Of a stretch of DNA of 61,243 nt, positions 1 through 61,243 are shown one piece after another. Numbering within the stretch: position 1 is the stretch's first letter; the number at the start of each line of letters is the position of its first letter. Both the position numbers and the translations under genes were made by a program. The notes beneath the pieces were generated by a model, which was given only the letters and a program-made list of their open reading frames with translations, had not been told where the DNA came from and did no database searches. The DNA is from an uncultured Eubacterium sp. (lineage in GTDB: Bacteria > Bacillota > Clostridia > Lachnospirales > Lachnospiraceae). The stretch spans positions 1-61,243 of the forward strand of contig CAKRIZ010000008.1 in NCBI GenBank assembly GCA_934351445.1, given 5' to 3'.

Positions 1-488
1 TGCAGAGGGAAGCCTGCCAATCTCATAAAATAGGCTTTGATCCTTCCTCTAAGTGAATTTTCCGCGTGAGTAAAGGTTGGCGCGATCAACACACCATCGT
101 CCTTCAGCACCCGTTTGATTTCTCGCAGTGATTTCTCTGGCTGCGGCACGATGTGCAAGGCGTTGGATACGATCACCACATCAAATGAATTGCCTGCGTA
201 TGGCAAAGAAAACATATCCTGCACGGAAAAATGCAGCTTCGCAGAGCAATTTCCCCGCTTGGCTTCTGCAATCATTTCCGGAGAGGCATCCGTCGCCTCA
301 ATGCGTACCGTTACTTTTACAATATGCTTGGCGATTAGTCCCGTTCCTGTAGCCAACTCCAGCACTGTTTTGCCTTTCACGACCGGACGGATCAGCCCAT
401 ACATTTTTTCGTATGCTGCCCTGTCTTTTCGCATAAAGCGGTCATACCGACCTGCATTTCTGTCCCAGAAATTCTTGTGATCTCGCAT
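1..488 (-). CDS. Class I SAM-dependent methyltransferase, 3' end cut by window edge
   Basis: The 162 visible residues form the Rossmann part of a small-molecule class I methyltransferase. Motif I (VLELATGTG, residues 42-50) is the SAM glycine loop, TDAS near 66-69 is the acidic strand-2 motif, and FDVVIVSNALH near 102-112 is the post-II region. The substrate cannot be told. I chose the ATG at 486-488 because AAGGTGAG lies 8 nt upstream; an in-frame ATG at 504-506 has no clear ribosome binding site. The gene runs off the left edge, so its C-terminus is unseen. Two GTTAG-N6-CTAAC dyads lie just upstream, which suggests metal-dependent control (inference). Confidence 0.85.
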   Translation of the reverse strand, partial: MRDHKNFWDRNAGRYDRFMRKDRAAYEKMYGLIRPVVKGKTVLELATGTGLIAKHIVKVTVRIEATDASPEMIAEAKRGNCSAKLHFSVQDMFSLPYAGNSFDVVIVSNALHIVPQPEKSLREIKRVLKDDGVLIAPTFTHAENSLRGRIKAYFMRLAGFPL

Positions 489-507
489 TTCTGTCTCACC
501 TTCCATA

Positions 508-559
508 GTTAGAACAATCTAACTAGCGCACGCACATCCGCAAGTTAGATTCGGCTAAC
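508..559. promoter_or_regulatory. Two GTTAG-N6-CTAAC dyads upstream of the methyltransferase
   Basis: Two copies of a 16-bp dyad with arms GTTAG and CTAAC and a 6-nt centre lie at 508-523 and 544-559. The first is extended by TA on both sides. The arms match the inner half-sites of the known DtxR-type consensus. On the minus strand a possible TTGCGG -35 lies between them and the first dyad covers the -10 zone. Similar dyads occur at the feo operon in this window. Operator function is inference. Confidence 0.5.
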
Positions 560-576
560 CCATGTGTTTAGGAAAA

Positions 577-592
577 GCCGCATTTCTGCGGC
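577..592 (-). terminator. Short hairpin terminator
   Basis: GCCGCA, loop TTTC, TGCGGC forms a 6-bp GC-rich stem. On the minus strand it is followed by TTTT, and it lies 13 nt past the stop of the fragment at 605-796. It probably ended that gene before the gene was truncated. Confidence 0.45.
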
Positions 593-604
593 CTTTCGCC
601 TTAT

Positions 605-796
605 TCAAATAACTTCCTCCATGCACTGCACACCAGCATTTTTCAGCCACTGAGGATAACGATTCTCAATCTGCTCCTTGTGGGAACAGCCAAAATCTAT
701 TTTTCGCACCGTTGCGGTGACCTTTGCCTTTATATCCATATTATACCGTGCATGCTTCTGATTTGCAATGGTATCGTATTCTATTTTGTAATTTTC
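605..796 (-). pseudogene. C-terminal fragment of an unidentified protein
   Basis: An open frame of about 63 residues ends at 605 with a natural stop and a terminator just beyond. It is polar, contains a possible metal-binding stretch (DFGCSHKEQ) and ends in CMEEVI. I do not recognise the family. Upstream, near 795, the frame runs straight into DNA that encodes a SafE-like protein on the other strand, so its N-terminal part appears lost at a rearrangement junction. An internal ATG at 737-739 could give a 44-residue peptide, but nothing suggests it is used. Confidence 0.35.
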
Positions 797-1805
797 CAAC
801 GCAGAAGTGTTTCTGTTCAGCTTGGGTACTGTGCCGTTCATGCTGGGTCTTGGCTCCATTGTTTCTGTCCTTGGCAGAAGATTCACAGATCAAGTTATGA
901 GGATCGGTGCTGTGCTGGTCGTTGTCCTTGGACCGGCGATGCTCTCACAAGGAGGCTCTCTAAGCGGCTGGATTTCTCCCGATCTGCTGCTCGTTTTGAT
1001 AATAGCCTTTTGCATTGTCGAGGTACTGTTTAGTTTTCCTGTTGAAAACAGATCAGTCAAAAGTTTAGCGAAAGCCGCCTTTCCGGTTATTGTGGTCGGT
1101 GCCTATGCTCTGTGGAGCTTTCAAGGAACATTGGTACAAAACAGTTCAGCCGCAGAAAACAATGTAGAAGTCGTTGACGGTGTGCAGGTGGTCAACAGCA
1201 CCTTACAGGCTGGCCGATATCCCGACATTACAGTACAGGCTGGTGTCCCGGTAAAATGGGTGATTGATGCACCGGACGGGAGTATAAACGGATGCAACAA
1301 TAGAATTTTGATTTCGGATTACGGCATTGAGTACACATTCCATACGGGTGAAAATGTCATTGAATTTACGCCTGTCAATATCGGCACGGTTCGTTATAGC
1401 TGCTGGATGGGTATGATTCGTGGCAACATTTTTGTTATGGACGGAACCGAGGATGATATCGCGGCTTCCAGCGCTGAAGTCAGTGTCCCGACCCCTGCCG
1501 GATATACGATCCCCACAGAAACATTAGCAGTCGCCTTACCCACTACAGACAAATCCGGGGACGAGATTCAAGAGGTCAGCATCGAACTGATGGATAATGG
1601 ATTCTCTCCGGCAGTCATTGTGGTACAGCGTGATTTGCCGGTGTACTGGAATATTGAAAACAACCTCACCGATGCAGAAAACGGAACAAATTTGTTGGCC
1701 TCTTATTATTCCACTCAGCTAGCTTTAGGTGCCGGAGATAATCTCCTCTGTTTGTATCCATCGGAGGTTTTTGAGAGTTCTGGAATGTCATGCTGCGGTC
1801 AATGA
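792..1805 (+). pseudogene. Truncated SafE/TauE-type membrane protein with cupredoxin-like tail
   Basis: The frame opens right after an in-frame stop at 789-791 and reads into the middle of a SafE/TauE-type transmembrane domain (FLFSLGTVPFMLGLG), followed by further membrane segments. A cupredoxin-like domain follows, with an asparagine/cysteine-rich loop (INGCNNRILI) and YSCWMGMIRG as candidate copper ligands, then part of a second such repeat. Full-length relatives begin with several more membrane segments, often after a heavy-metal-binding domain; these are missing. No ribosome binding site precedes the first possible start (GTG at 807). The C-terminus ends abruptly in SCCGQ, so both ends look eroded. 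The intact protein would probably handle copper or another metal at the membrane. Confidence 0.65.
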
Positions 1806-1921
1806 TCTCCCGAGATCAGCAAATCACTCATGATCACTCTATCATGGGCACAGCCAATGATAAGTCCTATGACGCAACCCATGATAGCAAGTGCAATCAA
1901 TACAAAGATTAGCCCTGTAAT

Positions 1922-1961
1922 CGAGAATAAGTGAATTTCGTTTCACAATTTCACTTATTCT
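1922..1961. repeat. 13-bp inverted repeat at the end of the MATE remnant
   Basis: GAGAATAAGTGAA (1922-1934) and its exact reverse complement (1949-1961) flank 14 nt. The right arm contains the stop codon of the MATE remnant. No T-run follows, so it is a poor terminator; it may mark a local inverted duplication at the rearrangement site. The stretch 1806-1921 holds no convincing gene, only a minus-strand frame for one hydrophobic segment that lacks a start. Confidence 0.5.
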
Positions 1962-2320
1962 CCATGTCTTTTTCCTGGAGCGCTGCCGTGGCACACCTCA
2001 TCCGAATCGCGACATAAACCGCAATCAAAAGTTCTATAATGGGCATGGCAAGCCATATAGATTCTGCGCGAAACAGCACCGGAAGGAACAAAATCAGAAG
2101 GCCGCTGATGACCAGTCCTCTTGCGACGGAAATAATAAAAGAGACCACAGAGCCAAGCGCGGTTGCCAAACCGGCACCAAACAGCCCCATGTTGCAGGGA
2201 AACACGAAGAACCAATCGCCAAAGACATTGCAGATGCCTCCGGATAGTACAGCAGCGGTCGCAAGCGTCGGATCATTATCATTGCGTAGAAATGCTGCCA
2301 GCATTTGATGGAATCATTAC
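1951..2320 (-). pseudogene. Doubly deleted MATE efflux remnant
   Basis: About 117 residues of a MATE multidrug/sodium antiporter. It opens in the mid-N-half signature FLRNDNDP, continues through ICNVFGDWFFVFP and GAGLATALGSVVSFI, then jumps to a stretch (SVARGLVISGLLILFLPV, then IWLAMPI) that in full-length MATE proteins lies in the last two helices. The N-terminal part is replaced by the IS200-type element, and roughly 200 internal residues appear to be missing. Family length is about 450 residues. It cannot form the 12-helix transporter. Confidence 0.7.
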
Positions 2321-2776
2321 CACCGGCTTAGCCGTAAACGGGTCAATATACTCTTTCAGTGTCATTTGGTCATATTCCAAATCTTCTTTTAATTGATTCC
2401 GAATATATTCCTCGATTTTCTTTGCATTCTTTCCTACTGTATATACATAGTAACCTCGACACCAAAAATGCCGGTTCCCATACTTATATTTCAGATTTGC
2501 ATGCCTTTCAAAAATCATAAGCGAACTTTTTCCTTTTAAATATCCCATTATCTCAGATACGCTATACTTCGGCAGAATTCTTACAAACATATGAATGTGA
2601 TCCGGACATGCTTCTGCCTCTATAATTTCAATTCCTTTTCTTTTGCATAATTCACTTAGTAGGTGTCCTACATCTACACGTATCTGTTGATATATAACTT
2701 TTCTTCTATACTTTAGTGCACATACGATATGATACTTACATTCCCACCTCGTATGTGCTAAACTATTCTTATCCAT
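2279..2776 (-). CDS. tnpA: IS200-type Y1 transposase TnpA, C-terminus fused to host sequence
   Basis: The protein has 165 residues. The HUH motif is DHIHM (His60, His62) and the nucleophilic tyrosine is probably Tyr124 in IEEYIRNQ. Such enzymes move a single DNA strand by cutting next to subterminal hairpins. The family protein usually ends shortly after the DPFT motif, which is present at 145-148. Here the frame continues for about 12 residues (from VMIPSNAG on) that come from the interrupted MATE gene, so the native stop and right end are missing. The catalytic core is intact, so the protein may still be active, but the copy is probably unable to move itself. The ATG at 2774-2776 follows a good AAGGAGGT. 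Confidence 0.85.
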   Translation of the reverse strand: MDKNSLAHTRWECKYHIVCALKYRRKVIYQQIRVDVGHLLSELCKRKGIEIIEAEACPDHIHMFVRILPKYSVSEIMGYLKGKSSLMIFERHANLKYKYGNRHFWCRGYYVYTVGKNAKKIEEYIRNQLKEDLEYDQMTLKEYIDPFTAKPVVMIPSNAGSISTQ

Positions 2777-2905
2777 ATTGGATACCTCCTTTGTTTTGGT
2801 GCGGTTGGCGAGCCTGCACTTATTATAACGTTGGAGGTTTTTTACTTGAAGCTGAAGCTATTTGGGGACACACCTGCATAGCAGGTGGTTTATTTTTATT
2901 GCTAA
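2320..2905 (-). mobile_element. IS200/IS605-family element, probably truncated at its right end
   Basis: The element contains a single-domain Y1 transposase gene on the minus strand. At its left end a perfect 7-bp hairpin (CACCTGC, ATA, GCAGGTG at 2871-2887) has the position expected of the subterminal hairpin recognised by TnpA. An inner ACCTCC/GGAGGT pair (2784-2789 with 2833-2838) could hide the transposase ribosome binding site, a known control in IS200. On the other side the transposase frame runs straight into MATE coding sequence, leaving no room for the usual right-end hairpin. Boundaries are approximate. Confidence 0.7.
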
Positions 2906-2912
2906 TACAAGA

Positions 2913-2943
2913 AAACCCCGAAAATACTGGATTTTCGGGGTTT
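2913..2943 (-). terminator. Terminator of rplM-rpsI
   Basis: A 13-bp perfect stem (AAACCCCGAAAAT with ATTTTCGGGGTTT) with a 5-nt loop lies 27 nt after the rpsI stop, with T-rich flanks on both strands. Confidence 0.85.
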
Positions 2944-2970
2944 GTTGCTCTTTTTCGATATTCGGTTGAA

Positions 2971-3363
2971 TTATCTCTTGCTGAACTGCGGAGCGCGACG
3001 AGCTGCTTTGAGACCGTATTTCTTACGCTCTTTCATACGAGGATCACGTGTTAAGAATCCTGCCTTCTTGAGTGCGGGACGATACTCGCTGTCTACCTGA
3101 AGCAGTGCACGGGCGATACCATGACGGATAGCTCCTGCCTGTCCTGTGTATCCGCCACCCTTTACAGTAACGGTCACGTCGAACTTCTCGTTGGTCTCGG
3201 TTGCAGCGAAAGGCTGACGAACGATAACCTTTAATGTCTCTAATCCAAAATAATCATCAATGTCTCTCTTGTTGATGGTGATCTTACCAGTACCAGGTGC
3301 TAAATAAACTCTGGCTACTGAACTTTTTCTTCTACCTGTTCCATAAAATTTTGCGTTAGCCAC
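2971..3363 (-). CDS. rpsI: 30S ribosomal protein S9
   Basis: At 130 residues it has the normal length. It contains the S9 N-terminal signature [13 protein letters not shown], the central [19 protein letters not shown] motif, and the basic C-terminal tail ending in APQFSKR that reaches the decoding site. It lies 19 nt after rplM and is followed by a strong terminator, so the two form the usual L13-S9 operon. The IS200-type element sits directly downstream without disrupting it. Confidence 0.98.
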
Positions 3364-3382
3364 TTGTTTTTACCTCCCTCGA

Positions 3383-3811
3383 TTAAAATGTCAAAGTCTC
3401 AGGCTTCTGAGCTGCATGCTTGTGATCAGGACCTGCGTATACGAATAACTTCTTATACATCTCGCGTCCTAACGGTCCCTTGGGTAACATACCCTTTACT
3501 GCGTGCTCGATGACTCTCTCGGGATGCTTTGCTAACATCTCCTTTAAGGTAGTCTCTTTCATTCCACCTACATACTCTGAATGTCTGTAGTAAATCTTCT
3601 GATCCAGCTTCTTACCGGTAACAGCGATCTTCTCTGCATTGACAACGATTACATAATCACCGCAGTCCATGTGAGGTGTGAAAATCGGCTTATTCTTTCC
3701 TCTTAAAATCTTTGCAATCTCTGATGATAAACGACCTAATGTCATTCCTGTAGCGTCAACAACATACCATTTACGATCAATGGTAGCCGGGCTTGCCATA
3801 AATGTGTTCAT
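3383..3811 (-). CDS. rplM: 50S ribosomal protein L13
   Basis: The protein has 142 residues, standard for L13, with [19 protein letters not shown] at the N-terminus, [11 protein letters not shown] in the middle and [10 protein letters not shown] near residue 110. L13 is an early assembly protein of the large subunit. It is preceded by AGGAGGAAAAACC and a structured leader (3841-3883), and lies downstream of truA in the conserved ecfA-ecfT-truA-rplM-rpsI order. It probably has its own promoter within the gap after truA. Confidence 0.98.
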
Positions 3812-3840
3812 GGTTTTTCCTCCTGAATAATTTTAACGGT

Positions 3841-3894
3841 AGAAGTCGGAATGGAAATGTCCGAAACCATTCAGCATACTTCTGTTATTGTATA
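3841..3894 (-). ncRNA. Structured rplM leader with promoter -10
   Basis: Read on the minus strand, a TGC-TATACAAT extended -10 (3887-3894) is followed within a few nt by a two-part stem: AGAAGT pairs with ACTTCT (3878-3883 with 3841-3846), and inside it GAATGG pairs with CCATTC (3867-3872 with 3849-3854), with a 5-nt internal bulge on one side and CG on the other. No T-run follows, so it is not a terminator. Its place in front of rplM matches the known L13 leader that binds L13 in other Firmicutes; identity with that family is inference. Confidence 0.6.
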
Positions 3895-3998
3895 GCAAAA
3901 ATATTCTGCCGGGGCTTTGGCATAATATTTCTAAACTACATCAGCCTTTATATTCTACTACGCGTTTTTGCCACTGTCAACTGGTTTTTATATGTTTT

Positions 3999-4760
3999 TT
4001 ACAGTTCAGCCATCACCGGGTTCTCGGCAAATTCAATCCCGATCATCGTCAGTCCATGTGCCGGTGCGGTCGGTCCCGCCGCGCTGCGCGCACAGGCATC
4101 CAGAATCGCGGGCATCTGCTGCGGTTCTTTGAGTCCACTGCCTATCTCGATCAGTGTTCCGGCAATGATACGCACCATGTTATATAAAAATCCAGCTCCG
4201 GTCACCCGGATGCAGATCAGATCTCCCTGTTTTTCCACCTGACAGTCATAGACCGTGCGTACCGTCGTCTCTGCCTGCGAATGTGCGGCGCAAAAGCTCG
4301 CGAAATCATGTGTACCGACCAGATATGCTGCCGCCTCACGCATACGTTCGAGATCCAGCCTGCGGTAATAAAAATACGAATCCCTGCGCTCGGTAGGCAG
4401 CGGAAACTCACGGTTTAAGACCCGGTATTCATAAGTTTTTGTGCTGTCGCAGTGGCGCGGATGAAAATCCGGTGCCACCTCTGCCGATGACTGGACAACG
4501 ATATCGTCCGGCAGACGCTGATTGAGCGCATAGCAGATCTTATCCGCCGGAATGCGGGTATCGGTATCAAACACCGCGACATTGCCGAGCGAATGAACGC
4601 CGGAATCCGTGCGGCTCGCACCGACCACAGTGACCGGCTCACCGAGCAATGTACTGAGCGCCTGATTGAGCACGCCCTCCACCGTGTCCACACCCGGCTG
4701 CAGCTGCCATCCACAATAGTCTGTGCCATCATATGCGACACGCAGCATCACGCGCTTCAT
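3999..4760 (-). CDS. truA: tRNA pseudouridine(38-40) synthase TruA
   Basis: The protein has 253 residues with the catalytic aspartate in GASRTDSGVHSLGNVAVFD, the N-terminal RVAYDGTDYCGWQ and the C-terminal FLYNMVRIIAGTLIEIG. TruA isomerises uridines 38-40 in the anticodon arm of many tRNAs. Its start overlaps the ecfT stop by 4 nt (ATGA), which indicates translational coupling within the ecfA1-ecfA2-ecfT-truA operon. The gap to rplM is about 190 nt and holds the rplM promoter and leader. Confidence 0.97.
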   Translation of the reverse strand: MKRVMLRVAYDGTDYCGWQLQPGVDTVEGVLNQALSTLLGEPVTVVGASRTDSGVHSLGNVAVFDTDTRIPADKICYALNQRLPDDIVVQSSAEVAPDFHPRHCDSTKTYEYRVLNREFPLPTERRDSYFYYRRLDLERMREAAAYLVGTHDFASFCAAHSQAETTVRTVYDCQVEKQGDLICIRVTGAGFLYNMVRIIAGTLIEIGSGLKEPQQMPAILDACARSAAGPTAPAHGLTMIGIEFAENPVMAEL

Positions 4761-5557
4761 AACAAGATCCTCAGCGCGATCAGCAGAACCAGATATGCAG
4801 CCAGCACGAGATATGCCGTGCGGTCCATACTCTGATAGCGCAGCGGTTTCATCTTGGTACGTCCCTCTCCACCACGATAACAGCGCGCCTCCATTGCGAG
4901 CGCGAGATCATTCGCACGTCGGAATGCCGATACAAACAGTGGTACGAGCAGCGGAATCATCGCCTTTGCACGCTGGATCACGTTGCCTTCTTCAAAATTT
5001 GCCCCACGCGCCATCTGTGCTTTCATGATCTTGTCTGTCTCTTCTACCAGAATCGGGATAAAACGCAGCGCAATCGACATCATCATCGCGATCTCATGCA
5101 CCGGCACATGCAGGTGGACGAGTGGCTTCAATGCATGTTCCAATCCATCTGTGAGCTGATTCGGTGTTGTCGTCAGCGTCATAAGCGATGTACCGAGTAC
5201 GAGATACGTCAACCGGATCATCATACGGACCGCTGCTGCGATTCCTTCTTCCGTGACTTTGATCTTCCATACCTGAAATACTGCCTCACCCGGTGTCAAA
5301 AACAGATTAAATGCTGCTGTAATCAGCATCAGAATGATAATCGCCCGCAGCCCCTTTATCATATATCGAAAGGGGACTTTTGATATTTTAATGATCGCTG
5401 CCAGAAATACGGTCACAACCGCCAGTCCAACAATACCTTTATATGCAAATACAGAAATCAGGAACACGAATGTGCCAAACAGCTTTACACGTGGATCCAT
5501 CTGATGAATCACTGATCCGGTCGGATAATATTGTCCTATCGTAATATCTCTCACCAT
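4757..5557 (-). CDS. ecfT: ECF transporter transmembrane subunit EcfT
   Basis: The protein has 266 residues, with four to six hydrophobic segments and the two cytoplasmic coupling-helix motifs of EcfT: ARGANFEEGN near residue 185 and a similar basic AMEARCYRGGEGRT near 225. It joins the two ATPases to interchangeable vitamin- or metal-binding S components. No S component is coded here, so this is the shared energising module of a group II ECF system. It lies between ecfA2 (10-nt gap) and truA (4-nt overlap). Confidence 0.95.
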   Translation of the reverse strand: MVRDITIGQYYPTGSVIHQMDPRVKLFGTFVFLISVFAYKGIVGLAVVTVFLAAIIKISKVPFRYMIKGLRAIIILMLITAAFNLFLTPGEAVFQVWKIKVTEEGIAAAVRMMIRLTYLVLGTSLMTLTTTPNQLTDGLEHALKPLVHLHVPVHEIAMMMSIALRFIPILVEETDKIMKAQMARGANFEEGNVIQRAKAMIPLLVPLFVSAFRRANDLALAMEARCYRGGEGRTKMKPLRYQSMDRTAYLVLAAYLVLLIALRILL

Positions 5558-5567
5558 AATCTGTCAC

Positions 5568-6425
5568 CTATTTCACACTGCGTCCAAATGCCCGCAGAAT
5601 CTCACCCTTTGCTTCCTCAACCGTCGTTGCATCCCGGCTCACTGGAAATCCCTTCTCACTGAGCTCATGCATCAGATATGTCACCTGTGGTGCCGCCAGC
5701 CCGATCTGCTCCAATTCCTTATAATGGCGGAAAACCTCTTTGGGTGCGCCGTCAAACATCACACTGCCCTGGTTCATGACAATAATGCGTTCCACATATT
5801 TTGCTACATCCTCCATGCTGTGGGACACAAGGATGACTGTAATATGGTTCTCTGTGTGCAGCTTTGCGATCTGGTCTAAGATCTCATCCCGCCCTTTCGG
5901 GTCGAGTCCTGCAGTAGGCTCGTCTAAGATCAACACCTCCGGACGCATCGCAAGCACTCCCGCGATCGCCACGCGGCGCTTCTGCCCACCGGAGAGGTCA
6001 AACGGAGACTGGTCAAACAGTTCCTCCGGTATACCGACACTGTGCAGTGCCTCAAATGCACGCAGCTCCGCTTCATTTTTATCCAATCCCTGATTCATCG
6101 GTCCGAAACAGACATCCGCGAGGATCGTTGTCTCAAACAGCTGATGCTCAGGATACTGGAATACCAGCCCAACCTTGCTGCGCAGCTTCCGCATACTGTA
6201 ACCCTCAGCATAAATATCCTCGCCATTATAATAAATGCTGCCGCTCGTCGCGTGCAGCAATCCATTCATATGCTGGATGAGTGTGGATTTGCCAGAACCT
6301 GTATGACCGATCACACCGATAAACTGTCCATCCTTTATCTCCAGATTGATATCTTTTAGCGCATACATTTCACGTGGTGTCCCTTGCTCGTATACACAGT
6401 TTACTTTATCTAATATTATTGACAT
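5568..6425 (-). CDS. ecfA2: ECF transporter ATPase EcfA2
   Basis: An ABC ATPase of 285 residues with Walker A GHTGSGKST near 40, Q-loop FQYPEHQLF, signature LSGGQKRRVAIAGVLA near 145, Walker B VLILDEPTAGLDP and the switch histidine in VSHSMEDV. The N-terminal YEQGTPREMYALKDINLEI is characteristic of the second ATPase of the pair. It forms a heterodimer with EcfA1 that drives EcfT. The start lies 2 nt after the stop of ecfA1. Confidence 0.95.
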   Translation of the reverse strand: MSIILDKVNCVYEQGTPREMYALKDINLEIKDGQFIGVIGHTGSGKSTLIQHMNGLLHATSGSIYYNGEDIYAEGYSMRKLRSKVGLVFQYPEHQLFETTILADVCFGPMNQGLDKNEAELRAFEALHSVGIPEELFDQSPFDLSGGQKRRVAIAGVLAMRPEVLILDEPTAGLDPKGRDEILDQIAKLHTENHITVILVSHSMEDVAKYVERIIVMNQGSVMFDGAPKEVFRHYKELEQIGLAAPQVTYLMHELSEKGFPVSRDATTVEEAKGEILRAFGRSVK

Positions 6426-6427
6426 AG

Positions 6428-7291
6428 CTATCCTTCCCGCAGCTGTTCTAATGCCTGTACGAGTTCTTCTCTCGTCAGGATACCATCCGGCAGATCCAGA
6501 CCTGATTGTTTCAGTTCATGTGCCAGCAGCGTGATCTGCGGTACATCCATACGGTGCGCCTGCAGTGATTCCACACGCGAAAAGATCTCCCGCGGAGTGC
6601 CCTGCATCACGACTGATCCGGAATCCATCACATAGACATAATCAGCGTCCGTGACTTCTTCCATATAATGTGTGATCAGAATGATCGTCACACCTTTTTT
6701 CTCATTCAACTCATGTACCGCGCGCAGCACCTCTCTGCGTCCGTTCGGATCGAGCATCGCCGTCGGCTCATCGAGTACAATACATGCCGGCTGCATCGCT
6801 ACCACTCCTGCGATCGCCACACGCTGTTTTTGCCCACCGGATAACTTATTGGGAGAAGCTGCGCGGAATTTCGTCATACCGACTGCCCGCAGGCTGTCTT
6901 CCACACGCTGCCAGATCTCATCCGTAGGCACACCGAGGTTCTCCGGTCCAAAACCGACGTCCTCCTCGACAATGCTGCCGATGATCTGGTTATCCGGATT
7001 CTGAAATACCATACCTGCGCTCTGCCTGATGTCCCAGAGGTTGTCCGGGTCGGATGTATCCTTGCCATCCACCCAGAGTGTCCCTTCTGTCGGACAGAGA
7101 AGCACATTCAGATGCTTTGCCAGTGTCGACTTACCAGAACCATTATGTCCCAGAACCGCGACAAAACTCCCCGGTTTGATATCGATATCCACATGGTCAA
7201 GTGCCATCTGCGCAGCGATCGGGTTGCCCTCCTCGTCACGGCGGATATATTCATGTACCAGTTGTCTTGCTTTTACCATCAATGATGCCAT
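6428..7291 (-). CDS. ecfA1: ECF transporter ATPase EcfA1
   Basis: An ABC ATPase of 287 residues with Walker A GHNGSGKST, Q-loop FQNPDNQIIGSIVEEDVGFG (typical of EcfA1), signature LSGGQKQRVAIAGVVA, Walker B IVLDEPTAMLDP and ITHYMEEV. It is the first gene of the ecfA1-ecfA2-ecfT-truA run. In many Firmicutes rplQ precedes this block; here trmL does instead, so the block is detached from the large ribosomal protein operon. Confidence 0.95.
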   Translation of the reverse strand: MASLMVKARQLVHEYIRRDEEGNPIAAQMALDHVDIDIKPGSFVAVLGHNGSGKSTLAKHLNVLLCPTEGTLWVDGKDTSDPDNLWDIRQSAGMVFQNPDNQIIGSIVEEDVGFGPENLGVPTDEIWQRVEDSLRAVGMTKFRAASPNKLSGGQKQRVAIAGVVAMQPACIVLDEPTAMLDPNGRREVLRAVHELNEKKGVTIILITHYMEEVTDADYVYVMDSGSVVMQGTPREIFSRVESLQAHRMDVPQITLLAHELKQSGLDLPDGILTREELVQALEQLREG

Positions 7292-7321
7292 CTGACCTGT
7301 ATTTCCTCTCCAATTATCAGT

Positions 7322-7813
7322 CTACCAGTGCAGTCTGTGCAGCTCGCCCTCTGTCTTCATATGTGCAAAGCCCTGTTGACGCAGTGCCTCATATAAAACG
7401 ACCGCCACCGAATTCGACAGGTTTAATGACCGGGTCTCTCCGATCATCGGGATACGTACACACGTATCCGGGTGTTCTCTTAAGATCTCCTCCGGGATAC
7501 CCGCGCTCTCCTTGCCAAACATAATATAGCAGCCATCCGGATAAGCTGCATCCGAATAGATATGTCTGCCTTTGGTTGTCGCATAAAAGATCTGTGCGCC
7601 CGGATTGCGCGCAAGAAAATCTTCATAATCGATATACGTCGTCACATCCAGAGCCGGCCAATAATCCATACCTGCCCGTTTTAATGCCTTCTCGCTAAGC
7701 GAAAAGCCGAGCGGCTCGATCAGATGCAGCCTCGTTCCGGTCGCCACACAGGTACGGCCGATATTTCCGGTATTTGCCGGTATCTCCGGCTCTAATAATA
7801 CGATATTGATCAT
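7322..7813 (-). CDS. trmL: tRNA (cytidine(34)-2'-O)-methyltransferase TrmL
   Basis: A SPOUT methyltransferase of 163 residues, full length for TrmL. It has PEIPANTGNIGRTC at 9-22, LIEPLGFSLS, the knot motif MFGKESAGIPEEIL near 98-111 and RSLNLSNSVAVVLYEALRQ at the C-terminus. It methylates the wobble ribose of tRNA-Leu species. Its start overlaps the aminotransferase stop by 4 nt, so translation is probably coupled. The ecf block follows 30 nt downstream. Confidence 0.95.
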   Translation of the reverse strand: MINIVLLEPEIPANTGNIGRTCVATGTRLHLIEPLGFSLSEKALKRAGMDYWPALDVTTYIDYEDFLARNPGAQIFYATTKGRHIYSDAAYPDGCYIMFGKESAGIPEEILREHPDTCVRIPMIGETRSLNLSNSVAVVLYEALRQQGFAHMKTEGELHRLHW

Positions 7814-8988
7814 ATCTGCTCTGCCTCCGCACGCAGCTTTGTAATGAATTTCTCCAGCCTGCCCAGTGCAATCTTCAGATTCTCCAATGAATATGCATAC
7901 GAAATGCGCAGGAAACCCTCTCCACAGTCTCCGAATGCTGTTCCGGGAACGACTGCGACCTTTTCCTCTCTCAACAGTCTCGTCGCAAATTCATCTGAAG
8001 ACATACCGAATTCCTTGATCGACGGAAAGATATAAAATGCGCCAAACGGCTCAAAACACTCAAGCCCCATACGCTCAAATTCATGCACGAGGAATCTGCG
8101 GCGCTGGTTATACTGCTCACGCATCATCGCCACATCCTCATCACCGTTTCGCATCGCCTCGACTGCCGCATACTGGCTGTTCGTCGGTGCACACATGATC
8201 GCAAACTGGTGGATCTTTAAGATCTGATCCATGATAATCTGCGGGCCGCAGGCATAACCGAGCCTCCACCCGGTCATCGCATGGGATTTGGAAAATCCGT
8301 TGATGACGACTGTGCGCTCCTTCATGCCGGGAAGTGATGCAATCGATGTATGTTCTTCCAGATAGCACAGTTCCGCATAGATCTCGTCGCTGAGCACATA
8401 CAGATCATGGTCGATCACAACCTGTGCAATCGCCTGCAGATCTGATTTTTCCATGACAGCCCCGGTCGGATTGTTCGGAAACGGCAATACAAGCATCTTC
8501 GTCTTCGGCGTGATCGCTGCCTCCAGCTCTTCTGCCGTCAGGCGGAACTGGTTTTCCTCCTTCAGTTCGATGATGACCGGTACACCACCTGCGAGAATAC
8601 AACACGGCTCATACGATACATAACTCGGCTGTGGGATCAGTACCTCATCGCCCGGATCGAGCATCGCGCGGAACGCATTGTCAATGCCTTCGCTGCCGCC
8701 AACAGTGATCAGTATCTCTTTCAACGGATCATATTGCAGATGAAATCTGCGGTCTAAGTATTTCGCAATTTCGATACGCAGCTCTTTAAGTCCTGCGTTA
8801 GATGTATAGAAAGTTCTGCCCTTTTCCAGTGTGTAGATACCCTCGTCGCGGATATGCCATGGGGTATCAAAGTCCGGCTCGCCCACACCGAGCGAGATTG
8901 CATCCTCCATCTCACTCACAATATCAAAAAATTTCCGGATGCCGGAGGGCTTTATCGTCGTTATTTTTTCATTCAGCGGATTTCTCAT
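7810..8988 (-). CDS. alaT: Class I/II aminotransferase, AlaT/YugH-like
   Basis: A PLP-dependent fold type I aminotransferase of 392 residues. It shows the N-terminal SGIRKFFDIVSEMEDAISLGVGEPDF (first part within residues 15-40), FPNNPTGAVM, SDEIYAEL, and the PLP lysine in NGFSKSHAMTGWRLGY. The pair with an Lrp-type regulator directly upstream (4-nt overlap) matches the alaR-alaT arrangement of Bacillus, where the enzyme makes alanine from pyruvate; that specificity is inference from context. Aspartate aminotransferase activity is an alternative. Confidence 0.85.
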   Translation of the reverse strand: MRNPLNEKITTIKPSGIRKFFDIVSEMEDAISLGVGEPDFDTPWHIRDEGIYTLEKGRTFYTSNAGLKELRIEIAKYLDRRFHLQYDPLKEILITVGGSEGIDNAFRAMLDPGDEVLIPQPSYVSYEPCCILAGGVPVIIELKEENQFRLTAEELEAAITPKTKMLVLPFPNNPTGAVMEKSDLQAIAQVVIDHDLYVLSDEIYAELCYLEEHTSIASLPGMKERTVVINGFSKSHAMTGWRLGYACGPQIIMDQILKIHQFAIMCAPTNSQYAAVEAMRNGDEDVAMMREQYNQRRRFLVHEFERMGLECFEPFGAFYIFPSIKEFGMSSDEFATRLLREEKVAVVPGTAFGDCGEGFLRISYAYSLENLKIALGRLEKFITKLRAEAEQI

Positions 8989-9467
8989 GGTGTCATAAAT
9001 ATCCTTTCATCCTTTGATGTCTCTGCCATGACTGTGCCATGATCCTTATATTTTTTCAGAATAAAGTTTGTCTTTGTGCTGAGCACAGAATCGAGCGTAG
9101 ACAGCTTATCGGTTACAAATGTGGAAATATCGCGCAGCGTCTTACCCTCCAGTGTGACCATCAGATCAAAGCCACCAGAGATCAGATACACGGAATTTAC
9201 TTCCGGATAGTTATAGATACGCTCTGCCACCTTGTCAAAGCCCATATCCCTCTGCGGAGTCACACGCACCTCAATCATCGCCGTGACCTTCTCCACATCC
9301 GTTTTATCCCAATCAATCAGTGTATGATAGCCGCAGATCACATGCTCTGCTTCCATCGCCTCCAGCTCATTAATGACCATCTGCTCATCCACACCTAACA
9401 ATACCGCCAGATCATGCAGATCGACACGGCTGTTTTTCTCGATAAATGTCAATATCTTTTCTCTCAT
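8985..9467 (-). CDS. alaR: Lrp/AsnC-family transcriptional regulator, AlaR-like
   Basis: The protein has 160 residues: an N-terminal winged helix (residues 1-55, DLHDLAVLLGVDEQMVINEL as recognition region) and a C-terminal RAM/ACT-like domain (about 65-140) containing GFDLMVTLEGKTLRDISTFV, which binds amino acids and forms octamers in this family. It overlaps the aminotransferase by 4 nt and probably controls it. It is 35 nt downstream of the AIR-synthase-like gene. Confidence 0.88.
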   Translation of the reverse strand: MREKILTFIEKNSRVDLHDLAVLLGVDEQMVINELEAMEAEHVICGYHTLIDWDKTDVEKVTAMIEVRVTPQRDMGFDKVAERIYNYPEVNSVYLISGGFDLMVTLEGKTLRDISTFVTDKLSTLDSVLSTKTNFILKKYKDHGTVMAETSKDERIFMTP

Positions 9468-9502
9468 TTGATCTATGTTCTCCTTTATCTACCATTCTCA
9501 AA

Positions 9503-10486
9503 TTATACGACCCGATACAGTTCATCCGTCTTTGGCGGTTCCAAAAATCTCCGTTCCTCGCCGGATACAATCACACGGTCATTCCCATCCGTTACTTTTC
9601 CGATACACACCGCAGGGATACCTTCTGCCTCCAGCGCCCGCACGAGCCCGTTGCCGTCCGATGCTGCCATGAGCATACTGCCGCTGCTGATCAGCTCATA
9701 CGGATTTACGTCAAAAAATTCACAGACTTCCACCGTCTCCTGCCTGATCGGGATCTTTTTCAAGTCTATTTCCAGTCCGACGCCAGCGCTCTCTGCCATC
9801 TCCCAAAGTGCTCCAAAGATACCACCCTCGGTCACATCATGCATTGCACTCACGCCAGACTTCACCGCCGTCGCGGCCTCCGGCAACACGGATAAATAAC
9901 GGTCAAATCCCTTTGCCTCATCAACAAGCGCTTTCGGATAGCGCGTCAGCAATTCTGTCTCCTTTTCTTTGGCTATGATGGATGTGCCTTCCAGTCCGAT
10001 CCATTTTGTGACGATCACATCCATGCCTGGTCTGGCGGCTGCTGTGGAGATCAGCCTGCCTTTTTTCGCCTTGCCGACACCGACGACAGAGATCACCGGC
10101 TGATTGACCACACGTGTCACCTCAGTATGGCCACCCATGATCTGTACATTCGCTGCATGTGCAGCTTCCTCTGCCTGCTCCATCATCGCCCGCAGCTTCG
10201 CCTCAGAGAGTTTTTCGGGCAAAAGAAAAGTAAGCATCACACCGATCGGTTCTGCTCCCGCACTCGCAAGATCATTGAGCGTGATCTGGATCGCCAGATG
10301 CCCGATGTCTTTTGCAGTGCCGGTAATCGGATCGGTCGATAAAACAAACATTTCATCCTCCTGTAGAGCCACTGCTGCGCAGTCCTCCCCTACGGAAGCG
10401 CCCATGAGCACTTCCGGTCGGTCGGTTCGTATTTGCTTTAATACTGATCTCTTTAATACTGCCTCCGGTACTTTGCCTACTTTCAT
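9503..10486 (-). CDS. AIR synthase-related protein (HypE/ThiL/SelD fold)
   Basis: The protein has 327 residues of the PurM-like ATP-binding superfamily. Visible features are GEDCAAVAL and STDPITGTAKDIGHLAI (metal and ATP binding), NDLASAGAEPIG, MGGHTEVT, and MHDVTEGGIFGALWEMAE in the C-terminal half. These place it near HypE, but no hydrogenase maturation genes are around it. Related orphan genes are common in Clostridia and their substrate is not known. It sits 28 nt after the VanW gene on the same strand. Confidence 0.8.
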   Translation of the reverse strand: MKVGKVPEAVLKRSVLKQIRTDRPEVLMGASVGEDCAAVALQEDEMFVLSTDPITGTAKDIGHLAIQITLNDLASAGAEPIGVMLTFLLPEKLSEAKLRAMMEQAEEAAHAANVQIMGGHTEVTRVVNQPVISVVGVGKAKKGRLISTAAARPGMDVIVTKWIGLEGTSIIAKEKETELLTRYPKALVDEAKGFDRYLSVLPEAATAVKSGVSAMHDVTEGGIFGALWEMAESAGVGLEIDLKKIPIRQETVEVCEFFDVNPYELISSGSMLMAASDGNGLVRALEAEGIPAVCIGKVTDGNDRVIVSGEERRFLEPPKTDELYRVV

Positions 10487-10514
10487 AATATATACGTATC
10501 CTTTTTATTTTTGT

Positions 10515-12152
10515 TTATTCGTCTGCCTCTTTATCCTGTGACGTATCCTCTTTTGCATTATCTTTGGTATCATCTTTTTTGTTATCCTTGGTATCGTCTT
10601 TTGCCGGCTTTGACTCGTTGTCCTCTTCCTTTTTGTCTTCTTCCTGTTGTTTCTGTTCTTCCTCTTCCTGCTTCTTCAGCGCTTCCGCAGAATTAGCTGC
10701 TGCTACCGCACGGATATTCGCCTCATCCTTTGTAGCAAGCGCAGCCTTGATCGCTGCTACCGCTTCCTCACTATCCGATTTCGTACCTACCGTAACGATC
10801 TTCGGTGAAGCATTGTAAGTACTGTTGTTATACGGCTCACGGCTGACTTCCACACCGTTCTCCTTCACAATCTTCCACAACTTCGCTGTATAACCGGTAT
10901 GCGCATTCTGATCCGTATTCACATATCCGATTCCATGTGCATCTGATGCCACAAATTTTGTTTCCGGCTCAGTCGTGCTCGTTGTCTCACTCTCGAAGAT
11001 AACTTCCCTGTCCGCCGGGCGTGTTTCCTCACCGTAGACCGTAAACGTAATCTGTCCACCGTTCGTATATCCCTCGATATAGACCGGAAAATCATAATTA
11101 TTCGTAAATTTCAGATCCTTATAAGTCCCTGCAATCGCAGCATCCATCGAAGGCTGCACATAGCTGACGATCATGGAATGGCAGAATCGCTCATCGATCG
11201 ACAACTCCGCACGGATCACCGCATTGTATAGCGTCGTGGATACCTGACAGATACCTCCACCATATGTCTGGACAGTCGTTCCATTCTCATAGGAACCTGC
11301 CAATTCATAACCGTTCTCTGCCGTAAACGGATTGACTGCCTCATACACCGAGAACTGTTCACCCGGATAGATCACATGTCCGTTGATCTTGCTCGCCCCA
11401 TTGCGCACATTCTGCGCACGTCCCGCTGAGGAACTGCTAAAATCTGTCGTATAAGTCCCGAGCACATCCTTGACACGGGCCAGCTGCTCCTTCGTGCCTT
11501 CCGGCTCTACCACATCCGCAGCCAGTTCGATCGATGCATCACTCTGTGACCATGTATCTTCGATATAAGAAACGATCTCATCTGCGGATTTGTCCACATC
11601 CACAGCTACGCCATTCTGTCCATCTACGATAGAGAATACACCATTCTCACGCTTCAGGCCATAGTTTACGGCATCCTGATTCATGTCGGCAGTGTTTGCC
11701 TCCAGAAACTGTGTCACCTTATCTTTATCTGCCGTATAAGTAATGTCATATACCAGATTTTCATGTTCGAGATCCTTTTTCGACTTGTAACGCTCGATCA
11801 GATTACCTGTGCGTCCGACATCCATTGCATCCTGAACCAGCACCGGATTTGACCATTCTACCCCCAGATCGGATGCCTTTGCGACGACACTCTTGTCATC
11901 TACGGTCAATGTGAACTCTGTGTCACCCAGCGACTTGACATAATCATTCACAGCTTCCGTGGCCTGTGCCTCTGTCATGCCTCCGACTGCAATATCCCCG
12001 ATATAAATATTATCCGCAATCGTGCGGTCTGATGCATTCTGCGCATCCTGTGCATATGCTGTCGTTCCTACATAGACACCTGCTGCACAGATCACTGCTG
12101 CTGCCAGCGCACCGCCGATCTTCCATCCTATGTTTTTCTTCTTTCTTCTCAT
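10515..12152 (-). CDS. VanW-family cell-wall protein
   Basis: The start at 12152 (MRRKKKNIGWK) gives 545 residues. Residues 10-35 form a signal anchor. A repeated peptidoglycan-binding-like region follows (about 45-230), then the VanW domain (about 240-370) with YPGEQFSVYEAVNPFTAENG and YGGGICQVSTTLYNA. A G5-like stretch comes next, and the last 60 residues are almost only Lys, Glu, Asp and Gln, perhaps for wall contact. It probably acts at the outer face of the membrane; the biochemical role of VanW is unknown. No vancomycin resistance genes are near, so the name does not imply resistance. Confidence 0.88.
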   Translation of the reverse strand: MRRKKKNIGWKIGGALAAAVICAAGVYVGTTAYAQDAQNASDRTIADNIYIGDIAVGGMTEAQATEAVNDYVKSLGDTEFTLTVDDKSVVAKASDLGVEWSNPVLVQDAMDVGRTGNLIERYKSKKDLEHENLVYDITYTADKDKVTQFLEANTADMNQDAVNYGLKRENGVFSIVDGQNGVAVDVDKSADEIVSYIEDTWSQSDASIELAADVVEPEGTKEQLARVKDVLGTYTTDFSSSSAGRAQNVRNGASKINGHVIYPGEQFSVYEAVNPFTAENGYELAGSYENGTTVQTYGGGICQVSTTLYNAVIRAELSIDERFCHSMIVSYVQPSMDAAIAGTYKDLKFTNNYDFPVYIEGYTNGGQITFTVYGEETRPADREVIFESETTSTTEPETKFVASDAHGIGYVNTDQNAHTGYTAKLWKIVKENGVEVSREPYNNSTYNASPKIVTVGTKSDSEEAVAAIKAALATKDEANIRAVAAANSAEALKKQEEEEQKQQEEDKKEEDNESKPAKDDTKDNKKDDTKDNAKEDTSQDKEADE

Positions 12153-12304
12153 AATTACCTCTGATATCACAACCTAATTTTTCACTTATTGATTATATAC
12201 TAACTCCATTTCCTTTTTCAATATGCAATATCCGCTAGAATAATTGACAGGAATAGCGTATTTTAGTATATTATTAACGATTTCAAATTGCCGTTTTCCG
12301 ACAA

Positions 12305-12418
12305 TTATACGAGCGCACTCATCACCATCGGAAGTACCATTGCGATCACTAAGATAATCGCGATAATTCCCGCGATGAGCTGTCTCTTATTATTTTTCTG
12401 TTTTTTTGATTGATTCAT
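12305..12418 (-). CDS. Small single-pass membrane protein, 37 residues
   Basis: The ATG at 12416-12418 follows GAGGTGACAGGT, a good ribosome binding site. The peptide has a basic start (MNQSKKQKNNKRQ) and one hydrophobic helix (residues 14-37), then stops. Similar tiny Lys-rich-plus-helix peptides are common in Lachnospiraceae, with no known role. It lies in the 346-bp gap between the VanW gene and the plus-strand gene at 12499; the rest of that gap is AT-rich and shows no other clear feature. Confidence 0.6.
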   Translation of the reverse strand: MNQSKKQKNNKRQLIAGIIAIILVIAMVLPMVMSALV

Positions 12419-12498
12419 ACCTGTCACCTCTGTCTGACTATAATTTTAACTGTAAAATATTAATTTAAGAAAGGAATCCGGCTGTCTGCGACAGCCGC

Positions 12499-13140
12499 AT
12501 GCAACAACATCATATGTTATTACCGCTATTGACAATATTTATTATCGTAACTGCATACATCGCGATCCGCCAGCGCCACGCCACCAGATCCGAGCAGGAA
12601 GTATGGGATCATTTCCGGCAGCGCGAACAGGATGCCAACTGGACACGCAAACAGGACATCTCCAATCTCGCCTATATCAAGCTGCCGATCGAGCGTCTGC
12701 CACTCGGCAAATATCCGGATGAGACGCTTGAGAACTACGAAGCTGCACTGCGCGATTTGTCCACACAGCCGATCTGCAATCTGAATGGCATCTCCAACAC
12801 GGATCTGAAACTCCGTTACGGTGCTGCCAACCTGAATACACTCAGCCAGTGCGACACCAATTATAGCACGCTCGTATCACTTTTGGCAAACTATGCAGAG
12901 AAACTTTATGAACTTTCTCACATATCTGAAGCCAGGGAAGTACTCGAGTATGCCCTGTCACTCGGAACAGATGTTGCAAAAACCTATGAATTGCTCGCCA
13001 CTATATATGAATACGAAAAAAACCCTGAAAAAATCCATGTACTTTACGAATCTGCGGAAAAAATCACTTCCATCCGGCGCGATGCCATTCTCCGCAAACT
13101 GGAAGAACACATGAACCACGGGCAGGAGGCATCCTCATGA
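12499..13140 (+). CDS. Membrane-anchored protein with TPR-like helices
   Basis: The protein has 213 residues. Residues 8-24 form a single membrane helix, with the rest cytoplasmic or surface-facing. The C-terminal half (about 120-200) is helical, with TPR-like spacing (LANYAEKLYELSHISEAREV, then TYELLATIYEYEKNPEKI). I do not recognise the family. The stop overlaps the start of the exonuclease gene by 4 nt (ATGA), so the two are co-translated and may act together. The ribosome binding site is weak; the start may depend on the GAAAGGA about 25 nt upstream. Confidence 0.75.
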   Translation: MQQHHMLLPLLTIFIIVTAYIAIRQRHATRSEQEVWDHFRQREQDANWTRKQDISNLAYIKLPIERLPLGKYPDETLENYEAALRDLSTQPICNLNGISNTDLKLRYGAANLNTLSQCDTNYSTLVSLLANYAEKLYELSHISEAREVLEYALSLGTDVAKTYELLATIYEYEKNPEKIHVLYESAEKITSIRRDAILRKLEEHMNHGQEASS

Positions 13141-13835
13141 AATATCTCGCCATTGATCTGGAAATGACAGGATTAAATGTCAAAAAAGACCGCATTCTGG
13201 AAATCGGTGCTATCTGCATGGAAGATGGAGTCCCCCATGATATCTTTTCTGCAATGATCAATCCCCATTGTTCCGTGCCCTCACAGATCACTAATCTGAC
13301 AGGAATCACACAGCAGATGGCTGACGAAGGCGAAGAACTCTCTGATGTTCTGCCCCGTTTTCTGGCATTCTGCGGTTCGTTGCCGTTACTTGGACATAAT
13401 TTGCTGTTTGACTATAGCTTTTTAAAACAGGCATGTGTGAACGCGGATCTCACATTTGAGAAACACGGCATTGATACGCTCAGGCTCGCCAGACGTTTTC
13501 TCCCTGCTGCGCAGGGGAAAAAGCTGACCGTCCTCCGGGAATTCTACCAGCTCGATACAGGCAGCGTCCATCGTGCAGTCTCTGATGCGCTCGCTGCAGC
13601 ACTGGTATATGAACGGCTGTCAGCTGACTACGGCGAATCAGACCCGGCTGCTTTTTCTCCGGTTCCACTCCTCGTAAATATAAAAAAACAGCAGCCCATC
13701 ACCATCCCCCAAAAGGAACAGCTGACAAGACTGCTGTCTGCATCTTCAACTATTATAGATGAACCGATCGATATCAGCCATCTGACCCGCAGCGAAGCCT
13801 CCCGCCTCATTGAACGGCTGCTTCATACAAACTAG
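13137..13835 (+). CDS. 3'-5' exonuclease, DnaQ/PolC epsilon type
   Basis: The protein has 232 residues with a DEDDh exonuclease domain over residues 1-165: ExoI AIDLEMTG (Asp, Glu), ExoII GHNLLFDYSFL (Asp) and ExoIII HRAVSDALAAALV (His, Asp). The C-terminal 60 residues have a helical SHLTRSEASRLIERLL segment. It could proofread or degrade DNA or RNA ends; as a free-standing protein its substrate is uncertain. It is translationally coupled to the upstream gene. Its stop codon overlaps the stop of the convergent mntP gene in a shared CTAG. Confidence 0.88.
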   Translation: MKYLAIDLEMTGLNVKKDRILEIGAICMEDGVPHDIFSAMINPHCSVPSQITNLTGITQQMADEGEELSDVLPRFLAFCGSLPLLGHNLLFDYSFLKQACVNADLTFEKHGIDTLRLARRFLPAAQGKKLTVLREFYQLDTGSVHRAVSDALAAALVYERLSADYGESDPAAFSPVPLLVNIKKQQPITIPQKEQLTRLLSASSTIIDEPIDISHLTRSEASRLIERLLHTN

Positions 13836-14407
13836 ATCATCACAAAACGGAATACGGTATCTACAGCCCCCACGAGCAGCATCACACCACCGATCGCATA
13901 TGCTTTCGTCTTTTGCTCATATCCGAAATGATATCCAACATACAGACCCGCGATGACTACGACCACTGTTGCGGCAGAGACTGCGATGAGAAGTACCGCT
14001 CTCGCTGTACCGAGGAATCCCAGTGCAGCTCCGATCGCCAGCGTGCCGATACTGATGAGCGCCAGTCTGGCGATCAGCCCCTTCCACGCATATCTGTCAT
14101 CCCGGTGTTCTAAGATCGTCTCATTCTTCCATGCCTTGCGGATCATGAGTATTCCCAGAACTCCGAAGATAACCACTGCGATGATCTCTGTTGCACCGCC
14201 TTGCGGATTGAGGTCGCGCAATCGCAAAAACATACCGCACGCACTGCCGATATAGAGTGCGGCTGTCTGCCAGACGGCAAACAGCACGCAGAGAATCACA
14301 AGCGGCTTCTTCTCTATTTTCGAAAGCTGTGCACCTTTGCATGCCATTGCTGCGAATATATCCAATGATATGCCAAGTGTCACTAAAATTGTCTCTAACC
14401 AGTTCAT
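13832..14407 (-). CDS. mntP: MntP-like manganese efflux pump
   Basis: The protein has 191 residues with six hydrophobic helices in two similar halves. Acidic residues lie in membrane segments, as in the DUF204/MntP family: SLDIFAAMACKGAQL near 14-28 and GAVDTVFRF near the C-terminus. The family exports Mn2+ from the cytoplasm. The second half departs from well-studied MntP proteins, so the substrate is less certain than the fold. The gene converges on the exonuclease gene and shares 4 bp with it. No riboswitch is evident upstream. Confidence 0.78.
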   Translation of the reverse strand: MNWLETILVTLGISLDIFAAMACKGAQLSKIEKKPLVILCVLFAVWQTAALYIGSACGMFLRLRDLNPQGGATEIIAVVIFGVLGILMIRKAWKNETILEHRDDRYAWKGLIARLALISIGTLAIGAALGFLGTARAVLLIAVSAATVVVVIAGLYVGYHFGYEQKTKAYAIGGVMLLVGAVDTVFRFVMI

Positions 14408-14428
14408 ATACTATACTCCATAACTACA

Positions 14429-16552
14429 CTAATCGTCTAATTTCACACTATCTGTCTTAATGATGAACTTCACACTGCCGACCTGATCCTGTGCCAGACC
14501 TGTGAATGTCTTGTAGTTCTCACCTGCCTGTACGACTGCATCAATACGGTCGAACAGATCCTTGGTATCGCCGCTGAATGCATCTACCAGCTTGGAAATA
14601 CCCTCTTCGTTGAACTTCACCATTCCATTATACAACTCGTCAGCTCCATCGTCCAACTTTCCGACGCCATCTGCGATTTTTTCTGCTCCGTCGGACAGAT
14701 CAGATGCACCGTTTTTCAGTTTATCGTTGTTAGAAACCAGTGTATTTGCGCCGGTTGCCAGCTGGTTCACACCGCTTACGAGATCAGGCACTCCTGCTGC
14801 CAGTGTAGAGATACCTTCGCTGAGTGCTTTTGTACCGCTGACCAGACTATAACCGCTGCTCTTGTCGACTGCCTCGATCTGTGCTGCGATTGTCTTTTTG
14901 GCATTCTCCGCACCTTGGAGTGCCGCTGTCTCTGCTGCTGACTGACATGCTCCTACGACTGATTTACCGACTGCATCAGAACCATTCTGTGCGATACCAC
15001 CTGCGATACCCTGTGCCAGGCCACCTTTTAATACGCCGCTTGCAAAAAATGCTGCATAGGTAGTTGAGCTGCCCGGAACAGTTGCCTGACACTGTTCAGC
15101 CGTATATTTCTTTCCGGATGTCGCATCTACAAAACCATTTTCTGCATAATACTGAGCCAGGGCAGCTACCACGCCATCACTGGTCAGACCCATGCTTGAA
15201 ATACCACTCTGGATCTGTTTTACGGTTGCATCACTCGTCATTGTGCTATTGAAGTTGTTCGCTGCAGACTGATAAATGAGCTTATAAGCTGCACTGCCTT
15301 CTGCAAACTGTGCAGAGACAAGTTTCTTAGCCGCAGCCTTTTCCTTATCGCTCATCTCCGTATTTAATGCCTTATCCAGTGTCTGTACACCGTTTGAGAT
15401 TGTCTTTGCACTGGAATCCAGTGTCGTGGCACCTTTAGACAATGTACCTACACTCTTGTTAAGTGTGTTCAGGCCATCGTTTAACTTCTGTGTACCATCT
15501 GTATAGCTTGCAATACCGTCCTTCAAGCTGGCTGCACCGCTCTTGAACTCATCCATGCTGTCATTTAAAGTGCCGATGCCGTCCTTTAATTCCTTGCTAC
15601 CGTCCTGTAACTGCTGACTGCCATCAGACAACTCATCAATCGAATTCTCTAGGTCACTCAGATCCAGATCGTCAAGACTAAGGTCGTTGAGCAATCCGGT
15701 CATTGCAATCGATGCTGTCATCTGCAGTGAGAAATTGTTGACATCAGCGGTGACTTCCACATAATCCGGGAACTCAATATCACTGTCAAAATCTCCCTCT
15801 TCCTTCTGAAGGCTCTCCTTCAGTCCCGGCATAGCCATTCCAACGATAATATTATTCCTGCCATCTGAGATGACTTTTCCATTTTTTACTTCAATATTCG
15901 TAAAATCATCACTTACGACCATTCCTGTCATAACCGTAAACGGAACATATACCTCGATCTGTTTGCCATCTTTGTCGATGGTGGTCTTTTCATGATTTTC
16001 ATAGTCAAAACGGATCGTGACCTTTCCACTCTTGCCAGCCAGTTCTTCCGGCTCGATCTCTTTTCCGTCCAGATAATAGGTCACTGACTCGCTGATCGGG
16101 ATCTCTTTTTCGGTTGTACCTTCGTAATAAATATCGTTGCCGTTTGCCTGCCAGGTCAGCTTATCGCCATCCTGTGTAAATGTCTCATCACCCTTAATGT
16201 TAGTGATGCCATCCAGATCGGATACATCTTCGATCGTGTCTGAACCCTCTTTGTTCTTCAGCCACTCCTCTACAATGACCTTTCCCGCATTTCCTTTTGC
16301 ATCAGAGATCACATAGACCGTCTCATCCTTTGTCGTATCATCTGTAGCACTCTTGTTCGTATTTACAAGGTCACTGATCTTTTCTTCCAGTTCTGACTTC
16401 TCAGCAGCTTCTGCTGCGATCGCCTGATCTGTGTTACCCTGTATATATCCTGCTGCAAAGCTGCCGCCTGCCAGCGCTACGACGAGCACACCTGCCAGCA
16501 TACGGATTGCAAATTTATTCTGATATCTTTTCTGTAATTGCTTCATCTTCAT
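14429..16552 (-). CDS. Heptad-repeat (xxxLxxG) surface protein, partner of the MMPL exporter
   Basis: The protein has 707 residues: a signal anchor at about 17-37, an acidic extracytoplasmic domain (about 60-290), then long coiled arrays with Leu-x-x-Gly spacing (LQDGSKELKDGIGTLNDSM around 315; LSEGISTLAAGVPDLVSGV around 580). Such repeats occur in YhgE/Pip-like and MmpL-associated proteins. It lies 34 nt downstream of the MMPL gene on the same strand and probably forms its extracytoplasmic partner. Most YhgE proteins have C-terminal membrane helices; none are seen here. Confidence 0.8.
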   Translation of the reverse strand: MKMKQLQKRYQNKFAIRMLAGVLVVALAGGSFAAGYIQGNTDQAIAAEAAEKSELEEKISDLVNTNKSATDDTTKDETVYVISDAKGNAGKVIVEEWLKNKEGSDTIEDVSDLDGITNIKGDETFTQDGDKLTWQANGNDIYYEGTTEKEIPISESVTYYLDGKEIEPEELAGKSGKVTIRFDYENHEKTTIDKDGKQIEVYVPFTVMTGMVVSDDFTNIEVKNGKVISDGRNNIIVGMAMPGLKESLQKEEGDFDSDIEFPDYVEVTADVNNFSLQMTASIAMTGLLNDLSLDDLDLSDLENSIDELSDGSQQLQDGSKELKDGIGTLNDSMDEFKSGAASLKDGIASYTDGTQKLNDGLNTLNKSVGTLSKGATTLDSSAKTISNGVQTLDKALNTEMSDKEKAAAKKLVSAQFAEGSAAYKLIYQSAANNFNSTMTSDATVKQIQSGISSMGLTSDGVVAALAQYYAENGFVDATSGKKYTAEQCQATVPGSSTTYAAFFASGVLKGGLAQGIAGGIAQNGSDAVGKSVVGACQSAAETAALQGAENAKKTIAAQIEAVDKSSGYSLVSGTKALSEGISTLAAGVPDLVSGVNQLATGANTLVSNNDKLKNGASDLSDGAEKIADGVGKLDDGADELYNGMVKFNEEGISKLVDAFSGDTKDLFDRIDAVVQAGENYKTFTGLAQDQVGSVKFIIKTDSVKLDD

Positions 16553-16586
16553 GATATGAATCCTCCTATATTTAACCTATCCTTGC

Positions 16587-18653
16587 TTACTGTCTGAATC
16601 CCTTACTCGTCTTGATGATCACCTTATCAAAGATCATGAACATAGACGGCAGAATGAAAATAACTACAAACATACTGATGATCGCGCCTCGTGACATCAA
16701 AATACACAGAGAACTGATCATATCGATATTGGAGTACACACCAACACCGAAGGTTGCCGAGAAGAAGCTGAGTGCACTGACGATAATGGACTGGATAGAT
16801 CCCTGCAGTGCCTGTGTAATTGCCTCTTTTTTCTCTAATCCATCATAACGTGCATTCTTGTACTTATTCGTCATCAGGATCGCATAATCGACGGTCGCTC
16901 CTAACTGAATCGTACCGATGACGATAGATGCGATAAACGGAAGTACCGTACCGGTATATGCCGGAATACCCATATTAATAAAGATCGCAAATTCAATCAC
17001 AGCCACCAGAATGATCGGAAGGCTGATGGACTTAAATACAAAGAAGATAATGACGAAGATCGCTACGATTGATACCGCACTGACACGTGCAAAGTCCTCA
17101 TTTGTAATGTTAATCAGATCCTTGGTACACGGTGCTTCACCGATCAGCATACCTTTGGTATCATATTTATCCAGAATCTCATCCAGTTTGTCGCACTGTG
17201 CATTGACTTCATCTGAGGCAACCGCATATTCGGAGCTGACCATGAGCAGCTCATATTCATCATTCTGTACAACTTTCAAAAGATCGGAAGGCAGCATCTC
17301 CTTCGGGAAACCAGCCCCTAAGATTGCCTCGAGACCAATCGTTGCCTTCACACCATCTACTTCATTTACCTCATCAATCATCTCTACGACATCCTTGGTC
17401 GGTAATGAACTGTCGATCAGGTAGATATGGGTTGCATTCATATCGAAGCTGTCTTCCAGCTTCTGGTTTGCAACGATACTCGGCAGATCCTTCGGCAATG
17501 TTCCTGCCAGGTCATAATATACATCCGTGTGTGTATATCCATAAAGTGCAGGGAATAAAATAATCACAAATGCTGCGATAAACCATTTATAATGACGGAC
17601 AACCCATCCGGCGATACGTCCAAGATCCGGGATGACCGCACGATGTCTGGTCTTTTGCACCGCTTTATCAAAGATCAGGATCATAGCAGGCAGGATCGTC
17701 ACGCATCCAATCACACCGAATACAACACCCTTCGCCATGACAATACCCAGATCCAGACCTAACGTGAAACTCATAAAGCAAAGCGCTACGAATCCGGCGA
17801 CTGTCGTAATAGAGCTGCCGACTACTGAAGTGATCGTATTGGTAATGGCATTCGCCATTGCTTCCTTATGGTCATCCGTATTTGCACATTCTTCTTCATA
17901 ACTGTGCCACAGGAAGATGGAGTAGTCCATCGTGACACCGAGCTGCAATACCGCCGCCAGCGCCTGCGTCACATAGGAGATCTCTCCCTGCATGATATTT
18001 GTTCCCAGATTATAGATAATTGCCATTCCGATACTCAGCAGGAAGAATACCGGAACAACCGCAGAATCCATCGTGAGTGACAAAACTACGATAGCGAGAA
18101 TCACCGCGATCAGTACATAAATCGGAACCTCTTTATCAGACAGATCCTTGATATCCGTAATGACTGCTGACATACCACTCACAAAGCACTGTCCATCTGC
18201 CAGCTTACGGATCTCTTTGACAGCATCCATCGTTTCATCCTCTGACATTCCTGTGTCATAGAGGACTGCCATCAATGTCGAATCTGTATCATCATTATTG
18301 AATACTTCATAGATTTCCTTGGGCAGCACCTCCATCGGAAGTGACAGATCCGCGATGGTATCGTACCATACGACCTGTTTTACATGCGGCACCTCCTCGA
18401 TCTTTCGCTCCAGTGCCACTACATCCTTGTTTTCCATTCCCTCTACCACGCATAGTGAAAATGCGCCGATGCCGAAATCATCTTTTAAGATCTCCTGACC
18501 TTTCATTGTCTCGATCTCATCCGGCAGATAGGAGAGAATATCATAGTTTACTCTCGTGTTGAAATAGCCGATCGCTGACGGAACCAGCAGTACGATTGAT
18601 AAAATCAAAATCAGCACGCGACATTTCACAACTCCCTTACCAAACTTCTTCAT
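16587..18653 (-). CDS. MMPL-family RND transporter
   Basis: The protein has 688 residues with 12 predicted helices in the RND pattern: helix 1, a large outer loop (about 35-165), five helices, a linker, helix 7 (about 350), a second outer loop (about 370-500), then five helices. LGVTMDYSIFLWHSYEEE and LGATVDYAILMTNKYKNAR contain the Asp-Tyr pairs that drive proton coupling in this family. It probably exports a lipid or hydrophobic compound. It is followed by the heptad-repeat partner and preceded by a TetR gene with an operator-like palindrome. Confidence 0.92.
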   Translation of the reverse strand: MKKFGKGVVKCRVLILILSIVLLVPSAIGYFNTRVNYDILSYLPDEIETMKGQEILKDDFGIGAFSLCVVEGMENKDVVALERKIEEVPHVKQVVWYDTIADLSLPMEVLPKEIYEVFNNDDTDSTLMAVLYDTGMSEDETMDAVKEIRKLADGQCFVSGMSAVITDIKDLSDKEVPIYVLIAVILAIVVLSLTMDSAVVPVFFLLSIGMAIIYNLGTNIMQGEISYVTQALAAVLQLGVTMDYSIFLWHSYEEECANTDDHKEAMANAITNTITSVVGSSITTVAGFVALCFMSFTLGLDLGIVMAKGVVFGVIGCVTILPAMILIFDKAVQKTRHRAVIPDLGRIAGWVVRHYKWFIAAFVIILFPALYGYTHTDVYYDLAGTLPKDLPSIVANQKLEDSFDMNATHIYLIDSSLPTKDVVEMIDEVNEVDGVKATIGLEAILGAGFPKEMLPSDLLKVVQNDEYELLMVSSEYAVASDEVNAQCDKLDEILDKYDTKGMLIGEAPCTKDLINITNEDFARVSAVSIVAIFVIIFFVFKSISLPIILVAVIEFAIFINMGIPAYTGTVLPFIASIVIGTIQLGATVDYAILMTNKYKNARYDGLEKKEAITQALQGSIQSIIVSALSFFSATFGVGVYSNIDMISSLCILMSRGAIISMFVVIFILPSMFMIFDKVIIKTSKGFRQ

Positions 18654-18720
18654 CCTTTTTATTCACCCTTTCTTTTTGCTGATACTGCTTACTCACAGTA
18701 GCTTTCATCTAAAAGGAGTA

Positions 18721-18830
18721 TAAAAAAAACGACTGAATACTTCCATATTCAATCGCATTTTGCTGTCACAGTCTATTATACAATTTTTTATATCTGTAAA
18801 ATCCGCTATACAAATGACTTCGTTTGTATA
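18721..18830 (-). promoter_or_regulatory. Operator, promoter and terminator hairpin ahead of the MMPL operon
   Basis: Three elements lie in the 192-bp gap. A perfect palindrome TATACAAA-N8-TTTGTATA (18807-18830) looks like a TetR operator. A minus-strand TATAAT (18775-18780) follows, with weak -35 candidates. A stem CGATTGAATA/TATTCAGTCG (18730-18755) then leads into eight T on the minus strand (18722-18729), an intrinsic terminator. It may end the tetR transcript or attenuate the MMPL operon. Confidence 0.6.
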
Positions 18831-18845
18831 TATGTAACAGTTTGT

Positions 18846-19412
18846 CTAAAATTCCCGGATCGCCTGTTCCATCGAATGGCTCATCAGATACTCATATGTG
18901 TCTGCCATCTCCTGTGCCGGAATCGTCATACCCTGTCTGATCCATACCTTCACCGCATAACACATGGATCTGGCATAATGCTCTGCCAGCATATCTACAC
19001 TCATCCACGGAAATTTCCCGTTTTTCTGGCGCGGATGTTCTGAAAAAATCTCCACAAGCACATTCTGGATACACCTGACGACCATGTCCTCAAAGCTGAC
19101 CGGTCCATCCATCCTGCTCAGCCTGCTGTAAAATTCTTTTTCCCGCAGGAGACTCGTAAAGATGAGCAGGACTGCCTGATTCGTCAGTCCGTTCCTGATC
19201 AGCGGATGCGCCGGTTCCAGAATCTCCGTGCATATGATCCACTCCAGCAATTCATATTTATCCTGAAAATGATTATAAAATGTCGGTCGAATGACTCCCG
19301 CCTTGTCCGTGATCTCCTTGATCGTGATCTTTTCTACCGGCTTCGTCAGCACCAGTGCTTTGATGCTGTCTGCAAGAATCTGATTCGTCGTGTTCTTATT
19401 CTGATTCACCAT
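18846..19412 (-). CDS. TetR/AcrR-family regulator
   Basis: The protein has 188 residues with an N-terminal HTH (about 15-55: KITIKEITDKAGVIRPTFYN, followed by HFQDKYELLEW) typical of TetR. The rest is an all-helical ligand domain of the short type found next to exporters. It lies 2 nt after yjbQ and 192 nt before the MMPL operon, with a matching palindrome between them, so repression of the exporter is the likely role. The ligand is unknown. Confidence 0.9.
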   Translation of the reverse strand: MVNQNKNTTNQILADSIKALVLTKPVEKITIKEITDKAGVIRPTFYNHFQDKYELLEWIICTEILEPAHPLIRNGLTNQAVLLIFTSLLREKEFYSRLSRMDGPVSFEDMVVRCIQNVLVEIFSEHPRQKNGKFPWMSVDMLAEHYARSMCYAVKVWIRQGMTIPAQEMADTYEYLMSHSMEQAIREF

Positions 19413-19414
19413 AA

Positions 19415-19822
19415 CTATAAATCTTCCATAAATTTCACGCGCACTTTGCGTTTTCTGCTGCCATCAAACTCCATCAGATAGATGCTCTGCCAACTGCCGA
19501 GCACCAGTCTGCCATCCTCCACCGGTACTGTCAATGATACGCCGGCCAGCATAGAGGCCAGATGTGCCGCAAAATTCCCCTCCAGATTATGATATCCACG
19601 CTCATCACCTGTCAGCATATGCACTGCCTTCGTCAGATCGACCGCCAGATAAGGATCTCTGTTTTCCGAGATCAAAAGTCCTGCCGTTGTATGCGGTAAA
19701 AATAACGTGCAGATCCCCGACTTTATGCCACATTCCTTTGCCAGCCGCTGCACTTCGGCGGTGATATCCTGCATCTGTATATGCCCTTCGGTCTGTATGT
19801 ACATTGTATAGAGTGTTCCCAT
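19415..19822 (-). CDS. yjbQ: YjbQ-family protein (UPF0047)
   Basis: The protein has 135 residues covering the whole family domain, with the conserved stretches GICTLFLPHTTAGLLISEN (about 38-56), ERGYHNLEGNFAAHLASML with metal-binding histidines (about 75-93) and LGSWQSIYLMEFDG. Family members bind a metal and some show weak thiamine-phosphate synthase activity; the physiological role is not settled. It is sandwiched between a small hypothetical gene and tetR, with a 2-nt gap to tetR. Confidence 0.9.
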   Translation of the reverse strand: MGTLYTMYIQTEGHIQMQDITAEVQRLAKECGIKSGICTLFLPHTTAGLLISENRDPYLAVDLTKAVHMLTGDERGYHNLEGNFAAHLASMLAGVSLTVPVEDGRLVLGSWQSIYLMEFDGSRKRKVRVKFMEDL

Positions 19823-19862
19823 GTCACTGAACTCCTGTCAATCTCCCGGCTGCCGGTGTGCA

Positions 19863-20093
19863 TCATTCATCAAACTCCACTGTGACAAAAAATCCCTTTG
19901 GTGTCTCCTTGATCTCCCTGACGGTTCCCTCCGTACAGGTCAGGCGCTCACGAAACGTATAATTCGCAGACATCGCATAGGCATTGCCTAATGTGTAATA
20001 GTAAGAATTCGGTAACTTACCCTCTGTCACGGATAATACTTCACCCTCCTTCACCAGTCCGGTGCGCTCCATTTTAAACTCCATTTCACGCAT
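19863..20093 (-). CDS. Small hypothetical protein, 76 residues
   Basis: A beta-rich soluble protein with no signal peptide, containing GEVLSVTEGKLPNSYYYTLG and a C-terminal GFFVTVEFDE. I do not recognise it. The ATG at 20091-20093 has AGAGGTG 9 nt upstream. It is on the same strand as yjbQ, 40 nt away, and codon use looks native. It may be co-transcribed with yjbQ and tetR. Confidence 0.7.
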   Translation of the reverse strand: MREMEFKMERTGLVKEGEVLSVTEGKLPNSYYYTLGNAYAMSANYTFRERLTCTEGTVREIKETPKGFFVTVEFDE

Positions 20094-20311
20094 GATTTCT
20101 TACACCTCTTGCCCACTAGCATACAACAAAAATGTCAAAAAGTCTATTCTATTTTTATCTGCCTGCCGCACCCTGACATTGTAAATATTGCACAATTTTT
20201 CTCAATACTACTTCGTAGGCTTTCACAATTTACATTTTGCCCTATAGCTGTTATGGTTAAATCAGGTCTTGCAGATCCCCTTGCCTATATAAAAATATAA
20301 GGAGGATCTAT

Positions 20312-21190
20312 ATGTTACAGAACCAACCACACCCCGCCATGCGCATACGCCGGCATAGACACTCACGTCATCCGGCTGTATACGTATTATCAGGTATTTT
20401 ATTTTTCTTTTTTTCTGTCTGCAGCCTGGTGCTGCAGCCGCCGGCCACAGTTCAGGCCGCATCGAGCGATCCGCCGCCGTTTATCCTGCTTTCCCACTAC
20501 CATGCATCGATTCCGATTGATGGTCAGTTTACACTGATTGCAGTCTGTTCAAACGGCGCATTTCCTCGCTTTTCCAGCAGTAAATCATCGATTGCAAGCG
20601 TCAACACCTACGGTGTTGTCACCGGCAGGAAATCAGGCACGTGCACAATCACTGCCAAGGTTCGTGGCGCGGAAGCCAGCTGCAAGGTGACAGTTGAAAA
20701 ATCTACCGTCACGATCGACAAGACCAGCGTTTCCATCGAAAACGGTGTGAGCATCCCGCTCACGGCAACCGTATCGACCGGCCACGATGTGGTGTGGAGA
20801 TCGTCTGCATCCTCGATCGCTGCTGTCGACGAGGATGGTATCGTTACCGCTAAAAAATGCGGCAGCGCAATCATTCGCGCTACCGCTGACGGTGTCACTG
20901 CCAAATGCCGGGTGACTGTCCGAAAGCCGACGCTGTCACTCAGCCACTCCAGTATCACACTCTATCCGGATGATACCTTTTCTCTGACTGTCCGATGTTC
21001 GTCCAACCGGCCAATCAGTTTTCGTTCATCTTCCTCTGCAACTGCCAGTGTCGATGAGAACGGTCAGATCTATGCCCATAAAAAGGGAACTGCGACGATC
21101 ACTGTCAAAGTAGACGGTGTCAGCCGTACCTGTAAAGTCACTGTCAAGCCGTTAGAAACATCTGCGGCACTGGCATCCCATTCTCTATAA
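20312..21190 (+). CDS. Secreted Ig-like (Big2) domain protein
   Basis: The protein has 292 residues, with a signal or anchor segment at about 25-50 ending in VQAAS. Two or three Big2 Ig-like repeats follow (about 55-130, 130-210, 210-285), each ending in a form of GTCTITAKVRGAEASCKVTV and containing a SIASVN/SIAAVD turn. Big2 domains bind surfaces or serve as spacers in adhesins; this one has no other domain and no LPXTG, so it is probably released or held by its N-terminal anchor. AAGGAGG lies 6 nt before the ATG. It stands alone between minus-strand genes. Confidence 0.85.
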   Translation: MLQNQPHPAMRIRRHRHSRHPAVYVLSGILFFFFSVCSLVLQPPATVQAASSDPPPFILLSHYHASIPIDGQFTLIAVCSNGAFPRFSSSKSSIASVNTYGVVTGRKSGTCTITAKVRGAEASCKVTVEKSTVTIDKTSVSIENGVSIPLTATVSTGHDVVWRSSASSIAAVDEDGIVTAKKCGSAIIRATADGVTAKCRVTVRKPTLSLSHSSITLYPDDTFSLTVRCSSNRPISFRSSSSATASVDENGQIYAHKKGTATITVKVDGVSRTCKVTVKPLETSAALASHSL

Positions 21191-21267
21191 CCCATAAACC
21201 CGGGGATCTGCAGACCTATCTATTTCGTAACTGTTCAGCACTCACAGTTACTCTATTTCTATAAAAA

Positions 21268-22143
21268 TTATGCCCCTACCTGAACGCGGGTATTCGCCGG
21301 AACGCTGGACGTGATAAACGCCCCGCCTCCAATCGTAGAATTATCTCCAACAACCGTCTCGCCGCCGAGAATACTGGCATTTGAATATACGGTCACATTA
21401 TTGCCGATCGTCGGATGACGCTTGACATCAGCGAGCAGCTGTCCCTTGCGTGTTGAGAGTGCACCGAGCGTCACGCCCTGATACAGCTTCACATTGTTGC
21501 CGATCTCCGTCGTCTCACCGACTACCACTCCGGTTCCGTGATCGATAAAGAAATATTCTCCGATCGTCGCTCCGGGATTGATATCGATTCCTGTGCCTGA
21601 ATGTGCATATTCCGTCATCATACGCGGAATGTACGGTACATGGCTCACATACAATTCATGCGCGATACGATACACAAAGATCGCAAAAAATCCGGGATAG
21701 CAGAAGATAATCTCTTCTTTGCTTTTTGCAGCGGGATCTCCGTCAAAACCTGCCTGTACATCCTTGAGCAGCAGTTCCTGCAAAGCAGGCACACGCGCTG
21801 CGAAACGGCAGCTGATATCTTCAGCCTGCGCAAACAGTTCTTCCTGCGTCATCTGCTCATGATCCGCACACTCCAGCGCCGTCATGATCAATTTGCGCAT
21901 TTTATGAATGGCACTGCTGAATTTATAAGCAACATAATCGTCCAGACTCTCACCCAGTCCGTCTTCCTGCTCCATGAATCCGGCGAACATCACACATCGG
22001 AGCTCTTTAACCAGTTCTTTTACCTTGTCTCTGCTGGGGAGTCTTTTTCCTTCGGCTGCCCGGAGCAACTCGTGTGTCGCGTAATTTTTTCTGATATCCT
22101 GAATTGCGTGATTGAACAACTCCTGATTTTCTTTTTGTTTCAT
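21268..22143 (-). CDS. cysE: Serine O-acetyltransferase EpsC/CysE
   Basis: The protein has 291 residues: an N-terminal helical domain (1-165) and a left-handed beta-helix with hexapeptide repeats (about 180-285) including [19 protein letters not shown] and [17 protein letters not shown]. It makes O-acetylserine for cysteine synthesis. It is longer than E. coli CysE and matches the EpsC-like form. The first 137 bp of the gene overlap the 3' end of rlmD in another frame. The ATG at 22141-22143 gives the normal family N-terminus, so the overlap looks real. Confidence 0.9.
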
Positions 22144-23341
22144 TTACTCGCCCCGTCCTCTCTAATAAAACTACGGTTTCTATGTCATCGGTATAAGGGA
22201 ACATATCTACCGGTTGACATTTTTTCGGCTGATAACCGATTTTTTTCATATATTCAATATCTCTGCCCAGCGTCTGCGGATCACAGGATACATATACGAC
22301 CCGCTTTGGTGCCAGCGCCGCTACTGCATCCATAAATGACGGATTGCTGCCACTGCGCGGCGGATCCATGAACACAACATCCACGTGCACACGTTCCGAC
22401 GGTGGTGCTGCCGCCAGAAGTCTCATGAAATCGCCGGCATCTTCATTATAAAATGTAATATTTTTACATTTGTTGCGTCTGGCATTGATGATCGCATCTT
22501 TCACTGCCGATGGGTTCAGTTCTACACCTATGACCTGCCCGGCATGTGCTGCCGCAGTCATTCCTATCGTTCCTATACCACAATATGCATCGAGCACCGT
22601 CTCCTTGCCTGTCAGATCCGCATATGAGACGGCAGTCTCATACAACCGCTTTGTCTGCACAGAATTGATCTGATAAAAAGAATTCGGTGAGATCCGGTAA
22701 CGATTCCCACACAACTCATCCTCTATATACCCCTTTCCATAGAGTACAATATTGCGGTCACCAAGCACCATACTTGTATGGCGGTCATTCACATTGAGTA
22801 CCACTGTCGTAATCTGTGGATGTGCGCTGCGAAGTGCTTTTACAAAATGATTTTTATCCGGCAGTATCGGTGAAGAGAGCACTAGTACAACCATGATTTC
22901 TCCAGTCGCATGTGCCGTCCGCACCATCACATGACGCAGCAGGCCGTATCCGGTATCCTCATCATAGATCTTGATCTTAAAATCCCGGATCAGACCCCGG
23001 ATCGTTGCGATGATCTCGTCTGCACGCTCATCTTCTATCATGCAGTGATCCACCGGTATAATACGATGTGTACCACTCGCATAGACACCGCTGATCACCT
23101 TTCCTTTTTTATCCCGTCCGAATGCCGCATGCACTTTATTCCGGTAATGCATGGGATCTGCCATCCCCATGACCGGATGTACTTTCACTCCACTGACACA
23201 TTTCGCTACCAGCACACGTTTTTTCTCCAGCTGGTCACGATAGGACATGCCCTGCAGCTGACAACCACCGCATTTTTTTGCAACCGGACAGATCTGCATT
23301 TTTTTATCTGATATTTTTTCCATATTTATGTCTATGTTCAT
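22007..23341 (-). CDS. rlmD: 23S rRNA (uracil-5-)-methyltransferase, RlmD-like
   Basis: The start at 23341 (MNIDINMEK) has AGAGGA 6 nt upstream and gives 444 residues. Cysteines in [17 protein letters not shown] mark the 4Fe-4S cluster, [15 protein letters not shown] is the SAM motif, FMDPPRSG and [14 protein letters not shown] carry the catalytic residues. There is no N-terminal TRAM domain, as in short clostridial versions. About 45 extra Arg/Lys/Gln-rich residues after [11 protein letters not shown] extend into the cysE frame, giving a 137-bp overlap. The rRNA site is inferred; TrmA-like tRNA activity is less likely. Confidence 0.9.
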
Positions 23342-23451
23342 AGCCATTCCTCTGACAATCAACGATTTCAAACCTATCCTATAGACTACCACATCCCCCC
23401 GTTTCCGACAACCGTATTTTTTATATAGGAAGATTCCCAGACTCTTTCTCA

Positions 23452-23488
23452 TTGACTTTTTTGTCAAACATGGTATAGTCAAACATGG
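23452..23488 (+). promoter_or_regulatory. sigI promoter with an 11-bp direct repeat
   Basis: TTGACT (23452-23457), a 16-bp spacer and TATAGT (23474-23479) form a promoter 44 nt before sigI. GTCAAACATGG occurs twice, at 23463-23473 and 23478-23488, a 15-bp step that brackets the -10. The pair may bind a regulator. It does not resemble the ACCCCC/CGWA-type promoters reported for SigI. Confidence 0.55.
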
Positions 23489-23522
23489 AGTTTTTGTACC
23501 TATAGAGTATAAGGAGCAATCT

Positions 23523-24221
23523 ATGTTTTCCAATATGGGAGAAAAAGCACTCGAAGCAGCCAGAACCGAAGAAGGCCGCAGTGCTTTTATCACACAGAAC
23601 GAAAAATACATCATAAGCTGCGCCAGTCGATTTACCAAACGCTATATTACCAAAAGCGATGATGAATGGTCCATTGCACTGATCGCATTTTCCAATGCGA
23701 TGGATACATATGAAGCGGATAAAGGGAACTTCCAGTCTTATGCAAGACTGTTGATTGAGCGCCGCCTGACTGATTATATCCGCAGTCAGGCTCGTTTTTC
23801 GGGTGAACAGACCACAGAACCATACGTCTTTGAAGGCAATGTCGATGAAGACGGCGAGAATTCTGCTTATCAACTGCACATCGTCCGTGCGACGAGCACG
23901 AGTGACGAGAATCCGATCCGTGACGAGATCCTTGCCCTGAACGATATTCTCTCCGGCTATGACATCTCATTTATGGATCTGACAAGCTGCTCGCCAAAGG
24001 CTGCCAAGACAAAAAATGCCTGTGGTGAAGCCGTCAGCTATCTCTCAAAATCAGAGGAACTCATGAGTAAAATGCGCAGTACACGGCTGTTTCCAATAAA
24101 AAATATTGCAGAAAATACGAAAGTACCCCGAAAAATACTCGAGCGGCATCGTAAATATATAATAGCTGCAGTGGAAATCTTAGGCAATGATTTTCCGCTG
24201 TTACAGGAATATATCCGATAA
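23523..24221 (+). CDS. sigI: RNA polymerase sigma factor SigI
   Basis: The protein has 232 residues of the SigI family: a sigma-70 region 2 (about 25-85, SDDEWSIALIAFSNAMDTYE and GNFQSYARLLIERRLTDYIR) and the unusual SigI C-terminal DNA-binding domain (about 175-230, IAENTKVPRKILERHRKYII). SigI factors respond to heat or, in cellulolytic Clostridia, to polysaccharides sensed by the partner RsgI. AAGGAGCAATCT precedes the ATG. It is 52 nt upstream of rsgI. Confidence 0.92.
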   Translation: MFSNMGEKALEAARTEEGRSAFITQNEKYIISCASRFTKRYITKSDDEWSIALIAFSNAMDTYEADKGNFQSYARLLIERRLTDYIRSQARFSGEQTTEPYVFEGNVDEDGENSAYQLHIVRATSTSDENPIRDEILALNDILSGYDISFMDLTSCSPKAAKTKNACGEAVSYLSKSEELMSKMRSTRLFPIKNIAENTKVPRKILERHRKYIIAAVEILGNDFPLLQEYIR

Positions 24222-24273
24222 TTCCGGTGTCTGCCGGATTTCAACATTATAATATTAGAAAGGAGACGGAACG

Positions 24274-25632
24274 ATGAAAGCCGTGATTGTTGATCTGAAA
24301 GACAGCAATGCTGTTATACTTCGTGATGATGGTCGGTTTGAAAAGATTAAAAATAAAAATTATTCCATCGGGCAGGAAATCACGCTTCAATCGCAGGTGC
24401 TTCATTTCCCGAAACAGGCTGTTGTGGCCGCTTCCGCCGCTCTCGCAATCACAGTGTGTGGCGGCATCGGTACTTACACCTGGAGCAATCCGATCTCTTA
24501 TGTCAGCCTGGATATTAATCCATCGATTGCATATTCACTCAATGAATTTAACAGAGTCATTGCCGTAAACGGTATGAACGAGGAGGGCGCCGCCGTCGTA
24601 GACGCGATTAGTTCTTCCTTAAAGAACACTGATATTACGACTGCACTCACAATCACTGTGGAGCAGCTGTCAAACGACGCATATATTGATGCCGGGAACA
24701 CGAATTACATGATCATCGGTGTCTATTCGGATAAGGATAAGAAAGCGTCCGATCTGATGAATACCGTAGATGCGTTTTCAGCATCTACCGTCGATACCTG
24801 TTCTATCACTACTGTTCATGTATCCAAGGAAACAAAAGAGACCGCTGATGCATATGGCATCACCGTAGGCAAAATGGAACTGATCAATGAGATCACCAAT
24901 GTAGCTTCTGATCCGCAGGATGTTGATCCTGTCGCACTGGCAGATCTGAGTGTCGCTCAGCTCGAACAGACAAAAGCTGCCGCTGCTACCGGAGCATCCG
25001 TATCCAGCGCAGTCGCATCCGCAACACCTGATGCATCGCATGATTCTGATGATCAGACAGACGTTGCTCCAGCCAGTGTTGAAGATGACCCGAACGCAGT
25101 TGTATCAGACAGCAAGCCCAAGGAATCTGTTGACAGCAGTTCTGCCAAGAAAGATGCAGATACGACTAATACTACTACCGATCAGCCGTCGGACAGCAGT
25201 TCCTCCGCACAGCCGGCAGCTTCGACGGACAACGATGCTGCTTCGGTAACTGGTTCTGCTACAAGCAATACCAATACGAACGCATCCGATACAAACAGCA
25301 CTGATACGAATGGAAATGGATCATCCGCCAAGAAAGACGATACAAAGGATGACAAAAAAGACAATACCACAGAAGGATCTTCCTCAAAGGGTGAGACCGT
25401 ATCCTCTGAAAAGAAGGATGACAGCAGTTCTTCTACAAAAAATGATGATACAACATCCTCCGAAAAGAAGGATGAAAAGAAAGATGAAAAGAAGGACGAA
25501 AAAAAGGACGAGATCATTGAGGATGACAGTTCCCAGACAAACACTGCCCCGCCGGATATGATCCCAGATGAAAACAACTATCCCCCTACGTGGATTGTCG
25601 ACCGATTCAATGAAGGCAATATGCTTAGCTAA
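24274..25632 (+). CDS. rsgI: Anti-sigma-I factor RsgI
   Basis: The protein has 452 residues. Residues 1-45 form the RsgI N-terminal anti-sigma domain (MKAVIVDLKDSNAVILRDDG). A membrane helix lies at about 48-66 (AVVAASAALAITVCGGIG), followed by the conserved periplasmic-type domain (about 70-220) with SYVSLDINPSIAYSLNEFNR. The remaining 220 residues are disordered, rich in Ser, Thr, Asp and Lys, and end in repeated KKDE units. Unlike sensors of cellulolytic Clostridia there is no carbohydrate-binding module, so the trigger may be wall or envelope stress. Confidence 0.9.
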   Translation: MKAVIVDLKDSNAVILRDDGRFEKIKNKNYSIGQEITLQSQVLHFPKQAVVAASAALAITVCGGIGTYTWSNPISYVSLDINPSIAYSLNEFNRVIAVNGMNEEGAAVVDAISSSLKNTDITTALTITVEQLSNDAYIDAGNTNYMIIGVYSDKDKKASDLMNTVDAFSASTVDTCSITTVHVSKETKETADAYGITVGKMELINEITNVASDPQDVDPVALADLSVAQLEQTKAAAATGASVSSAVASATPDASHDSDDQTDVAPASVEDDPNAVVSDSKPKESVDSSSAKKDADTTNTTTDQPSDSSSSAQPAASTDNDAASVTGSATSNTNTNASDTNSTDTNGNGSSAKKDDTKDDKKDNTTEGSSSKGETVSSEKKDDSSSSTKNDDTTSSEKKDEKKDEKKDEKKDEIIEDDSSQTNTAPPDMIPDENNYPPTWIVDRFNEGNMLS

Positions 25633-25651
25633 GCTATTTCCCACATATAAG

Positions 25652-25685
25652 AGCACTTTGCATGATTGATGCAAAGTGCTTTTTT
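25652..25685 (+). terminator. Terminator of sigI-rsgI
   Basis: AGCACTTTGCAT and ATGCAAAGTGCT form a perfect 12-bp stem with a 5-nt loop, followed by TTTTT. Confidence 0.9.
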
Positions 25686-25697
25686 CATGCAATATCA

Positions 25698-25726
25698 TTG
25701 CGCTTCTACAGAAAAAATGGTACGAT
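25698..25726 (+). promoter_or_regulatory. Candidate promoter of the CoA-transferase gene
   Basis: TTGCGC (25698-25703), 17 bp, TACGAT (25721-25726), 56 nt before the start codon. It lies just after the rsgI terminator. Confidence 0.45.
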
Positions 25727-25782
25727 AGTTTACATAGATTGATATAAAAATAACAAGCATTATACAACAAGGAGGATGTCTC

Positions 25783-27120
25783 ATGAGTTTTCAGGATGAA
25801 TACAAGCAGAAGCTTGTAACTGCCGATGAGGCAGTAAAAGTCGTCAAATCCGGCGACTGGGTAGATTACGGATGGTGTAATGGTACACCCGATGCACTCG
25901 ACAAGGCTCTTGCCAAGCGTACAGATGAATTAAAGGACGTGAAGCTGCGCGGCGGTATCTTATTAAAACCGTTAGCTGTATTTGAGCGCGAAGATGCCGG
26001 AGAGCATTTTTGTTGGAACTCCTGGCATATGTCAGGAATCGAACGCAAGCTGATCTCCCGTGGCTGTGCATACTACTCACCGATCCGTTATTCCGAGCTG
26101 CCCCGCTACTATCGCGACGGCAACTGTTCAGATATCGTAATGGTAGTCTGCGCACCGATGGATAATCACGGTTATTTCAATTTTGGTCCGAATGCCTCCC
26201 ATCTGGCTGCTGCATGCGAGATGGCAAAGACCGTCATTGTCGAAGTAAATGAAAATATGCCCCGTTGTCTCGGTGGTTTCGAGAACAACGTACATATCAG
26301 CGACGTAGACTATATCGTTGAGGGCGAGAATCCCCCGATCGGTGAACTCGGCGCAGGCGGCCCCGCGACCGATGTAGATAAGACTGTTGCCAAGCTGATC
26401 GTAGACCAGATCCCCAATGGCGCATGTCTCCAGCTCGGTATCGGCGGCATGCCCAACGCAGTCGGCTCCATGATTGCAGAATCCGATCTGAAAGATCTCG
26501 GTGTGCACACTGAGATGTATGTAGATGCTTTTGTAGACATTGCAAAGGCAGGCAAGATCAACGGATCCAAGAAGAGCATCGACCGCTATCGCCAGACCTA
26601 CGGATTTGGCTGTGGTACCAAGAAGATGTATGATTACCTCGATGAGAACCCTGAGATGATGAGTGCCCCCGTCAGCTACACAAACGATATCCGTTCTATC
26701 GCAGCCCTGGACAACTTTATCTCCATCAACAACTGCGTCGATATCGATTTATTCGGACAGATCAGCTCCGAATCATCAGGCACCAAGCAGATTAGCGGTG
26801 CCGGTGGACAGCTCGACTTCGTACTGGGCGCATATCTGTCAAACGGTGGTAAGAGCTTTATCTGTTGTTCTTCTACCTTTACTGACAAGGCAGGTGAGAT
26901 GCACTCCCGTATCCGTCCGACACTGGCAAACGGTTCCATCGTCACTGACACACGTGCCAACACACACTATGTCGTGACCGAGTATGGTATGGTCAATGTC
27001 AAGGGTATGTCTACCTGGCAGAAGGCAGAGGCTCTGATCTCAATCGCTCATCCGGATTTCCGCGATGAACTGATCGCAGAGGCCGAGAAGATGCACATCT
27101 GGAGACGCTCTAATAAATAA
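25783..27120 (+). CDS. but: Butyryl-CoA:acetate CoA-transferase
   Basis: The protein has 445 residues of the acetyl-CoA hydrolase/transferase family and closely follows But enzymes of Roseburia-type bacteria: [21 protein letters not shown] at the N-terminus (quoted loosely around residues 24-44), the probable catalytic glutamate in [10 protein letters not shown] (about 243), and the GGQLDF signature near 342. It moves CoA from butyryl-CoA to acetate, releasing butyrate. CAAGGAGGATGTCTC precedes the ATG and a terminator follows, so it is monocistronic. 4-Hydroxybutyrate CoA-transferase is a close alternative, relevant given the GABA genes elsewhere in the window. Confidence 0.9.
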
Positions 27121-27130
27121 TTGATTTTAA

Positions 27131-27163
27131 AAAGCTCTGTGCCAACATGCACAGAGCTTTTTT
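27131..27163. terminator. Bidirectional terminator
   Basis: AAAGCTCTGTGC and GCACAGAGCTTT form a 12-bp stem with loop CAACAT, with T-runs on both strands. It serves the CoA-transferase gene and the convergent gene at 27168. Confidence 0.9.
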
Positions 27164-27167
27164 ATGC

Positions 27168-28511
27168 TTATAAACCACTTTTTACTTTGTCATAATTATT
27201 TGCCGCATTCCACAACAGCCATTCATCCACACCTGCATCCGCTGCTCCACGGATCTGATCAGAGAGCTGCTGTCCGCCATACGGTATATGCCCATCGACC
27301 CATGTCGCCGTAAATGCCTGCAGCCACGGCCGTTGGCTGGCAATATGTATCCGGGGATCTGCCGTGCGCGCTTCATCTAACCGCTGCTCCCCATCAGCTA
27401 CAGATGCATAGATCAGATCATAAGGTGCTGCATCCGGCACAGGAATCCCATACGCATTGTTGACATAATGTGATGGATAGACCATTGGGCAGATATAGTC
27501 GCAGTGCTTTGCCATCTCGACGTAGTCCTGCCCGATCAGCTGTCCATCAGTTTCATTACAGATAATCGTCCCAAACACATCTGCAGATACAAAAACCCCC
27601 ATCGGAGCAAGCGTCTCATACGCTTTTGTCAGAAAACCGGTGATCGCATCCTGACGCGTCTTTCCTTCTGCCTCTGGTCCAAAATCTGCATCTGCGATCC
27701 CCTGTGCAGTCGAAAAACGGATGTAATCATACTGGATCTCGTCAAATCCCAGCGCCACCGCCTCTTTACTCAGATCGATCAGGTAGTCCCACACCTCTTC
27801 CCGATACGGATTGACCCACGCAAGGTCATTGTTGTCATGAAAGACACTGCCATCCGGATTTTTGACCGCATATTTTGGTTCTTTTTCCGCGAGAATCGGA
27901 TCTTTAAACGCCACGATTCGCGCGATAAGGTAGATATCCTTTTCCTTCAACTGCTGAATCAATCCCGGCATATCCGATACATAACGGGTCTGCGCTCCGA
28001 TCTCCTCCGCAAGCGGCAGTCCCATGTCATATGTGACTTCCCCGGAATCATTTTTAATATCAATCACCATCGCATTGAGCGATGTATCCTCCACCAGCTT
28101 CGTGAGTTCCGGCATCGTGTTCTGCGTGCCGGCGACTGCTCCGGTAATAAATATGCCCTTCGCCTCACGCGGCTGCCGCGGATCCTGCGCCAGATAATCT
28201 TCCAGCTGCTGCGCCGGGTCTGCTTCCTCCACAGTTTCAGAGACATCCGGTTCGTCCGATGGTTCTTCATCTACGGTCTCATCCCCATTCTCCTGTTGCG
28301 TCTCGTCAGGTTCATCCTGCACTTCCGCCGGACCGGTCTGGGTCTGCGGTGGCTCTGTCCCGTCTGCCGGAGCTATCACCTCTGTAGCAGGTTCTGAGTC
28401 CGGCTCCCAGAACTTCGGGATCACGCCCCGGTGTATGAGTGCGATAATCAATGCTATGACAATCACAACCGATGATATCAACTGTATCCACTGTCTGTAC
28501 CCTTTTTTCAT
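27168..28511 (-). CDS. Putative glycoside hydrolase (DUF4015), membrane-anchored
   Basis: The protein has 447 residues: a membrane anchor at about 9-28, a Pro/Glu/Thr-rich linker (30-105) and a TIM-barrel-like DUF4015 domain (about 110-445) with KGIFITGAVAGTQNTM, NAMVIDIKNDSGEVTYDMG, GFDEIQYDYIRF and YICPMVYPSHY. Acidic residues in the last two motifs are candidates for catalysis. The family is assigned to glycoside hydrolases from fold; its substrate is unknown, with cell-wall or polysaccharide targets likely. It converges on the CoA-transferase gene. Confidence 0.85.
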   Translation of the reverse strand: MKKGYRQWIQLISSVVIVIALIIALIHRGVIPKFWEPDSEPATEVIAPADGTEPPQTQTGPAEVQDEPDETQQENGDETVDEEPSDEPDVSETVEEADPAQQLEDYLAQDPRQPREAKGIFITGAVAGTQNTMPELTKLVEDTSLNAMVIDIKNDSGEVTYDMGLPLAEEIGAQTRYVSDMPGLIQQLKEKDIYLIARIVAFKDPILAEKEPKYAVKNPDGSVFHDNNDLAWVNPYREEVWDYLIDLSKEAVALGFDEIQYDYIRFSTAQGIADADFGPEAEGKTRQDAITGFLTKAYETLAPMGVFVSADVFGTIICNETDGQLIGQDYVEMAKHCDYICPMVYPSHYVNNAYGIPVPDAAPYDLIYASVADGEQRLDEARTADPRIHIASQRPWLQAFTATWVDGHIPYGGQQLSDQIRGAADAGVDEWLLWNAANNYDKVKSGL

Positions 28512-28544
28512 ATCTGCATCTCCTCACGCTGGCTACGTGTTCAG

Positions 28545-29477
28545 CTACTTCATCAATAAATATGCAAAATATCCAATATAAGCAACGAGCATTACGATAC
28601 CACCAGTTCTAGTCAGTTTCTTTTTCGGATATACACAGATCCACAGCAATATCGCTGCACCGAGCGCTACCAGCGTATCTACCAAAAATGCCGGATGGAA
28701 CGGCACCGGTATAATGAGGGCCGTCGTACCGATGACAAATAAAATATTGAAAATATTGCTGCCAACAATATTACCAATCGCTAGATCCGCTTTCCCTTTT
28801 CGGGCTGCGACTACCGATGTACATAACTCCGGCAAGCTCGTTCCGAGTGCCACGATCGTCAATCCGATAAAACGCTCACTCAGCCCGATCTGTCTGGCGA
28901 TCTCTGTCGCTGCATCCACACTCACATCCGCTCCCCAGACAATGAGTACTGCTCCCAGCACGATAAATAACAACAGTTTCCAGATAGGTGCATCCGGCTG
29001 ATCCTCATCTTCCTGCTTGCCCTTTTTGGCTATCACAAACAGATATGCGAGATAAATCAGGAAAAACACCCATAAAATCACGCCATCCAGGTGTCCGATC
29101 ATGCCATCTGTCATACCCATCACGAGCAGCGCGACTGTCACAACTGCTACAAACGGTATTTCATAGCGGATCGTAGAGCGCTGTACCTCAACTGCCACAA
29201 TGACAGCTGTGACTCCCAGAATAATCAATACGTTTAAAATATTGCTGCCGATGACATTGCCGACCGTGATGTCAGCAGTACCCTTCATGGCTGCCGTGAT
29301 GCTCACAGCTGCCTCCGGCGCACTCGTTCCCATCGCCACAATCGTCAACCCGATCACGAGCTGTGGGATACCAAATTTGGCAGCGATCCCTGCTGCGCCC
29401 TCAACAAAGATGTCCGCGCCCTTGATCAGCATGGCAAAACCGATCACAAGCAACACTAACTCCACTAATAAATGCAT
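28545..29477 (-). CDS. Calcium/sodium antiporter, YrbG type
   Basis: The protein has 310 residues with about ten helices in two homologous halves. Each half carries the alpha-repeat of the cation exchanger family: GTSAPEAAVSITAAMKG (about 50) and GTSLPELCTSVVAARKGK (about 210), with ion-binding glutamates. It exchanges cytoplasmic Ca2+ for Na+ or H+. I chose the ATG at 29475-29477 (MHLLVEL) because AGAGGA is 7 nt upstream; an ATG two codons earlier abuts the ribosome binding site. It lies 55 nt after the MATE gene and may share its transcript. Confidence 0.92.
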   Translation of the reverse strand: MHLLVELVLLVIGFAMLIKGADIFVEGAAGIAAKFGIPQLVIGLTIVAMGTSAPEAAVSITAAMKGTADITVGNVIGSNILNVLIILGVTAVIVAVEVQRSTIRYEIPFVAVVTVALLVMGMTDGMIGHLDGVILWVFFLIYLAYLFVIAKKGKQEDEDQPDAPIWKLLLFIVLGAVLIVWGADVSVDAATEIARQIGLSERFIGLTIVALGTSLPELCTSVVAARKGKADLAIGNIVGSNIFNILFVIGTTALIIPVPFHPAFLVDTLVALGAAILLWICVYPKKKLTRTGGIVMLVAYIGYFAYLLMK

Positions 29478-29532
29478 ATTCATATCCTCTGCTTTCTGTA
29501 ATACTTTCTGTAATGATAAGTCATGTCCGTTT

Positions 29533-30924
29533 TCACTGCTCCGCAACAAGATTGCGCATCCACACGCCTTTTTTGACGAGTATGTACCCGATGACTGCCT
29601 TGATCAGCTCCATCCCCTGCACGATCATATACATCGGCACGACGGAGATATCCGTGAACCGGGACAATACGAATGCGAGCGGCACAACAATACACCACAT
29701 ATACACACTGTCAAAGATAAACGTAATACCTGTGCGCCCACCGGAACGCAATGTAAAATAAGATGCATTCGTAAACGCACAAAACGGCATCATAAACGCC
29801 ATCACCCACAGAAAACGCGTCGCCAGATGCTGTACAACCGGTGTCGTATTATACATCTTCGGGAAAAACGGTGCCACCAGTGCGAGTACACCACCGATGC
29901 CGATGCACATCACCGTTGAGAAAAAGATCAGCTTCGTATCTGTATCCTTTGCCTGCTCCATCTTTCCTGCACCGAGCATCTGTCCAATAATGATCGCCAC
30001 TGCATTTCCCATCGCTAGAAACGCTATGTTAAATACATTGTTGAGCGTATTGGATATATTCATCCCTGCAATGACCTCCAGGCCACGCAGCGAATAACTC
30101 TGCGTCTGCATCGTTACACCCAGCGACCATAAAAATTCATTGACCAGCAACGGTAAGCCCTTTGTGATCGACTGCTTCCAAAGCATGGGTGAGATCGCAC
30201 CCCGTGCAAACAATCCGGTGATAAATCCATACTGTGAACGCCGTTTCCACGTCCAGACCAACAAAAATCCACACTCTACAAATCGCGACATCACCGTAGC
30301 AATCGCTGCTCCCTCCACGCCGAGCACCGGCGCTCCGAACTTACCGAAGATCAGAATATAGTTAAATACCAGATCCACAACCACCGCAGCCAGACTGGCG
30401 ATCATTGGCGATACCGTCTGCGAACATTCACGCAGTGTACTCGCCACACACTGGGAGATCGCAAATGGCACAATGCCGACCAGCATAATGTACAGATAGC
30501 CCTTCGCATAGCCGAGCGTATCCGCAATGCTCAATGACGCATCACCCTCATGCAAAAACATGCCGATCAGCGGTTCGTTCCAAAACCATAACACGAAAAT
30601 ACCGATCGCAGCGAGTACCAGCCCTATGATAAATTTAATACGAAAAATATCCTGCACACCTTTTTCATCTTTTTTACCGAAATACTGTGCAGTGAAAATG
30701 CCCGCTCCCGCCATACCGCCAAACAGACTCAGGTTTACAATAAAAATGAGCTGATTGACGATCGATACGCCCGACATCTGATCGGTTCCTACACTGCCGA
30801 CCATCAGATTGTCAAGCAGACCCACGACATTCGTAAGTCCGTTCTGTAACATAATCGGGACTGCTACCGCAAGCACCATCGCATAGAACTGACGATCCCC
30901 AATATATTTTTCTCTTAATTTCAT
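29533..30924 (-). CDS. MATE-family efflux transporter
   Basis: The protein has 463 residues with 12 helices in two bundles. Features include VPIMLQNGLTNVVGLLDNLMVG at the N-terminus (about 16-37), the mid-bundle SQCVASTLRECSQTVSPMIAS and the C-half SYFTLRSGGRTGITFIFD. It exports organic cations or drugs using Na+ or H+. It is full length, unlike the MATE remnant at 1951-2320, and the two are different subtypes, so the remnant is not a copy of this gene. A promoter lies about 100 nt upstream. Confidence 0.93.
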   Translation of the reverse strand: MKLREKYIGDRQFYAMVLAVAVPIMLQNGLTNVVGLLDNLMVGSVGTDQMSGVSIVNQLIFIVNLSLFGGMAGAGIFTAQYFGKKDEKGVQDIFRIKFIIGLVLAAIGIFVLWFWNEPLIGMFLHEGDASLSIADTLGYAKGYLYIMLVGIVPFAISQCVASTLRECSQTVSPMIASLAAVVVDLVFNYILIFGKFGAPVLGVEGAAIATVMSRFVECGFLLVWTWKRRSQYGFITGLFARGAISPMLWKQSITKGLPLLVNEFLWSLGVTMQTQSYSLRGLEVIAGMNISNTLNNVFNIAFLAMGNAVAIIIGQMLGAGKMEQAKDTDTKLIFFSTVMCIGIGGVLALVAPFFPKMYNTTPVVQHLATRFLWVMAFMMPFCAFTNASYFTLRSGGRTGITFIFDSVYMWCIVVPLAFVLSRFTDISVVPMYMIVQGMELIKAVIGYILVKKGVWMRNLVAEQ

Positions 30925-31018
30925 AAACTATCCCCTTAGAAATAACGATTCGCTGCTATATCTACAGCCTGCCTGTGTCACACGCTGCCTTGTCTCGATA
31001 AAATTGCCAAGTAGCTAT

Positions 31019-31047
31019 ATTCTATATGGAAAATCAGCAAATGACAA
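31019..31047 (-). promoter_or_regulatory. Candidate promoter of the MATE gene
   Basis: On the minus strand TTGTCA (31042-31047), 17 bp and TAGAAT (31019-31024). The gap 30925-31247 holds this promoter and the terminator at 31196-31230; I see nothing else in it. Confidence 0.5.
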
Positions 31048-31195
31048 GAGTGAAAACGCCCATTTTTCCTTTATGATACTTCATTTTTCTGTCTGCTAAG
31101 TATAAATACCATAAAAAGCAATACAACTGGGAATACCCGACCGGAACAGACCATCAGACTGACTGCTGAACACACAGAATACCGCATACGTAAAA

Positions 31196-31230
31196 GGACT
31201 CAAATGCAAACATTCATCACATTTGAGTCC
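31196..31230 (-). terminator. Terminator of the Zn/Cd ATPase operon
   Basis: GGACTCAAATG and CATTTGAGTCC form an 11-bp stem with a 13-nt loop, followed by TTTT on the minus strand, 17 nt after the ATPase stop. Confidence 0.75.
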
Positions 31231-31247
31231 CTCTTATGGATTGTATT

Positions 31248-33140
31248 CTATTCTGCCCGAAGTGTTCTCATGGAATTTAAGATCGCCAGTACAGATACAC
31301 CGACATCCGCAAACACCGCAGCCCACATATTTGCATATCCGGTTGCTCCGAGTATGAGCACCAATGCCTTGACTGCAAGCGCGAATACGATATTCTGCTT
31401 TACAATACGCAGTGTCTTGCGCGCGATCGATACAATAGAAGCGATCTTACGCACATCATCATCCATCAGTACCACATCGGCTGCCTCGATCGCTGCATCA
31501 CTTCCCATACTTCCCATCGCGATACCGACATCGGCACGGGTGAGTACCGGCGCATCGTTGATGCCATCGCCGACAAATGCCAGCTTGCCTTTTTCCGGTA
31601 ATGCAGCTAACAGATTCTCTACCTGCGATACCTTATCTGCCGGAAGCAATTCATAATGCACCTCATCGATTCCAAGTTCTGCTGCGACTGCTTCTGCTGC
31701 CTCCTTGCGGTCTCCGGTGAGCATCACGGTCTTTTTCACGCCTACATGCTTCATCGCAGCCAGCGCTTCACGCGCACCTTCTTTTACTGTATCCGAGATC
31801 ACGACCGTTCCTGCAAAACTGCCCTCACATGCCACATATACGACCGTACCCGCGCTCTTTGACTCTGTAAATGCAAGATTCAATGAATTCATGAGCTTGG
31901 CATTGCCGACATAGACCTCCCTGCCATCAATAAATGTATGGATACCGTGACCGGATATCTCCTCGGTACGCTCTACACGCTCCATCGCCAATGGCTTACC
32001 ATATGCCTCTCTGATAGAAGCTGCAATCGGATGTGTGGAATAACCCTCAGCCAGAGCTGCCAGCTCCAGCAATTCCTGAGACTCCATCTGAACCGGAGTG
32101 ACTTCGTTCACCTTAAACTCACCTTTCGTGAGTGTTCCTGTCTTATCAAACACAATTGTGTCCAGTTCTGCGACTGCCTCTAAATAATTGCTGCCCTTGA
32201 CGAGCACGCCCTTTTTGGATGCAGCTCCGATACCACCGAAAAATCCAAGCGGAACAGAAATGACGAGTGCACACGGACATGAGATAACGAGGAATGTACA
32301 TGCACGGTAGATCCATGTTCCAAACAGTGTTCCGAGACTGCCTGCTCCGGTCACCGAAAGTACAATCGGCGGTATGATTGCCAGAACCACTGCTCCGACC
32401 GTGACAACCGGTGTGTAGTATTTTGCAAATCGTGTAATAAAATTCTCCACCTGCGCCTTTTTGCTGGATGCATTTTCCACAAGCTCTAAGATACGCGCCA
32501 CAGTAGAATCGTCGAATTCTTTTGTCGTGCGGACTTTGAGCGTACCGCTGCCATTCACACAGCCACTGATGATATCATCACCGACTGTAGCTCTGCGCGG
32601 AACTGATTCTCCGGTCAGTGCTGCCGTATCAACCATGGAATCACCTTCTACGACTACGCCATCCAACGGTACACGCTCACCGGGCTTGATCACAATGATC
32701 GTTCCGATCTCAACATCATCCGGATCTACCTGGGTAAGCACGCCATCTTCTTCGATATTAGCATATTCCGGACAGATGTCCATCATATCCGAGATAGACT
32801 GTCTGGACTTCCCGACTGCATAGCCCTGAAACAGCTCTCCAACCTGATAGAACAGCATAACGGCAACGGCTTCTGAATACTCACCTACGCCAAATGCTCC
32901 AAAGGTCGCGACCATCATCAGAAAGTTTTCATCAAAAATCTGTCCGTTCCGGATATTCCGTGCTGCTTTAAACAAAATATCATAACCAATGACCAGATAT
33001 GGCACCAGACAGATCAACGCCAACAGCACCTGAGGCTGAATCCGATCTGACAACCCTGTATGTTCTCCAACCATAATCGCTACCAACATGATAAATGCGG
33101 TCACGATGCGCACGACCATCTGTTTTTGTTTCTTCGTCAT
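31248..33140 (-). CDS. Zn/Cd/Pb-exporting P1B-type ATPase without N-terminal HMA domain
   Basis: The protein has 630 residues. It has the ion-channel motif SCPCALVISVPLG, the phosphorylated aspartate in FDKTGTLTKGEF, the SEHP-like STHPIAASIRE, and the hinge GDGINDAPVL. These place it in the P1B-2 (ZntA/CadA) group that pumps Zn2+, Cd2+ or Pb2+ out. CadA proteins normally start with one or two HMA domains; here none is present and the HMA domain is coded by the gene just upstream (91-nt gap). The ArsR gene heads the operon. Confidence 0.94.
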   Translation of the reverse strand: MTKKQKQMVVRIVTAFIMLVAIMVGEHTGLSDRIQPQVLLALICLVPYLVIGYDILFKAARNIRNGQIFDENFLMMVATFGAFGVGEYSEAVAVMLFYQVGELFQGYAVGKSRQSISDMMDICPEYANIEEDGVLTQVDPDDVEIGTIIVIKPGERVPLDGVVVEGDSMVDTAALTGESVPRRATVGDDIISGCVNGSGTLKVRTTKEFDDSTVARILELVENASSKKAQVENFITRFAKYYTPVVTVGAVVLAIIPPIVLSVTGAGSLGTLFGTWIYRACTFLVISCPCALVISVPLGFFGGIGAASKKGVLVKGSNYLEAVAELDTIVFDKTGTLTKGEFKVNEVTPVQMESQELLELAALAEGYSTHPIAASIREAYGKPLAMERVERTEEISGHGIHTFIDGREVYVGNAKLMNSLNLAFTESKSAGTVVYVACEGSFAGTVVISDTVKEGAREALAAMKHVGVKKTVMLTGDRKEAAEAVAAELGIDEVHYELLPADKVSQVENLLAALPEKGKLAFVGDGINDAPVLTRADVGIAMGSMGSDAAIEAADVVLMDDDVRKIASIVSIARKTLRIVKQNIVFALAVKALVLILGATGYANMWAAVFADVGVSVLAILNSMRTLRAE

Positions 33141-33231
33141 AATCTATACCTCGAAATCCATTTTCGTTTCTGCCTGATACGCACATGAATGCTCACACTG
33201 TGAAGGCTGTATTCCCTGAAACATGCGCTCC

Positions 33232-33450
33232 TTATCTCAGGATCCTCATGTCAGGCTCTACCTTGGCACATACTGCTACGATCTCATCCATGATCGCATC
33301 AAAGCGCTCGTCATCAGCATCTACTGTCAGTTTCTGTGTCATAAAGCTCATTGTCGCATCATTCACACCATCGATCTTTTTGATCGCATCCTCCATCTTT
33401 GCTGCACAATTTGCACAATCCAGATCCTCAAGTTTAAATTTCTTCTTCAT
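33232..33450 (-). CDS. Stand-alone heavy-metal-associated (HMA) domain protein
   Basis: The protein has 72 residues and is a single HMA domain with the metal-binding LDCANCAAKMEDAI (Cys-x-x-Cys at about 12-15) and the GVNDATMSFMTQKLTV strand. It looks like the detached N-terminal domain of the ATPase that follows, able to deliver or sense metal as a soluble chaperone. It lies between arsR and the ATPase gene with AGGAGG upstream. A CopZ-like copper chaperone is the alternative, but the CPC-type Zn/Cd ATPase argues against it. Confidence 0.9.
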   Translation of the reverse strand: MKKKFKLEDLDCANCAAKMEDAIKKIDGVNDATMSFMTQKLTVDADDERFDAIMDEIVAVCAKVEPDMRILR

Positions 33451-33516
33451 AAGACATGTCCTCCTGTTTTTACGGTCTACGCTGTTTTGCTGTCACCGCT
33501 TTCATATGATTTTCTG

Positions 33517-33876
33517 TTACTCCTCAATATGTTCGCGTCCCTGATCTATGATCAGACGCACATGATCATCCGCCAGTGCATAGAATACGGATTTGCCTTC
33601 ACGTCTGCCAGTCACGAGCTTTGCCTGCTTCAGGATCTTCAGTTGATGAGAGATCGCTGACTGGGTCATCTGCAGTGCCTCCGCCAGATCACAGACGCAC
33701 AACTCTGATTGGAACAATACATATAGGATACGGATACGGGTGGAATCACCGAATACCTTGAACAATTCTGCCAGGTCATACAGTTCATCCTCATCCGGAA
33801 GCCCTGCACGCACCTTATCCAGACGATCCGTGTGTACACAAGTATCCTCGCAAGTCTCTACGTCATTGATTGCCAT
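33517..33876 (-). CDS. ArsR/SmtB-family metal-sensing repressor
   Basis: The protein has 119 residues with the winged HTH of the family: LAELFKVFGDSTRIRILYVL, ELCVCDLAEALQMTQSAISH as sensing and recognition helices, and a basic wing. ELCVCDL holds the alpha-3 cysteines used for Cd/Pb by CadC, and the C-terminal DDHVRLIIDQGREH holds alpha-5 ligands typical of Zn sensors. It is the first gene of the operon and probably represses it from the promoter at 33917-33969. Confidence 0.92.
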   Translation of the reverse strand: MAINDVETCEDTCVHTDRLDKVRAGLPDEDELYDLAELFKVFGDSTRIRILYVLFQSELCVCDLAEALQMTQSAISHQLKILKQAKLVTGRREGKSVFYALADDHVRLIIDQGREHIEE

Positions 33877-33916
33877 TCGTGTTCTCCTTTCGTGACCGTG
33901 ATGTGTTTACGTTTAT

Positions 33917-33969
33917 ATATGAGTAACTGTTCATATGTTCATATTATCATCACATTCCTGGATTGTCAA
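33917..33969 (-). promoter_or_regulatory. Promoter and ArsR-type operator of the metal-export operon
   Basis: On the minus strand TTGACA (33964-33969), exactly 17 bp, TAATAT (33941-33946). Directly after the -10 comes the tandem ATATGAAC-ATATGAAC (33929-33944 on the plus strand reads GTTCATAT twice) and an imperfect palindrome ATATGA-N8-TCATAT (33917-33936), the pattern bound by SmtB/CzrA-type repressors. Confidence 0.75.
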
Positions 33970-34116
33970 TACTTATATTTTTTCACTTTGGTAACAGTTC
34001 AGCCTCCGGGTTCTTTCCTTAATTTAGTATTTACGACCACTTGAAATCGTGTTAAAATAATGTAGTATTTTTTGCTTTACAACGGTAAAGTGTCCATTCA
34101 CTACTAAGAGGAGGTT

Positions 34117-35646
34117 ATGAATATGAACACAACAAACTTTCTGATCATCGCAGCGATCGTCGTCTATCTGCTCGCGATGCTCGCCGTCGGTTTTCTTTTC
34201 AGCAAACGGACTTCCAGTTCTGAAGATTTTTATCTCGGTGGACGGAAAATGGGACCGTTAGTCACTGCCATGAGTGCCGAAGCGAGTGATATGAGCAGCT
34301 GGCTTCTGATGGGGCTGCCCGGTGTTGCTTATCTGTCCGGTGTCGCCGATGCCGCATGGACTGCGATCGGCCTGGGCGTCGGAACATGGCTCAACTGGTA
34401 CTTTGTATCCCGCAGATTGCGCCGTTACTCACAAAATATCGGTGCGATCACGGTTCCTGACTTTTTCTCGAAACGCTACCATGACAAAAGTAATACTTTA
34501 AACGCACTGGCTGCGTTAGTCATCATCATCTTCTTTATTCCGTATACGGCATCCGGATTTGCCGCATGCGGCAAGCTGTTCAACAGCTTATTCGGTGTCG
34601 ATTATACAACTGCTATGATCGTAGCGGCACTCGTCATCGTCGGATATACGATCATGGGTGGCTTTGGAGCCGTATCCACAACGGATCTGATCCAGAGCAT
34701 CGTCATGACGGTTGCCCTGATCTCCGTACTGACCTATGGCATCTCAAATGCCGGCGGCTGGGATGCTGTCGTGGATAATGCGCGTTCCCTTCCCGGTTAT
34801 CTGTCAATGACAGCTTCGCATGATGTCACCACCGGCGGCTCGGTGTCCTATAGTGCACTGTCCATCGCTTCCTGTCTGGCATGGGGATTCGGATATTTCG
34901 GTATGCCTCATATTCTGCTTCGCTTCATGGCGATTGAGGACGAGAAAAAGCTCGTATTATCCCGCCGCATCGCTACAGTCTGGGTATTTATCGCTATGGC
35001 AGTCGCTATCACGATCGGTATCGTCGGTCTGGGCATGACCAAGGCCGGTTCGCTCGAATTTCTCGAGGGCAGCACCAGTGAGACGATCATCGTGCGCATC
35101 GCCGGACTGATCAGCGGACACGGCATTCTGACTGCACTCCTCGCAGGAGTGATCCTCGCAGGTATTCTCGCAGCTACGATGTCTACCGCAGACAGCCAGA
35201 TGCTCGCAGCGGCATCCAGCGTCTCACAGAATATCGTACAGGACTTCTTACATATTAAGTTAAATGAAAAGCAGAGTCTGATCGTGGCACGTATCACAAT
35301 CGCAGCGATCGCTATTCTCGGCATTTTCCTCGCTAGAGATCCGAACTCTTCTGTATTTGGTATCGTATCATTTGCATGGGCCGGCTTCGGCGGCGCTTTC
35401 GGTGCAGTCACACTGTGCGCACTGTTCTGGAAACGTTCCAATAAGTGGGGCGCGCTCGCCGGTATGCTCTCCGGTGGTGCAACCGTATTCCTCTGGAAAT
35501 ACCTCGTCCGCCCGATCGGTGGCGTATGGAACATCTATGAACTGCTGCCCGCATTCTTCGTATCACTGCTGTTTATCATCGTTGTCAGCCTGCTCACAGC
35601 AACTCCCGATGCAGAACAGATCCGGGAATTTGAAGCTGCGAAGTAA
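34117..35646 (+). CDS. putP: Sodium/proline symporter PutP
   Basis: The protein has 509 residues with 13 helices of the SSS family. DFYLGGRKMGPLVTAMSAEASDMSSWLLMGLPG near residues 38-70 (quoted as landmarks SAEASDMSSW and GLPG) is the substrate and Na+ site typical of PutP, and ILAATMSTADSQMLAAAS near 350 is the second Na+ motif. It takes up proline with Na+. GAGGAGGTTATGAAT precedes the start. It stands alone, with a strong terminator after it. Confidence 0.93.
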   Translation: MNMNTTNFLIIAAIVVYLLAMLAVGFLFSKRTSSSEDFYLGGRKMGPLVTAMSAEASDMSSWLLMGLPGVAYLSGVADAAWTAIGLGVGTWLNWYFVSRRLRRYSQNIGAITVPDFFSKRYHDKSNTLNALAALVIIIFFIPYTASGFAACGKLFNSLFGVDYTTAMIVAALVIVGYTIMGGFGAVSTTDLIQSIVMTVALISVLTYGISNAGGWDAVVDNARSLPGYLSMTASHDVTTGGSVSYSALSIASCLAWGFGYFGMPHILLRFMAIEDEKKLVLSRRIATVWVFIAMAVAITIGIVGLGMTKAGSLEFLEGSTSETIIVRIAGLISGHGILTALLAGVILAGILAATMSTADSQMLAAASSVSQNIVQDFLHIKLNEKQSLIVARITIAAIAILGIFLARDPNSSVFGIVSFAWAGFGGAFGAVTLCALFWKRSNKWGALAGMLSGGATVFLWKYLVRPIGGVWNIYELLPAFFVSLLFIIVVSLLTATPDAEQIREFEAAK

Positions 35647-35661
35647 TAACACCGTTCATAA

Positions 35662-35695
35662 AAGCTCCCGCAAACCACACGGTTTGCGGGAGCTT
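35662..35695. terminator. Convergent terminator
   Basis: AAGCTCCCGCAAACC and its exact complement form a 15-bp stem with a 4-nt loop (ACAC) between putP and the convergent gene at 35718. Confidence 0.85.
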
Positions 35696-35717
35696 CTATA
35701 ATCACCTTCTCTTAATT

Positions 35718-36548
35718 TTATTTCTGTTCTTCCTTCTGCTTTCTCGCATTTGCAAGATACTTTTTCATGGAATCAAATACCATCTCACGTGAATATACGC
35801 GCTTTGCAGTATCTTTCTGCGCTGTACGAAAGCCCTGTACACGTTTCAATGCTACACGATGCGACCAATCCATCTCGCGGATTGAACGCTCCAGATTCTC
35901 CTTGGAAAACCGTGCGCGCTCGTCGGCAAGTGCCACACTGGCAGCCTGCGTCTTTTCCTGTACAGAGTTCACAAACAGATCCATATGCTGGTTCAGTGCT
36001 GTCTCCAGTGCTACCACATTATGCTCAAAATGCGTCAGGGCAGATACCGTCAGTGTCGCATCCGCTGCCACGACTGCCATAAATAGTAATGACAAAAACT
36101 CCATCCATAACGGCGAGATCCACGAAGTCATATTTTTGGTCATCGGCGCGATCCCATAGACAACGATCAGCCCTGCGACACCGAATCCGCATGACGCCGG
36201 AAAACACACGCGTCCGTGGATATTTAACGGCACATCACTGTAATCCCACCAGTATGCATGAAACAGCTTTTCGAGTACATACGAGGTCACATATTCGAGT
36301 ACGATACTTCCGAAAAAAGCGATCAGGAAAATCTGCCACCAGGCGAGTTCAGACACCTCATGCACCTCCAGCTGATCCACAATAAAAGTGATCGAAGCTG
36401 CTCCCACGCCGTAGATCGGGCACATCGGACCGTATAAGAAGCCTCTGTTCTGCCATTTCCCGGTCTTGATCGTGCAGAATGTGGATTCATAGATCCATCC
36501 CATACAGCTGAATAATACAAAATATACAAAATACTTACTAATCCACAT
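35718..36548 (-). CDS. Putative ABC-transporter permease, CmpB type (PF06541)
   Basis: The start at 36548 (MWISKYFVYF) follows AAGGGGAAAATT and gives 276 residues. The first 160 residues hold five or six helices with SCMGWIYESTFCTIKTGKWQ near 13-32 and NRGFLYGPMCPIYGVG, the hallmark of the family. The C-terminal 110 residues form a basic helical, probably coiled, cytoplasmic tail. No ABC ATPase is nearby and the assignment as a transporter is by family name only. It lies 17 nt after the HD-domain gene, likely the same transcript. Confidence 0.8.
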   Translation of the reverse strand: MWISKYFVYFVLFSCMGWIYESTFCTIKTGKWQNRGFLYGPMCPIYGVGAASITFIVDQLEVHEVSELAWWQIFLIAFFGSIVLEYVTSYVLEKLFHAYWWDYSDVPLNIHGRVCFPASCGFGVAGLIVVYGIAPMTKNMTSWISPLWMEFLSLLFMAVVAADATLTVSALTHFEHNVVALETALNQHMDLFVNSVQEKTQAASVALADERARFSKENLERSIREMDWSHRVALKRVQGFRTAQKDTAKRVYSREMVFDSMKKYLANARKQKEEQK

Positions 36549-36565
36549 AATTTTCCCCTTTGTAT

Positions 36566-37048
36566 TTATGAATAACTGTGCTTTTTCGCCCGCCTGCACA
36601 GTAATGTCTCTGCCAGCGAAATATATTTATCTGCGAGGCACAGGATCCAGGCTTCACGGCTGATCGGCATCCGCGTGATCGTAAGCGGCCACATATGCGA
36701 CCGGATCATCTGCTGAATCCGTCTGTCTATCTGAAAATAATGCACCGCATTCTCACAGGATGTATCCGGATGATGATAACCATGCAGTCTATGCGACTTG
36801 TCATTAACATGCCAGTCATACAGATAAAAGTCATGCAGATATGCACCCAGCACCAGCGCCCGCTCATCCGCTCCCAGATGCAGCCTGCGGTTCAGCCAAA
36901 AGCACATCGCTGTCACCCGCTCCACATGGTCATAGGTCGTGATCGCACCATGCTGGATATAGCGGCGCATCTCCTGTACTTTCTCATGTGTGCGGTACAT
37001 GCGCAAAAAATGATCCAATTCTGTCTGTTCTTCTTCTGTCAGTTTCAT
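36566..37048 (-). CDS. HD-domain phosphohydrolase
   Basis: The protein has 160 residues with HD-superfamily metal ligands: TTYDHVERVTAMCFW (first His), GAYLHDFYLYDWH (His-Asp pair, about 90-95) and the distal Asp in CLADKYISLAE (about 142). YDW and HGYHHPD add further histidines. Such small HD proteins hydrolyse nucleotides or phosphate esters; the substrate is unknown. It is first of a two-gene unit with the CmpB-type membrane protein. Confidence 0.85.
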   Translation of the reverse strand: MKLTEEEQTELDHFLRMYRTHEKVQEMRRYIQHGAITTYDHVERVTAMCFWLNRRLHLGADERALVLGAYLHDFYLYDWHVNDKSHRLHGYHHPDTSCENAVHYFQIDRRIQQMIRSHMWPLTITRMPISREAWILCLADKYISLAETLLCRRAKKHSYS

Positions 37049-37095
37049 GTGAACATCACCTGCCTTATCATCCTATCTTTCACATATCTTTTTTC

Positions 37096-37124
37096 ATCAT
37101 ACATAATCTATCAGGCGCGGACAA
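37096..37124 (-). promoter_or_regulatory. Promoter of the HD-domain gene
   Basis: On the minus strand TTGTCC (37119-37124), exactly 17 bp, TATGAT (37096-37101), 48 nt before the start codon. Confidence 0.55.
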
Positions 37125-37142
37125 GTCATCCACGCAGCAATC

Positions 37143-38024
37143 CTAATATTTTCTGAAAAAACCCACCATGGACTGTATAGATTCGCCGCTCTCCTTTAAA
37201 TCAGGGAAAAACACGCTGAACGCGTGGGTCAGCTGTGGACTTTTACGGAAATTCTGCAGACGGTAGGACACATGATTGTCTGCAAGCGCCCGCGTAAAGC
37301 GTAGGGTATAACGCTGCAGGTGATCCTTTTTACTTGTGACCAGATAGCACGGAGGCAGGCTGCCGACAACTGCCGGGTGCTCCGGGTTCACATAAGGTGC
37401 AAAAGCTCCCCTTTTATAATTTTTCCCATAAAGGTATTTCGGCATGAACAAGCCGATCTTATCAAATCCTGTCGTATAGAACATCCCACTGATCAGTCCG
37501 AGTGCCCGAAACGGCAGCTGCGACGGCGCAATCCGTGCAGCATCCGCCAATTCCCGATTGTTTTGCATCGCGGCAAAATACATCAACAGGCAGGCACCGC
37601 CACTGTCTGCGGCTGCATAGACATGTTCCGCATCCCCTTTATCATCTGACAGACGCTCCCTGATTGTCTCCATTGCCAGTGAGAGATCCGAAATCTGATC
37701 GAAGATCGTACAATCCGGCACCAGCCGGTATTCAATACTATATACCAGAAATCCCTGTTCGCTGAGTCTGGCACAGTAAAACCGGTTAAATTCCTTGTTA
37801 CCAAGCAGCAGTCCACCACCGTGAATATCCACGATCACCGGCAACACCTCATGTTCCTTTCCCTTCGGACGGAAGATGTCCATGCGATGGGCATCGCACG
37901 CATCCTCACTGTAACGGATATCCTTTGTCTCACAGACATCCTCCGGAAATGTCAGCTCCTTATCCCGCGCGGCAGAAGAACGTTCAAAATCTGCGCGCTG
38001 TTTGTAAAAAATCTTTTTCATCAT
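37143..38024 (-). CDS. Alpha/beta hydrolase, HSL-type esterase
   Basis: The protein has 293 residues with the oxyanion-hole motif VDIHGGGLLLGNK (about 68-80) and the nucleophile elbow AAADSGGACLL (about 140-150), here D-S-G-G in place of the usual D-S-A-G. The acidic residue is probably in LVTSKKDHL (about 235) and the histidine in LTHAFSVFFPD (about 268). It probably cleaves short acyl esters. No signal peptide is present. The ribosome binding site is weak. A perfect 11-bp hairpin lies just upstream in the leader. Confidence 0.85.
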   Translation of the reverse strand: MMKKIFYKQRADFERSSAARDKELTFPEDVCETKDIRYSEDACDAHRMDIFRPKGKEHEVLPVIVDIHGGGLLLGNKEFNRFYCARLSEQGFLVYSIEYRLVPDCTIFDQISDLSLAMETIRERLSDDKGDAEHVYAAADSGGACLLMYFAAMQNNRELADAARIAPSQLPFRALGLISGMFYTTGFDKIGLFMPKYLYGKNYKRGAFAPYVNPEHPAVVGSLPPCYLVTSKKDHLQRYTLRFTRALADNHVSYRLQNFRKSPQLTHAFSVFFPDLKESGESIQSMVGFFRKY

Positions 38025-38040
38025 TGCTTTTTATCTATGA

Positions 38041-38163
38041 CAATAGAATACCCGTAAAGCGTATTCTATTGTTTCTCAGCCTTTCTGGTCATTATTGGCC
38101 TTTTTCTCATTTTTGTGCTTTGGTCTAATACCATATTATAGCGGAAAAAAGTTTGATAGGCAA
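38041..38163 (-). promoter_or_regulatory. Promoter and leader hairpin of the esterase gene
   Basis: On the minus strand TTGCCT (38158-38163), exactly 17 bp, TATAAT (38135-38140). The leader then contains a perfect 11-bp inverted repeat, CAATAGAATAC and its complement (38041-38051 and 38061-38071) with a 9-nt loop, ending 16 nt before the start codon. No T-run follows, so an operator or a translation-controlling hairpin is more likely than a terminator. Confidence 0.6.
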
Positions 38164-38191
38164 CTGGTGCTTCACCCTGATCTTTTGGCTA

Positions 38192-38968
38192 TTATTTATG
38201 ATATTCTTTATATCTCCTATAAAAAGTCGACGCACTGACGCCCAGCCGCTCTGCTGCCCCTTTGCCGGTCAACGCCCCTGCCTCATATGCCTCAAAAATC
38301 TCCTGCATTTCCAGTTGATCGATTTTAATCCGAGATCTTCCAGTATATTTTCCTTGTTTTACAGACTTTCCAATTCCATCCCTGCGCCTGTCGTCCATAT
38401 ACTTTTTTTCACATGTATATAATGCCAGAAACAATTCATAATAAGATCTACGGTTACTATCTGAGATGGTAAATGCATCGGTGTGAATCTCTCCACCTGC
38501 ACAAATCACTTCCAGCACCTTCCTGCTGATTACTGAGCTGCGATTTCCCAGCTCTGCGATAGACGAAATACGAACAATTCCCCTTTTTTTTGCTCTGCAT
38601 ACATAAAATCCGTCTCCGGAATATCGCGTGTCGGTACGAATCAGCCACTCCAGACGATTGAGATACTCCATATGACATGCCTTTAGCAGCTCCCATAGAT
38701 CCTCTCGATTCTCTCCCGGAGTCCGCTCACTGATAAAAACAGGAACCATATTTTCACGCACATAGACCTCTTTTTCCAAACTCAGATCTAATCCTGGAAT
38801 CCCCTGATAAATCTTCACATTTAACAACTCTATCACACTATAATCCGGTCGAAACTCATAGCAATAGCTTTCATCCTCGCGCTCAATATACCGTATATCC
38901 GCAACATGATAGGTAAAACCATATTCATCATCCAGACAAATGCTGCCATCTGTTATCACTTCTCTCAT
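38192..38968 (-). CDS. HTH protein paired with a HipA-like kinase
   Basis: The protein has 258 residues. The last 25 (GALTGKGAAERLGVSASTFY and on) form a helix-turn-helix of the resolvase/Fis-like kind, preceded by a basic linker (200-215). Residues 1-125 are a mixed alpha/beta domain with NMVPVFISERTPGENREDLW, loosely like the N-terminal subdomain that HipA kinases normally carry before their catalytic part. I do not recognise the family. It starts 4 nt after the kinase stop, so the two are one unit, and it probably represses their shared promoter. Confidence 0.7.
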   Translation of the reverse strand: MREVITDGSICLDDEYGFTYHVADIRYIEREDESYCYEFRPDYSVIELLNVKIYQGIPGLDLSLEKEVYVRENMVPVFISERTPGENREDLWELLKACHMEYLNRLEWLIRTDTRYSGDGFYVCRAKKRGIVRISSIAELGNRSSVISRKVLEVICAGGEIHTDAFTISDSNRRSYYELFLALYTCEKKYMDDRRRDGIGKSVKQGKYTGRSRIKIDQLEMQEIFEAYEAGALTGKGAAERLGVSASTFYRRYKEYHK

Positions 38969-38972
38969 TGAA

Positions 38973-39836
38973 TTATCCTCGCTGAATCAATCTGTCATAT
39001 GACGCTTTTATAATTTTTTCATAACGTGCCTGCAGCATATGCATATAAAACATTTTTTGCGTGTCGGAAATAAGCGGTGTACCTTCAATCAGTTTCTGGA
39101 TATTTCCCATTCCAATCCTCTGATATACATTGCGCAAGGCTTCATTACACTCTGGAAACTCCATACTGTATATCACCTCATAATAGGAACTTTTTTTCCC
39201 ATTCAGCTTCACCTGTGATGTCGGAAATGCAAATATCCTTTTATCAGTTTCCTCTTGAAACTTCATAATATGCTTCATCTCATTTTCATCGACCAGTGCC
39301 GGATACAGGGAAGATCCATTATCAAACACCGGAGCCATGGAATAGCAATTATTTTCCTTGATAAACCCCCAGTTAGATCCATGTCGGTCAAAATTCCCAA
39401 GCAACGCATCTATGACATATATTTCCCAAAACGCAGAAATCGTTTCTTTTACATTGGTCATCTTTGAATTATCACGCAACATCTGCATAATATCTTTGTA
39501 ATCATATTGATATACTTCCTTATCTTGATCTAATGTGCTTTCCCCGACTTCATTAAACGGAACAAACTGCTTGCCGGACACATTAAAATCTTTACATGCG
39601 ACTACCTGCTCATAATTCCAAAAACCCAGAAACGTCTTGTGTGCAGAAAATCCACACAATTCAAAAATATGCGACCCTAAATACTCCGAAATATGATTAT
39701 TTCGTCTGCCAAAGGCTGTCTGCTTCTGGAACTTCAACATATAGTCCTCTCCATTCAGCACGATTCCCAGTTTACGTTCAGACCCTCCATAATATTTTCC
39801 GCTTAACTTACAATTTGAGAAATCAACCGCCTGCAT
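38973..39836 (-). CDS. HipA-like (CtkA-type) Ser/Thr kinase
   Basis: The protein has 287 residues and covers only the kinase core of HipA. Visible are the flexible GGSERKLGIV loop (about 17-26), the ATP-binding lysine in DYMLKFQ (Lys35), the catalytic loop LLGNFDRHGSNWG (Asp150, Asn155) and the metal-binding PVFDNGSSL (Asp172). The about 110-residue N-terminal subdomain of E. coli HipA is missing. HipA toxins phosphorylate translation factors; relatives such as CtkA and HipT lack the N-domain too. No HipB-type XRE antitoxin precedes it; instead an unusual HTH protein follows. Confidence 0.85.
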   Translation of the reverse strand: MQAVDFSNCKLSGKYYGGSERKLGIVLNGEDYMLKFQKQTAFGRRNNHISEYLGSHIFELCGFSAHKTFLGFWNYEQVVACKDFNVSGKQFVPFNEVGESTLDQDKEVYQYDYKDIMQMLRDNSKMTNVKETISAFWEIYVIDALLGNFDRHGSNWGFIKENNCYSMAPVFDNGSSLYPALVDENEMKHIMKFQEETDKRIFAFPTSQVKLNGKKSSYYEVIYSMEFPECNEALRNVYQRIGMGNIQKLIEGTPLISDTQKMFYMHMLQARYEKIIKASYDRLIQRG

Positions 39837-39871
39837 TCGCCCATCTCCTTTGAATCGCTGCCATATTTACA

Positions 39872-39917
39872 CAAAATAAACTAATTTGAGTATAAAAAGA
39901 TATTGCATCTGTGTCAA
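39872..39917 (-). promoter_or_regulatory. Strong promoter with start-site dyad of the kinase module
   Basis: On the minus strand TTGACA (39912-39917), exactly 17 bp, TATACT (39889-39894), the best consensus promoter in the window. Directly after the -10 lies a near-palindrome CAAAATA-AAC-TAATTTG (39872-39888, plus-strand reading), where a repressor would block the start. This suits an autoregulated toxin-antitoxin-like unit. Confidence 0.7.
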
Positions 39918-39938
39918 TAGAATTTCATTTTTATTTTG

Positions 39939-39970
39939 AAAAAGGCAGTCACCCACCACGGATGACTGCC
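39939..39970 (-). terminator. Terminator after the aldehyde dehydrogenase gene
   Basis: GGCAGTCA and TGACTGCC form an 8-bp stem extended by two GC pairs, followed by TTTTT on the minus strand. It ends the polyamine gene run. Confidence 0.8.
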
Positions 39971-39999
39971 CTCGCATTCCTCTATCTATGTTGTTCCGA

Positions 40000-41481
40000 T
40001 CAATGCTCATACCATCCGAGTACACCGGGATGCAAGTTGATATTGATCTGCTTGATCTCCTGATATTCTTCTAGTCCATGCACTCCGAGTTCCCTGCCAA
40101 TGCCGCTCATCTTGTAGCCGCCCCACGGAGCCTCATTGAATGCCGGATTGTAGCAGTTGATCCACGTGATGCCCGCACGGATCTCCTTGATGACACGCAA
40201 TGCGCGTGACCCGTCTCCAGTGAATACAGCGCCTGCCAGACCATACGGTGTATCGTTTGCCATGTCGATCGCTTCTTTTTCGGTTTTAAATGTCTGTACG
40301 GTTACGACCGGCCCGAAGATCTCCTCTTTAACGATTGTCATATCGGATGTGCAGTTGTCAAATACGGTTGGACGCAGGAAATATCCCTTTGCACATTCAC
40401 CCTCTGTATAACGCTCGCCGCCGCAGGCGAGTGTCGCGCCTTCCGCCTTTCCTTTCTCAATATATGCCAGGACTTTATTCATATGGCTCTCACTGACCAT
40501 CGCACCCATGTCCGGATCATCCAGCGGATTGCCGATCGTGATCGCATTTGCACGCTCTACGAGGCGTTTTACAAATGCATCATGGATGCTCTCCTCGACG
40601 AGAATCCGGCTGCCTGCGGAGCAGATCTCACCCTGATTTAAGAAGATGCCGACCATCGCCCACTCGACCGCTCCCTCCAGATCCGCGTCTGCAAAAATGA
40701 CATTCGGTGACTTTCCACCAAGCTCCAGACCGATCTTTTTCACGTTGGTCGCAGCCTGACGCATGATGGACTGCCCGACTTCTGTACTTCCGGTAAATGT
40801 GATCATATCTACATCCGGGTTTGCAGCGAGCTCATCACCGATGACGCCACCGGGTCCCATCACAAGGTTTACAGAACCTTTCGGCATGCCGCATTCCTCA
40901 AAAATCTCAAATAAGCGGATGCAGGATAATACACAGACGGTCGCAGGCTTGAATACGACACTGTTACCTGCTGCCAGTGATGGTGCGAGCTTCCAGACGC
41001 CCATCAGCAGTGGATAGTTCCACGGTGTGATCTCCGCACATACACCGACCGGCTCATGTACGGTATAGCTGTGCATCTCGCCAAATCCGGTATTGACATC
41101 ATAGCAGCCACCATGCGGTGTCTTGATCAGACTCGCATAGTAGCGGAAGCAGTGTACCGCATCATCCACATCACAGGCAGCCTCACGTAACGGCTTTCCC
41201 ATGTCGGCTGCATCGAGTCTGGCGAGCTCATCCCCATATTCCTCGATCTTGTCAGCAATCTTTAAGAGCATGTCTCCACGCGCCTGTGAATCCATGTCAC
41301 GCCACTCTCTCGTCTCATAAAAGGAGCGCTTTGCCGCTGCGACTGCAGTACGCACATCCGCGATTCCTGCCTCCGCGATCTCTGCGATCACTTCTCCGTT
41401 GGACGGATTGACCGATGTAAATGTCTTTCCCTCGCAGCCGTCTACCCATGCACCATCTATAAATAATTTCTTTTTGATCAT
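40000..41481 (-). CDS. Aldehyde dehydrogenase, probably 4-aminobutanal-oxidising
   Basis: The protein has 493 residues, full length for the family. It shows the general base in LELGGKSPNVIF (about 253), the catalytic cysteine in NQGEICSAGSRIL (about 286), FTGSTEVGQS for NAD binding and EIFGPVVTVQTF near 385. Similarity to betaine- and aminobutyraldehyde-type enzymes plus its place among putrescine genes suggest oxidation of 4-aminobutanal to GABA; this specificity is inference. It starts about 20 nt after aguB and ends the gene run. Confidence 0.9.
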   Translation of the reverse strand: MIKKKLFIDGAWVDGCEGKTFTSVNPSNGEVIAEIAEAGIADVRTAVAAAKRSFYETREWRDMDSQARGDMLLKIADKIEEYGDELARLDAADMGKPLREAACDVDDAVHCFRYYASLIKTPHGGCYDVNTGFGEMHSYTVHEPVGVCAEITPWNYPLLMGVWKLAPSLAAGNSVVFKPATVCVLSCIRLFEIFEECGMPKGSVNLVMGPGGVIGDELAANPDVDMITFTGSTEVGQSIMRQAATNVKKIGLELGGKSPNVIFADADLEGAVEWAMVGIFLNQGEICSAGSRILVEESIHDAFVKRLVERANAITIGNPLDDPDMGAMVSESHMNKVLAYIEKGKAEGATLACGGERYTEGECAKGYFLRPTVFDNCTSDMTIVKEEIFGPVVTVQTFKTEKEAIDMANDTPYGLAGAVFTGDGSRALRVIKEIRAGITWINCYNPAFNEAPWGGYKMSGIGRELGVHGLEEYQEIKQININLHPGVLGWYEH

Positions 41482-41501
41482 ATGCCCTGTCTCCTCTTTG
41501 A

Positions 41502-42356
41502 TTATTTTTCCATCAATCTGCCATACATCGAAGGTCTGCGGTCACGATAGACCCCCCACTGTCTGCGCTTGACATCAATCGCATCCAGATCAAATGTATG
41601 CACAAGCACCATCTCAGACTCACGGTCTGCCTCCTCCACGATCTCACCGGTCTCATCAGCGATAAAGGAAGATCCATAGAATGTCATCTCTGAATCACCC
41701 TGTCGCTCATAGCCGACACGGTTGGATGCGATCACCGGCATGATATTGGCTGCCGCATGACCCTGCATCGCATGCTGCCAGTGCGGTTTCGAATCTATAT
41801 CAAGTGTCGGCTCAGAACCGATCGCCGTCGGGTATAACAGGATCTCCGCCCCCATGAGTGCCAGACAGCGCGCGGTCTCAGGAAACCACTGATCCCAGCA
41901 GATGCCGATACCGATCCTGCCGTATCTCGTATCCCACACCTTGAATCCGGTGTCCCCGGGTGAGAAATAGAATTTCTCGGCATAGGGTGCTCCATCCGGA
42001 ATATGTGTCTTGCGATATACACCGAGCAGTGTGCCATCTGCGTCAATCACTGCAATACTGTTGTACATCATGTTTCCGGCGCGCTCAAAAAAGCTGATCG
42101 GGAGAACGACCGATAACTCCTTTGCCACCTCTTTAAAATGTGCGACTGCAGGATTTTTATCTACCGGCATCGACAGCTCCATGTACTCAAAGTCATGCTT
42201 CTGGCAAAAATACGGTGTCTCGAATAGCTCCTGCAATAAGATCACGTTTGCACCCTTTGCTGCTGCCTCACGCACGAGTTTATCTGCTTTTTTTAATGTG
42301 TCCTCTCTATCCCAGCTGCAGGCCATCTGAGTTGCAGCTACTGTTACGTTTCTCAT
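41502..42356 (-). CDS. aguB: N-carbamoylputrescine amidase
   Basis: The protein has 284 residues of the nitrilase family, with the catalytic triad visible: Glu in LLQELFETPYF (about 43), Lys in YRKTHIPDG (about 115) and Cys in IGICWDQWFPE (about 152). These flanking sequences are those of AguB, which hydrolyses N-carbamoylputrescine to putrescine, CO2 and ammonia. Its usual partner, agmatine deiminase (aguA), is not in this window. It lies between the amidohydrolase and aldehyde dehydrogenase genes. Confidence 0.93.
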   Translation of the reverse strand: MRNVTVAATQMACSWDREDTLKKADKLVREAAAKGANVILLQELFETPYFCQKHDFEYMELSMPVDKNPAVAHFKEVAKELSVVLPISFFERAGNMMYNSIAVIDADGTLLGVYRKTHIPDGAPYAEKFYFSPGDTGFKVWDTRYGRIGIGICWDQWFPETARCLALMGAEILLYPTAIGSEPTLDIDSKPHWQHAMQGHAAANIMPVIASNRVGYERQGDSEMTFYGSSFIADETGEIVEEADRESEMVLVHTFDLDAIDVKRRQWGVYRDRRPSMYGRLMEK

Positions 42357-42396
42357 GATTATTCCTCCTGTTATGCCTAAACTCCAACCTTAGATT

Positions 42397-44022
42397 CTAA
42401 TGATGATAGATCTCTCTTCCCTCAAAATAATTCACATCCACTGTCGTTTCCCGGATCTCTGCTGCGGATATCTCAAATAAATTCTGTGACAGTACGATGA
42501 TATTGGCCAGCTTTCCGGATTCCAGTGTACCCATCTGATCCTGTGCCTGATATACGCTCGCGGCTCCATCTGTATATGCCCTGAGAATCACAGCCAGCGG
42601 CAGCTTCTCAGTCGCTGCATTGCATCCGGTCGGATGTCCATGGTCATCACACCTCGTCAACGCTGCATAGATCGTATGGAACGGATTGATCGTCACTACC
42701 GGATAATCAGTTCCAAGTGCAATCTGCCCACCATGGTCATAGATCGTGCGGATCGGGAATTCCAGCCTGCAGCGTTCCTCGCCGAGCCGCCATACCTTAT
42801 CTCCATTTGATAACGTCACATGATACGGCTGCATCGAAGGAATCACTCCTAGATCTGCAAACCGGCCGATGTCGTCCGGATGGATATTTTCTATATGCTC
42901 AATGGTATTCTTATGTCTGGATGTATCCCAACCGCTCTCTCTCTGAGCCTGTTCATACAGATCCAGTGCCATACGCACCGAGCCATCTGCGATACAGTGC
43001 AGACGCACCTGGATGCCCGCCTTATTTGCAGCCGTGATCTCCTCCTGCATACGCTCCACCGGATGCAGCGGCAGACCTTCGCCGCAGGTATCCGGCCGAT
43101 CCGTATACGGCTCCAACAGCAGCCCGGTATAAGTCTCCGTCACACCATCAATAAATCCTTTGACACCATTGATATGGACATGCTGCGTATCGATCTCTTT
43201 TTTCAGATCAAAATACGGTGTAAAATCTGTATAATCGAACAGCTTCGTATAAATAAACGTATGTGCACACAGCTCATTTGTTTTCTCCAGTGCCGTCAGC
43301 TGTCTGTAACGAGTCCGTGTATCATCGGTATAATCATCCGCGAACATCTCACTGACACCTGCGATGCCATACGAAGCCAGCTCCTTTTGAAATCCGCGGT
43401 GAATGCCCGCCATCTCCGTTGCAGAAAACTCCATATATTTTTGCATTGCCGGCTCATAAGCTGCCGGTTCGATAAACAGGCCAGATAACGAACCATCGGG
43501 AAATCTGCAGACCTCACCGTTTTCCACATCAAAATCTGCCGCAAATCCGACTTCTTCCATTGCCTTTGTATTCAGCCACATGCTGTGTGAATCCGCGCAC
43601 AGCAAATACACCGGCCGATCCGGGATCAACGCATCCAGGCTACGGCAATCCGGCATTGGTGCATCATTCCATGCACCAACAAACCATCCGGCGCCGCGGA
43701 TACGTCTCTGATTCGGATGCTCTGTGGCATACGCTGCGATCATCTGCGCACATTCCTCCTGCGAGGTACATTCGCCCAGCGTATCACACACATAATCACT
43801 GGCATCGATCGCCCCTGAAAACATATGTGTATGAGCATCGATAAACGAAGGCAGGATCAGCTGCTCACCGTAGTCTCTGCACTCCAGATCCGCATAGGCA
43901 TCTTTATCATAATCCCATGGTAATACAGCTTTGATCTGCGAGTCCTCCACCCATATAGATGCGGGCTGCGGATGATCCGCAAGCCCGGTAAAGACATTTT
44001 TACTTCTAATCAAAAAGCCCAT
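42397..44022 (-). CDS. Amidohydrolase, YtcJ/AepA type
   Basis: The protein has 541 residues of the metal-dependent amidohydrolase family. It has the first metal motif SFIDAHTHMFSG (about 58-69), further histidines in QVRLHCIADG and NTIEHIENIH, and the distal aspartate in IALGTDYPVVTINP (about 445). YtcJ-like enzymes act on amides or formamides with diverse side chains. In this setting an acylated or carbamoylated polyamine would be a reasonable substrate, but that is only inference. About 40 nt separate it from the genes on each side. Confidence 0.82.
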   Translation of the reverse strand: MGFLIRSKNVFTGLADHPQPASIWVEDSQIKAVLPWDYDKDAYADLECRDYGEQLILPSFIDAHTHMFSGAIDASDYVCDTLGECTSQEECAQMIAAYATEHPNQRRIRGAGWFVGAWNDAPMPDCRSLDALIPDRPVYLLCADSHSMWLNTKAMEEVGFAADFDVENGEVCRFPDGSLSGLFIEPAAYEPAMQKYMEFSATEMAGIHRGFQKELASYGIAGVSEMFADDYTDDTRTRYRQLTALEKTNELCAHTFIYTKLFDYTDFTPYFDLKKEIDTQHVHINGVKGFIDGVTETYTGLLLEPYTDRPDTCGEGLPLHPVERMQEEITAANKAGIQVRLHCIADGSVRMALDLYEQAQRESGWDTSRHKNTIEHIENIHPDDIGRFADLGVIPSMQPYHVTLSNGDKVWRLGEERCRLEFPIRTIYDHGGQIALGTDYPVVTINPFHTIYAALTRCDDHGHPTGCNAATEKLPLAVILRAYTDGAASVYQAQDQMGTLESGKLANIIVLSQNLFEISAAEIRETTVDVNYFEGREIYHH

Positions 44023-44059
44023 TGGCTAATCCCCCTTTCATGATAGAGACCGCCGCTCC

Positions 44060-45421
44060 CTACATGATAAATCCACACACCAGATAAGCGATAATCGTGA
44101 GCACACTCGCGATCAGCACATAGGGCAGCTGCGTCACCGTATGCTCCATGTTGTCGATACATGCTCCGGTCGAAGCGAGCACGGTCGCATCACCGTAAAA
44201 GCATGCATGGCTTCCGAATGCACCACCGGATACGACTGCACTCATGACGAGTACCGGGCTCGCGCCGACTGCTGCTGCCAGCGGGAATACGATCGGGGTA
44301 ACAACTGCACACATGCCCCAGAAAGAACCGGTTGTAAAGCCAAGCGCTGCCACAAGAATAAATGTGATCATCGGGAATGTCGCCCCACTCAGCAGCGGTG
44401 TCATTGTCTGGATGATATACTCTGCCAGTCCCATCTCAGAAGTCAGTGTCTGTACACCGAACGCTACAACCAGCAGGATCGCTACCGGAGTCATATCCGC
44501 ATAACCTTTTGCCACGATATTGAAGAAATCTCCAAATGTAACGACTTTCCTCGGAACATAGAGGATAAAACATGCCAGAATCGCCAGTACAACAGCGACT
44601 AATACATCACTGGTAGCGATTGCTACGCCTACGAGCACACCCATCGGAATGATGAAGTCCCAGATATTTCCCTCCTCTTCATAACCTTCATGCTCATCAT
44701 GGTTATACTTTCTGCTGGCATCGGAATATACCTTTCCGGTCTCAGCAACACGCTGATAAGCCTTTTTCATCGCTCCAACCTTCGGCATGATGCCAAGTGC
44801 AAACAGCAATACGATGATTAATGTAATGATCGGATAGAAGCAGAACGGGATCGCATGTATGTAAGCATCGATTCCTGATGTATATCCTGCGCTTGTAATA
44901 AAATCCTGCTCAAAAAACAGGCTGGCATAGAACACTGCCCAGGTAGAAAACGGAAGCAGCACGCAGACCGGGGCTGCCGTTGAATCAAGCATATATGCCA
45001 ATGTCTCACGGGGAATTTTCTTCTTATCAAAAACTCCTTTCATACATACACCGATCGATAATACATTTAAATAGTCATCAACAAAGATCAGAATACCGAG
45101 TACAAATGTCGTGAACAATGTCTTGCGTTCGGTATTGCACAGCTTTTCGACCAGCTTGGAAAATCCGAAGCTGCCTTTTGCCTCCTGCAACAGTGCAATC
45201 AGGCTGCCGAACAATCCGCAGATAATGATGATCCACACATTATCTGCCAGTGCTGTCTGCATCACAGAACACCATTGCGTAATAAAACTGCCTTTATACA
45301 GTACCAGTGCTGCAAGCAAAGATCCCGCGATCAAAAACTCCACACATTTTTTTGTATATATCGCACCTACGATGATAAACAGAATAATAAAAATCGCTAT
45401 CAAACCAGTATTCATGTCCAT
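44060..45421 (-). CDS. NhaC-family Na+/H+ antiporter-like transporter
   Basis: The protein has 453 residues and about 12 helices, with the family motifs GILIFVDDYLNVLSIG (about 110), LDSTAAPVCVLLPFSTWAVF (about 145), GSFWGMCAVVTPIVFPLAAAVG (about 365) and SGGAFGSHACFYGDATVLAS near the C-terminus. NhaC-like proteins exchange Na+ for H+ or for organic ions such as malate/lactate or amines. Given its neighbours, exchange of a polyamine or GABA is possible (inference). Confidence 0.85.
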   Translation of the reverse strand: MDMNTGLIAIFIILFIIVGAIYTKKCVEFLIAGSLLAALVLYKGSFITQWCSVMQTALADNVWIIIICGLFGSLIALLQEAKGSFGFSKLVEKLCNTERKTLFTTFVLGILIFVDDYLNVLSIGVCMKGVFDKKKIPRETLAYMLDSTAAPVCVLLPFSTWAVFYASLFFEQDFITSAGYTSGIDAYIHAIPFCFYPIITLIIVLLFALGIMPKVGAMKKAYQRVAETGKVYSDASRKYNHDEHEGYEEEGNIWDFIIPMGVLVGVAIATSDVLVAVVLAILACFILYVPRKVVTFGDFFNIVAKGYADMTPVAILLVVAFGVQTLTSEMGLAEYIIQTMTPLLSGATFPMITFILVAALGFTTGSFWGMCAVVTPIVFPLAAAVGASPVLVMSAVVSGGAFGSHACFYGDATVLASTGACIDNMEHTVTQLPYVLIASVLTIIAYLVCGFIM

Positions 45422-45465
45422 ATCTCCTCTCGTCTCACGGCAATGCTGCCGTTTCTTCTACGGTT

Positions 45466-46077
45466 CTACTCACCACCGAACTTACGTCTCACGGCATCTG
45501 CCAGAAACTCTGCGGTGCCCTCTACACCAAACAGGCTGCTGTCAATGAGAATATCCTTATGCCGTTTATCATCCGGCAGAAATCCCGCATACTGCATATG
45601 ATAAGAATCACGCGCCTCATCAACGCTCTTAATCATGCGTCTCGCCTCTGATTCTTCCATCCGGAGATCCTCGATACAATGACGGAGCCGTGCCTCATAA
45701 GACGCATAGATATAAATATGCATACTGTCTTCCACTTCACTCAAAATGAAGTCTGAGCAACGGCCCACAATAATGCAGTTATCCTTTTCAGCCAGAAATT
45801 TGATGATGTTTTCCTGTGCTTCAAAAATATCATCCTGTGTAGAACTCGTTCCCTTTCCAAGCGGAAACTGCATGCGGGAAAATGGATTTTTCACCTGCTT
45901 TGCAGCCTTTTCCTCTTCCTGATCTACAACCGATACCGGCAGTTTCAGCTTTTTGGCTGCCTGATCTACGATATCCCTGTCATAATATTCGATTCCGAGC
46001 AGTTCACTCATCCGCTTTGCAATCGGACGGCCCAGACTACCAAACTGTCTGGTGATCGTAACTACATATTTGCCCAT
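45466..46077 (-). CDS. Cytidylate kinase-like protein
   Basis: The protein has 203 residues of the cytidylate-kinase-like family. It opens with VVTITRQFGSLGRPIAKRMSELLG, a degenerate P-loop, then YYDRDIVDQAAKKL, NCIIVGRCSDFIL and a C-terminal HKDILIDSSLFGVEGTAEFL. Such proteins are common in Firmicutes next to metabolic genes, and their substrate is not established; they are distinct from the essential Cmk. It opens the run CMPK-like, nhaC-like, amidohydrolase, aguB, aldehyde dehydrogenase. Confidence 0.8.
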   Translation of the reverse strand: MGKYVVTITRQFGSLGRPIAKRMSELLGIEYYDRDIVDQAAKKLKLPVSVVDQEEEKAAKQVKNPFSRMQFPLGKGTSSTQDDIFEAQENIIKFLAEKDNCIIVGRCSDFILSEVEDSMHIYIYASYEARLRHCIEDLRMEESEARRMIKSVDEARDSYHMQYAGFLPDDKRHKDILIDSSLFGVEGTAEFLADAVRRKFGGE

Positions 46078-46106
46078 ATGCTAATCCTCCATTTTTTAAT
46101 AGCAGC

Positions 46107-46147
46107 AAAAAAGGCGCATATTCCCGGATTCGGAAATATGCGCCTTT
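46107..46147 (-). terminator. Terminator after patA
   Basis: AAGGCGCATATT pairs with its complement across GGATTCGG, giving a stem of about 14 bp followed by six T on the minus strand. It lies between patA and the cytidylate-kinase-like gene, only 30 nt before the latter's start, so it ends patA and may limit read-through. Confidence 0.75.
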
Positions 46148-46168
46148 GCATTGCTTTTTCTATTTTAT

Positions 46169-47539
46169 TTATAAATTATAAATCTTTTTCGTATCTGCCA
46201 GTGCCTCATCCATACGGCTGATGACATCCCTGATATCCTGATCGGAGATGACTGCGGTCGGCTCGAATCGGATCGTCTTGGCATTGACCAGTGTGCCTGC
46301 GGTCATGACTTTTCTTGCGAACAGTCCCTTTGACGTCTCATATCCCAACTCGCAGGAACGGAACTCTACTGCCAGCATCAGGCCAGTTCCACGAACCTCC
46401 TGAATGATCTCCGGGTATTTATCAGCCAGCGACTGCAGTCCGGCTTTCAGCACTTCACCCTTCTTCGCACATACACCGGGGATGTCGTTCTCCAGCATAT
46501 ATTTGATCGTTGCGATCGCTGCTGCACAACAAAGCGGGTTGCCACCGAAGGTCGGTGATCCGAGCAGCCACGGGTTGTCGATCAGATCCTGTGTCCACAT
46601 CTTCGGTCTGCAGATGATACCGGTGATCGGGAGGATACCACCACCAAATGCTTTACCGAATGTCATGATATCAGGAACAACACCCTCTGCTTCGCAGCGC
46701 CACATCGTACCGGTACGGCCCATACCGGTCTGGATCTCATCAAAGATCAGTGCGACACCGGTCTCATCACAGATCTCTCGAACCTCTGCCAGATAGCCCT
46801 TCGGAGGAACGATGACACCTGCCTCACCCTGAATCGGCTCAAGGATCACGGCTGCGACCTTTTCTCCGACTGCCTGTAAGTTTTTAATTGCTTTTCTCAC
46901 ATCGTCTGCATTACCGTACTCTACATGCTGTACCTGCTGTACCATCGGAGTGTAGGGAACACGGTAGGTTCCTTTACCACCCATGGAGATCGCACCCATT
47001 GATTTTCCGTGGAATGCACCGACCGTAGATATGTACCAGCGTCCGCCTGTCGCGATACGCGCTAACTTCAATGCCATCTCGACTGCCTCAGCGCCACCGT
47101 TTGTGAAGAAGCACTGCTGCAGATCACCCGGTGTGATATCTGCGACTGCCTTTGCCAGATAACCGCGGAGCGGATCAAGCAGCTCCTGTGAATGTAATGC
47201 CTGATGGTTCAACTGTGCTTTTACAACATCGAGAATCTCTTTATTTCTGTGACCACAGGTGAAGATACCGAATCCTCCCAGACAGTCGATAAATTTCTCA
47301 TCATTTAACCCACAGCAGTAAGCGCCCTCGTCATACCACTCTAACACTGCTCCGTTTTCAGAATCGGAAGATACAGATTTCCGGTACTTTAACCAGCCGG
47401 GGCTGACATAGTTATCAAAATAGTTGAGCGTATCCGCTACCATCTCTTTTTTCTCTTCCGGTGTGATATCCTTTGTATCACGCTCAATTAAACCAATTAC
47501 TTTATCTAAATCCTTAATTACCTGCTGTTTATCTGCCAT
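46169..47539 (-). CDS. patA: Putrescine aminotransferase
   Basis: The protein has 456 residues of class III PLP aminotransferases and closely follows YgjG/PatA: LDCLGGFGIFTCGHRNKEIL type N-half (residues about 85-105), QCFFTNGGAEAVEMALKLAR, LIFDEIQTGMGRTGTMWRCE, and the PLP lysine in MTFGKAFGGGILP (about 300). It moves an amino group from putrescine to 2-oxoglutarate, giving 4-aminobutanal. I chose the ATG at 47537-47539, which has AAAAAGGTG 6 nt upstream; a GTG three codons earlier is inside that site. Confidence 0.93.
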   Translation of the reverse strand: MADKQQVIKDLDKVIGLIERDTKDITPEEKKEMVADTLNYFDNYVSPGWLKYRKSVSSDSENGAVLEWYDEGAYCCGLNDEKFIDCLGGFGIFTCGHRNKEILDVVKAQLNHQALHSQELLDPLRGYLAKAVADITPGDLQQCFFTNGGAEAVEMALKLARIATGGRWYISTVGAFHGKSMGAISMGGKGTYRVPYTPMVQQVQHVEYGNADDVRKAIKNLQAVGEKVAAVILEPIQGEAGVIVPPKGYLAEVREICDETGVALIFDEIQTGMGRTGTMWRCEAEGVVPDIMTFGKAFGGGILPITGIICRPKMWTQDLIDNPWLLGSPTFGGNPLCCAAAIATIKYMLENDIPGVCAKKGEVLKAGLQSLADKYPEIIQEVRGTGLMLAVEFRSCELGYETSKGLFARKVMTAGTLVNAKTIRFEPTAVISDQDIRDVISRMDEALADTKKIYNL

Positions 47540-47660
47540 AATGTTCACCTTTTTCCTTTCTTTGCTTCATCTGATCCCCTGTCAGTTTCTACATGTCTTG
47601 TTTTGTTCCGTATACACTCTCCACACCAGGCCTCTGCATGAATGAGAGTATTTAGGTAAC

Positions 47661-47780
47661 AAAAAAGACGTACCTGAAACTGTCTGTTTCAGATACGCCT
47701 TTGTATCCGCTCCCTTGAGCTGAAATAAGTATAGCATCTGCCGGATGCATTTTCCATTCCTAATTTTACCTAATTCCTAA
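47661..47780 (-). promoter_or_regulatory. patA promoter, leader terminator and CCTAA boxes
   Basis: Minus strand: TGGAAA (47751-47756), 17 bp, TATACT (47728-47733). About 22 nt after the expected start a 14-bp stem (47667-47699) with a 5-nt loop runs into six T (47661-47666). Two of its pairs are G-U only in the minus RNA, so the hairpin is better on that strand. A small GATAC/GTATC hairpin could compete with it. Three CCTAA repeats (47759, 47769, 47776) lie upstream of the -35, and GCATC-N5-GATGC lies in the spacer. The rest of the 340-bp gap is AT-rich. Confidence 0.6.
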
Positions 47781-47879
47781 TTATTTTTTGTTATGTCTAC
47801 TTGTTTTCAAGTATTTTTTGCGGTATCATAACATCATAATCATAAACCACGGCCGGTTCGCAACGGAGGAGCTTCTACT

Positions 47880-48632
47880 ATGGAAAAGAATCATTTTTTA
47901 GTCATTAATGACCTCATCTATGAGATGTATAACTGGAATTCTCTTGAAGACATTAAAAAGAACTTTTTCCAACGTCTGAAGATTATCGTACCATTCAGCT
48001 ACGCGAGTATCCTGCTCAAGGAAAATGCTGATCCGGATGATGTAACACTTTGCAACCCTATCTGTTATCCGGACTATTTTACCGAAGCAGAGCAAAACTA
48101 TATCTCCAATGAACCGGAATCAGATTATACGCTCTGGAACCTCTATGCCAAAGAATCCCAGTTGATCCGCTCCAGTGCAATCTTAGACGATGCGACCCGG
48201 CTGAACTCACCACTGTATGTCCACTGCTACCGCGAATATGACGTTTATGACGATATGCAGTTTACAATCGTATATGAAGGACGGCTGCTCGGCCTGCTGA
48301 CACTGTACCGCACACGCATCAATGGCGCATTTGGCACAGATGATATGTTTTATATGCGTGCGCTCGGTATGCACCTGAACGCCGTCATGCACCGGATTCT
48401 GACACCCGGGCCCGTGGCTCTGGCTGTTGATGCGCAGCGCCTGGATCATATGCAGCACCAGTACGCCCTGACTGCACGCGAGACAGAGATCCTCGCCCAT
48501 CTGTATCAGTTTGAATCAAATACAGAAATCGCGGACGCACTCGGCATCCGCGATAATACTCTGCAAAAACATCTTCAAAATCTATTCCGTAAACTGGGAG
48601 TCGCCTCCAAATGGGAGATCCTGCGGCTGTAG
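47880..48632 (+). CDS. LuxR-type HTH regulator
   Basis: The protein has 250 residues. The C-terminal 60 form a LuxR/GerE helix-turn-helix (LTARETEILAHLYQFESNTE at about 195, then IADALGIRDNTLQKHLQNLF). The N-terminal 180 residues look GAF-like and would sense a small ligand. It is transcribed away from patA and converges on gabT, sitting between the two aminotransferases. It is the natural candidate to control them, perhaps in response to a polyamine or GABA (inference). CGGAGGAG precedes the ATG by 8 nt. Confidence 0.87.
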   Translation: MEKNHFLVINDLIYEMYNWNSLEDIKKNFFQRLKIIVPFSYASILLKENADPDDVTLCNPICYPDYFTEAEQNYISNEPESDYTLWNLYAKESQLIRSSAILDDATRLNSPLYVHCYREYDVYDDMQFTIVYEGRLLGLLTLYRTRINGAFGTDDMFYMRALGMHLNAVMHRILTPGPVALAVDAQRLDHMQHQYALTARETEILAHLYQFESNTEIADALGIRDNTLQKHLQNLFRKLGVASKWEILRL

Positions 48633-48677
48633 CTGTCAACCACATCCGACCGTTGGCAAGTCCTTTTTCGTGCGCGG

Positions 48678-50033
48678 CTATTTCATGCACGTTACAAGCG
48701 CTTTTTCCATAATCTCTAATCCTGCTTCCAGTTGTTCGTCTGTCATTACAAGCGGTCCGAGGAAACGGATGACATTGCCGTAAGTACCCGCATTCTCTAC
48801 CAACAAGCCGTTTTTTGCACATTCCTGAATCAATGCTGCTGTGAGCGGTGCATCCGGCTCCTTGCTCTCCTGGTCTTTGACGAGTTCCAGTCCGATCATG
48901 CCACCGAGCCCACGGATATCTCCGATACAACGGTATTTCTTCTGCCAGTCATGATAACGGTCGGTGACTTTTTTACCGATCTCAAGTGAGCGGTCAGCCA
49001 GATGATCACGCTCCATGACCTCAATGGTCTTTAATGCAGCTGCACATGCGAGTGCATTGCCACAGAAAGTACCGCCAATCGTGCCCTTCGCCGGTGCCTC
49101 CATGATCTCCTCCCTAGCGATGATCGCTGACAGCGGCACACCTGCTGCGATTGATTTGGCAGTAGCTATAATATCAGGCTGTACACCTGCTTCTTTCCAG
49201 TAATCAGTTGCAAACATGCGTCCGGTGCGGCAGAATCCACTCTGTACCTCATCTGCAATCAGCATGATTCCATTGTCATCACAGATCTTACGGACTGCCT
49301 TGACCCATTCGATCGGTGCCGGGATGAATCCACCTTCGCCCTGCAGAGGCTCAACAACGATCGCAGCGATCGTATCTGCGGGTGCACACTGCTCAAATAC
49401 CGCCTGAATGGATGACAGATAGTAATCACATGCTTTCTCCTGCGGCATTCCTTCCGGATTGCGGTAATAATACGGGAACTGTGCACGGTATACACCATCC
49501 GGGAACGGTCCCATACCGACTGCGTATGCTTTCTTTGATGTCATGGACATCGTGAGCAGTGTACGTCCGTGAAACGCACCGGAAAATACGATAATATGAT
49601 TGCGCTTAGTAAATGCTTTTGCTACTTTCACTGCGTTCTCATCTGCCTCAGCACCACTGTTTGCAAAAAATACTTTCTTTTTATCGCCCTTGACCGGAGC
49701 GATCTGTGCCAGCTTCTCTGCCAACGCAACATAACCCTCATGTGTCACGATATTAAACATTCCGTGGAAATACTTATCAGCCTGTTCCTTTACTGCTTCT
49801 ACGACTTCCGGCTGTGAATAGCCGATATTCAGCACGCCGACTCCTCCGACCCAGTCCAGAAATTTATTGCCGTCTACATCTTCGATCATCGCACCCTCGC
49901 CACGCGCGATCGCAACAGGATACACACATCCGATTGCCGTCGGTGTTGCAGCCTTTCTGCGGTCAATGAGCGCCTTTGCTTTCGGTCCGGGTACAGTCTC
50001 AGTAATGATTTTCGGTAAATCAGTTCTCAACAT
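48678..50033 (-). CDS. gabT: 4-Aminobutyrate aminotransferase
   Basis: A class III PLP aminotransferase of 451 residues with FLDWVGGVGVLNIGYSQPEV (about 57), FFANSGAEADENAVKVAK, FSGAFHGRTLLTMSM, IADEVQSGFCRTGRMFA and the PLP lysine in IIATAKSIAAGVPLSA (about 280). The closest pattern is GABA transaminase, yielding succinate semialdehyde; other omega-amino acids may also serve. AAAGGAGGAAAACATC precedes the ATG. It has its own promoter with a leader terminator. Confidence 0.9.
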   Translation of the reverse strand: MLRTDLPKIITETVPGPKAKALIDRRKAATPTAIGCVYPVAIARGEGAMIEDVDGNKFLDWVGGVGVLNIGYSQPEVVEAVKEQADKYFHGMFNIVTHEGYVALAEKLAQIAPVKGDKKKVFFANSGAEADENAVKVAKAFTKRNHIIVFSGAFHGRTLLTMSMTSKKAYAVGMGPFPDGVYRAQFPYYYRNPEGMPQEKACDYYLSSIQAVFEQCAPADTIAAIVVEPLQGEGGFIPAPIEWVKAVRKICDDNGIMLIADEVQSGFCRTGRMFATDYWKEAGVQPDIIATAKSIAAGVPLSAIIAREEIMEAPAKGTIGGTFCGNALACAAALKTIEVMERDHLADRSLEIGKKVTDRYHDWQKKYRCIGDIRGLGGMIGLELVKDQESKEPDAPLTAALIQECAKNGLLVENAGTYGNVIRFLGPLVMTDEQLEAGLEIMEKALVTCMK

Positions 50034-50114
50034 GATGTTTTCCTCCTTTAGATATGTTTCTGTTTTTTATTGCTCATCCCCGCGCAGCATTTAGTGTAAC
50101 AGGAATTTTCACGC

Positions 50115-50200
50115 AAAAAAGGACAGTGACGTACTGCTCAGTACGCCATTGTCCCTGTGTCGATACTCATTATAGCACCTTTCCTGAAACCGTAAAGGTG
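50115..50200 (-). promoter_or_regulatory. gabT promoter with dyad and leader terminator
   Basis: Minus strand: TTTACG (50191-50196), 16 bp, TATAAT (50169-50174). A dyad CACCTTT-N11-AAAGGTG (50176-50200) covers the -35 and spacer. From about 6 nt after the expected start, a stem of about 15 bp with one mismatch (50121-50154) runs into six T (50115-50120). Its core reads GGCGTACTGA...CAGTACGTC in RNA sense, similar to the patA leader hairpin. Confidence 0.6.
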
Positions 50201-50268
50201 TCTGCGCAAATACCGAAGAATATTAAGTTTTGGTGTCTATACCGACAATCCTCACAAATGTACCGTGC

Positions 50269-50400
50269 TCAATGACAGCCCTTACATTTGCTGCAATCAC
50301 CACCACAGGATGATTTGCCGCTTTTCTTATCCTTTACAATGCCACGGATAATGAGAGCCACCGCTGCGCCCAGCGCTACCAATACGATCAATGTTCCCAT
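50269..50400 (-). CDS. FeoB-associated Cys-rich membrane protein
   Basis: The protein has 43 residues: a hydrophobic helix (3-21), a basic stretch (KDKKSGKSS), then a C-terminal CGGDCSKCKGCH with four cysteines and a final histidine. This is the layout of the FeoB_associated family, a FeoC-like accessory of Fe2+ uptake. The ATG at 50398-50400 has GGAGGGTATATACC upstream. It follows feoB on the same strand, so it is the last gene of the feo operon. Confidence 0.88.
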   Translation of the reverse strand: MGTLIVLVALGAAVALIIRGIVKDKKSGKSSCGGDCSKCKGCH

Positions 50401-50492
50401 GGTATATACCCTCCTTTAACTACAATTTCAAAAACTGCCCAGAGACCATTCACAATATTGCTCTGACTCCGGACAGTTCTATTATCTACGAA

Positions 50493-52652
50493 TTAGTTTG
50501 CTTTTGCAAATGCACCGGCTTTGTGTTCATTCTCCTTCGGAGCGGGACGGAACAACAGATATAAGAATCCAACGATAAACAGGATTGCTACAACTGTTCC
50601 GATACCGAATGCACCGGTTGTAAATACAGTTCCGATTTGGTAGATGCACATTGCTACGATATAAGCTAAGATACACTGATAGCCGATTGCGATCCAGAAC
50701 CACTTTGCACTGTTCATCTCACGCTTGATCGCACCCATTGCTGCGAAGCAGGGAGCACATAACAGGTTGAATACCATGAATCCGAATGCTGCGATCGGAG
50801 TCATTGCCTGTGCCAGATTACCCCAGATCTCAGATCCATCCTCTGCGACCTCTGCGAATCCGTACAGCATACCAAATGTAGCTACGATATTTTCCTTTGC
50901 GATCAGACCTGTAACGGCTGCGACTGCCATCTTCCAGCCCTCGCCTGCCGTGGTCCAGCCAAGCGGTGCGAAGATCCAGCCGATTGCGCTACCGATCTTT
51001 GCAAGGATACTAGCATTTAACTGCTCTGCCTCGAGCATTCCAAACGCGCCATCTACCCATCCAAAGCTCATTAAGAACCATAAAACGATAGTAGATAATG
51101 TGATGATGGTACCGGCTTTCTTGATGAAAGACCATCCGCGCTCCCACATAGAACGAAGCACATTTCCTACGGTCGGCCAGTGGTAAGCAGGCAGCTCCAT
51201 AACGAACGGAGCAGGCTCGCCTGCGAAAATCTTTGTCTTCTTTAAGATAATACCGGAGCATACGATGGCTACGATACCGATCAGCCATGCACTCCATGCT
51301 ACCCATCCGGAGTTGTCAAAGAACGCACCTGCGATCATAGCGATGATCGGCAGCTTTGCTCCGCAGGGGATAAAGGTTGTTGTCATGATGGTCATTTTAC
51401 GGTCACGATCATTCTCGATCGTTCTCGAAGCCATGATACCGGGAACTCCACATCCGGAACCGATCAGCATCGGGATGAAGGACTTTCCGGATAAACCAAA
51501 CTTACGGAAAATACGATCCATGATAAATGCGATACGTGCCATGTAGCCGCATCCCTCTAAGAATGCAAGGAACAGGAACAGTGTCAGCATCTGGGGCACG
51601 AAACCGAGTACAGCTCCGACACCGGCGATAATACCATCTACGATCAGACCCTCGAGCCACGGTGCGCAGTTGATGGCTTCCAGTCCTGACTGTACAGCAG
51701 GAGGAATGATATCACCAAACAACACATCATTGACCCAGTCAGTCATTGCTGTACCGACTGTCGTGATTGATACATAGTAAACGATAAACATAACCAGTGC
51801 AAAGATCGGAAGCGCTAAAATACGGTTGGTAACAACGCGGTCGATCTTATCGGAAACAGTCAGCTTCTCCTTGCTGTGTGCCTTGGTCATGCACTTATCA
51901 ATAATAGATGAGATGTACTGATAACGCTCGTTTGTCACAATACTCTCTGCATCATCATCCATAGCCTTCTCTAATTTCCCGATATCCAGCGATACATCCG
52001 GAACAGATTTCAGATTTGCAGAGATCTTCTCATCGCTCTCAAGTAATTTGATGGCAAAGAAACGCTTCTCCTCCTCAGGTACACCACTCAGCTTCGCTAC
52101 TACAGAATGGATCGCATCCTCCAGCTCCGCGCCATATGTCACAGGTGCGGGTGCTGCCGCCTTGGATACAGCCTGTGAGACGACCTTCTCTGCTGCCTTC
52201 TTCACGCCGGTTCCCTTTAATGCAGAGATCTCTACGACCTCGCAGCCGAGCTGTTTTGACAGCTCCTCGAGATGGATCTTGTTTCCGCTCTTTGCTACCA
52301 GATCTGCCATGTTGACAGCGATCACAGTCGGGATGCCCAGCTCTAACAGCTGTGTCGTCAGATACAGGTTACGCTCGAGGTTCGTTCCGTCTACGATATT
52401 TAAGATCGCATCCGGACGCTCCGTGATCAGGTAATTTCTCGCTACAACCTCCTCGAGTGTGTACGGAGACAGGGAGTAGATTCCCGGCAGGTCCATGATG
52501 ACAACATCTTTATGGCCTTTCAGTTTTCCCTCTTTTTTCTCAACAGTTACGCCCGGCCAATTTCCAACGAACTGGTTTGATCCGGTCAGCGCATTGAATA
52601 ATGTAGTCTTGCCGCAGTTCGGATTTCCGGCAAGTGCAATTTTTACTGCCAT
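50493..52652 (-). CDS. feoB: Ferrous iron transporter FeoB
   Basis: The protein has 719 residues. The N-terminal G domain (1-170) has GNPNCGKTTLFNALTGSNQF (G1), DLPGIYSL (G3) and VNMADL (G4). A helical regulatory domain follows (about 170-270), then the membrane core with two Gate motifs, GCGVPGIMASRTIENDRDRK near 400 and LLCAPCFAAMGAIKREMNSA near 640. It imports Fe2+. It is downstream of two feoA genes, with a GTTAG-N6-CTAAC dyad in the 151-nt gap before it. Confidence 0.97.
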   Translation of the reverse strand: MAVKIALAGNPNCGKTTLFNALTGSNQFVGNWPGVTVEKKEGKLKGHKDVVIMDLPGIYSLSPYTLEEVVARNYLITERPDAILNIVDGTNLERNLYLTTQLLELGIPTVIAVNMADLVAKSGNKIHLEELSKQLGCEVVEISALKGTGVKKAAEKVVSQAVSKAAAPAPVTYGAELEDAIHSVVAKLSGVPEEEKRFFAIKLLESDEKISANLKSVPDVSLDIGKLEKAMDDDAESIVTNERYQYISSIIDKCMTKAHSKEKLTVSDKIDRVVTNRILALPIFALVMFIVYYVSITTVGTAMTDWVNDVLFGDIIPPAVQSGLEAINCAPWLEGLIVDGIIAGVGAVLGFVPQMLTLFLFLAFLEGCGYMARIAFIMDRIFRKFGLSGKSFIPMLIGSGCGVPGIMASRTIENDRDRKMTIMTTTFIPCGAKLPIIAMIAGAFFDNSGWVAWSAWLIGIVAIVCSGIILKKTKIFAGEPAPFVMELPAYHWPTVGNVLRSMWERGWSFIKKAGTIITLSTIVLWFLMSFGWVDGAFGMLEAEQLNASILAKIGSAIGWIFAPLGWTTAGEGWKMAVAAVTGLIAKENIVATFGMLYGFAEVAEDGSEIWGNLAQAMTPIAAFGFMVFNLLCAPCFAAMGAIKREMNSAKWFWIAIGYQCILAYIVAMCIYQIGTVFTTGAFGIGTVVAILFIVGFLYLLFRPAPKENEHKAGAFAKAN

Positions 52653-52765
52653 AATTCTTTCCTTTCTTAACGGTTCCGTACCTTCACAGTTATCGACCTG
52701 TTCTGCATAGGTACTTCCTGATAAATAATATGTTATGTAACTTTTATTGTTTGCAGCTATCTTTC

Positions 52766-52781
52766 GTTAGCGCAAACTAAC
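52766..52781. promoter_or_regulatory. GTTAG-N6-CTAAC dyad between feoA and feoB
   Basis: A perfect 16-bp dyad with centre CGCAAA, matching the two at 508-559 and the imperfect one at the feoA promoter. It suggests a second metal-controlled start for feoB. Confidence 0.55.
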
Positions 52782-52803
52782 ATGTGTCTAAAAAAAATAT
52801 GCG

Positions 52804-53025
52804 CTACTGCACTTCGATCATTTCTGCATCTGCCTTACGAAGCGAGAGCTCATAGCCTCTTACCGTGACCTCAATCGGGTCTCCGAGCGGTGCTACCTTG
52901 CGGACATACACATCTACGCCCTTGGTGATACCCATATCCATGATTCTCCTCTTGACAGCTCCCTCACCGTTGAGTTTTGTAACGGTCACATGAGCGCCGA
53001 CTTTCACATCTTTTAACGTACTCAT
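52804..53025 (-). CDS. feoA: FeoA-domain protein, second copy
   Basis: The protein has 73 residues, an SH3-like FeoA domain with GEGAVKRRIMDMGITKGVDV and a C-terminal VRGYELSLRKADAEMIEV, which match the FeoA consensus well. FeoA supports FeoB at the membrane. It lies 12 nt after another FeoA-like gene; tandem FeoA genes ahead of feoB are common in Clostridia. Confidence 0.93.
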   Translation of the reverse strand: MSTLKDVKVGAHVTVTKLNGEGAVKRRIMDMGITKGVDVYVRKVAPLGDPIEVTVRGYELSLRKADAEMIEVQ

Positions 53026-53037
53026 ACAATCCTCCTC

Positions 53038-53250
53038 TTAGACTAAGATCTTGTTCGCCATATCTTTGCCGAGCGCGACACGTGAATCCTTTATATTTAC
53101 GATCACATTACCGCCAACATCAGACACAACGGTCACCGCACTGCCAACCACAAAGCCGAGTTTTTCAAGGAACTTTCTGGTTTCCTCTTTTCCACCAACA
53201 CGTTTGATGATGTTCTCTTCTCCTTTTTTCGCCATTGTCAGGGGCATCAT
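53038..53250 (-). CDS. feoA: FeoA-domain protein, first copy
   Basis: The start at 53250 (MMPLTMAKKGEEN) follows AAGGAGATCT and gives 70 residues. It has the FeoA fold pattern with FLEKLGFVVGSAVTVVSDVG and a shortened tail VALGKDMANKILV, and differs clearly from the second copy. It heads the feo operon, with a consensus promoter and a metal-box-like dyad upstream. Confidence 0.9.
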   Translation of the reverse strand: MMPLTMAKKGEENIIKRVGGKEETRKFLEKLGFVVGSAVTVVSDVGGNVIVNIKDSRVALGKDMANKILV

Positions 53251-53319
53251 AGATCTCCTTTCCGTTTTGCTTTCGTTTTTATTAAAAATATGAAAAGTAT
53301 GCAAAACTTGCTTTCTGCC

Positions 53320-53355
53320 GTTAGTATATGCTGTTTTCTGTTAGATGTCAATAAC
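53320..53355 (-). promoter_or_regulatory. feo operon promoter with GTTAG-type operator
   Basis: Minus strand: TTGACA (53346-53351), exactly 17 bp, TATACT (53323-53328). A dyad GTTAG-N6-ATAAC (53340-53355, one mismatch to the 16-bp box) covers the -35, and another GTTAG half-site (53320-53324) overlaps the -10. Binding by the regulator coded at 53460 would block this promoter. Confidence 0.7.
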
Positions 53356-53395
53356 TTTTTATCGATAAATCAAACGAAATTTAGCCGCACCTTAT

Positions 53396-53424
53396 TTGTT
53401 TTTTTGTCTATATTATGCTATAAT
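53396..53424 (+). promoter_or_regulatory. Promoter of the DtxR/MntR-type regulator
   Basis: TTGTTT (53396-53401), exactly 17 bp, TATAAT (53419-53424), 35 nt before the start codon. Confidence 0.65.
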
Positions 53425-53459
53425 AAAAGCGGTATTAGGTTAAATAGGAGGATTGATCC

Positions 53460-53834
53460 ATGGGTCTTGTAGTAAATGAGTCGGCTGAGAACTATCTGGA
53501 AACGATCTTGCTTCTGAGTAAGCGCCTTCCGGTTGTTCGTTCCGTAGATATCGCAAATGAATTAAATTATAAAAAATCCAGTGTTAGTATTGCCATGAAA
53601 AACCTGCGCGAGAAAGGACGCATCACTGTCACGGATGCAGGCTTTATCTACTTGACGGACGAAGGAAAACGAATCGCAGAGATGATCTATGAAAGACATG
53701 AATTTTTATCTGCTTTCCTGGAGAGCCTTGGAGTACCCGCAGACATTGCGGCTGAGGATGCATGTAAGATCGAGCATGTCATCAGTCAGGAGAGCTTTGA
53801 AGCCATGAAACGCAATGTGTCAACAGGAAAATAA
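53460..53834 (+). CDS. DtxR/MntR-family metal-dependent regulator
   Basis: The protein has 124 residues: a winged HTH (ENYLETILLLSKRLPVVRSV, then DIANELNYKKSSVSIAMKNL, residues 9-50) and a dimerisation domain with metal ligands in IYERHEFLSAFLESLG and AAEDACKIEHVIS, where the Glu/Cys/His pattern fits Fe2+ or Mn2+ sensing. There is no SH3 domain, so it is the short MntR-like form. It is transcribed away from the feo operon and is the likely ligand of the GTTAG boxes. Confidence 0.92.
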   Translation: MGLVVNESAENYLETILLLSKRLPVVRSVDIANELNYKKSSVSIAMKNLREKGRITVTDAGFIYLTDEGKRIAEMIYERHEFLSAFLESLGVPADIAAEDACKIEHVISQESFEAMKRNVSTGK

Positions 53835-53844
53835 TACTTGCGCA

Positions 53845-53891
53845 TCCTCGCGGAGCGTTTAATGTGGTAGGAACTTCCTATCACATTAAAA
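53845..53891. repeat. CGGAGCGTTT repeat, copy A
   Basis: ATCCTCGCGGAGCGTTT is followed by a hairpin with a 15-bp stem (53859-53873 with 53877-53891, one G-T pair) whose tip is TAGGAA/TTCCTA. The same head and tip occur at 61122-61168 and, shortened, at 57854-57876. No T-run follows on the plus strand. Confidence 0.7.
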
Positions 53892-53893
53892 AA

Positions 53894-53935
53894 TGAGCAC
53901 ACGAGGCATCATGCTCCGCGCGCTCATTTTGTTTT
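53894..53935. terminator. Terminator between the metal regulator and the XRE gene
   Basis: ATGAGC and GCTCAT close a long imperfect stem with an inner CAT/ATG tip, followed by TTTTGTTTT on the plus strand and preceded by A-runs, so it can serve both convergent genes. Confidence 0.6.
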
Positions 53936-53982
53936 CTATCCTTAATTTATATATGTTTATATATGCCTGTATATTTCCCGTT

Positions 53983-55047
53983 CTACTTCATAAAGTACCG
54001 GATAAAAATCACACCGATCCCAAGAACGATCAACTCCAGAACATAAATCATGCCTCTCTCCGCGACACCGGTCGAGCTGCTGCTCTCCGTGCCGGACGCA
54101 TCAAGCGATTCTGCTAATTGCCTGATTGTATATCGGTCTCCCTCTTCATCATAATAGCGGATGCTTCTTCCAAAAACATCTACCACGGTAGTATCATCCA
54201 GCCCGATCACCTTGAGAAGTGGTCTGCCATCATATTCACCGGAAAACAGGCACTTGGAATACGCCTCATCCATCATCTCCACGGAATCCGTCGGCAGACG
54301 ATTTTCACCATCGCCTCCGTACAGCTCCAGACGGCTCACCTGCGGCAGTTCATTCGCACTATAGAGCAGTGCATATCTTTTTCCCTTTACGGCATACCTG
54401 TCTACGGTATATGCCTGATCCCCACCCGCAGTCACTATCGTTACTCCGGCTAACGGATCATTGGTATCCCATGTGTTTAATATGCGGTATTTTCCGAAAA
54501 TCCCGCGTTCGAGATGCGCCAGCCCACTCGCCCCGGAGCTGCCAAGCTGTGAATACAGCACATACAGATGCCGCCCGATCGTCACACGCTCCAGCACATC
54601 CACCGACATCTCCTCATGAAAATGAAACGTGTTGATCGCCTGCTCCAGATCCTCCGTGGCAGCTACCGAAACGCCGAATTCATAGTTATAGAGTCCGACC
54701 ATACACGCAATGGTCAGGGCGATCGCAACCGCTGTTTTGATCCAGCGTCTGCGCAGCTCCCGGTCTGCCTGCTTCAAAAAAGTAATAAAGATCTCAAACG
54801 CCTGCGCCACATCCGCTTTCGTAAACCGATCCTCCTGACTGCGCGTTCCGTTCATAAGCTCTGCGATGTTAATATCCAGCTCTTCACACAGTATCGGCAG
54901 CATCGCGATGTCGGGCATATTTCTTCCGTTTTCCCAGCGCGAGACTGTTTTCTGTGTCACGCCCAGCCGTTCCCCTAATTGTTCCTGCGTCAATCCTTTT
55001 TCTTTGCGAAGTTCACTGATAAACTTGCCGATCTGAACCTGATCCAT
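53983..55047 (-). CDS. Membrane-anchored XRE-type regulator
   Basis: The protein has 354 residues. Residues 5-60 are an XRE helix-turn-helix (LRKEKGLTQEQLGERLGVTQ, then KTVSRWENGRNMPD). A membrane helix lies at about 104-122, an outer beta-rich domain at about 125-320, and a last helix at about 330-350. It would bind DNA on the inner side and sense something outside. Only the HTH is recognisable. AGGAGGATTTGGT precedes the ATG. It is single and converges on the metal regulator. Confidence 0.82.
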   Translation of the reverse strand: MDQVQIGKFISELRKEKGLTQEQLGERLGVTQKTVSRWENGRNMPDIAMLPILCEELDINIAELMNGTRSQEDRFTKADVAQAFEIFITFLKQADRELRRRWIKTAVAIALTIACMVGLYNYEFGVSVAATEDLEQAINTFHFHEEMSVDVLERVTIGRHLYVLYSQLGSSGASGLAHLERGIFGKYRILNTWDTNDPLAGVTIVTAGGDQAYTVDRYAVKGKRYALLYSANELPQVSRLELYGGDGENRLPTDSVEMMDEAYSKCLFSGEYDGRPLLKVIGLDDTTVVDVFGRSIRYYDEEGDRYTIRQLAESLDASGTESSSSTGVAERGMIYVLELIVLGIGVIFIRYFMK

Positions 55048-55199
55048 ACCAAATCCTCCATAAAAATAATATCATTAGTGTATCCATTTTGCACCAAAAA
55101 GTACAGGACATGGAACGAGTATTGGCTTTTCGGAAGTCCTATGGCATCAATCAGACTTCACATCGATTTTTCATTTATACATAATCCAACTTTTCCACA

Positions 55200-55228
55200 T
55201 TGTACTCCGCGCGCGAAAGATGTATACT
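55200..55228 (+). promoter_or_regulatory. Promoter of nth
   Basis: TTGTAC (55200-55205), exactly 17 bp, TATACT (55223-55228), 32 nt before the start codon. Confidence 0.65.
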
Positions 55229-55260
55229 AACTGATAAATAATAAACAAGAGGAACTACTT

Positions 55261-55896
55261 ATGCGAAAGAAAGAACGCGCCCTCGCGCTCATTGAATGCC
55301 TGAAAAAAGAATATCCCGACGCAGGATGCACATTAGACTACAACGAAGCATGGAAGCTGCTCGTGAGTGTCCGTCTCGCCGCACAGTGTACTGACGCGCG
55401 TGTGAATATCGTCGTGCAGGGATTATATGAAAAATACCCTTCCGTGGAAGCACTCGCCGATGCGGATGTCGCAGATATTGAAGCGATCGTCAAACCCTGC
55501 GGGCTCGGCCATAGCAAAGCACGCGACATCAGCGCCTGTATGCAGATGCTGCGCGATGATTTCGGCGGCAATGTACCGGATGATTTTGATGCGCTGCTCT
55601 CCCTGCCCGGAGTCGGCAGAAAGAGTGCGAATCTGATCATGGGCGATGTATTTGGCAAGCCTGCGATCGTGACTGATACGCACTGTATCCGGCTTGTGAA
55701 CCGTATGGGACTCGTAGATGGAATCAAAGAGCCGAAAAAGGTCGAAATGGAGCTGTGGAAGCTCATCCCGCCGGAGGAAGGCAGCGATTTCTGTCACCGA
55801 CTGGTCTATCACGGCAGGGATGTCTGCACTGCACGCACTACACCGCACTGCGAGCGATGCTGCTGCGCCGAAGTATGCAAAAAGGTCGGCGTATAA
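55261..55896 (+). CDS. nth: Endonuclease III
   Basis: The protein has 211 residues with the helix-hairpin-helix LPGVGRKSANLIMG (catalytic Lys in GRKSA, about 121) and the catalytic aspartate in VTDTHCIRLVNRMGL (about 139). A 4Fe-4S cysteine set closes the protein (CTARTTPHCERCCCAEVC). It removes oxidised pyrimidines and cuts the abasic site. The first cysteine gap is seven residues, not the usual six, and two extra cysteines follow the third ligand, so the cluster loop is slightly unusual. The LUD gene follows 79 nt later. Confidence 0.95.
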   Translation: MRKKERALALIECLKKEYPDAGCTLDYNEAWKLLVSVRLAAQCTDARVNIVVQGLYEKYPSVEALADADVADIEAIVKPCGLGHSKARDISACMQMLRDDFGGNVPDDFDALLSLPGVGRKSANLIMGDVFGKPAIVTDTHCIRLVNRMGLVDGIKEPKKVEMELWKLIPPEEGSDFCHRLVYHGRDVCTARTTPHCERCCCAEVCKKVGV

Positions 55897-55975
55897 CCCC
55901 CGGCGTCCACCGGAATATGCTGACATAACTGTCACCGGCAAACATGCGCCGAAATCACAAAAAGGAGGAATCATT

Positions 55976-56626
55976 ATGTCAACCGCATCTGAAATTATGC
56001 AAAAAAACTATGAACATCAGGCAGAGACGATTATCAAGGCTCTGGAAAAAAGAAATATGAAGGGCTATTACTGCGCAGACTGCGCCGCAGCCGTCGAACT
56101 GGCGAAAACACTGACTCCCGCCGGATCGACCGTATCGTTTGGCGGCTCTATGTCGCTGTCCGAAACCGGTATTATGGATATGCTGAAAAGCCGCACCGAC
56201 ATCACACTTTTAGACCGCAGTCAGGCAAAAGATGCCGCAGAAACCAAACAGATCTACCACGACGCCTTAAACAGCGATGTCTATTTTATGAGTTCGAATG
56301 CCATCACGAAGGATGGCGAACTGGTCAATATTGATGGTAATGGCAACCGCGTAGCAGCCCTCATCTATGGTCCTGACCGGATTGTGATCGTGGCTGGCAT
56401 GAACAAGGTCGTATCCACCGTCGATGACGGCATCCGTAGAGTCCACGATATCGCGGCATCTGCAAACGGTGTGCGTCTCGGCAAGTCCACGCCCTGCGCC
56501 GTTACCGGATTCTGCCATGACTGCCTCTCACCGGAGTGCATGTGCAGCCACACAGTCATCACCCGCAGAAGCTATACCGCAGACCGTATTCACGTGATTC
56601 TAGTCGGGGATACGCTTGGCTACTAA
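55976..56626 (+). CDS. LUD-domain protein
   Basis: The start at 55976 follows AAAGGAGGAATCATT and gives 216 residues. It is a single LUD domain as in LutC/YkgG relatives, with YYCADCAAAVELAK, VSFGGSMSLSETGIMD, DVYFMSSNAITKDGELVNID and IVAGMNKVV; the C-terminal CHDCLSPECMCSH may bind a metal. No lutA/lutB genes are present, so lactate use cannot be claimed. Orphan LUD proteins of this kind are common in Clostridia with unknown roles. It probably shares the nth transcript. Confidence 0.85.
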   Translation: MSTASEIMQKNYEHQAETIIKALEKRNMKGYYCADCAAAVELAKTLTPAGSTVSFGGSMSLSETGIMDMLKSRTDITLLDRSQAKDAAETKQIYHDALNSDVYFMSSNAITKDGELVNIDGNGNRVAALIYGPDRIVIVAGMNKVVSTVDDGIRRVHDIAASANGVRLGKSTPCAVTGFCHDCLSPECMCSHTVITRRSYTADRIHVILVGDTLGY

Positions 56627-56930
56627 ATCACAAACGACATGTGCATCTTGCATTGCCATGGCTGCGGTGTTATACTCTTATCAAAGCAATGGATCATCTG
56701 CTGTATGCAGAGATCATTTTTCCATAGGTAGGACGGACAGCAATTGGCGAGCCGTCTGAGTCAGACATCTTGTAACGATAGTTACAGCATCTTTCATTAT
56801 TTATCTCAATGTATTTTATTCCGGAAAATCTTGCTTTTAGTTTCATAATTTATTTCATACTAAGCAGGATTTTGTTGAAGAATAACTACGAGCATACATT
56901 ATCCTGCGGTTAAACAAAGGGGGATCATGT
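56627..56930 (+). other. Gene-free 304-bp stretch with a promoter and two hairpins
   Basis: A promoter-like TTGCAT (56648-56653), exactly 17 bp, TATACT (56671-56676) lies about 250 nt before the Rpn-type gene. Between them are GACGG/CCGTC and a perfect TGTAAC-GATA-GTTACA hairpin (56771-56786). This could be a long leader or a small RNA. No open frame with a start is seen. Confidence 0.35.
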
Positions 56931-57836
56931 ATGGCAAAGGGAAACAAAGAGTATAAGAGCGATGTATTTAGCATGCTGATGCAGGACAGGCGGAGGGCGT
57001 TGGAGGTTTATAATGCCATCAATGGCACGGCGTATGACGATCCGGCGCAGGTGGAACTGACGACGCTGGAGGATCGCAGCTTTTCGCTTACGGTAAGAAA
57101 TGATGCATCATTCATTTTAGGCGCAGATCTGAGTCTGTATGAGCATCAGTCAACGTATTGCCCGAATATGCCGCTGAGGGATCTGTTTTATTTTGCAGAT
57201 ATCATGAAAAAACAGGTTGCCTTACAAAAGAGGGATCTATATGGAAAAAGACTTTTAAAAATTGCTGTTCCGCATTTTATCGTATTCTACAACGGAAAAG
57301 AGGACGCGCCGGAGCAGTATGAATTGCGTCTTTCCGATGCATTTGAGCAGCCGGCAGACCACCCGGAGCTGGAGCTGGTCTGTCATGTATACAACATCAA
57401 CAGGGGCAAAAACGTGGAGCTTCTATCCAAGTGTCAGACGTTACGGGAATATATGTATTTTGTGGATCTTGTGAGAGATTACCATGAGACAGTCGGGGAT
57501 CTGGAAGAAGCGATCGGATGTGCCATACAGCGGTGTATCGAAGAAGATGTGTTGAAGGAATTTTTGATGGAACACCGGACGGAGGTGATGCATGTGATGA
57601 CTTTGGATTATACCTTTGAACGAAGACTGGAGCTGCAGCGGGCAGAAGCCGAGGAAGCAGGCAGACTGGAGGGACGAAAGGAAGGCGAACAGGAAAAGCT
57701 TTATCAGCTGATCGAAAAAAAGCTGCGTAAGAATAAATCTTTGGTGCAGATCGCGGAGGAACTGGAGGAAACGCCCGAAATGATCCGGACATTATATGAG
57801 CAGATGCAGGCGCGAGATACAAAGGCTGATCGCTAA
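56931..57836 (+). CDS. Rpn-family PD-(D/E)XK nuclease
   Basis: The protein has 301 residues. The N-terminal 150 carry the Rpn nuclease core, with KSDVFSMLMQDRRRALEVYN, the catalytic RNDASFILGADLSLYEHQST (Asp, and Glu-x-Gln) and a lysine-bearing FIVFYNGKEDAP. The C-terminal part is helical and charged (RLEGRKEGEQEKLYQLIEK, then KNKSLVQIAEELEET), as in other members. Rpn proteins are linked to recombination and recently to phage defence. AAAGGGGGATCATGT precedes the ATG. Gut Clostridia carry many diverged copies. Confidence 0.87.
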   Translation: MAKGNKEYKSDVFSMLMQDRRRALEVYNAINGTAYDDPAQVELTTLEDRSFSLTVRNDASFILGADLSLYEHQSTYCPNMPLRDLFYFADIMKKQVALQKRDLYGKRLLKIAVPHFIVFYNGKEDAPEQYELRLSDAFEQPADHPELELVCHVYNINRGKNVELLSKCQTLREYMYFVDLVRDYHETVGDLEEAIGCAIQRCIEEDVLKEFLMEHRTEVMHVMTLDYTFERRLELQRAEAEEAGRLEGRKEGEQEKLYQLIEKKLRKNKSLVQIAEELEETPEMIRTLYEQMQARDTKADR

Positions 57837-57853
57837 CAATGATGGCTGGTTGA

Positions 57854-57876
57854 CGGAGCGTTTTGTTTTATAGGAA
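57854..57876. repeat. CGGAGCGTTT repeat, shortened copy C
   Basis: CGGAGCGTTTTGTTTTATAGG followed by AA matches the head and left arm of copies A and B but lacks the right arm of the hairpin. It lies just after the Rpn-type gene and before the flagellin terminator. Confidence 0.55.
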
Positions 57877-57880
57877 ATTG

Positions 57881-57910
57881 AAAAAGGGATTCCGAAGAAT
57901 CCCTTTTTTT
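57881..57910. terminator. Terminator of flagellin and of the Rpn-type gene
   Basis: AAAAAGGGATTC and GAATCCCTTTTT form a 12-bp stem with loop CGAA and T-runs on both strands. Confidence 0.9.
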
Positions 57911-57931
57911 GTGAAATATAACTGCCTGCTC

Positions 57932-59833
57932 TTACTGTAACAGTGAGAGTACACCCTGATTTGACTGGTTTGCCTGTGCCAGCATAGACTGTCCTGCCTG
58001 AGCGAGGATGTTGTTCTTGCTGTAGTTAACCATCTCCTCTGCCATATCTGTATCACGGATACGTGACTCAGCAGCTGTGGTGTTCTCTACGACGTTATCT
58101 AAGTTAGAGATTGTATGCTCTAAACGATTCTGGACTGCACCGAGTGCAGAACGCTGTGAAGATACCTTAGAGATTGCATCTGCGATCGCATCGATTGCAT
58201 AAGTAGCTGCAGCGCCGTTGTTGTCAGATACATTGATGCCCTTCACTCCAAGACCCGCAGCACTCATAGACTCAATGTCTACGTTGATCTTGTTTGTCAT
58301 ATCAGCATCTGCACCTACATGTAAACTAAATGAAAGAGCATCTTTCACACTTACAGAACCTTTTGTAATCTCAAACGATCCATCACCCTTATTGAGCACC
58401 TTAGCTCCAGCTCCATCGTCTGTTCCAATAGAACTAGCTTTTTCAAGTTCCATAGCAATTTTCTTGTACGCTTCGTCTTTAGTAATCGTCTTCTCTTTCA
58501 ATGGATCAACACCAGCTGCTGTTACTTTCGTTTCTGCCGTCGCTGCCTTTTCAGTATATGTTACCTGATCGCCCTCTTTAATCTTAGCAATGATATTCTC
58601 TCTGGTAAGCTTATTAGCTGCTGCGTCTTCTTCATCAGCATTTTCAACAATATGGTATGTCTTTGAACCACTTCCTTTTACACTAGAAATTGTTACATCC
58701 TTACCAGCTGCGGAACTCTGAATACCTTTTTTTACATCTTCAAAACTAGTCGGAGTAAAGTTGTCACCTACAACCGTAGTTGTCTTACCACCGATTTCTA
58801 CAGAATCACCTCCTGCTAATCCACCAGCAACAGTAGCTGCTTTCAAATCAGTAAACGCTAAAGTAGACTTTTCTCCATCTGCCAAATCATCTACAATTGC
58901 ATGTGCTTTTCCATTTTTATCCGTAAAAGTGGCACCACTAACTGCAATACTGGTAGCTGTTTGCACCTTTGCTGCTGCAGCTGTTGTATCTGCCCAATCA
59001 CCAACCTTATAAAATCCTGCAGCTGTGTTGGTTCCTCCTGCTGCCTTATACTCATATACTGTTCCATCTGCACTTGTGATCTTGTCGCCAGCTTCAAAAG
59101 TATGACCGTCAATTTTAGCAGTTGTCACATTACCAGCTGCAACATTATCTGTCAGAGTGGTTTTTACTCCAGATTTAATTACGCTATCCCCTGCATTTAA
59201 AACCAAAACATCCACTGTAGCTTTTTTGGAGTAATTATCCTTTGACTTTGCTTCCCCAATTGTATATTCTGTACCTGCAATAGAAATTTTACTTCCATTT
59301 TCCAATTTCTCATTCAGAGTAAACTTAGCTGATTTTCCATCTGCACTATCAACAAGTTTTCCAGCAAGACCTGCATCATGTGCATTTACTTTAACTGTAG
59401 AAGATGCCCCATCCGGAGTTCCCTTCAGTAAGTAAGTCTCATTGAACTTGGTTGTCTCAGATACACGGTCGATCTCTGTTGTCAGCTGGTCGATCTCTGC
59501 CTGAATTGCATCACGGTCTGATGTGCTGTTGGTTCCGTTTGAAGCCTGGTTTGCCAGCTCGTTCATACGCTGTAACATAGAATGAACTTCTGTCAGAGCA
59601 CCTTCTGCTGTCTGCACTGCAGATACACCATCCTGTGCGTTTGTAGATGCACGGTCGAGACCACGCATCTGCTTTCTCATCTTCTCGGAAATGGTTAATC
59701 CTGCTGCATCATCTGCTGCACGGTTGATTCTATAGCCTGAAGAAAGCTTCTCTGAAGACTTTGCCTGTGCGCTTGTGGTTACGCCTAACATTCTGTTAGA
59801 GTTCATTGCTGTTAAATTGTGCTGTACTACCAT
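57932..59833 (-). CDS. fliC: Flagellin with a very large variable domain
   Basis: The start at 59833 (MVVQHNLTAMNSNRML) has AAGGAGGAACATATT upstream and gives 633 residues. Residues 1-140 are the conserved D0/D1 part with EKLSSGYRINRAADDAAGLT and LDRASTNAQDGVSAVQTAEG. The last 100 residues are the C-terminal D1/D0 part ending in QANQSNQGVLSLLQ. Between them lie about 390 residues of Thr/Ala/Lys/Asp-rich repeats of surface domains with no family I recognise. Most Lachnospiraceae flagellins are shorter. Translation is probably controlled by CsrA, coded just upstream. Confidence 0.95.
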   Translation of the reverse strand: MVVQHNLTAMNSNRMLGVTTSAQAKSSEKLSSGYRINRAADDAAGLTISEKMRKQMRGLDRASTNAQDGVSAVQTAEGALTEVHSMLQRMNELANQASNGTNSTSDRDAIQAEIDQLTTEIDRVSETTKFNETYLLKGTPDGASSTVKVNAHDAGLAGKLVDSADGKSAKFTLNEKLENGSKISIAGTEYTIGEAKSKDNYSKKATVDVLVLNAGDSVIKSGVKTTLTDNVAAGNVTTAKIDGHTFEAGDKITSADGTVYEYKAAGGTNTAAGFYKVGDWADTTAAAAKVQTATSIAVSGATFTDKNGKAHAIVDDLADGEKSTLAFTDLKAATVAGGLAGGDSVEIGGKTTTVVGDNFTPTSFEDVKKGIQSSAAGKDVTISSVKGSGSKTYHIVENADEEDAAANKLTRENIIAKIKEGDQVTYTEKAATAETKVTAAGVDPLKEKTITKDEAYKKIAMELEKASSIGTDDGAGAKVLNKGDGSFEITKGSVSVKDALSFSLHVGADADMTNKINVDIESMSAAGLGVKGINVSDNNGAAATYAIDAIADAISKVSSQRSALGAVQNRLEHTISNLDNVVENTTAAESRIRDTDMAEEMVNYSKNNILAQAGQSMLAQANQSNQGVLSLLQ

Positions 59834-59957
59834 AATATGTTCCTCCTTGATCCCCACGATATTTTATCGCCGCATCTTTGATGCGAATTGGGGTTATTAT
59901 GTTATGACCTCCGGGAATCCGTTCCCCGAGGTGTGTCGCGGCACATACATCTGTGCC
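59834..59957 (-). promoter_or_regulatory. Structured flagellin leader with candidate CsrA sites
   Basis: Four hairpins lie in a row: GGCACA/TGTGCC (59940-59957), CTC-G-GGGAA with loop CGGA (59908-59931), CGCATC-TTT-GATGCG (59871-59885) and CGATA-TTT-TATCG (59857-59869), then the ribosome binding site. The second shows GGA in its loop, and UCAAGGAGGA at the ribosome binding site resembles the CsrA consensus. Whether the first two are in the flagellin mRNA depends on the unmapped start. GGCGATAA near 59867 resembles a sigma-28 -10 but has no fitting -35. Confidence 0.5.
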
Positions 59958-60005
59958 ATATTTATAACAAACAAAGCGTCCCGGGTTTTGCTCTGTCTAT
60001 TACCG

Positions 60006-60284
60006 TTAGTGAACTGCCTCCTCCTGCTGCGCACTATGTTTTGCGCGCTCATTCCAGAGAATCCTCTTAATCTCCTGCTGCGCCTCCTCTGAGATCGGAT
60101 TTTCCTTATAATAGCTATCCTTTTTCCTCTCCGGATTGCGTTCCGCGGTATTTCTCGCGATCGGAACCTCCCTCGGCGCATCGATCAGTAAACGGATATT
60201 GTTTCCGCTGCCTCCCGCAAAGACCACGCGGATATCCTCTCCGATATTTACATACTGACCCGGTTTTAAAGATATTTTTAACAT
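60006..60284 (-). CDS. csrA: Carbon storage regulator CsrA with a long tail
   Basis: The start at 60284 (MLKISLKPGQYVNIGEDIRV) has GGAGG 4 nt upstream and gives 92 residues. The first 48 are the CsrA core, with the RNA-binding strand 1 and IDAPREVPIARN near 38-49 (usual EAPKEVPIHR). The remaining 44 are a charged helical tail (KENPISEEAQQEIKRILWN) longer than usual. CsrA binds GGA in mRNA leaders and in Bacillus represses flagellin translation. It lies directly upstream of the flagellin gene. Its antagonist FliW is not in the window. Confidence 0.88.
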   Translation of the reverse strand: MLKISLKPGQYVNIGEDIRVVFAGGSGNNIRLLIDAPREVPIARNTAERNPERKKDSYYKENPISEEAQQEIKRILWNERAKHSAQQEEAVH

Positions 60285-60338
60285 CACTACCTCCATGTTC
60301 CTGTTTCATTGCTTTTCAGTAATTCTTCAACAATTCCT

Positions 60339-60621
60339 TTTGCTACGTCTTGTAACATTTATATCGTTCGTATGCTACATATTGTTAACATCATTTTTTG
60401 ATTTTTGCTACAGTTTGTTACTTTTAACCAAAAAAAGTAAGCTATTACTGATAAATATTGCTATTTATTGGGCATACTGCAAGATATGAATAGTTCTGAA
60501 ACAAAAATTTCACCTTCTTTTGCTACGATTTTTAACGGTTACATTCCACTATTGCGTCTAGTAATTAACATAACTGTTTCCTATTGCTACGGTTTGTCAC
60601 ATTTTATGTAGCGCAAAATTA
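60339..60621. repeat. Array of TTGCTAC-type boxes with a 32-bp step
   Basis: Boxes of the form T-TGCTAC-N3-TTGTTAC, all on the plus strand, have their TGCTAC at 60341, 60373, 60406, 60521 and 60585, with a degenerate one (TGCGTC) at 60553. Steps are 32, 33, then 115, 32 and 32. One group of three lies toward csrA, the other toward the XRE gene, where TATACT (60623-60628) follows. An inverted GTAGC lies at 60608-60612. The gap 60285-60650 holds no gene. Confidence 0.65.
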
Positions 60622-60650
60622 CTATACTATCAACGAAGGTGGGAACGATT

Positions 60651-61079
60651 ATGAACAACAAATTACTTCCGCAAAAATTAAAGGAACTCAGAAAAATAAA
60701 TAATTACACACAGGATTATGTAGCAGAAGTGCTAGGCGTGGTACGTCAGACATACAGTCACTATGAAACAGGGAAAAGGACTCCCGATGCCGCTACTCTC
60801 TATAAATTAGCCGGATTGTATAATATTTCAATCGATGATCTCATGCATCTTACAATGAATGTCGATAGAAATATCTCTTATGACGCACCTGTTCCAACAC
60901 AATCGAGCACTGATCTGGCAGAATATCTTGAATTTTTCAATCATCCTGTCAATAAAAAGAAATATCAGTTTCATACGAATCTGGAACGAGAATTGTTGTT
61001 TTATTTTGATAAGATATCAGAAGAAGATAAAAAAGAAATTATAGAATTCACAAAAATAAAAGCCCGGAAACCACTGTAA
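60651..61079 (+). CDS. XRE-family regulator
   Basis: The protein has 142 residues. Residues 5-62 are an XRE helix-turn-helix (LKELRKINNYTQDYVAEVLG, then VVRQTYSHYETGKRTPDA). The rest is a short helical domain ending in KEIIEFTKIKARKPL, of unknown function. The ATG at 60651 has AAGGTGG 9 nt upstream; a GTG at 60639 lies inside that site. The box array directly upstream suggests autoregulation and control of the divergent csrA gene (inference). Confidence 0.88.
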   Translation: MNNKLLPQKLKELRKINNYTQDYVAEVLGVVRQTYSHYETGKRTPDAATLYKLAGLYNISIDDLMHLTMNVDRNISYDAPVPTQSSTDLAEYLEFFNHPVNKKKYQFHTNLERELLFYFDKISEEDKKEIIEFTKIKARKPL

Positions 61080-61103
61080 AATTACGATGTTTTCCGGGTA
61101 TTT
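61063..61103 (+). terminator. Terminator overlapping the XRE gene end
   Basis: CCCGGAAA and TTTCCGGG form an 8-bp stem that starts inside the last codons of the XRE gene, with a 19-20-nt loop, followed by TATTTC. Confidence 0.55.
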
Positions 61104-61121
61104 CATAACCGCCGCAGTGCG

Positions 61122-61189
61122 ATCCTCGCGGAGCGTTTTTCATTCATAGGAAGGAATTTCCTATGAATAAAAAAGTGTCTCCGACACTT
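61122..61189. repeat. CGGAGCGTTT repeat, copy B
   Basis: ATCCTCGCGGAGCGTTT as in copy A, then a hairpin with an 11-bp stem (ATTCATAGGAA, 61142-61152, with 61158-61168) and a second small hairpin AAGTGTC-TCC-GACACTT (61173-61189). Confidence 0.7.
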
Positions 61190-61194
61190 CAACT

Positions 61195-61236
61195 CCCCTG
61201 CCCCTCATTCATGAGGGGTGGGGTTGTTTTTTTGTT
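61195..61236 (+). terminator. Strong terminator at the window end
   Basis: CCCCTCAT and ATGAGGGG, extended by outer C-G pairs and two G-T pairs to about 13 bp, are followed by a T-rich run of more than ten bases. Confidence 0.85.
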
Positions 61237-61243
61237 CTTTTTC

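What the first reader, a model, noticed from the sequence alone, without database searches (positions are those of the whole stretch)
60339..60628. Two triplets of TTGCTAC boxes with a 32-33 bp step between csrA and an XRE gene
Five clear boxes and one degenerate box (TGCTAC at 60341, 60373, 60406, 60521, 60585; TGCGTC at 60553) lie on the same strand. All distances are near whole helical turns: 32, 33, 115, 32 and 32 bp. One triplet flanks csrA and one flanks the XRE gene. Many boxes also hold a second TGTTAC-like half about 10 bp on. Such spacing suggests a protein that polymerises along one DNA face and controls both genes, linking this XRE protein to CsrA and so to flagellin. I know of no described system with this layout.
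Basis: partly seen in the sequence, partly recalled or inferred. Interest (0 to 1): 0.75.

Follow-up and report, generated by a model that had tools for sequence, protein, structure and literature searches.

The report
Phased operator array beside flagellar genes
Next to a flagellar gene, this bacterium keeps evenly spaced DNA docking sites that most likely let a neighbouring phage-repressor-like protein switch that gene off and itself on, a layout also found in related bacteria.

Summary
The boxes are real, far above chance, and conserved. Boxes 1 and 3 of each array are 15-bp imperfect palindromes (GCTAC-N5-GTNNC), not direct repeats. Arrays of three at ~32-33 bp steps lie upstream of most close homologues of this XRE gene that I fetched (mostly Lachnospiraceae; 40 of 49 score high), whatever lies on the other side: csrA-like gene in Roseburia, flagellin in Butyrivibrio-type genomes, other genes elsewhere. 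In the genomes sampled, strong matches lie at xre loci. The half-site broadly co-varies with the protein (GCTAC, GATAC or GCTAT), so the XRE protein is very probably the binder. Where the divergent gene is csrA-like or flagellin, a sigma-28 promoter lies at a fixed place between boxes 1 and 2 (20 of 20 arrays; 0 of 20 beside other genes): repression by occlusion. The last box is centred ~29 bp upstream of the xre -10, with no normal -35: the lambda CI/OR2-PRM position, suggesting self-activation. Roseburia-type loci carry two arrays; the gap between them changes by about whole helical turns. I read it as a lambda-OR-like switch recruited to cellular, often flagellar, genes. Binding is inferred; autoactivation and bistability are not shown.

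The parts
60342..60356 (+). box 1 (GCTACGTCTTGTAAC), array 1; covers the expected start point of the csrA-like gene's sigma-28 promoter
   Evidence: palindrome centre
60361..60368 (-). sigma-28-type -10 element of the csrA-like gene (AACGATAT on the - strand)
   Evidence: the CG of TATCG is 23 bp from the G of box 1 in all 20 csrA/flagellin arrays scored 40 or more
60374..60388 (+). box 2 (GCTACATATTGTTAA), array 1; its end overlaps the sigma-28 -35
60384..60389 (-). sigma-28-type -35 region (GTTAAC; TAAC-N15-AACGATAT)
   Evidence: consensus in PMC3720852 passages
60407..60421 (+). box 3 (GCTACAGTTTGTTAC), array 1
60522..60536 (+). box 4 (GCTACGATTTTTAAC), array 2
60554..60568 (+). box 5, degenerate (GCGTCTAGTAATTAA, followed by CAT), array 2
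60586..60600 (+). box 6 (GCTACGGTTTGTCAC), array 2; centre 30 bp upstream of the xre -10
60623..60628 (+). -10 element of xre (TATACT); no -35 at spacing 16-18
60651..61079 (+). xre gene, 142 aa: HTH_3 domain and all-helical C-terminal part
60006..60296 (-). csrA-like gene, 96 aa, divergent paralogue of CsrA
   Evidence: paralogues in relatives
57932..59833 (-). flagellin gene downstream of the csrA-like gene

Best explanation
The boxes are operators of the adjacent XRE protein. A dimer binds each 15-bp site; dimers on boxes about three helical turns apart face the same side and probably bind cooperatively through the helical C-terminal part. Array 1 lies over the sigma-28 promoter of the csrA-like/flagellin side (box 2 over the -35, box 1 over the start point), so a filled array shuts that promoter. 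The last box of array 2 is centred about 41-42 bp upstream of the xre start, at a promoter with a good -10 and no normal -35, so bound protein there probably recruits RNA polymerase and activates xre, as lambda CI does from OR2 at PRM (recalled). Repressing the neighbour and activating oneself makes a two-state switch possible. Shown by sequence: the arrays, their conservation, their tie to xre and the promoter geometry. Inferred: binding, direction of effect, cooperativity. Bistability is only a possibility.
For: Held-out test: position matrices trained on 33 non-csrA arrays find array 1 in 7 of 7 csrA-type loci (0 of 500 Markov resamplings each) and array 2 in 7 of 7 (0 of 500 in six, 1 of 500 in L005); trained on the 7 csrA-type loci they beat all 100 resamplings in 35 of 42 other close homologues. 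Box 1 to box 3 is 64-65 bp in 34 of 40 arrays. Profile matches in 33 of 36 genomes, and in all 33 the best one lies 43-288 bp upstream of the fetched xre start. Of 60 genus-level genomes 6 have xre and the same 6 have the array; 1 of the other 54 has a weak match inside a coding-like stretch. Half-site goes with the residues before the recognition helix: mostly GVV/GIV with GCTAC, GTT with GATAC in boxes 2 and 3, NIT with GCTAT. Phage-contig relatives with the same YSHYETG helix have several GATAC-N5-GTATC-like sites in 2 of 5. Sigma-28 -10 between boxes 1 and 2 in 20 of 20 csrA/flagellin arrays and 0 of 20 others. At 28-30 bp from the last box centre 37 of 40 loci match TATAAT at 5 or more of 6 (5.9% at control offsets); 0 of 40 have a -35 (4 of 6 or more) at spacing 16-18.
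Against: No binding or expression data. A -35-like hexamer at spacing 19-20 overlaps the last box in 11-12 of 40, so the box could instead repress xre. Box 2 is not palindromic at the box centre. Box steps vary from 28 to 36 bp, and L004 breaks the phase inside array 2 (box 4-5 step 36). L005 has lost box 1 of array 1. Seven of 42 homologues fail the held-out test. Four weak matches away from xre are unexplained. Co-variation and the sigma-28 split follow clades in part: 5 changes of neighbour type on the tree, but well-supported branches force only 1; some loci do not fit cleanly (L027 GIT, L037 QTS, L059 second box GCTAC, L056-L058 mixed). L012 has the sigma-28 geometry without an evident flagellar neighbour. 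Model pTM is 0.44, so the oligomer interface is unknown.
Confidence: 0.66

Rival explanations
1. Plain negative autoregulation: the XRE protein binds the arrays and represses both divergent promoters, with no activation and no switch.
For: The last box overlaps the -35 region of xre; TTGACA-like hexamers at spacing 19-20 in 11-12 of 40 loci.
Against: No -35 at spacing 16-18 in 40 of 40, and a nearly constant 28-30 bp from box centre to -10, which is what an activator needs and a repressor does not.
Confidence: 0.25
2. The boxes bind another regulator (for instance a response regulator reading tandem direct repeats) that controls xre and csrA.
For: Boxes 1 and 3 can also be read as TTGCTAC-N3-TTGTTAC direct repeats.
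Against: Strong arrays lie at xre loci in the genomes sampled, boxes 1 and 3 are palindromic (the profile also matches the opposite strand at the same place in several genomes), half-sites co-vary with the XRE protein, and two phage-contig XRE relatives have the same kind of site.
Confidence: 0.06
3. The repeats are neutral remnants of tandem duplication.
For: All seven csrA-type loci have two arrays, so a duplication probably occurred.
Against: Boxes and steps survive in homologues 56-87% identical in protein while the DNA between them varies; shuffles seldom or never reach the scores.
Confidence: 0.02

Closest known systems
Lambda-type right operator (OR1-OR3) with CI and PRM/PR (details recalled; lambda also discussed in PMC4207663, passages)
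   Same: Three sites on one face between divergent promoters; repression of one side; a site at about -42 of the regulator's own promoter.
   Different: 32-33 bp steps instead of about 24; no Cro-like gene on the divergent side in the window; C-terminal part is helical and not a self-cleaving peptidase; the repressed promoter is a sigma-28-type promoter of a cellular gene.
ImmR of ICEBs1, Bacillus subtilis (7t8i is the best sequence match; PMC4207663 passages)
   Same: XRE regulator between divergent promoters ~130 bp apart, six binding regions, three near each promoter.
   Different: Controls a mobile element, not motility; its site sequence was not compared here.
RcoLS20 of plasmid pLS20 (PMC4207663, passages)
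   Same: Xre-family, represses the main divergent promoter, activates and represses its own, operators and DNA looping.
   Different: Controls conjugation; its operator sequences were not compared here.
SinR, RghR and DdrO (Foldseek matches)
   Same: HTH plus helical C-terminal part; SinR is a switch between motility and biofilm (recalled).
   Different: Only RghR was under E 0.001 (1.8e-4, 134 columns), and with 15 A rmsd; operators of these proteins were not compared here.

Membership tests
XRE (Cro/CI-type) transcription regulators | HTH_3 domain | tested here: met
   PF01381 E 4.2e-16, 59.2 bits against a cut-off of 23
XRE (Cro/CI-type) transcription regulators | palindromic operator | tested here: met
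   boxes 1 and 3; perfect 5+5 palindromes in 13 of the 20 loci L059-L078; not met for box 2
Lambda OR-type switch | three operators between divergent promoters | tested here: met
   (sites inferred, not footprinted)
Lambda OR-type switch | activator site near -42 of the regulator's own promoter, without a good -35 | tested here: met
   activation itself not tested
Lambda OR-type switch | opposing second repressor (Cro) on the divergent side | tested here: not met
   the window's divergent gene is csrA-like; of ten neighbours in relatives scanned, none is XRE-type, five have no Pfam match and L046's is a response regulator
Lambda OR-type switch | two stable states | not testable with these tools
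   needs single-cell expression
Canonical CsrA (neighbour gene) | NCBIfam csrA equivalog score | tested here: not met
   30.4 of 73 bits and 25.6 of 70.1 bits, although Pfam CsrA passes at 59.7 against 27 bits; six relatives also hold a stronger copy in a 72-92 aa frame
Sigma-28 promoter | TAAA-N15-MCGATA-like geometry | tested here: met
   TAAC-N15-AACGATAT in the window; constant spacing in relatives; -35 TAAA and -10 MCGATAa from PMC3720852 passages, the 15-bp spacing recalled

The most novel reading that the evidence does not exclude
A phage-repressor-like switch has been recruited, several times, to host promoters in Lachnospiraceae: the same operator array accepts different divergent promoters (sigma-28 for flagellin/csrA, others elsewhere) and makes a heritable on/off state of flagellin or surface genes in gut commensals, with the doubled Roseburia arrays acting as one cooperative unit held in helical phase.
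Probability: 0.28. Interest if true: 0.82.

Novelty: new variant of a known kind. Interest (0 to 1): 0.6.

Why it matters
Flagellins of Roseburia and relatives are prevalent in the human gut (PMC3720852, abstract start and passages), and I found no described regulator of this kind for them. This gives a named candidate regulator, its exact sites and a geometry that predicts repression of flagellar promoters and self-activation, testable in one reporter experiment. It also offers a natural series of one operator array with different promoters and with three half-site/protein variants.

Tried and rejected
Direct-repeat reading (TTGCTAC-N3-TTGTNAC): dropped for the palindrome. A wide regulon: in six Roseburia-type genomes exact pattern matches occur in five, all at this locus (the sixth, G005, has only one-mismatch matches there); 9 of the 22 matches lie elsewhere, against 30 for the reversed-pattern control. 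The profile found no strong array away from xre, though only 120, 72 or 21 candidates per genome were scored, and no xre search was made in the 200 genomes. Weak matches away from the arrays remain unexplained: G024:C19:20572, G013:C1:5674221, G025:C5:14700, G022:C2:40216. The three genomes without a match are those of L007, L058 and L067 (the last two from distant subfamilies). Boxes at other csrA copies: none in 9 fetched csrA regions, some cut by contig ends (L133-L141; best score 8.9, null maximum 15.3). An RNA element: no Rfam match overlaps the boxes. The 115-bp gap as a fixed distance: not conserved. TTGCTAC pair at 50585/50651: no good second halves.

Rows dropped: one search kept the best 80 of 126 relatives. 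The sigma-28 table counts only arrays scoring 40 or more (40 of 49 close loci: window and L001-L048). Left out: L007, L011, L012, L024, L027, L035, L036, L045, L047 and the distant L049-L080. Of these L011 (FlgL-like neighbour) has TATCG with the 19-bp spacing to TAAC but 26 bp from the called box 1; L012 has the full geometry without an evident flagellar neighbour; L027 has TATCG at other spacings; L054, L064 and L080 (flagellin neighbours) were not called, though TATCG before a GCTAC box is visible by eye in L054 and L064. In one search, seven loci gave other distances (L002, L019, L023, L025, L031, L032, L044), five of them by eye because the script picked another box or -10; re-scored all 40 at a fixed offset, with the last box set by hand in the seven csrA-type loci. 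The first null and that are first-order Markov resampling, not exact shuffles; the matrices were trained on the loci scored, and one search is the held-out check.

Literature searches that found no description of this system. Papers: PMC3720852 (start of abstract, found passages) and PMC4207663 (start of abstract, found passages); all others, search listing only. Lambda, SinR and class II activator geometry are recalled.

Full report
What is there. The five TGCTAC boxes and the degenerate TGCGTC are at the stated coordinates and steps. In the 354-bp intergenic none of 5000 dinucleotide shuffles reached either the count or the number of 32/33-bp pairs. The 14-position pattern with up to 2 mismatches has five matches in the 61-kb window, all here. 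The genes are a 96-aa CsrA-like gene and a flagellin gene on the - strand and a 142-aa XRE gene on the + strand.

Conservation. One scan of GTDB genome contigs with an alignment of 20 XRE homologues found 126 relatives, of which the best 80 were kept, 38-87% identical to the query. In the six nearest (Roseburia porci, R. inulinivorans, R. faecis, a Roseburia MAG and two further MAGs) xre lies divergent to a csrA-like gene and the boxes are kept, except box 1 of array 1 in L005. In most of the other close loci an array of three boxes sits upstream of xre. A held-out test removes circularity: matrices from 33 non-csrA arrays find both arrays in 7 of 7 csrA-type loci (array 2 of L005 is reached by 1 of 500 Markov resamplings, the rest by none), and matrices from the 7 csrA-type loci beat all 100 resamplings in 35 of 42 other close homologues, failing in L007, L011, L027, L035, L044, L045 and L047. 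L007 has only 225 bp of upstream DNA.

Anatomy of the box. In 40 arrays with score above 40, boxes 1 and 3 show a palindrome centred 7 bp after the first G (GCTAC-N5-GTATC and GCTAC-N5-GTTRC; 60% and 61% complementary pairs against 28% background); box 2 (GCTAC, then TTAACAT) does not (22% at that centre). The sequence profile also matches the opposite strand at the same place in several genomes, as palindromes should. Steps are mostly 32 or 30-31 (box 1-2) and 33 or 34 (box 2-3), with 64-65 bp from box 1 to box 3 in 34 of 40, about six helical turns.

The binder. The profile matches 33 of 36 genomes searched, and in all 33 the best match lies 43-288 bp upstream of the fetched xre start. In 60 genomes of the genus-level group, 6 have xre (E 1e-22 or better) and the same 6 have the array; of the other 54 one had a weak match (E 5e-4) inside a coding-like stretch that my own scan does not confirm. 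All six had contributed to the profile, so the informative part is the absence elsewhere. In 200 family-level genomes 4 matched, all genomes of fetched xre loci. The half-site broadly follows the protein: residues GVV or GIV (or near variants) before the RQTYSHYE helix go with GCTAC, GTT (Butyrivibrio type) with GATAC in boxes 2 and 3, and NIT (the ~41% identical subfamily) with GCTAT-N5-ATAGC; 13 of the 20 loci L059-L078 have a perfect such palindrome and 15 of 20 a 31-bp step to the last box. L027, L037, L056-L058 and the second box of L059 fit less cleanly. Of five phage-contig relatives, two (L155, L157) carry several GATAC-N5-GTATC-like sites upstream at 27-39 bp steps, a third has a single GTTAC-N5-GTAAC, and two none; chance was not measured there. 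Together this makes the XRE protein the likely binder; clade structure and the lack of an experiment are the limits.

The divergent promoter. Of 40 arrays, 20 face a csrA-like or flagellin gene, and all 20 have TATCG (the sigma-28 -10, read on the other strand) with its CG exactly 23 bp from the G of box 1, and 19 bp to TAAC of box 2 in the 18 where that word is intact; none of the 20 facing other genes has it (Fisher p 1.5e-11, not corrected for kinship). On the window's - strand this reads TAAC-N15-AACGATAT, close to the Butyrivibrio sigma-28 consensus quoted in PMC3720852 (passages). On the XRE tree the neighbour type changes 5 times (5-6 in bootstraps), though only 1 change is forced by well-supported branches. 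Dropped rows and the exception L012 are listed under Tried and rejected. Boxes 1 and 2 overlie the expected start point and the -35, so a filled array should block the promoter (inference).

The xre promoter. At 28-30 bp from the centre of the last box, 37 of 40 loci have a -10 matching TATAAT at 5 or 6 of 6 positions, against 5.9% at control offsets. None of 40 has a -35 (4 of 6 or better) at spacing 16-18; 11-12 of 40 have one at 19-20, inside the box. The centre thus lies near -41, where class II activators and lambda CI at OR2 sit (recalled). In the GCTAT subfamily the last box is 28 bp from the best -10 in 11 of the 15 loci with a 31-bp step. I infer self-activation; repression is the main rival.

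Two arrays in Roseburia. Array 2 is found in all seven csrA-type loci. The gap between arrays is 115, 96, 96, 95, 85, 96 and 95 bp (10.95, 9.14, 9.14, 9.05, 8.10, 9.14 and 9.05 turns at 10.5 bp), so length changes by about whole turns. These are only three or so independent lengths, and L004 breaks phase inside array 2, so that its box 3 to box 6 distance is 14.57 turns. Suggestive, not proof.

The protein. HTH_3; closest solved sequences are ImmR and other XRE HTHs (12 matches). The AlphaFold model (mean pLDDT 82, pTM 0.44) has five N-terminal and four C-terminal helices; Foldseek gives RghR as the only match with E below 0.001, and DdrO, ImmR and SinR among the next. Domain packing is uncertain.

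Verdict. A lambda-OR-like operator array of a cellular XRE regulator, coupled in Roseburia to a csrA-like/flagellin unit and elsewhere to flagellin or other genes. The layout has precedents in phages and mobile elements (PMC4207663, passages); its use on sigma-28 flagellar promoters, with the same array accepting different promoters, I did not find described. New variant of a known kind.

Noticed in passing
59834-60005 (- strand), between csrA-like gene and flagellin: The flagellin leader folds strongly as RNA (-58.8 kcal/mol, z -5.5) and holds a hairpin with a GGA-containing loop before the ribosome-binding site; by eye GGTAATA and ACCCGGGA recur in five of five relatives looked at, TTGTTATAAAT-like in four. 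No Rfam match. Possibly a CsrA-type or other leader element.
   Followed up: partly
60006-60296 (- strand): The CsrA-like protein misses NCBI's CsrA cut-offs by far; six relatives carry 2-5 csrA genes each, one strong copy plus divergent ones, many in longer frames.
   Followed up: partly
L059-L078: A related XRE subfamily (~41% identical) with GCTAT-N5-ATAGC boxes at 31-bp steps is divergent, in about 15 of 20 loci by eye, to similar-looking proteins of about 210-270 aa with a signal-like start; L067's has no Pfam match.
   Followed up: partly
L010, L013, L015, L034 upstream of xre: A small similar-looking ORF (about 78-90 aa) is the divergent neighbour in several non-flagellar loci; the one scanned (L010) has no Pfam match.
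   Followed up: no
L026, L033, L038: In these loci the array faces a large membrane protein gene; the L026 one is YfhO (PF09586, E 7e-111) and the other two start alike.
   Followed up: no
L155 and L157 (IMG/VR contigs): Phage-contig XRE proteins with the YSHYETG helix carry four or more GATAC-N5-GTATC-like sites upstream; possible source of the module.
   Followed up: partly
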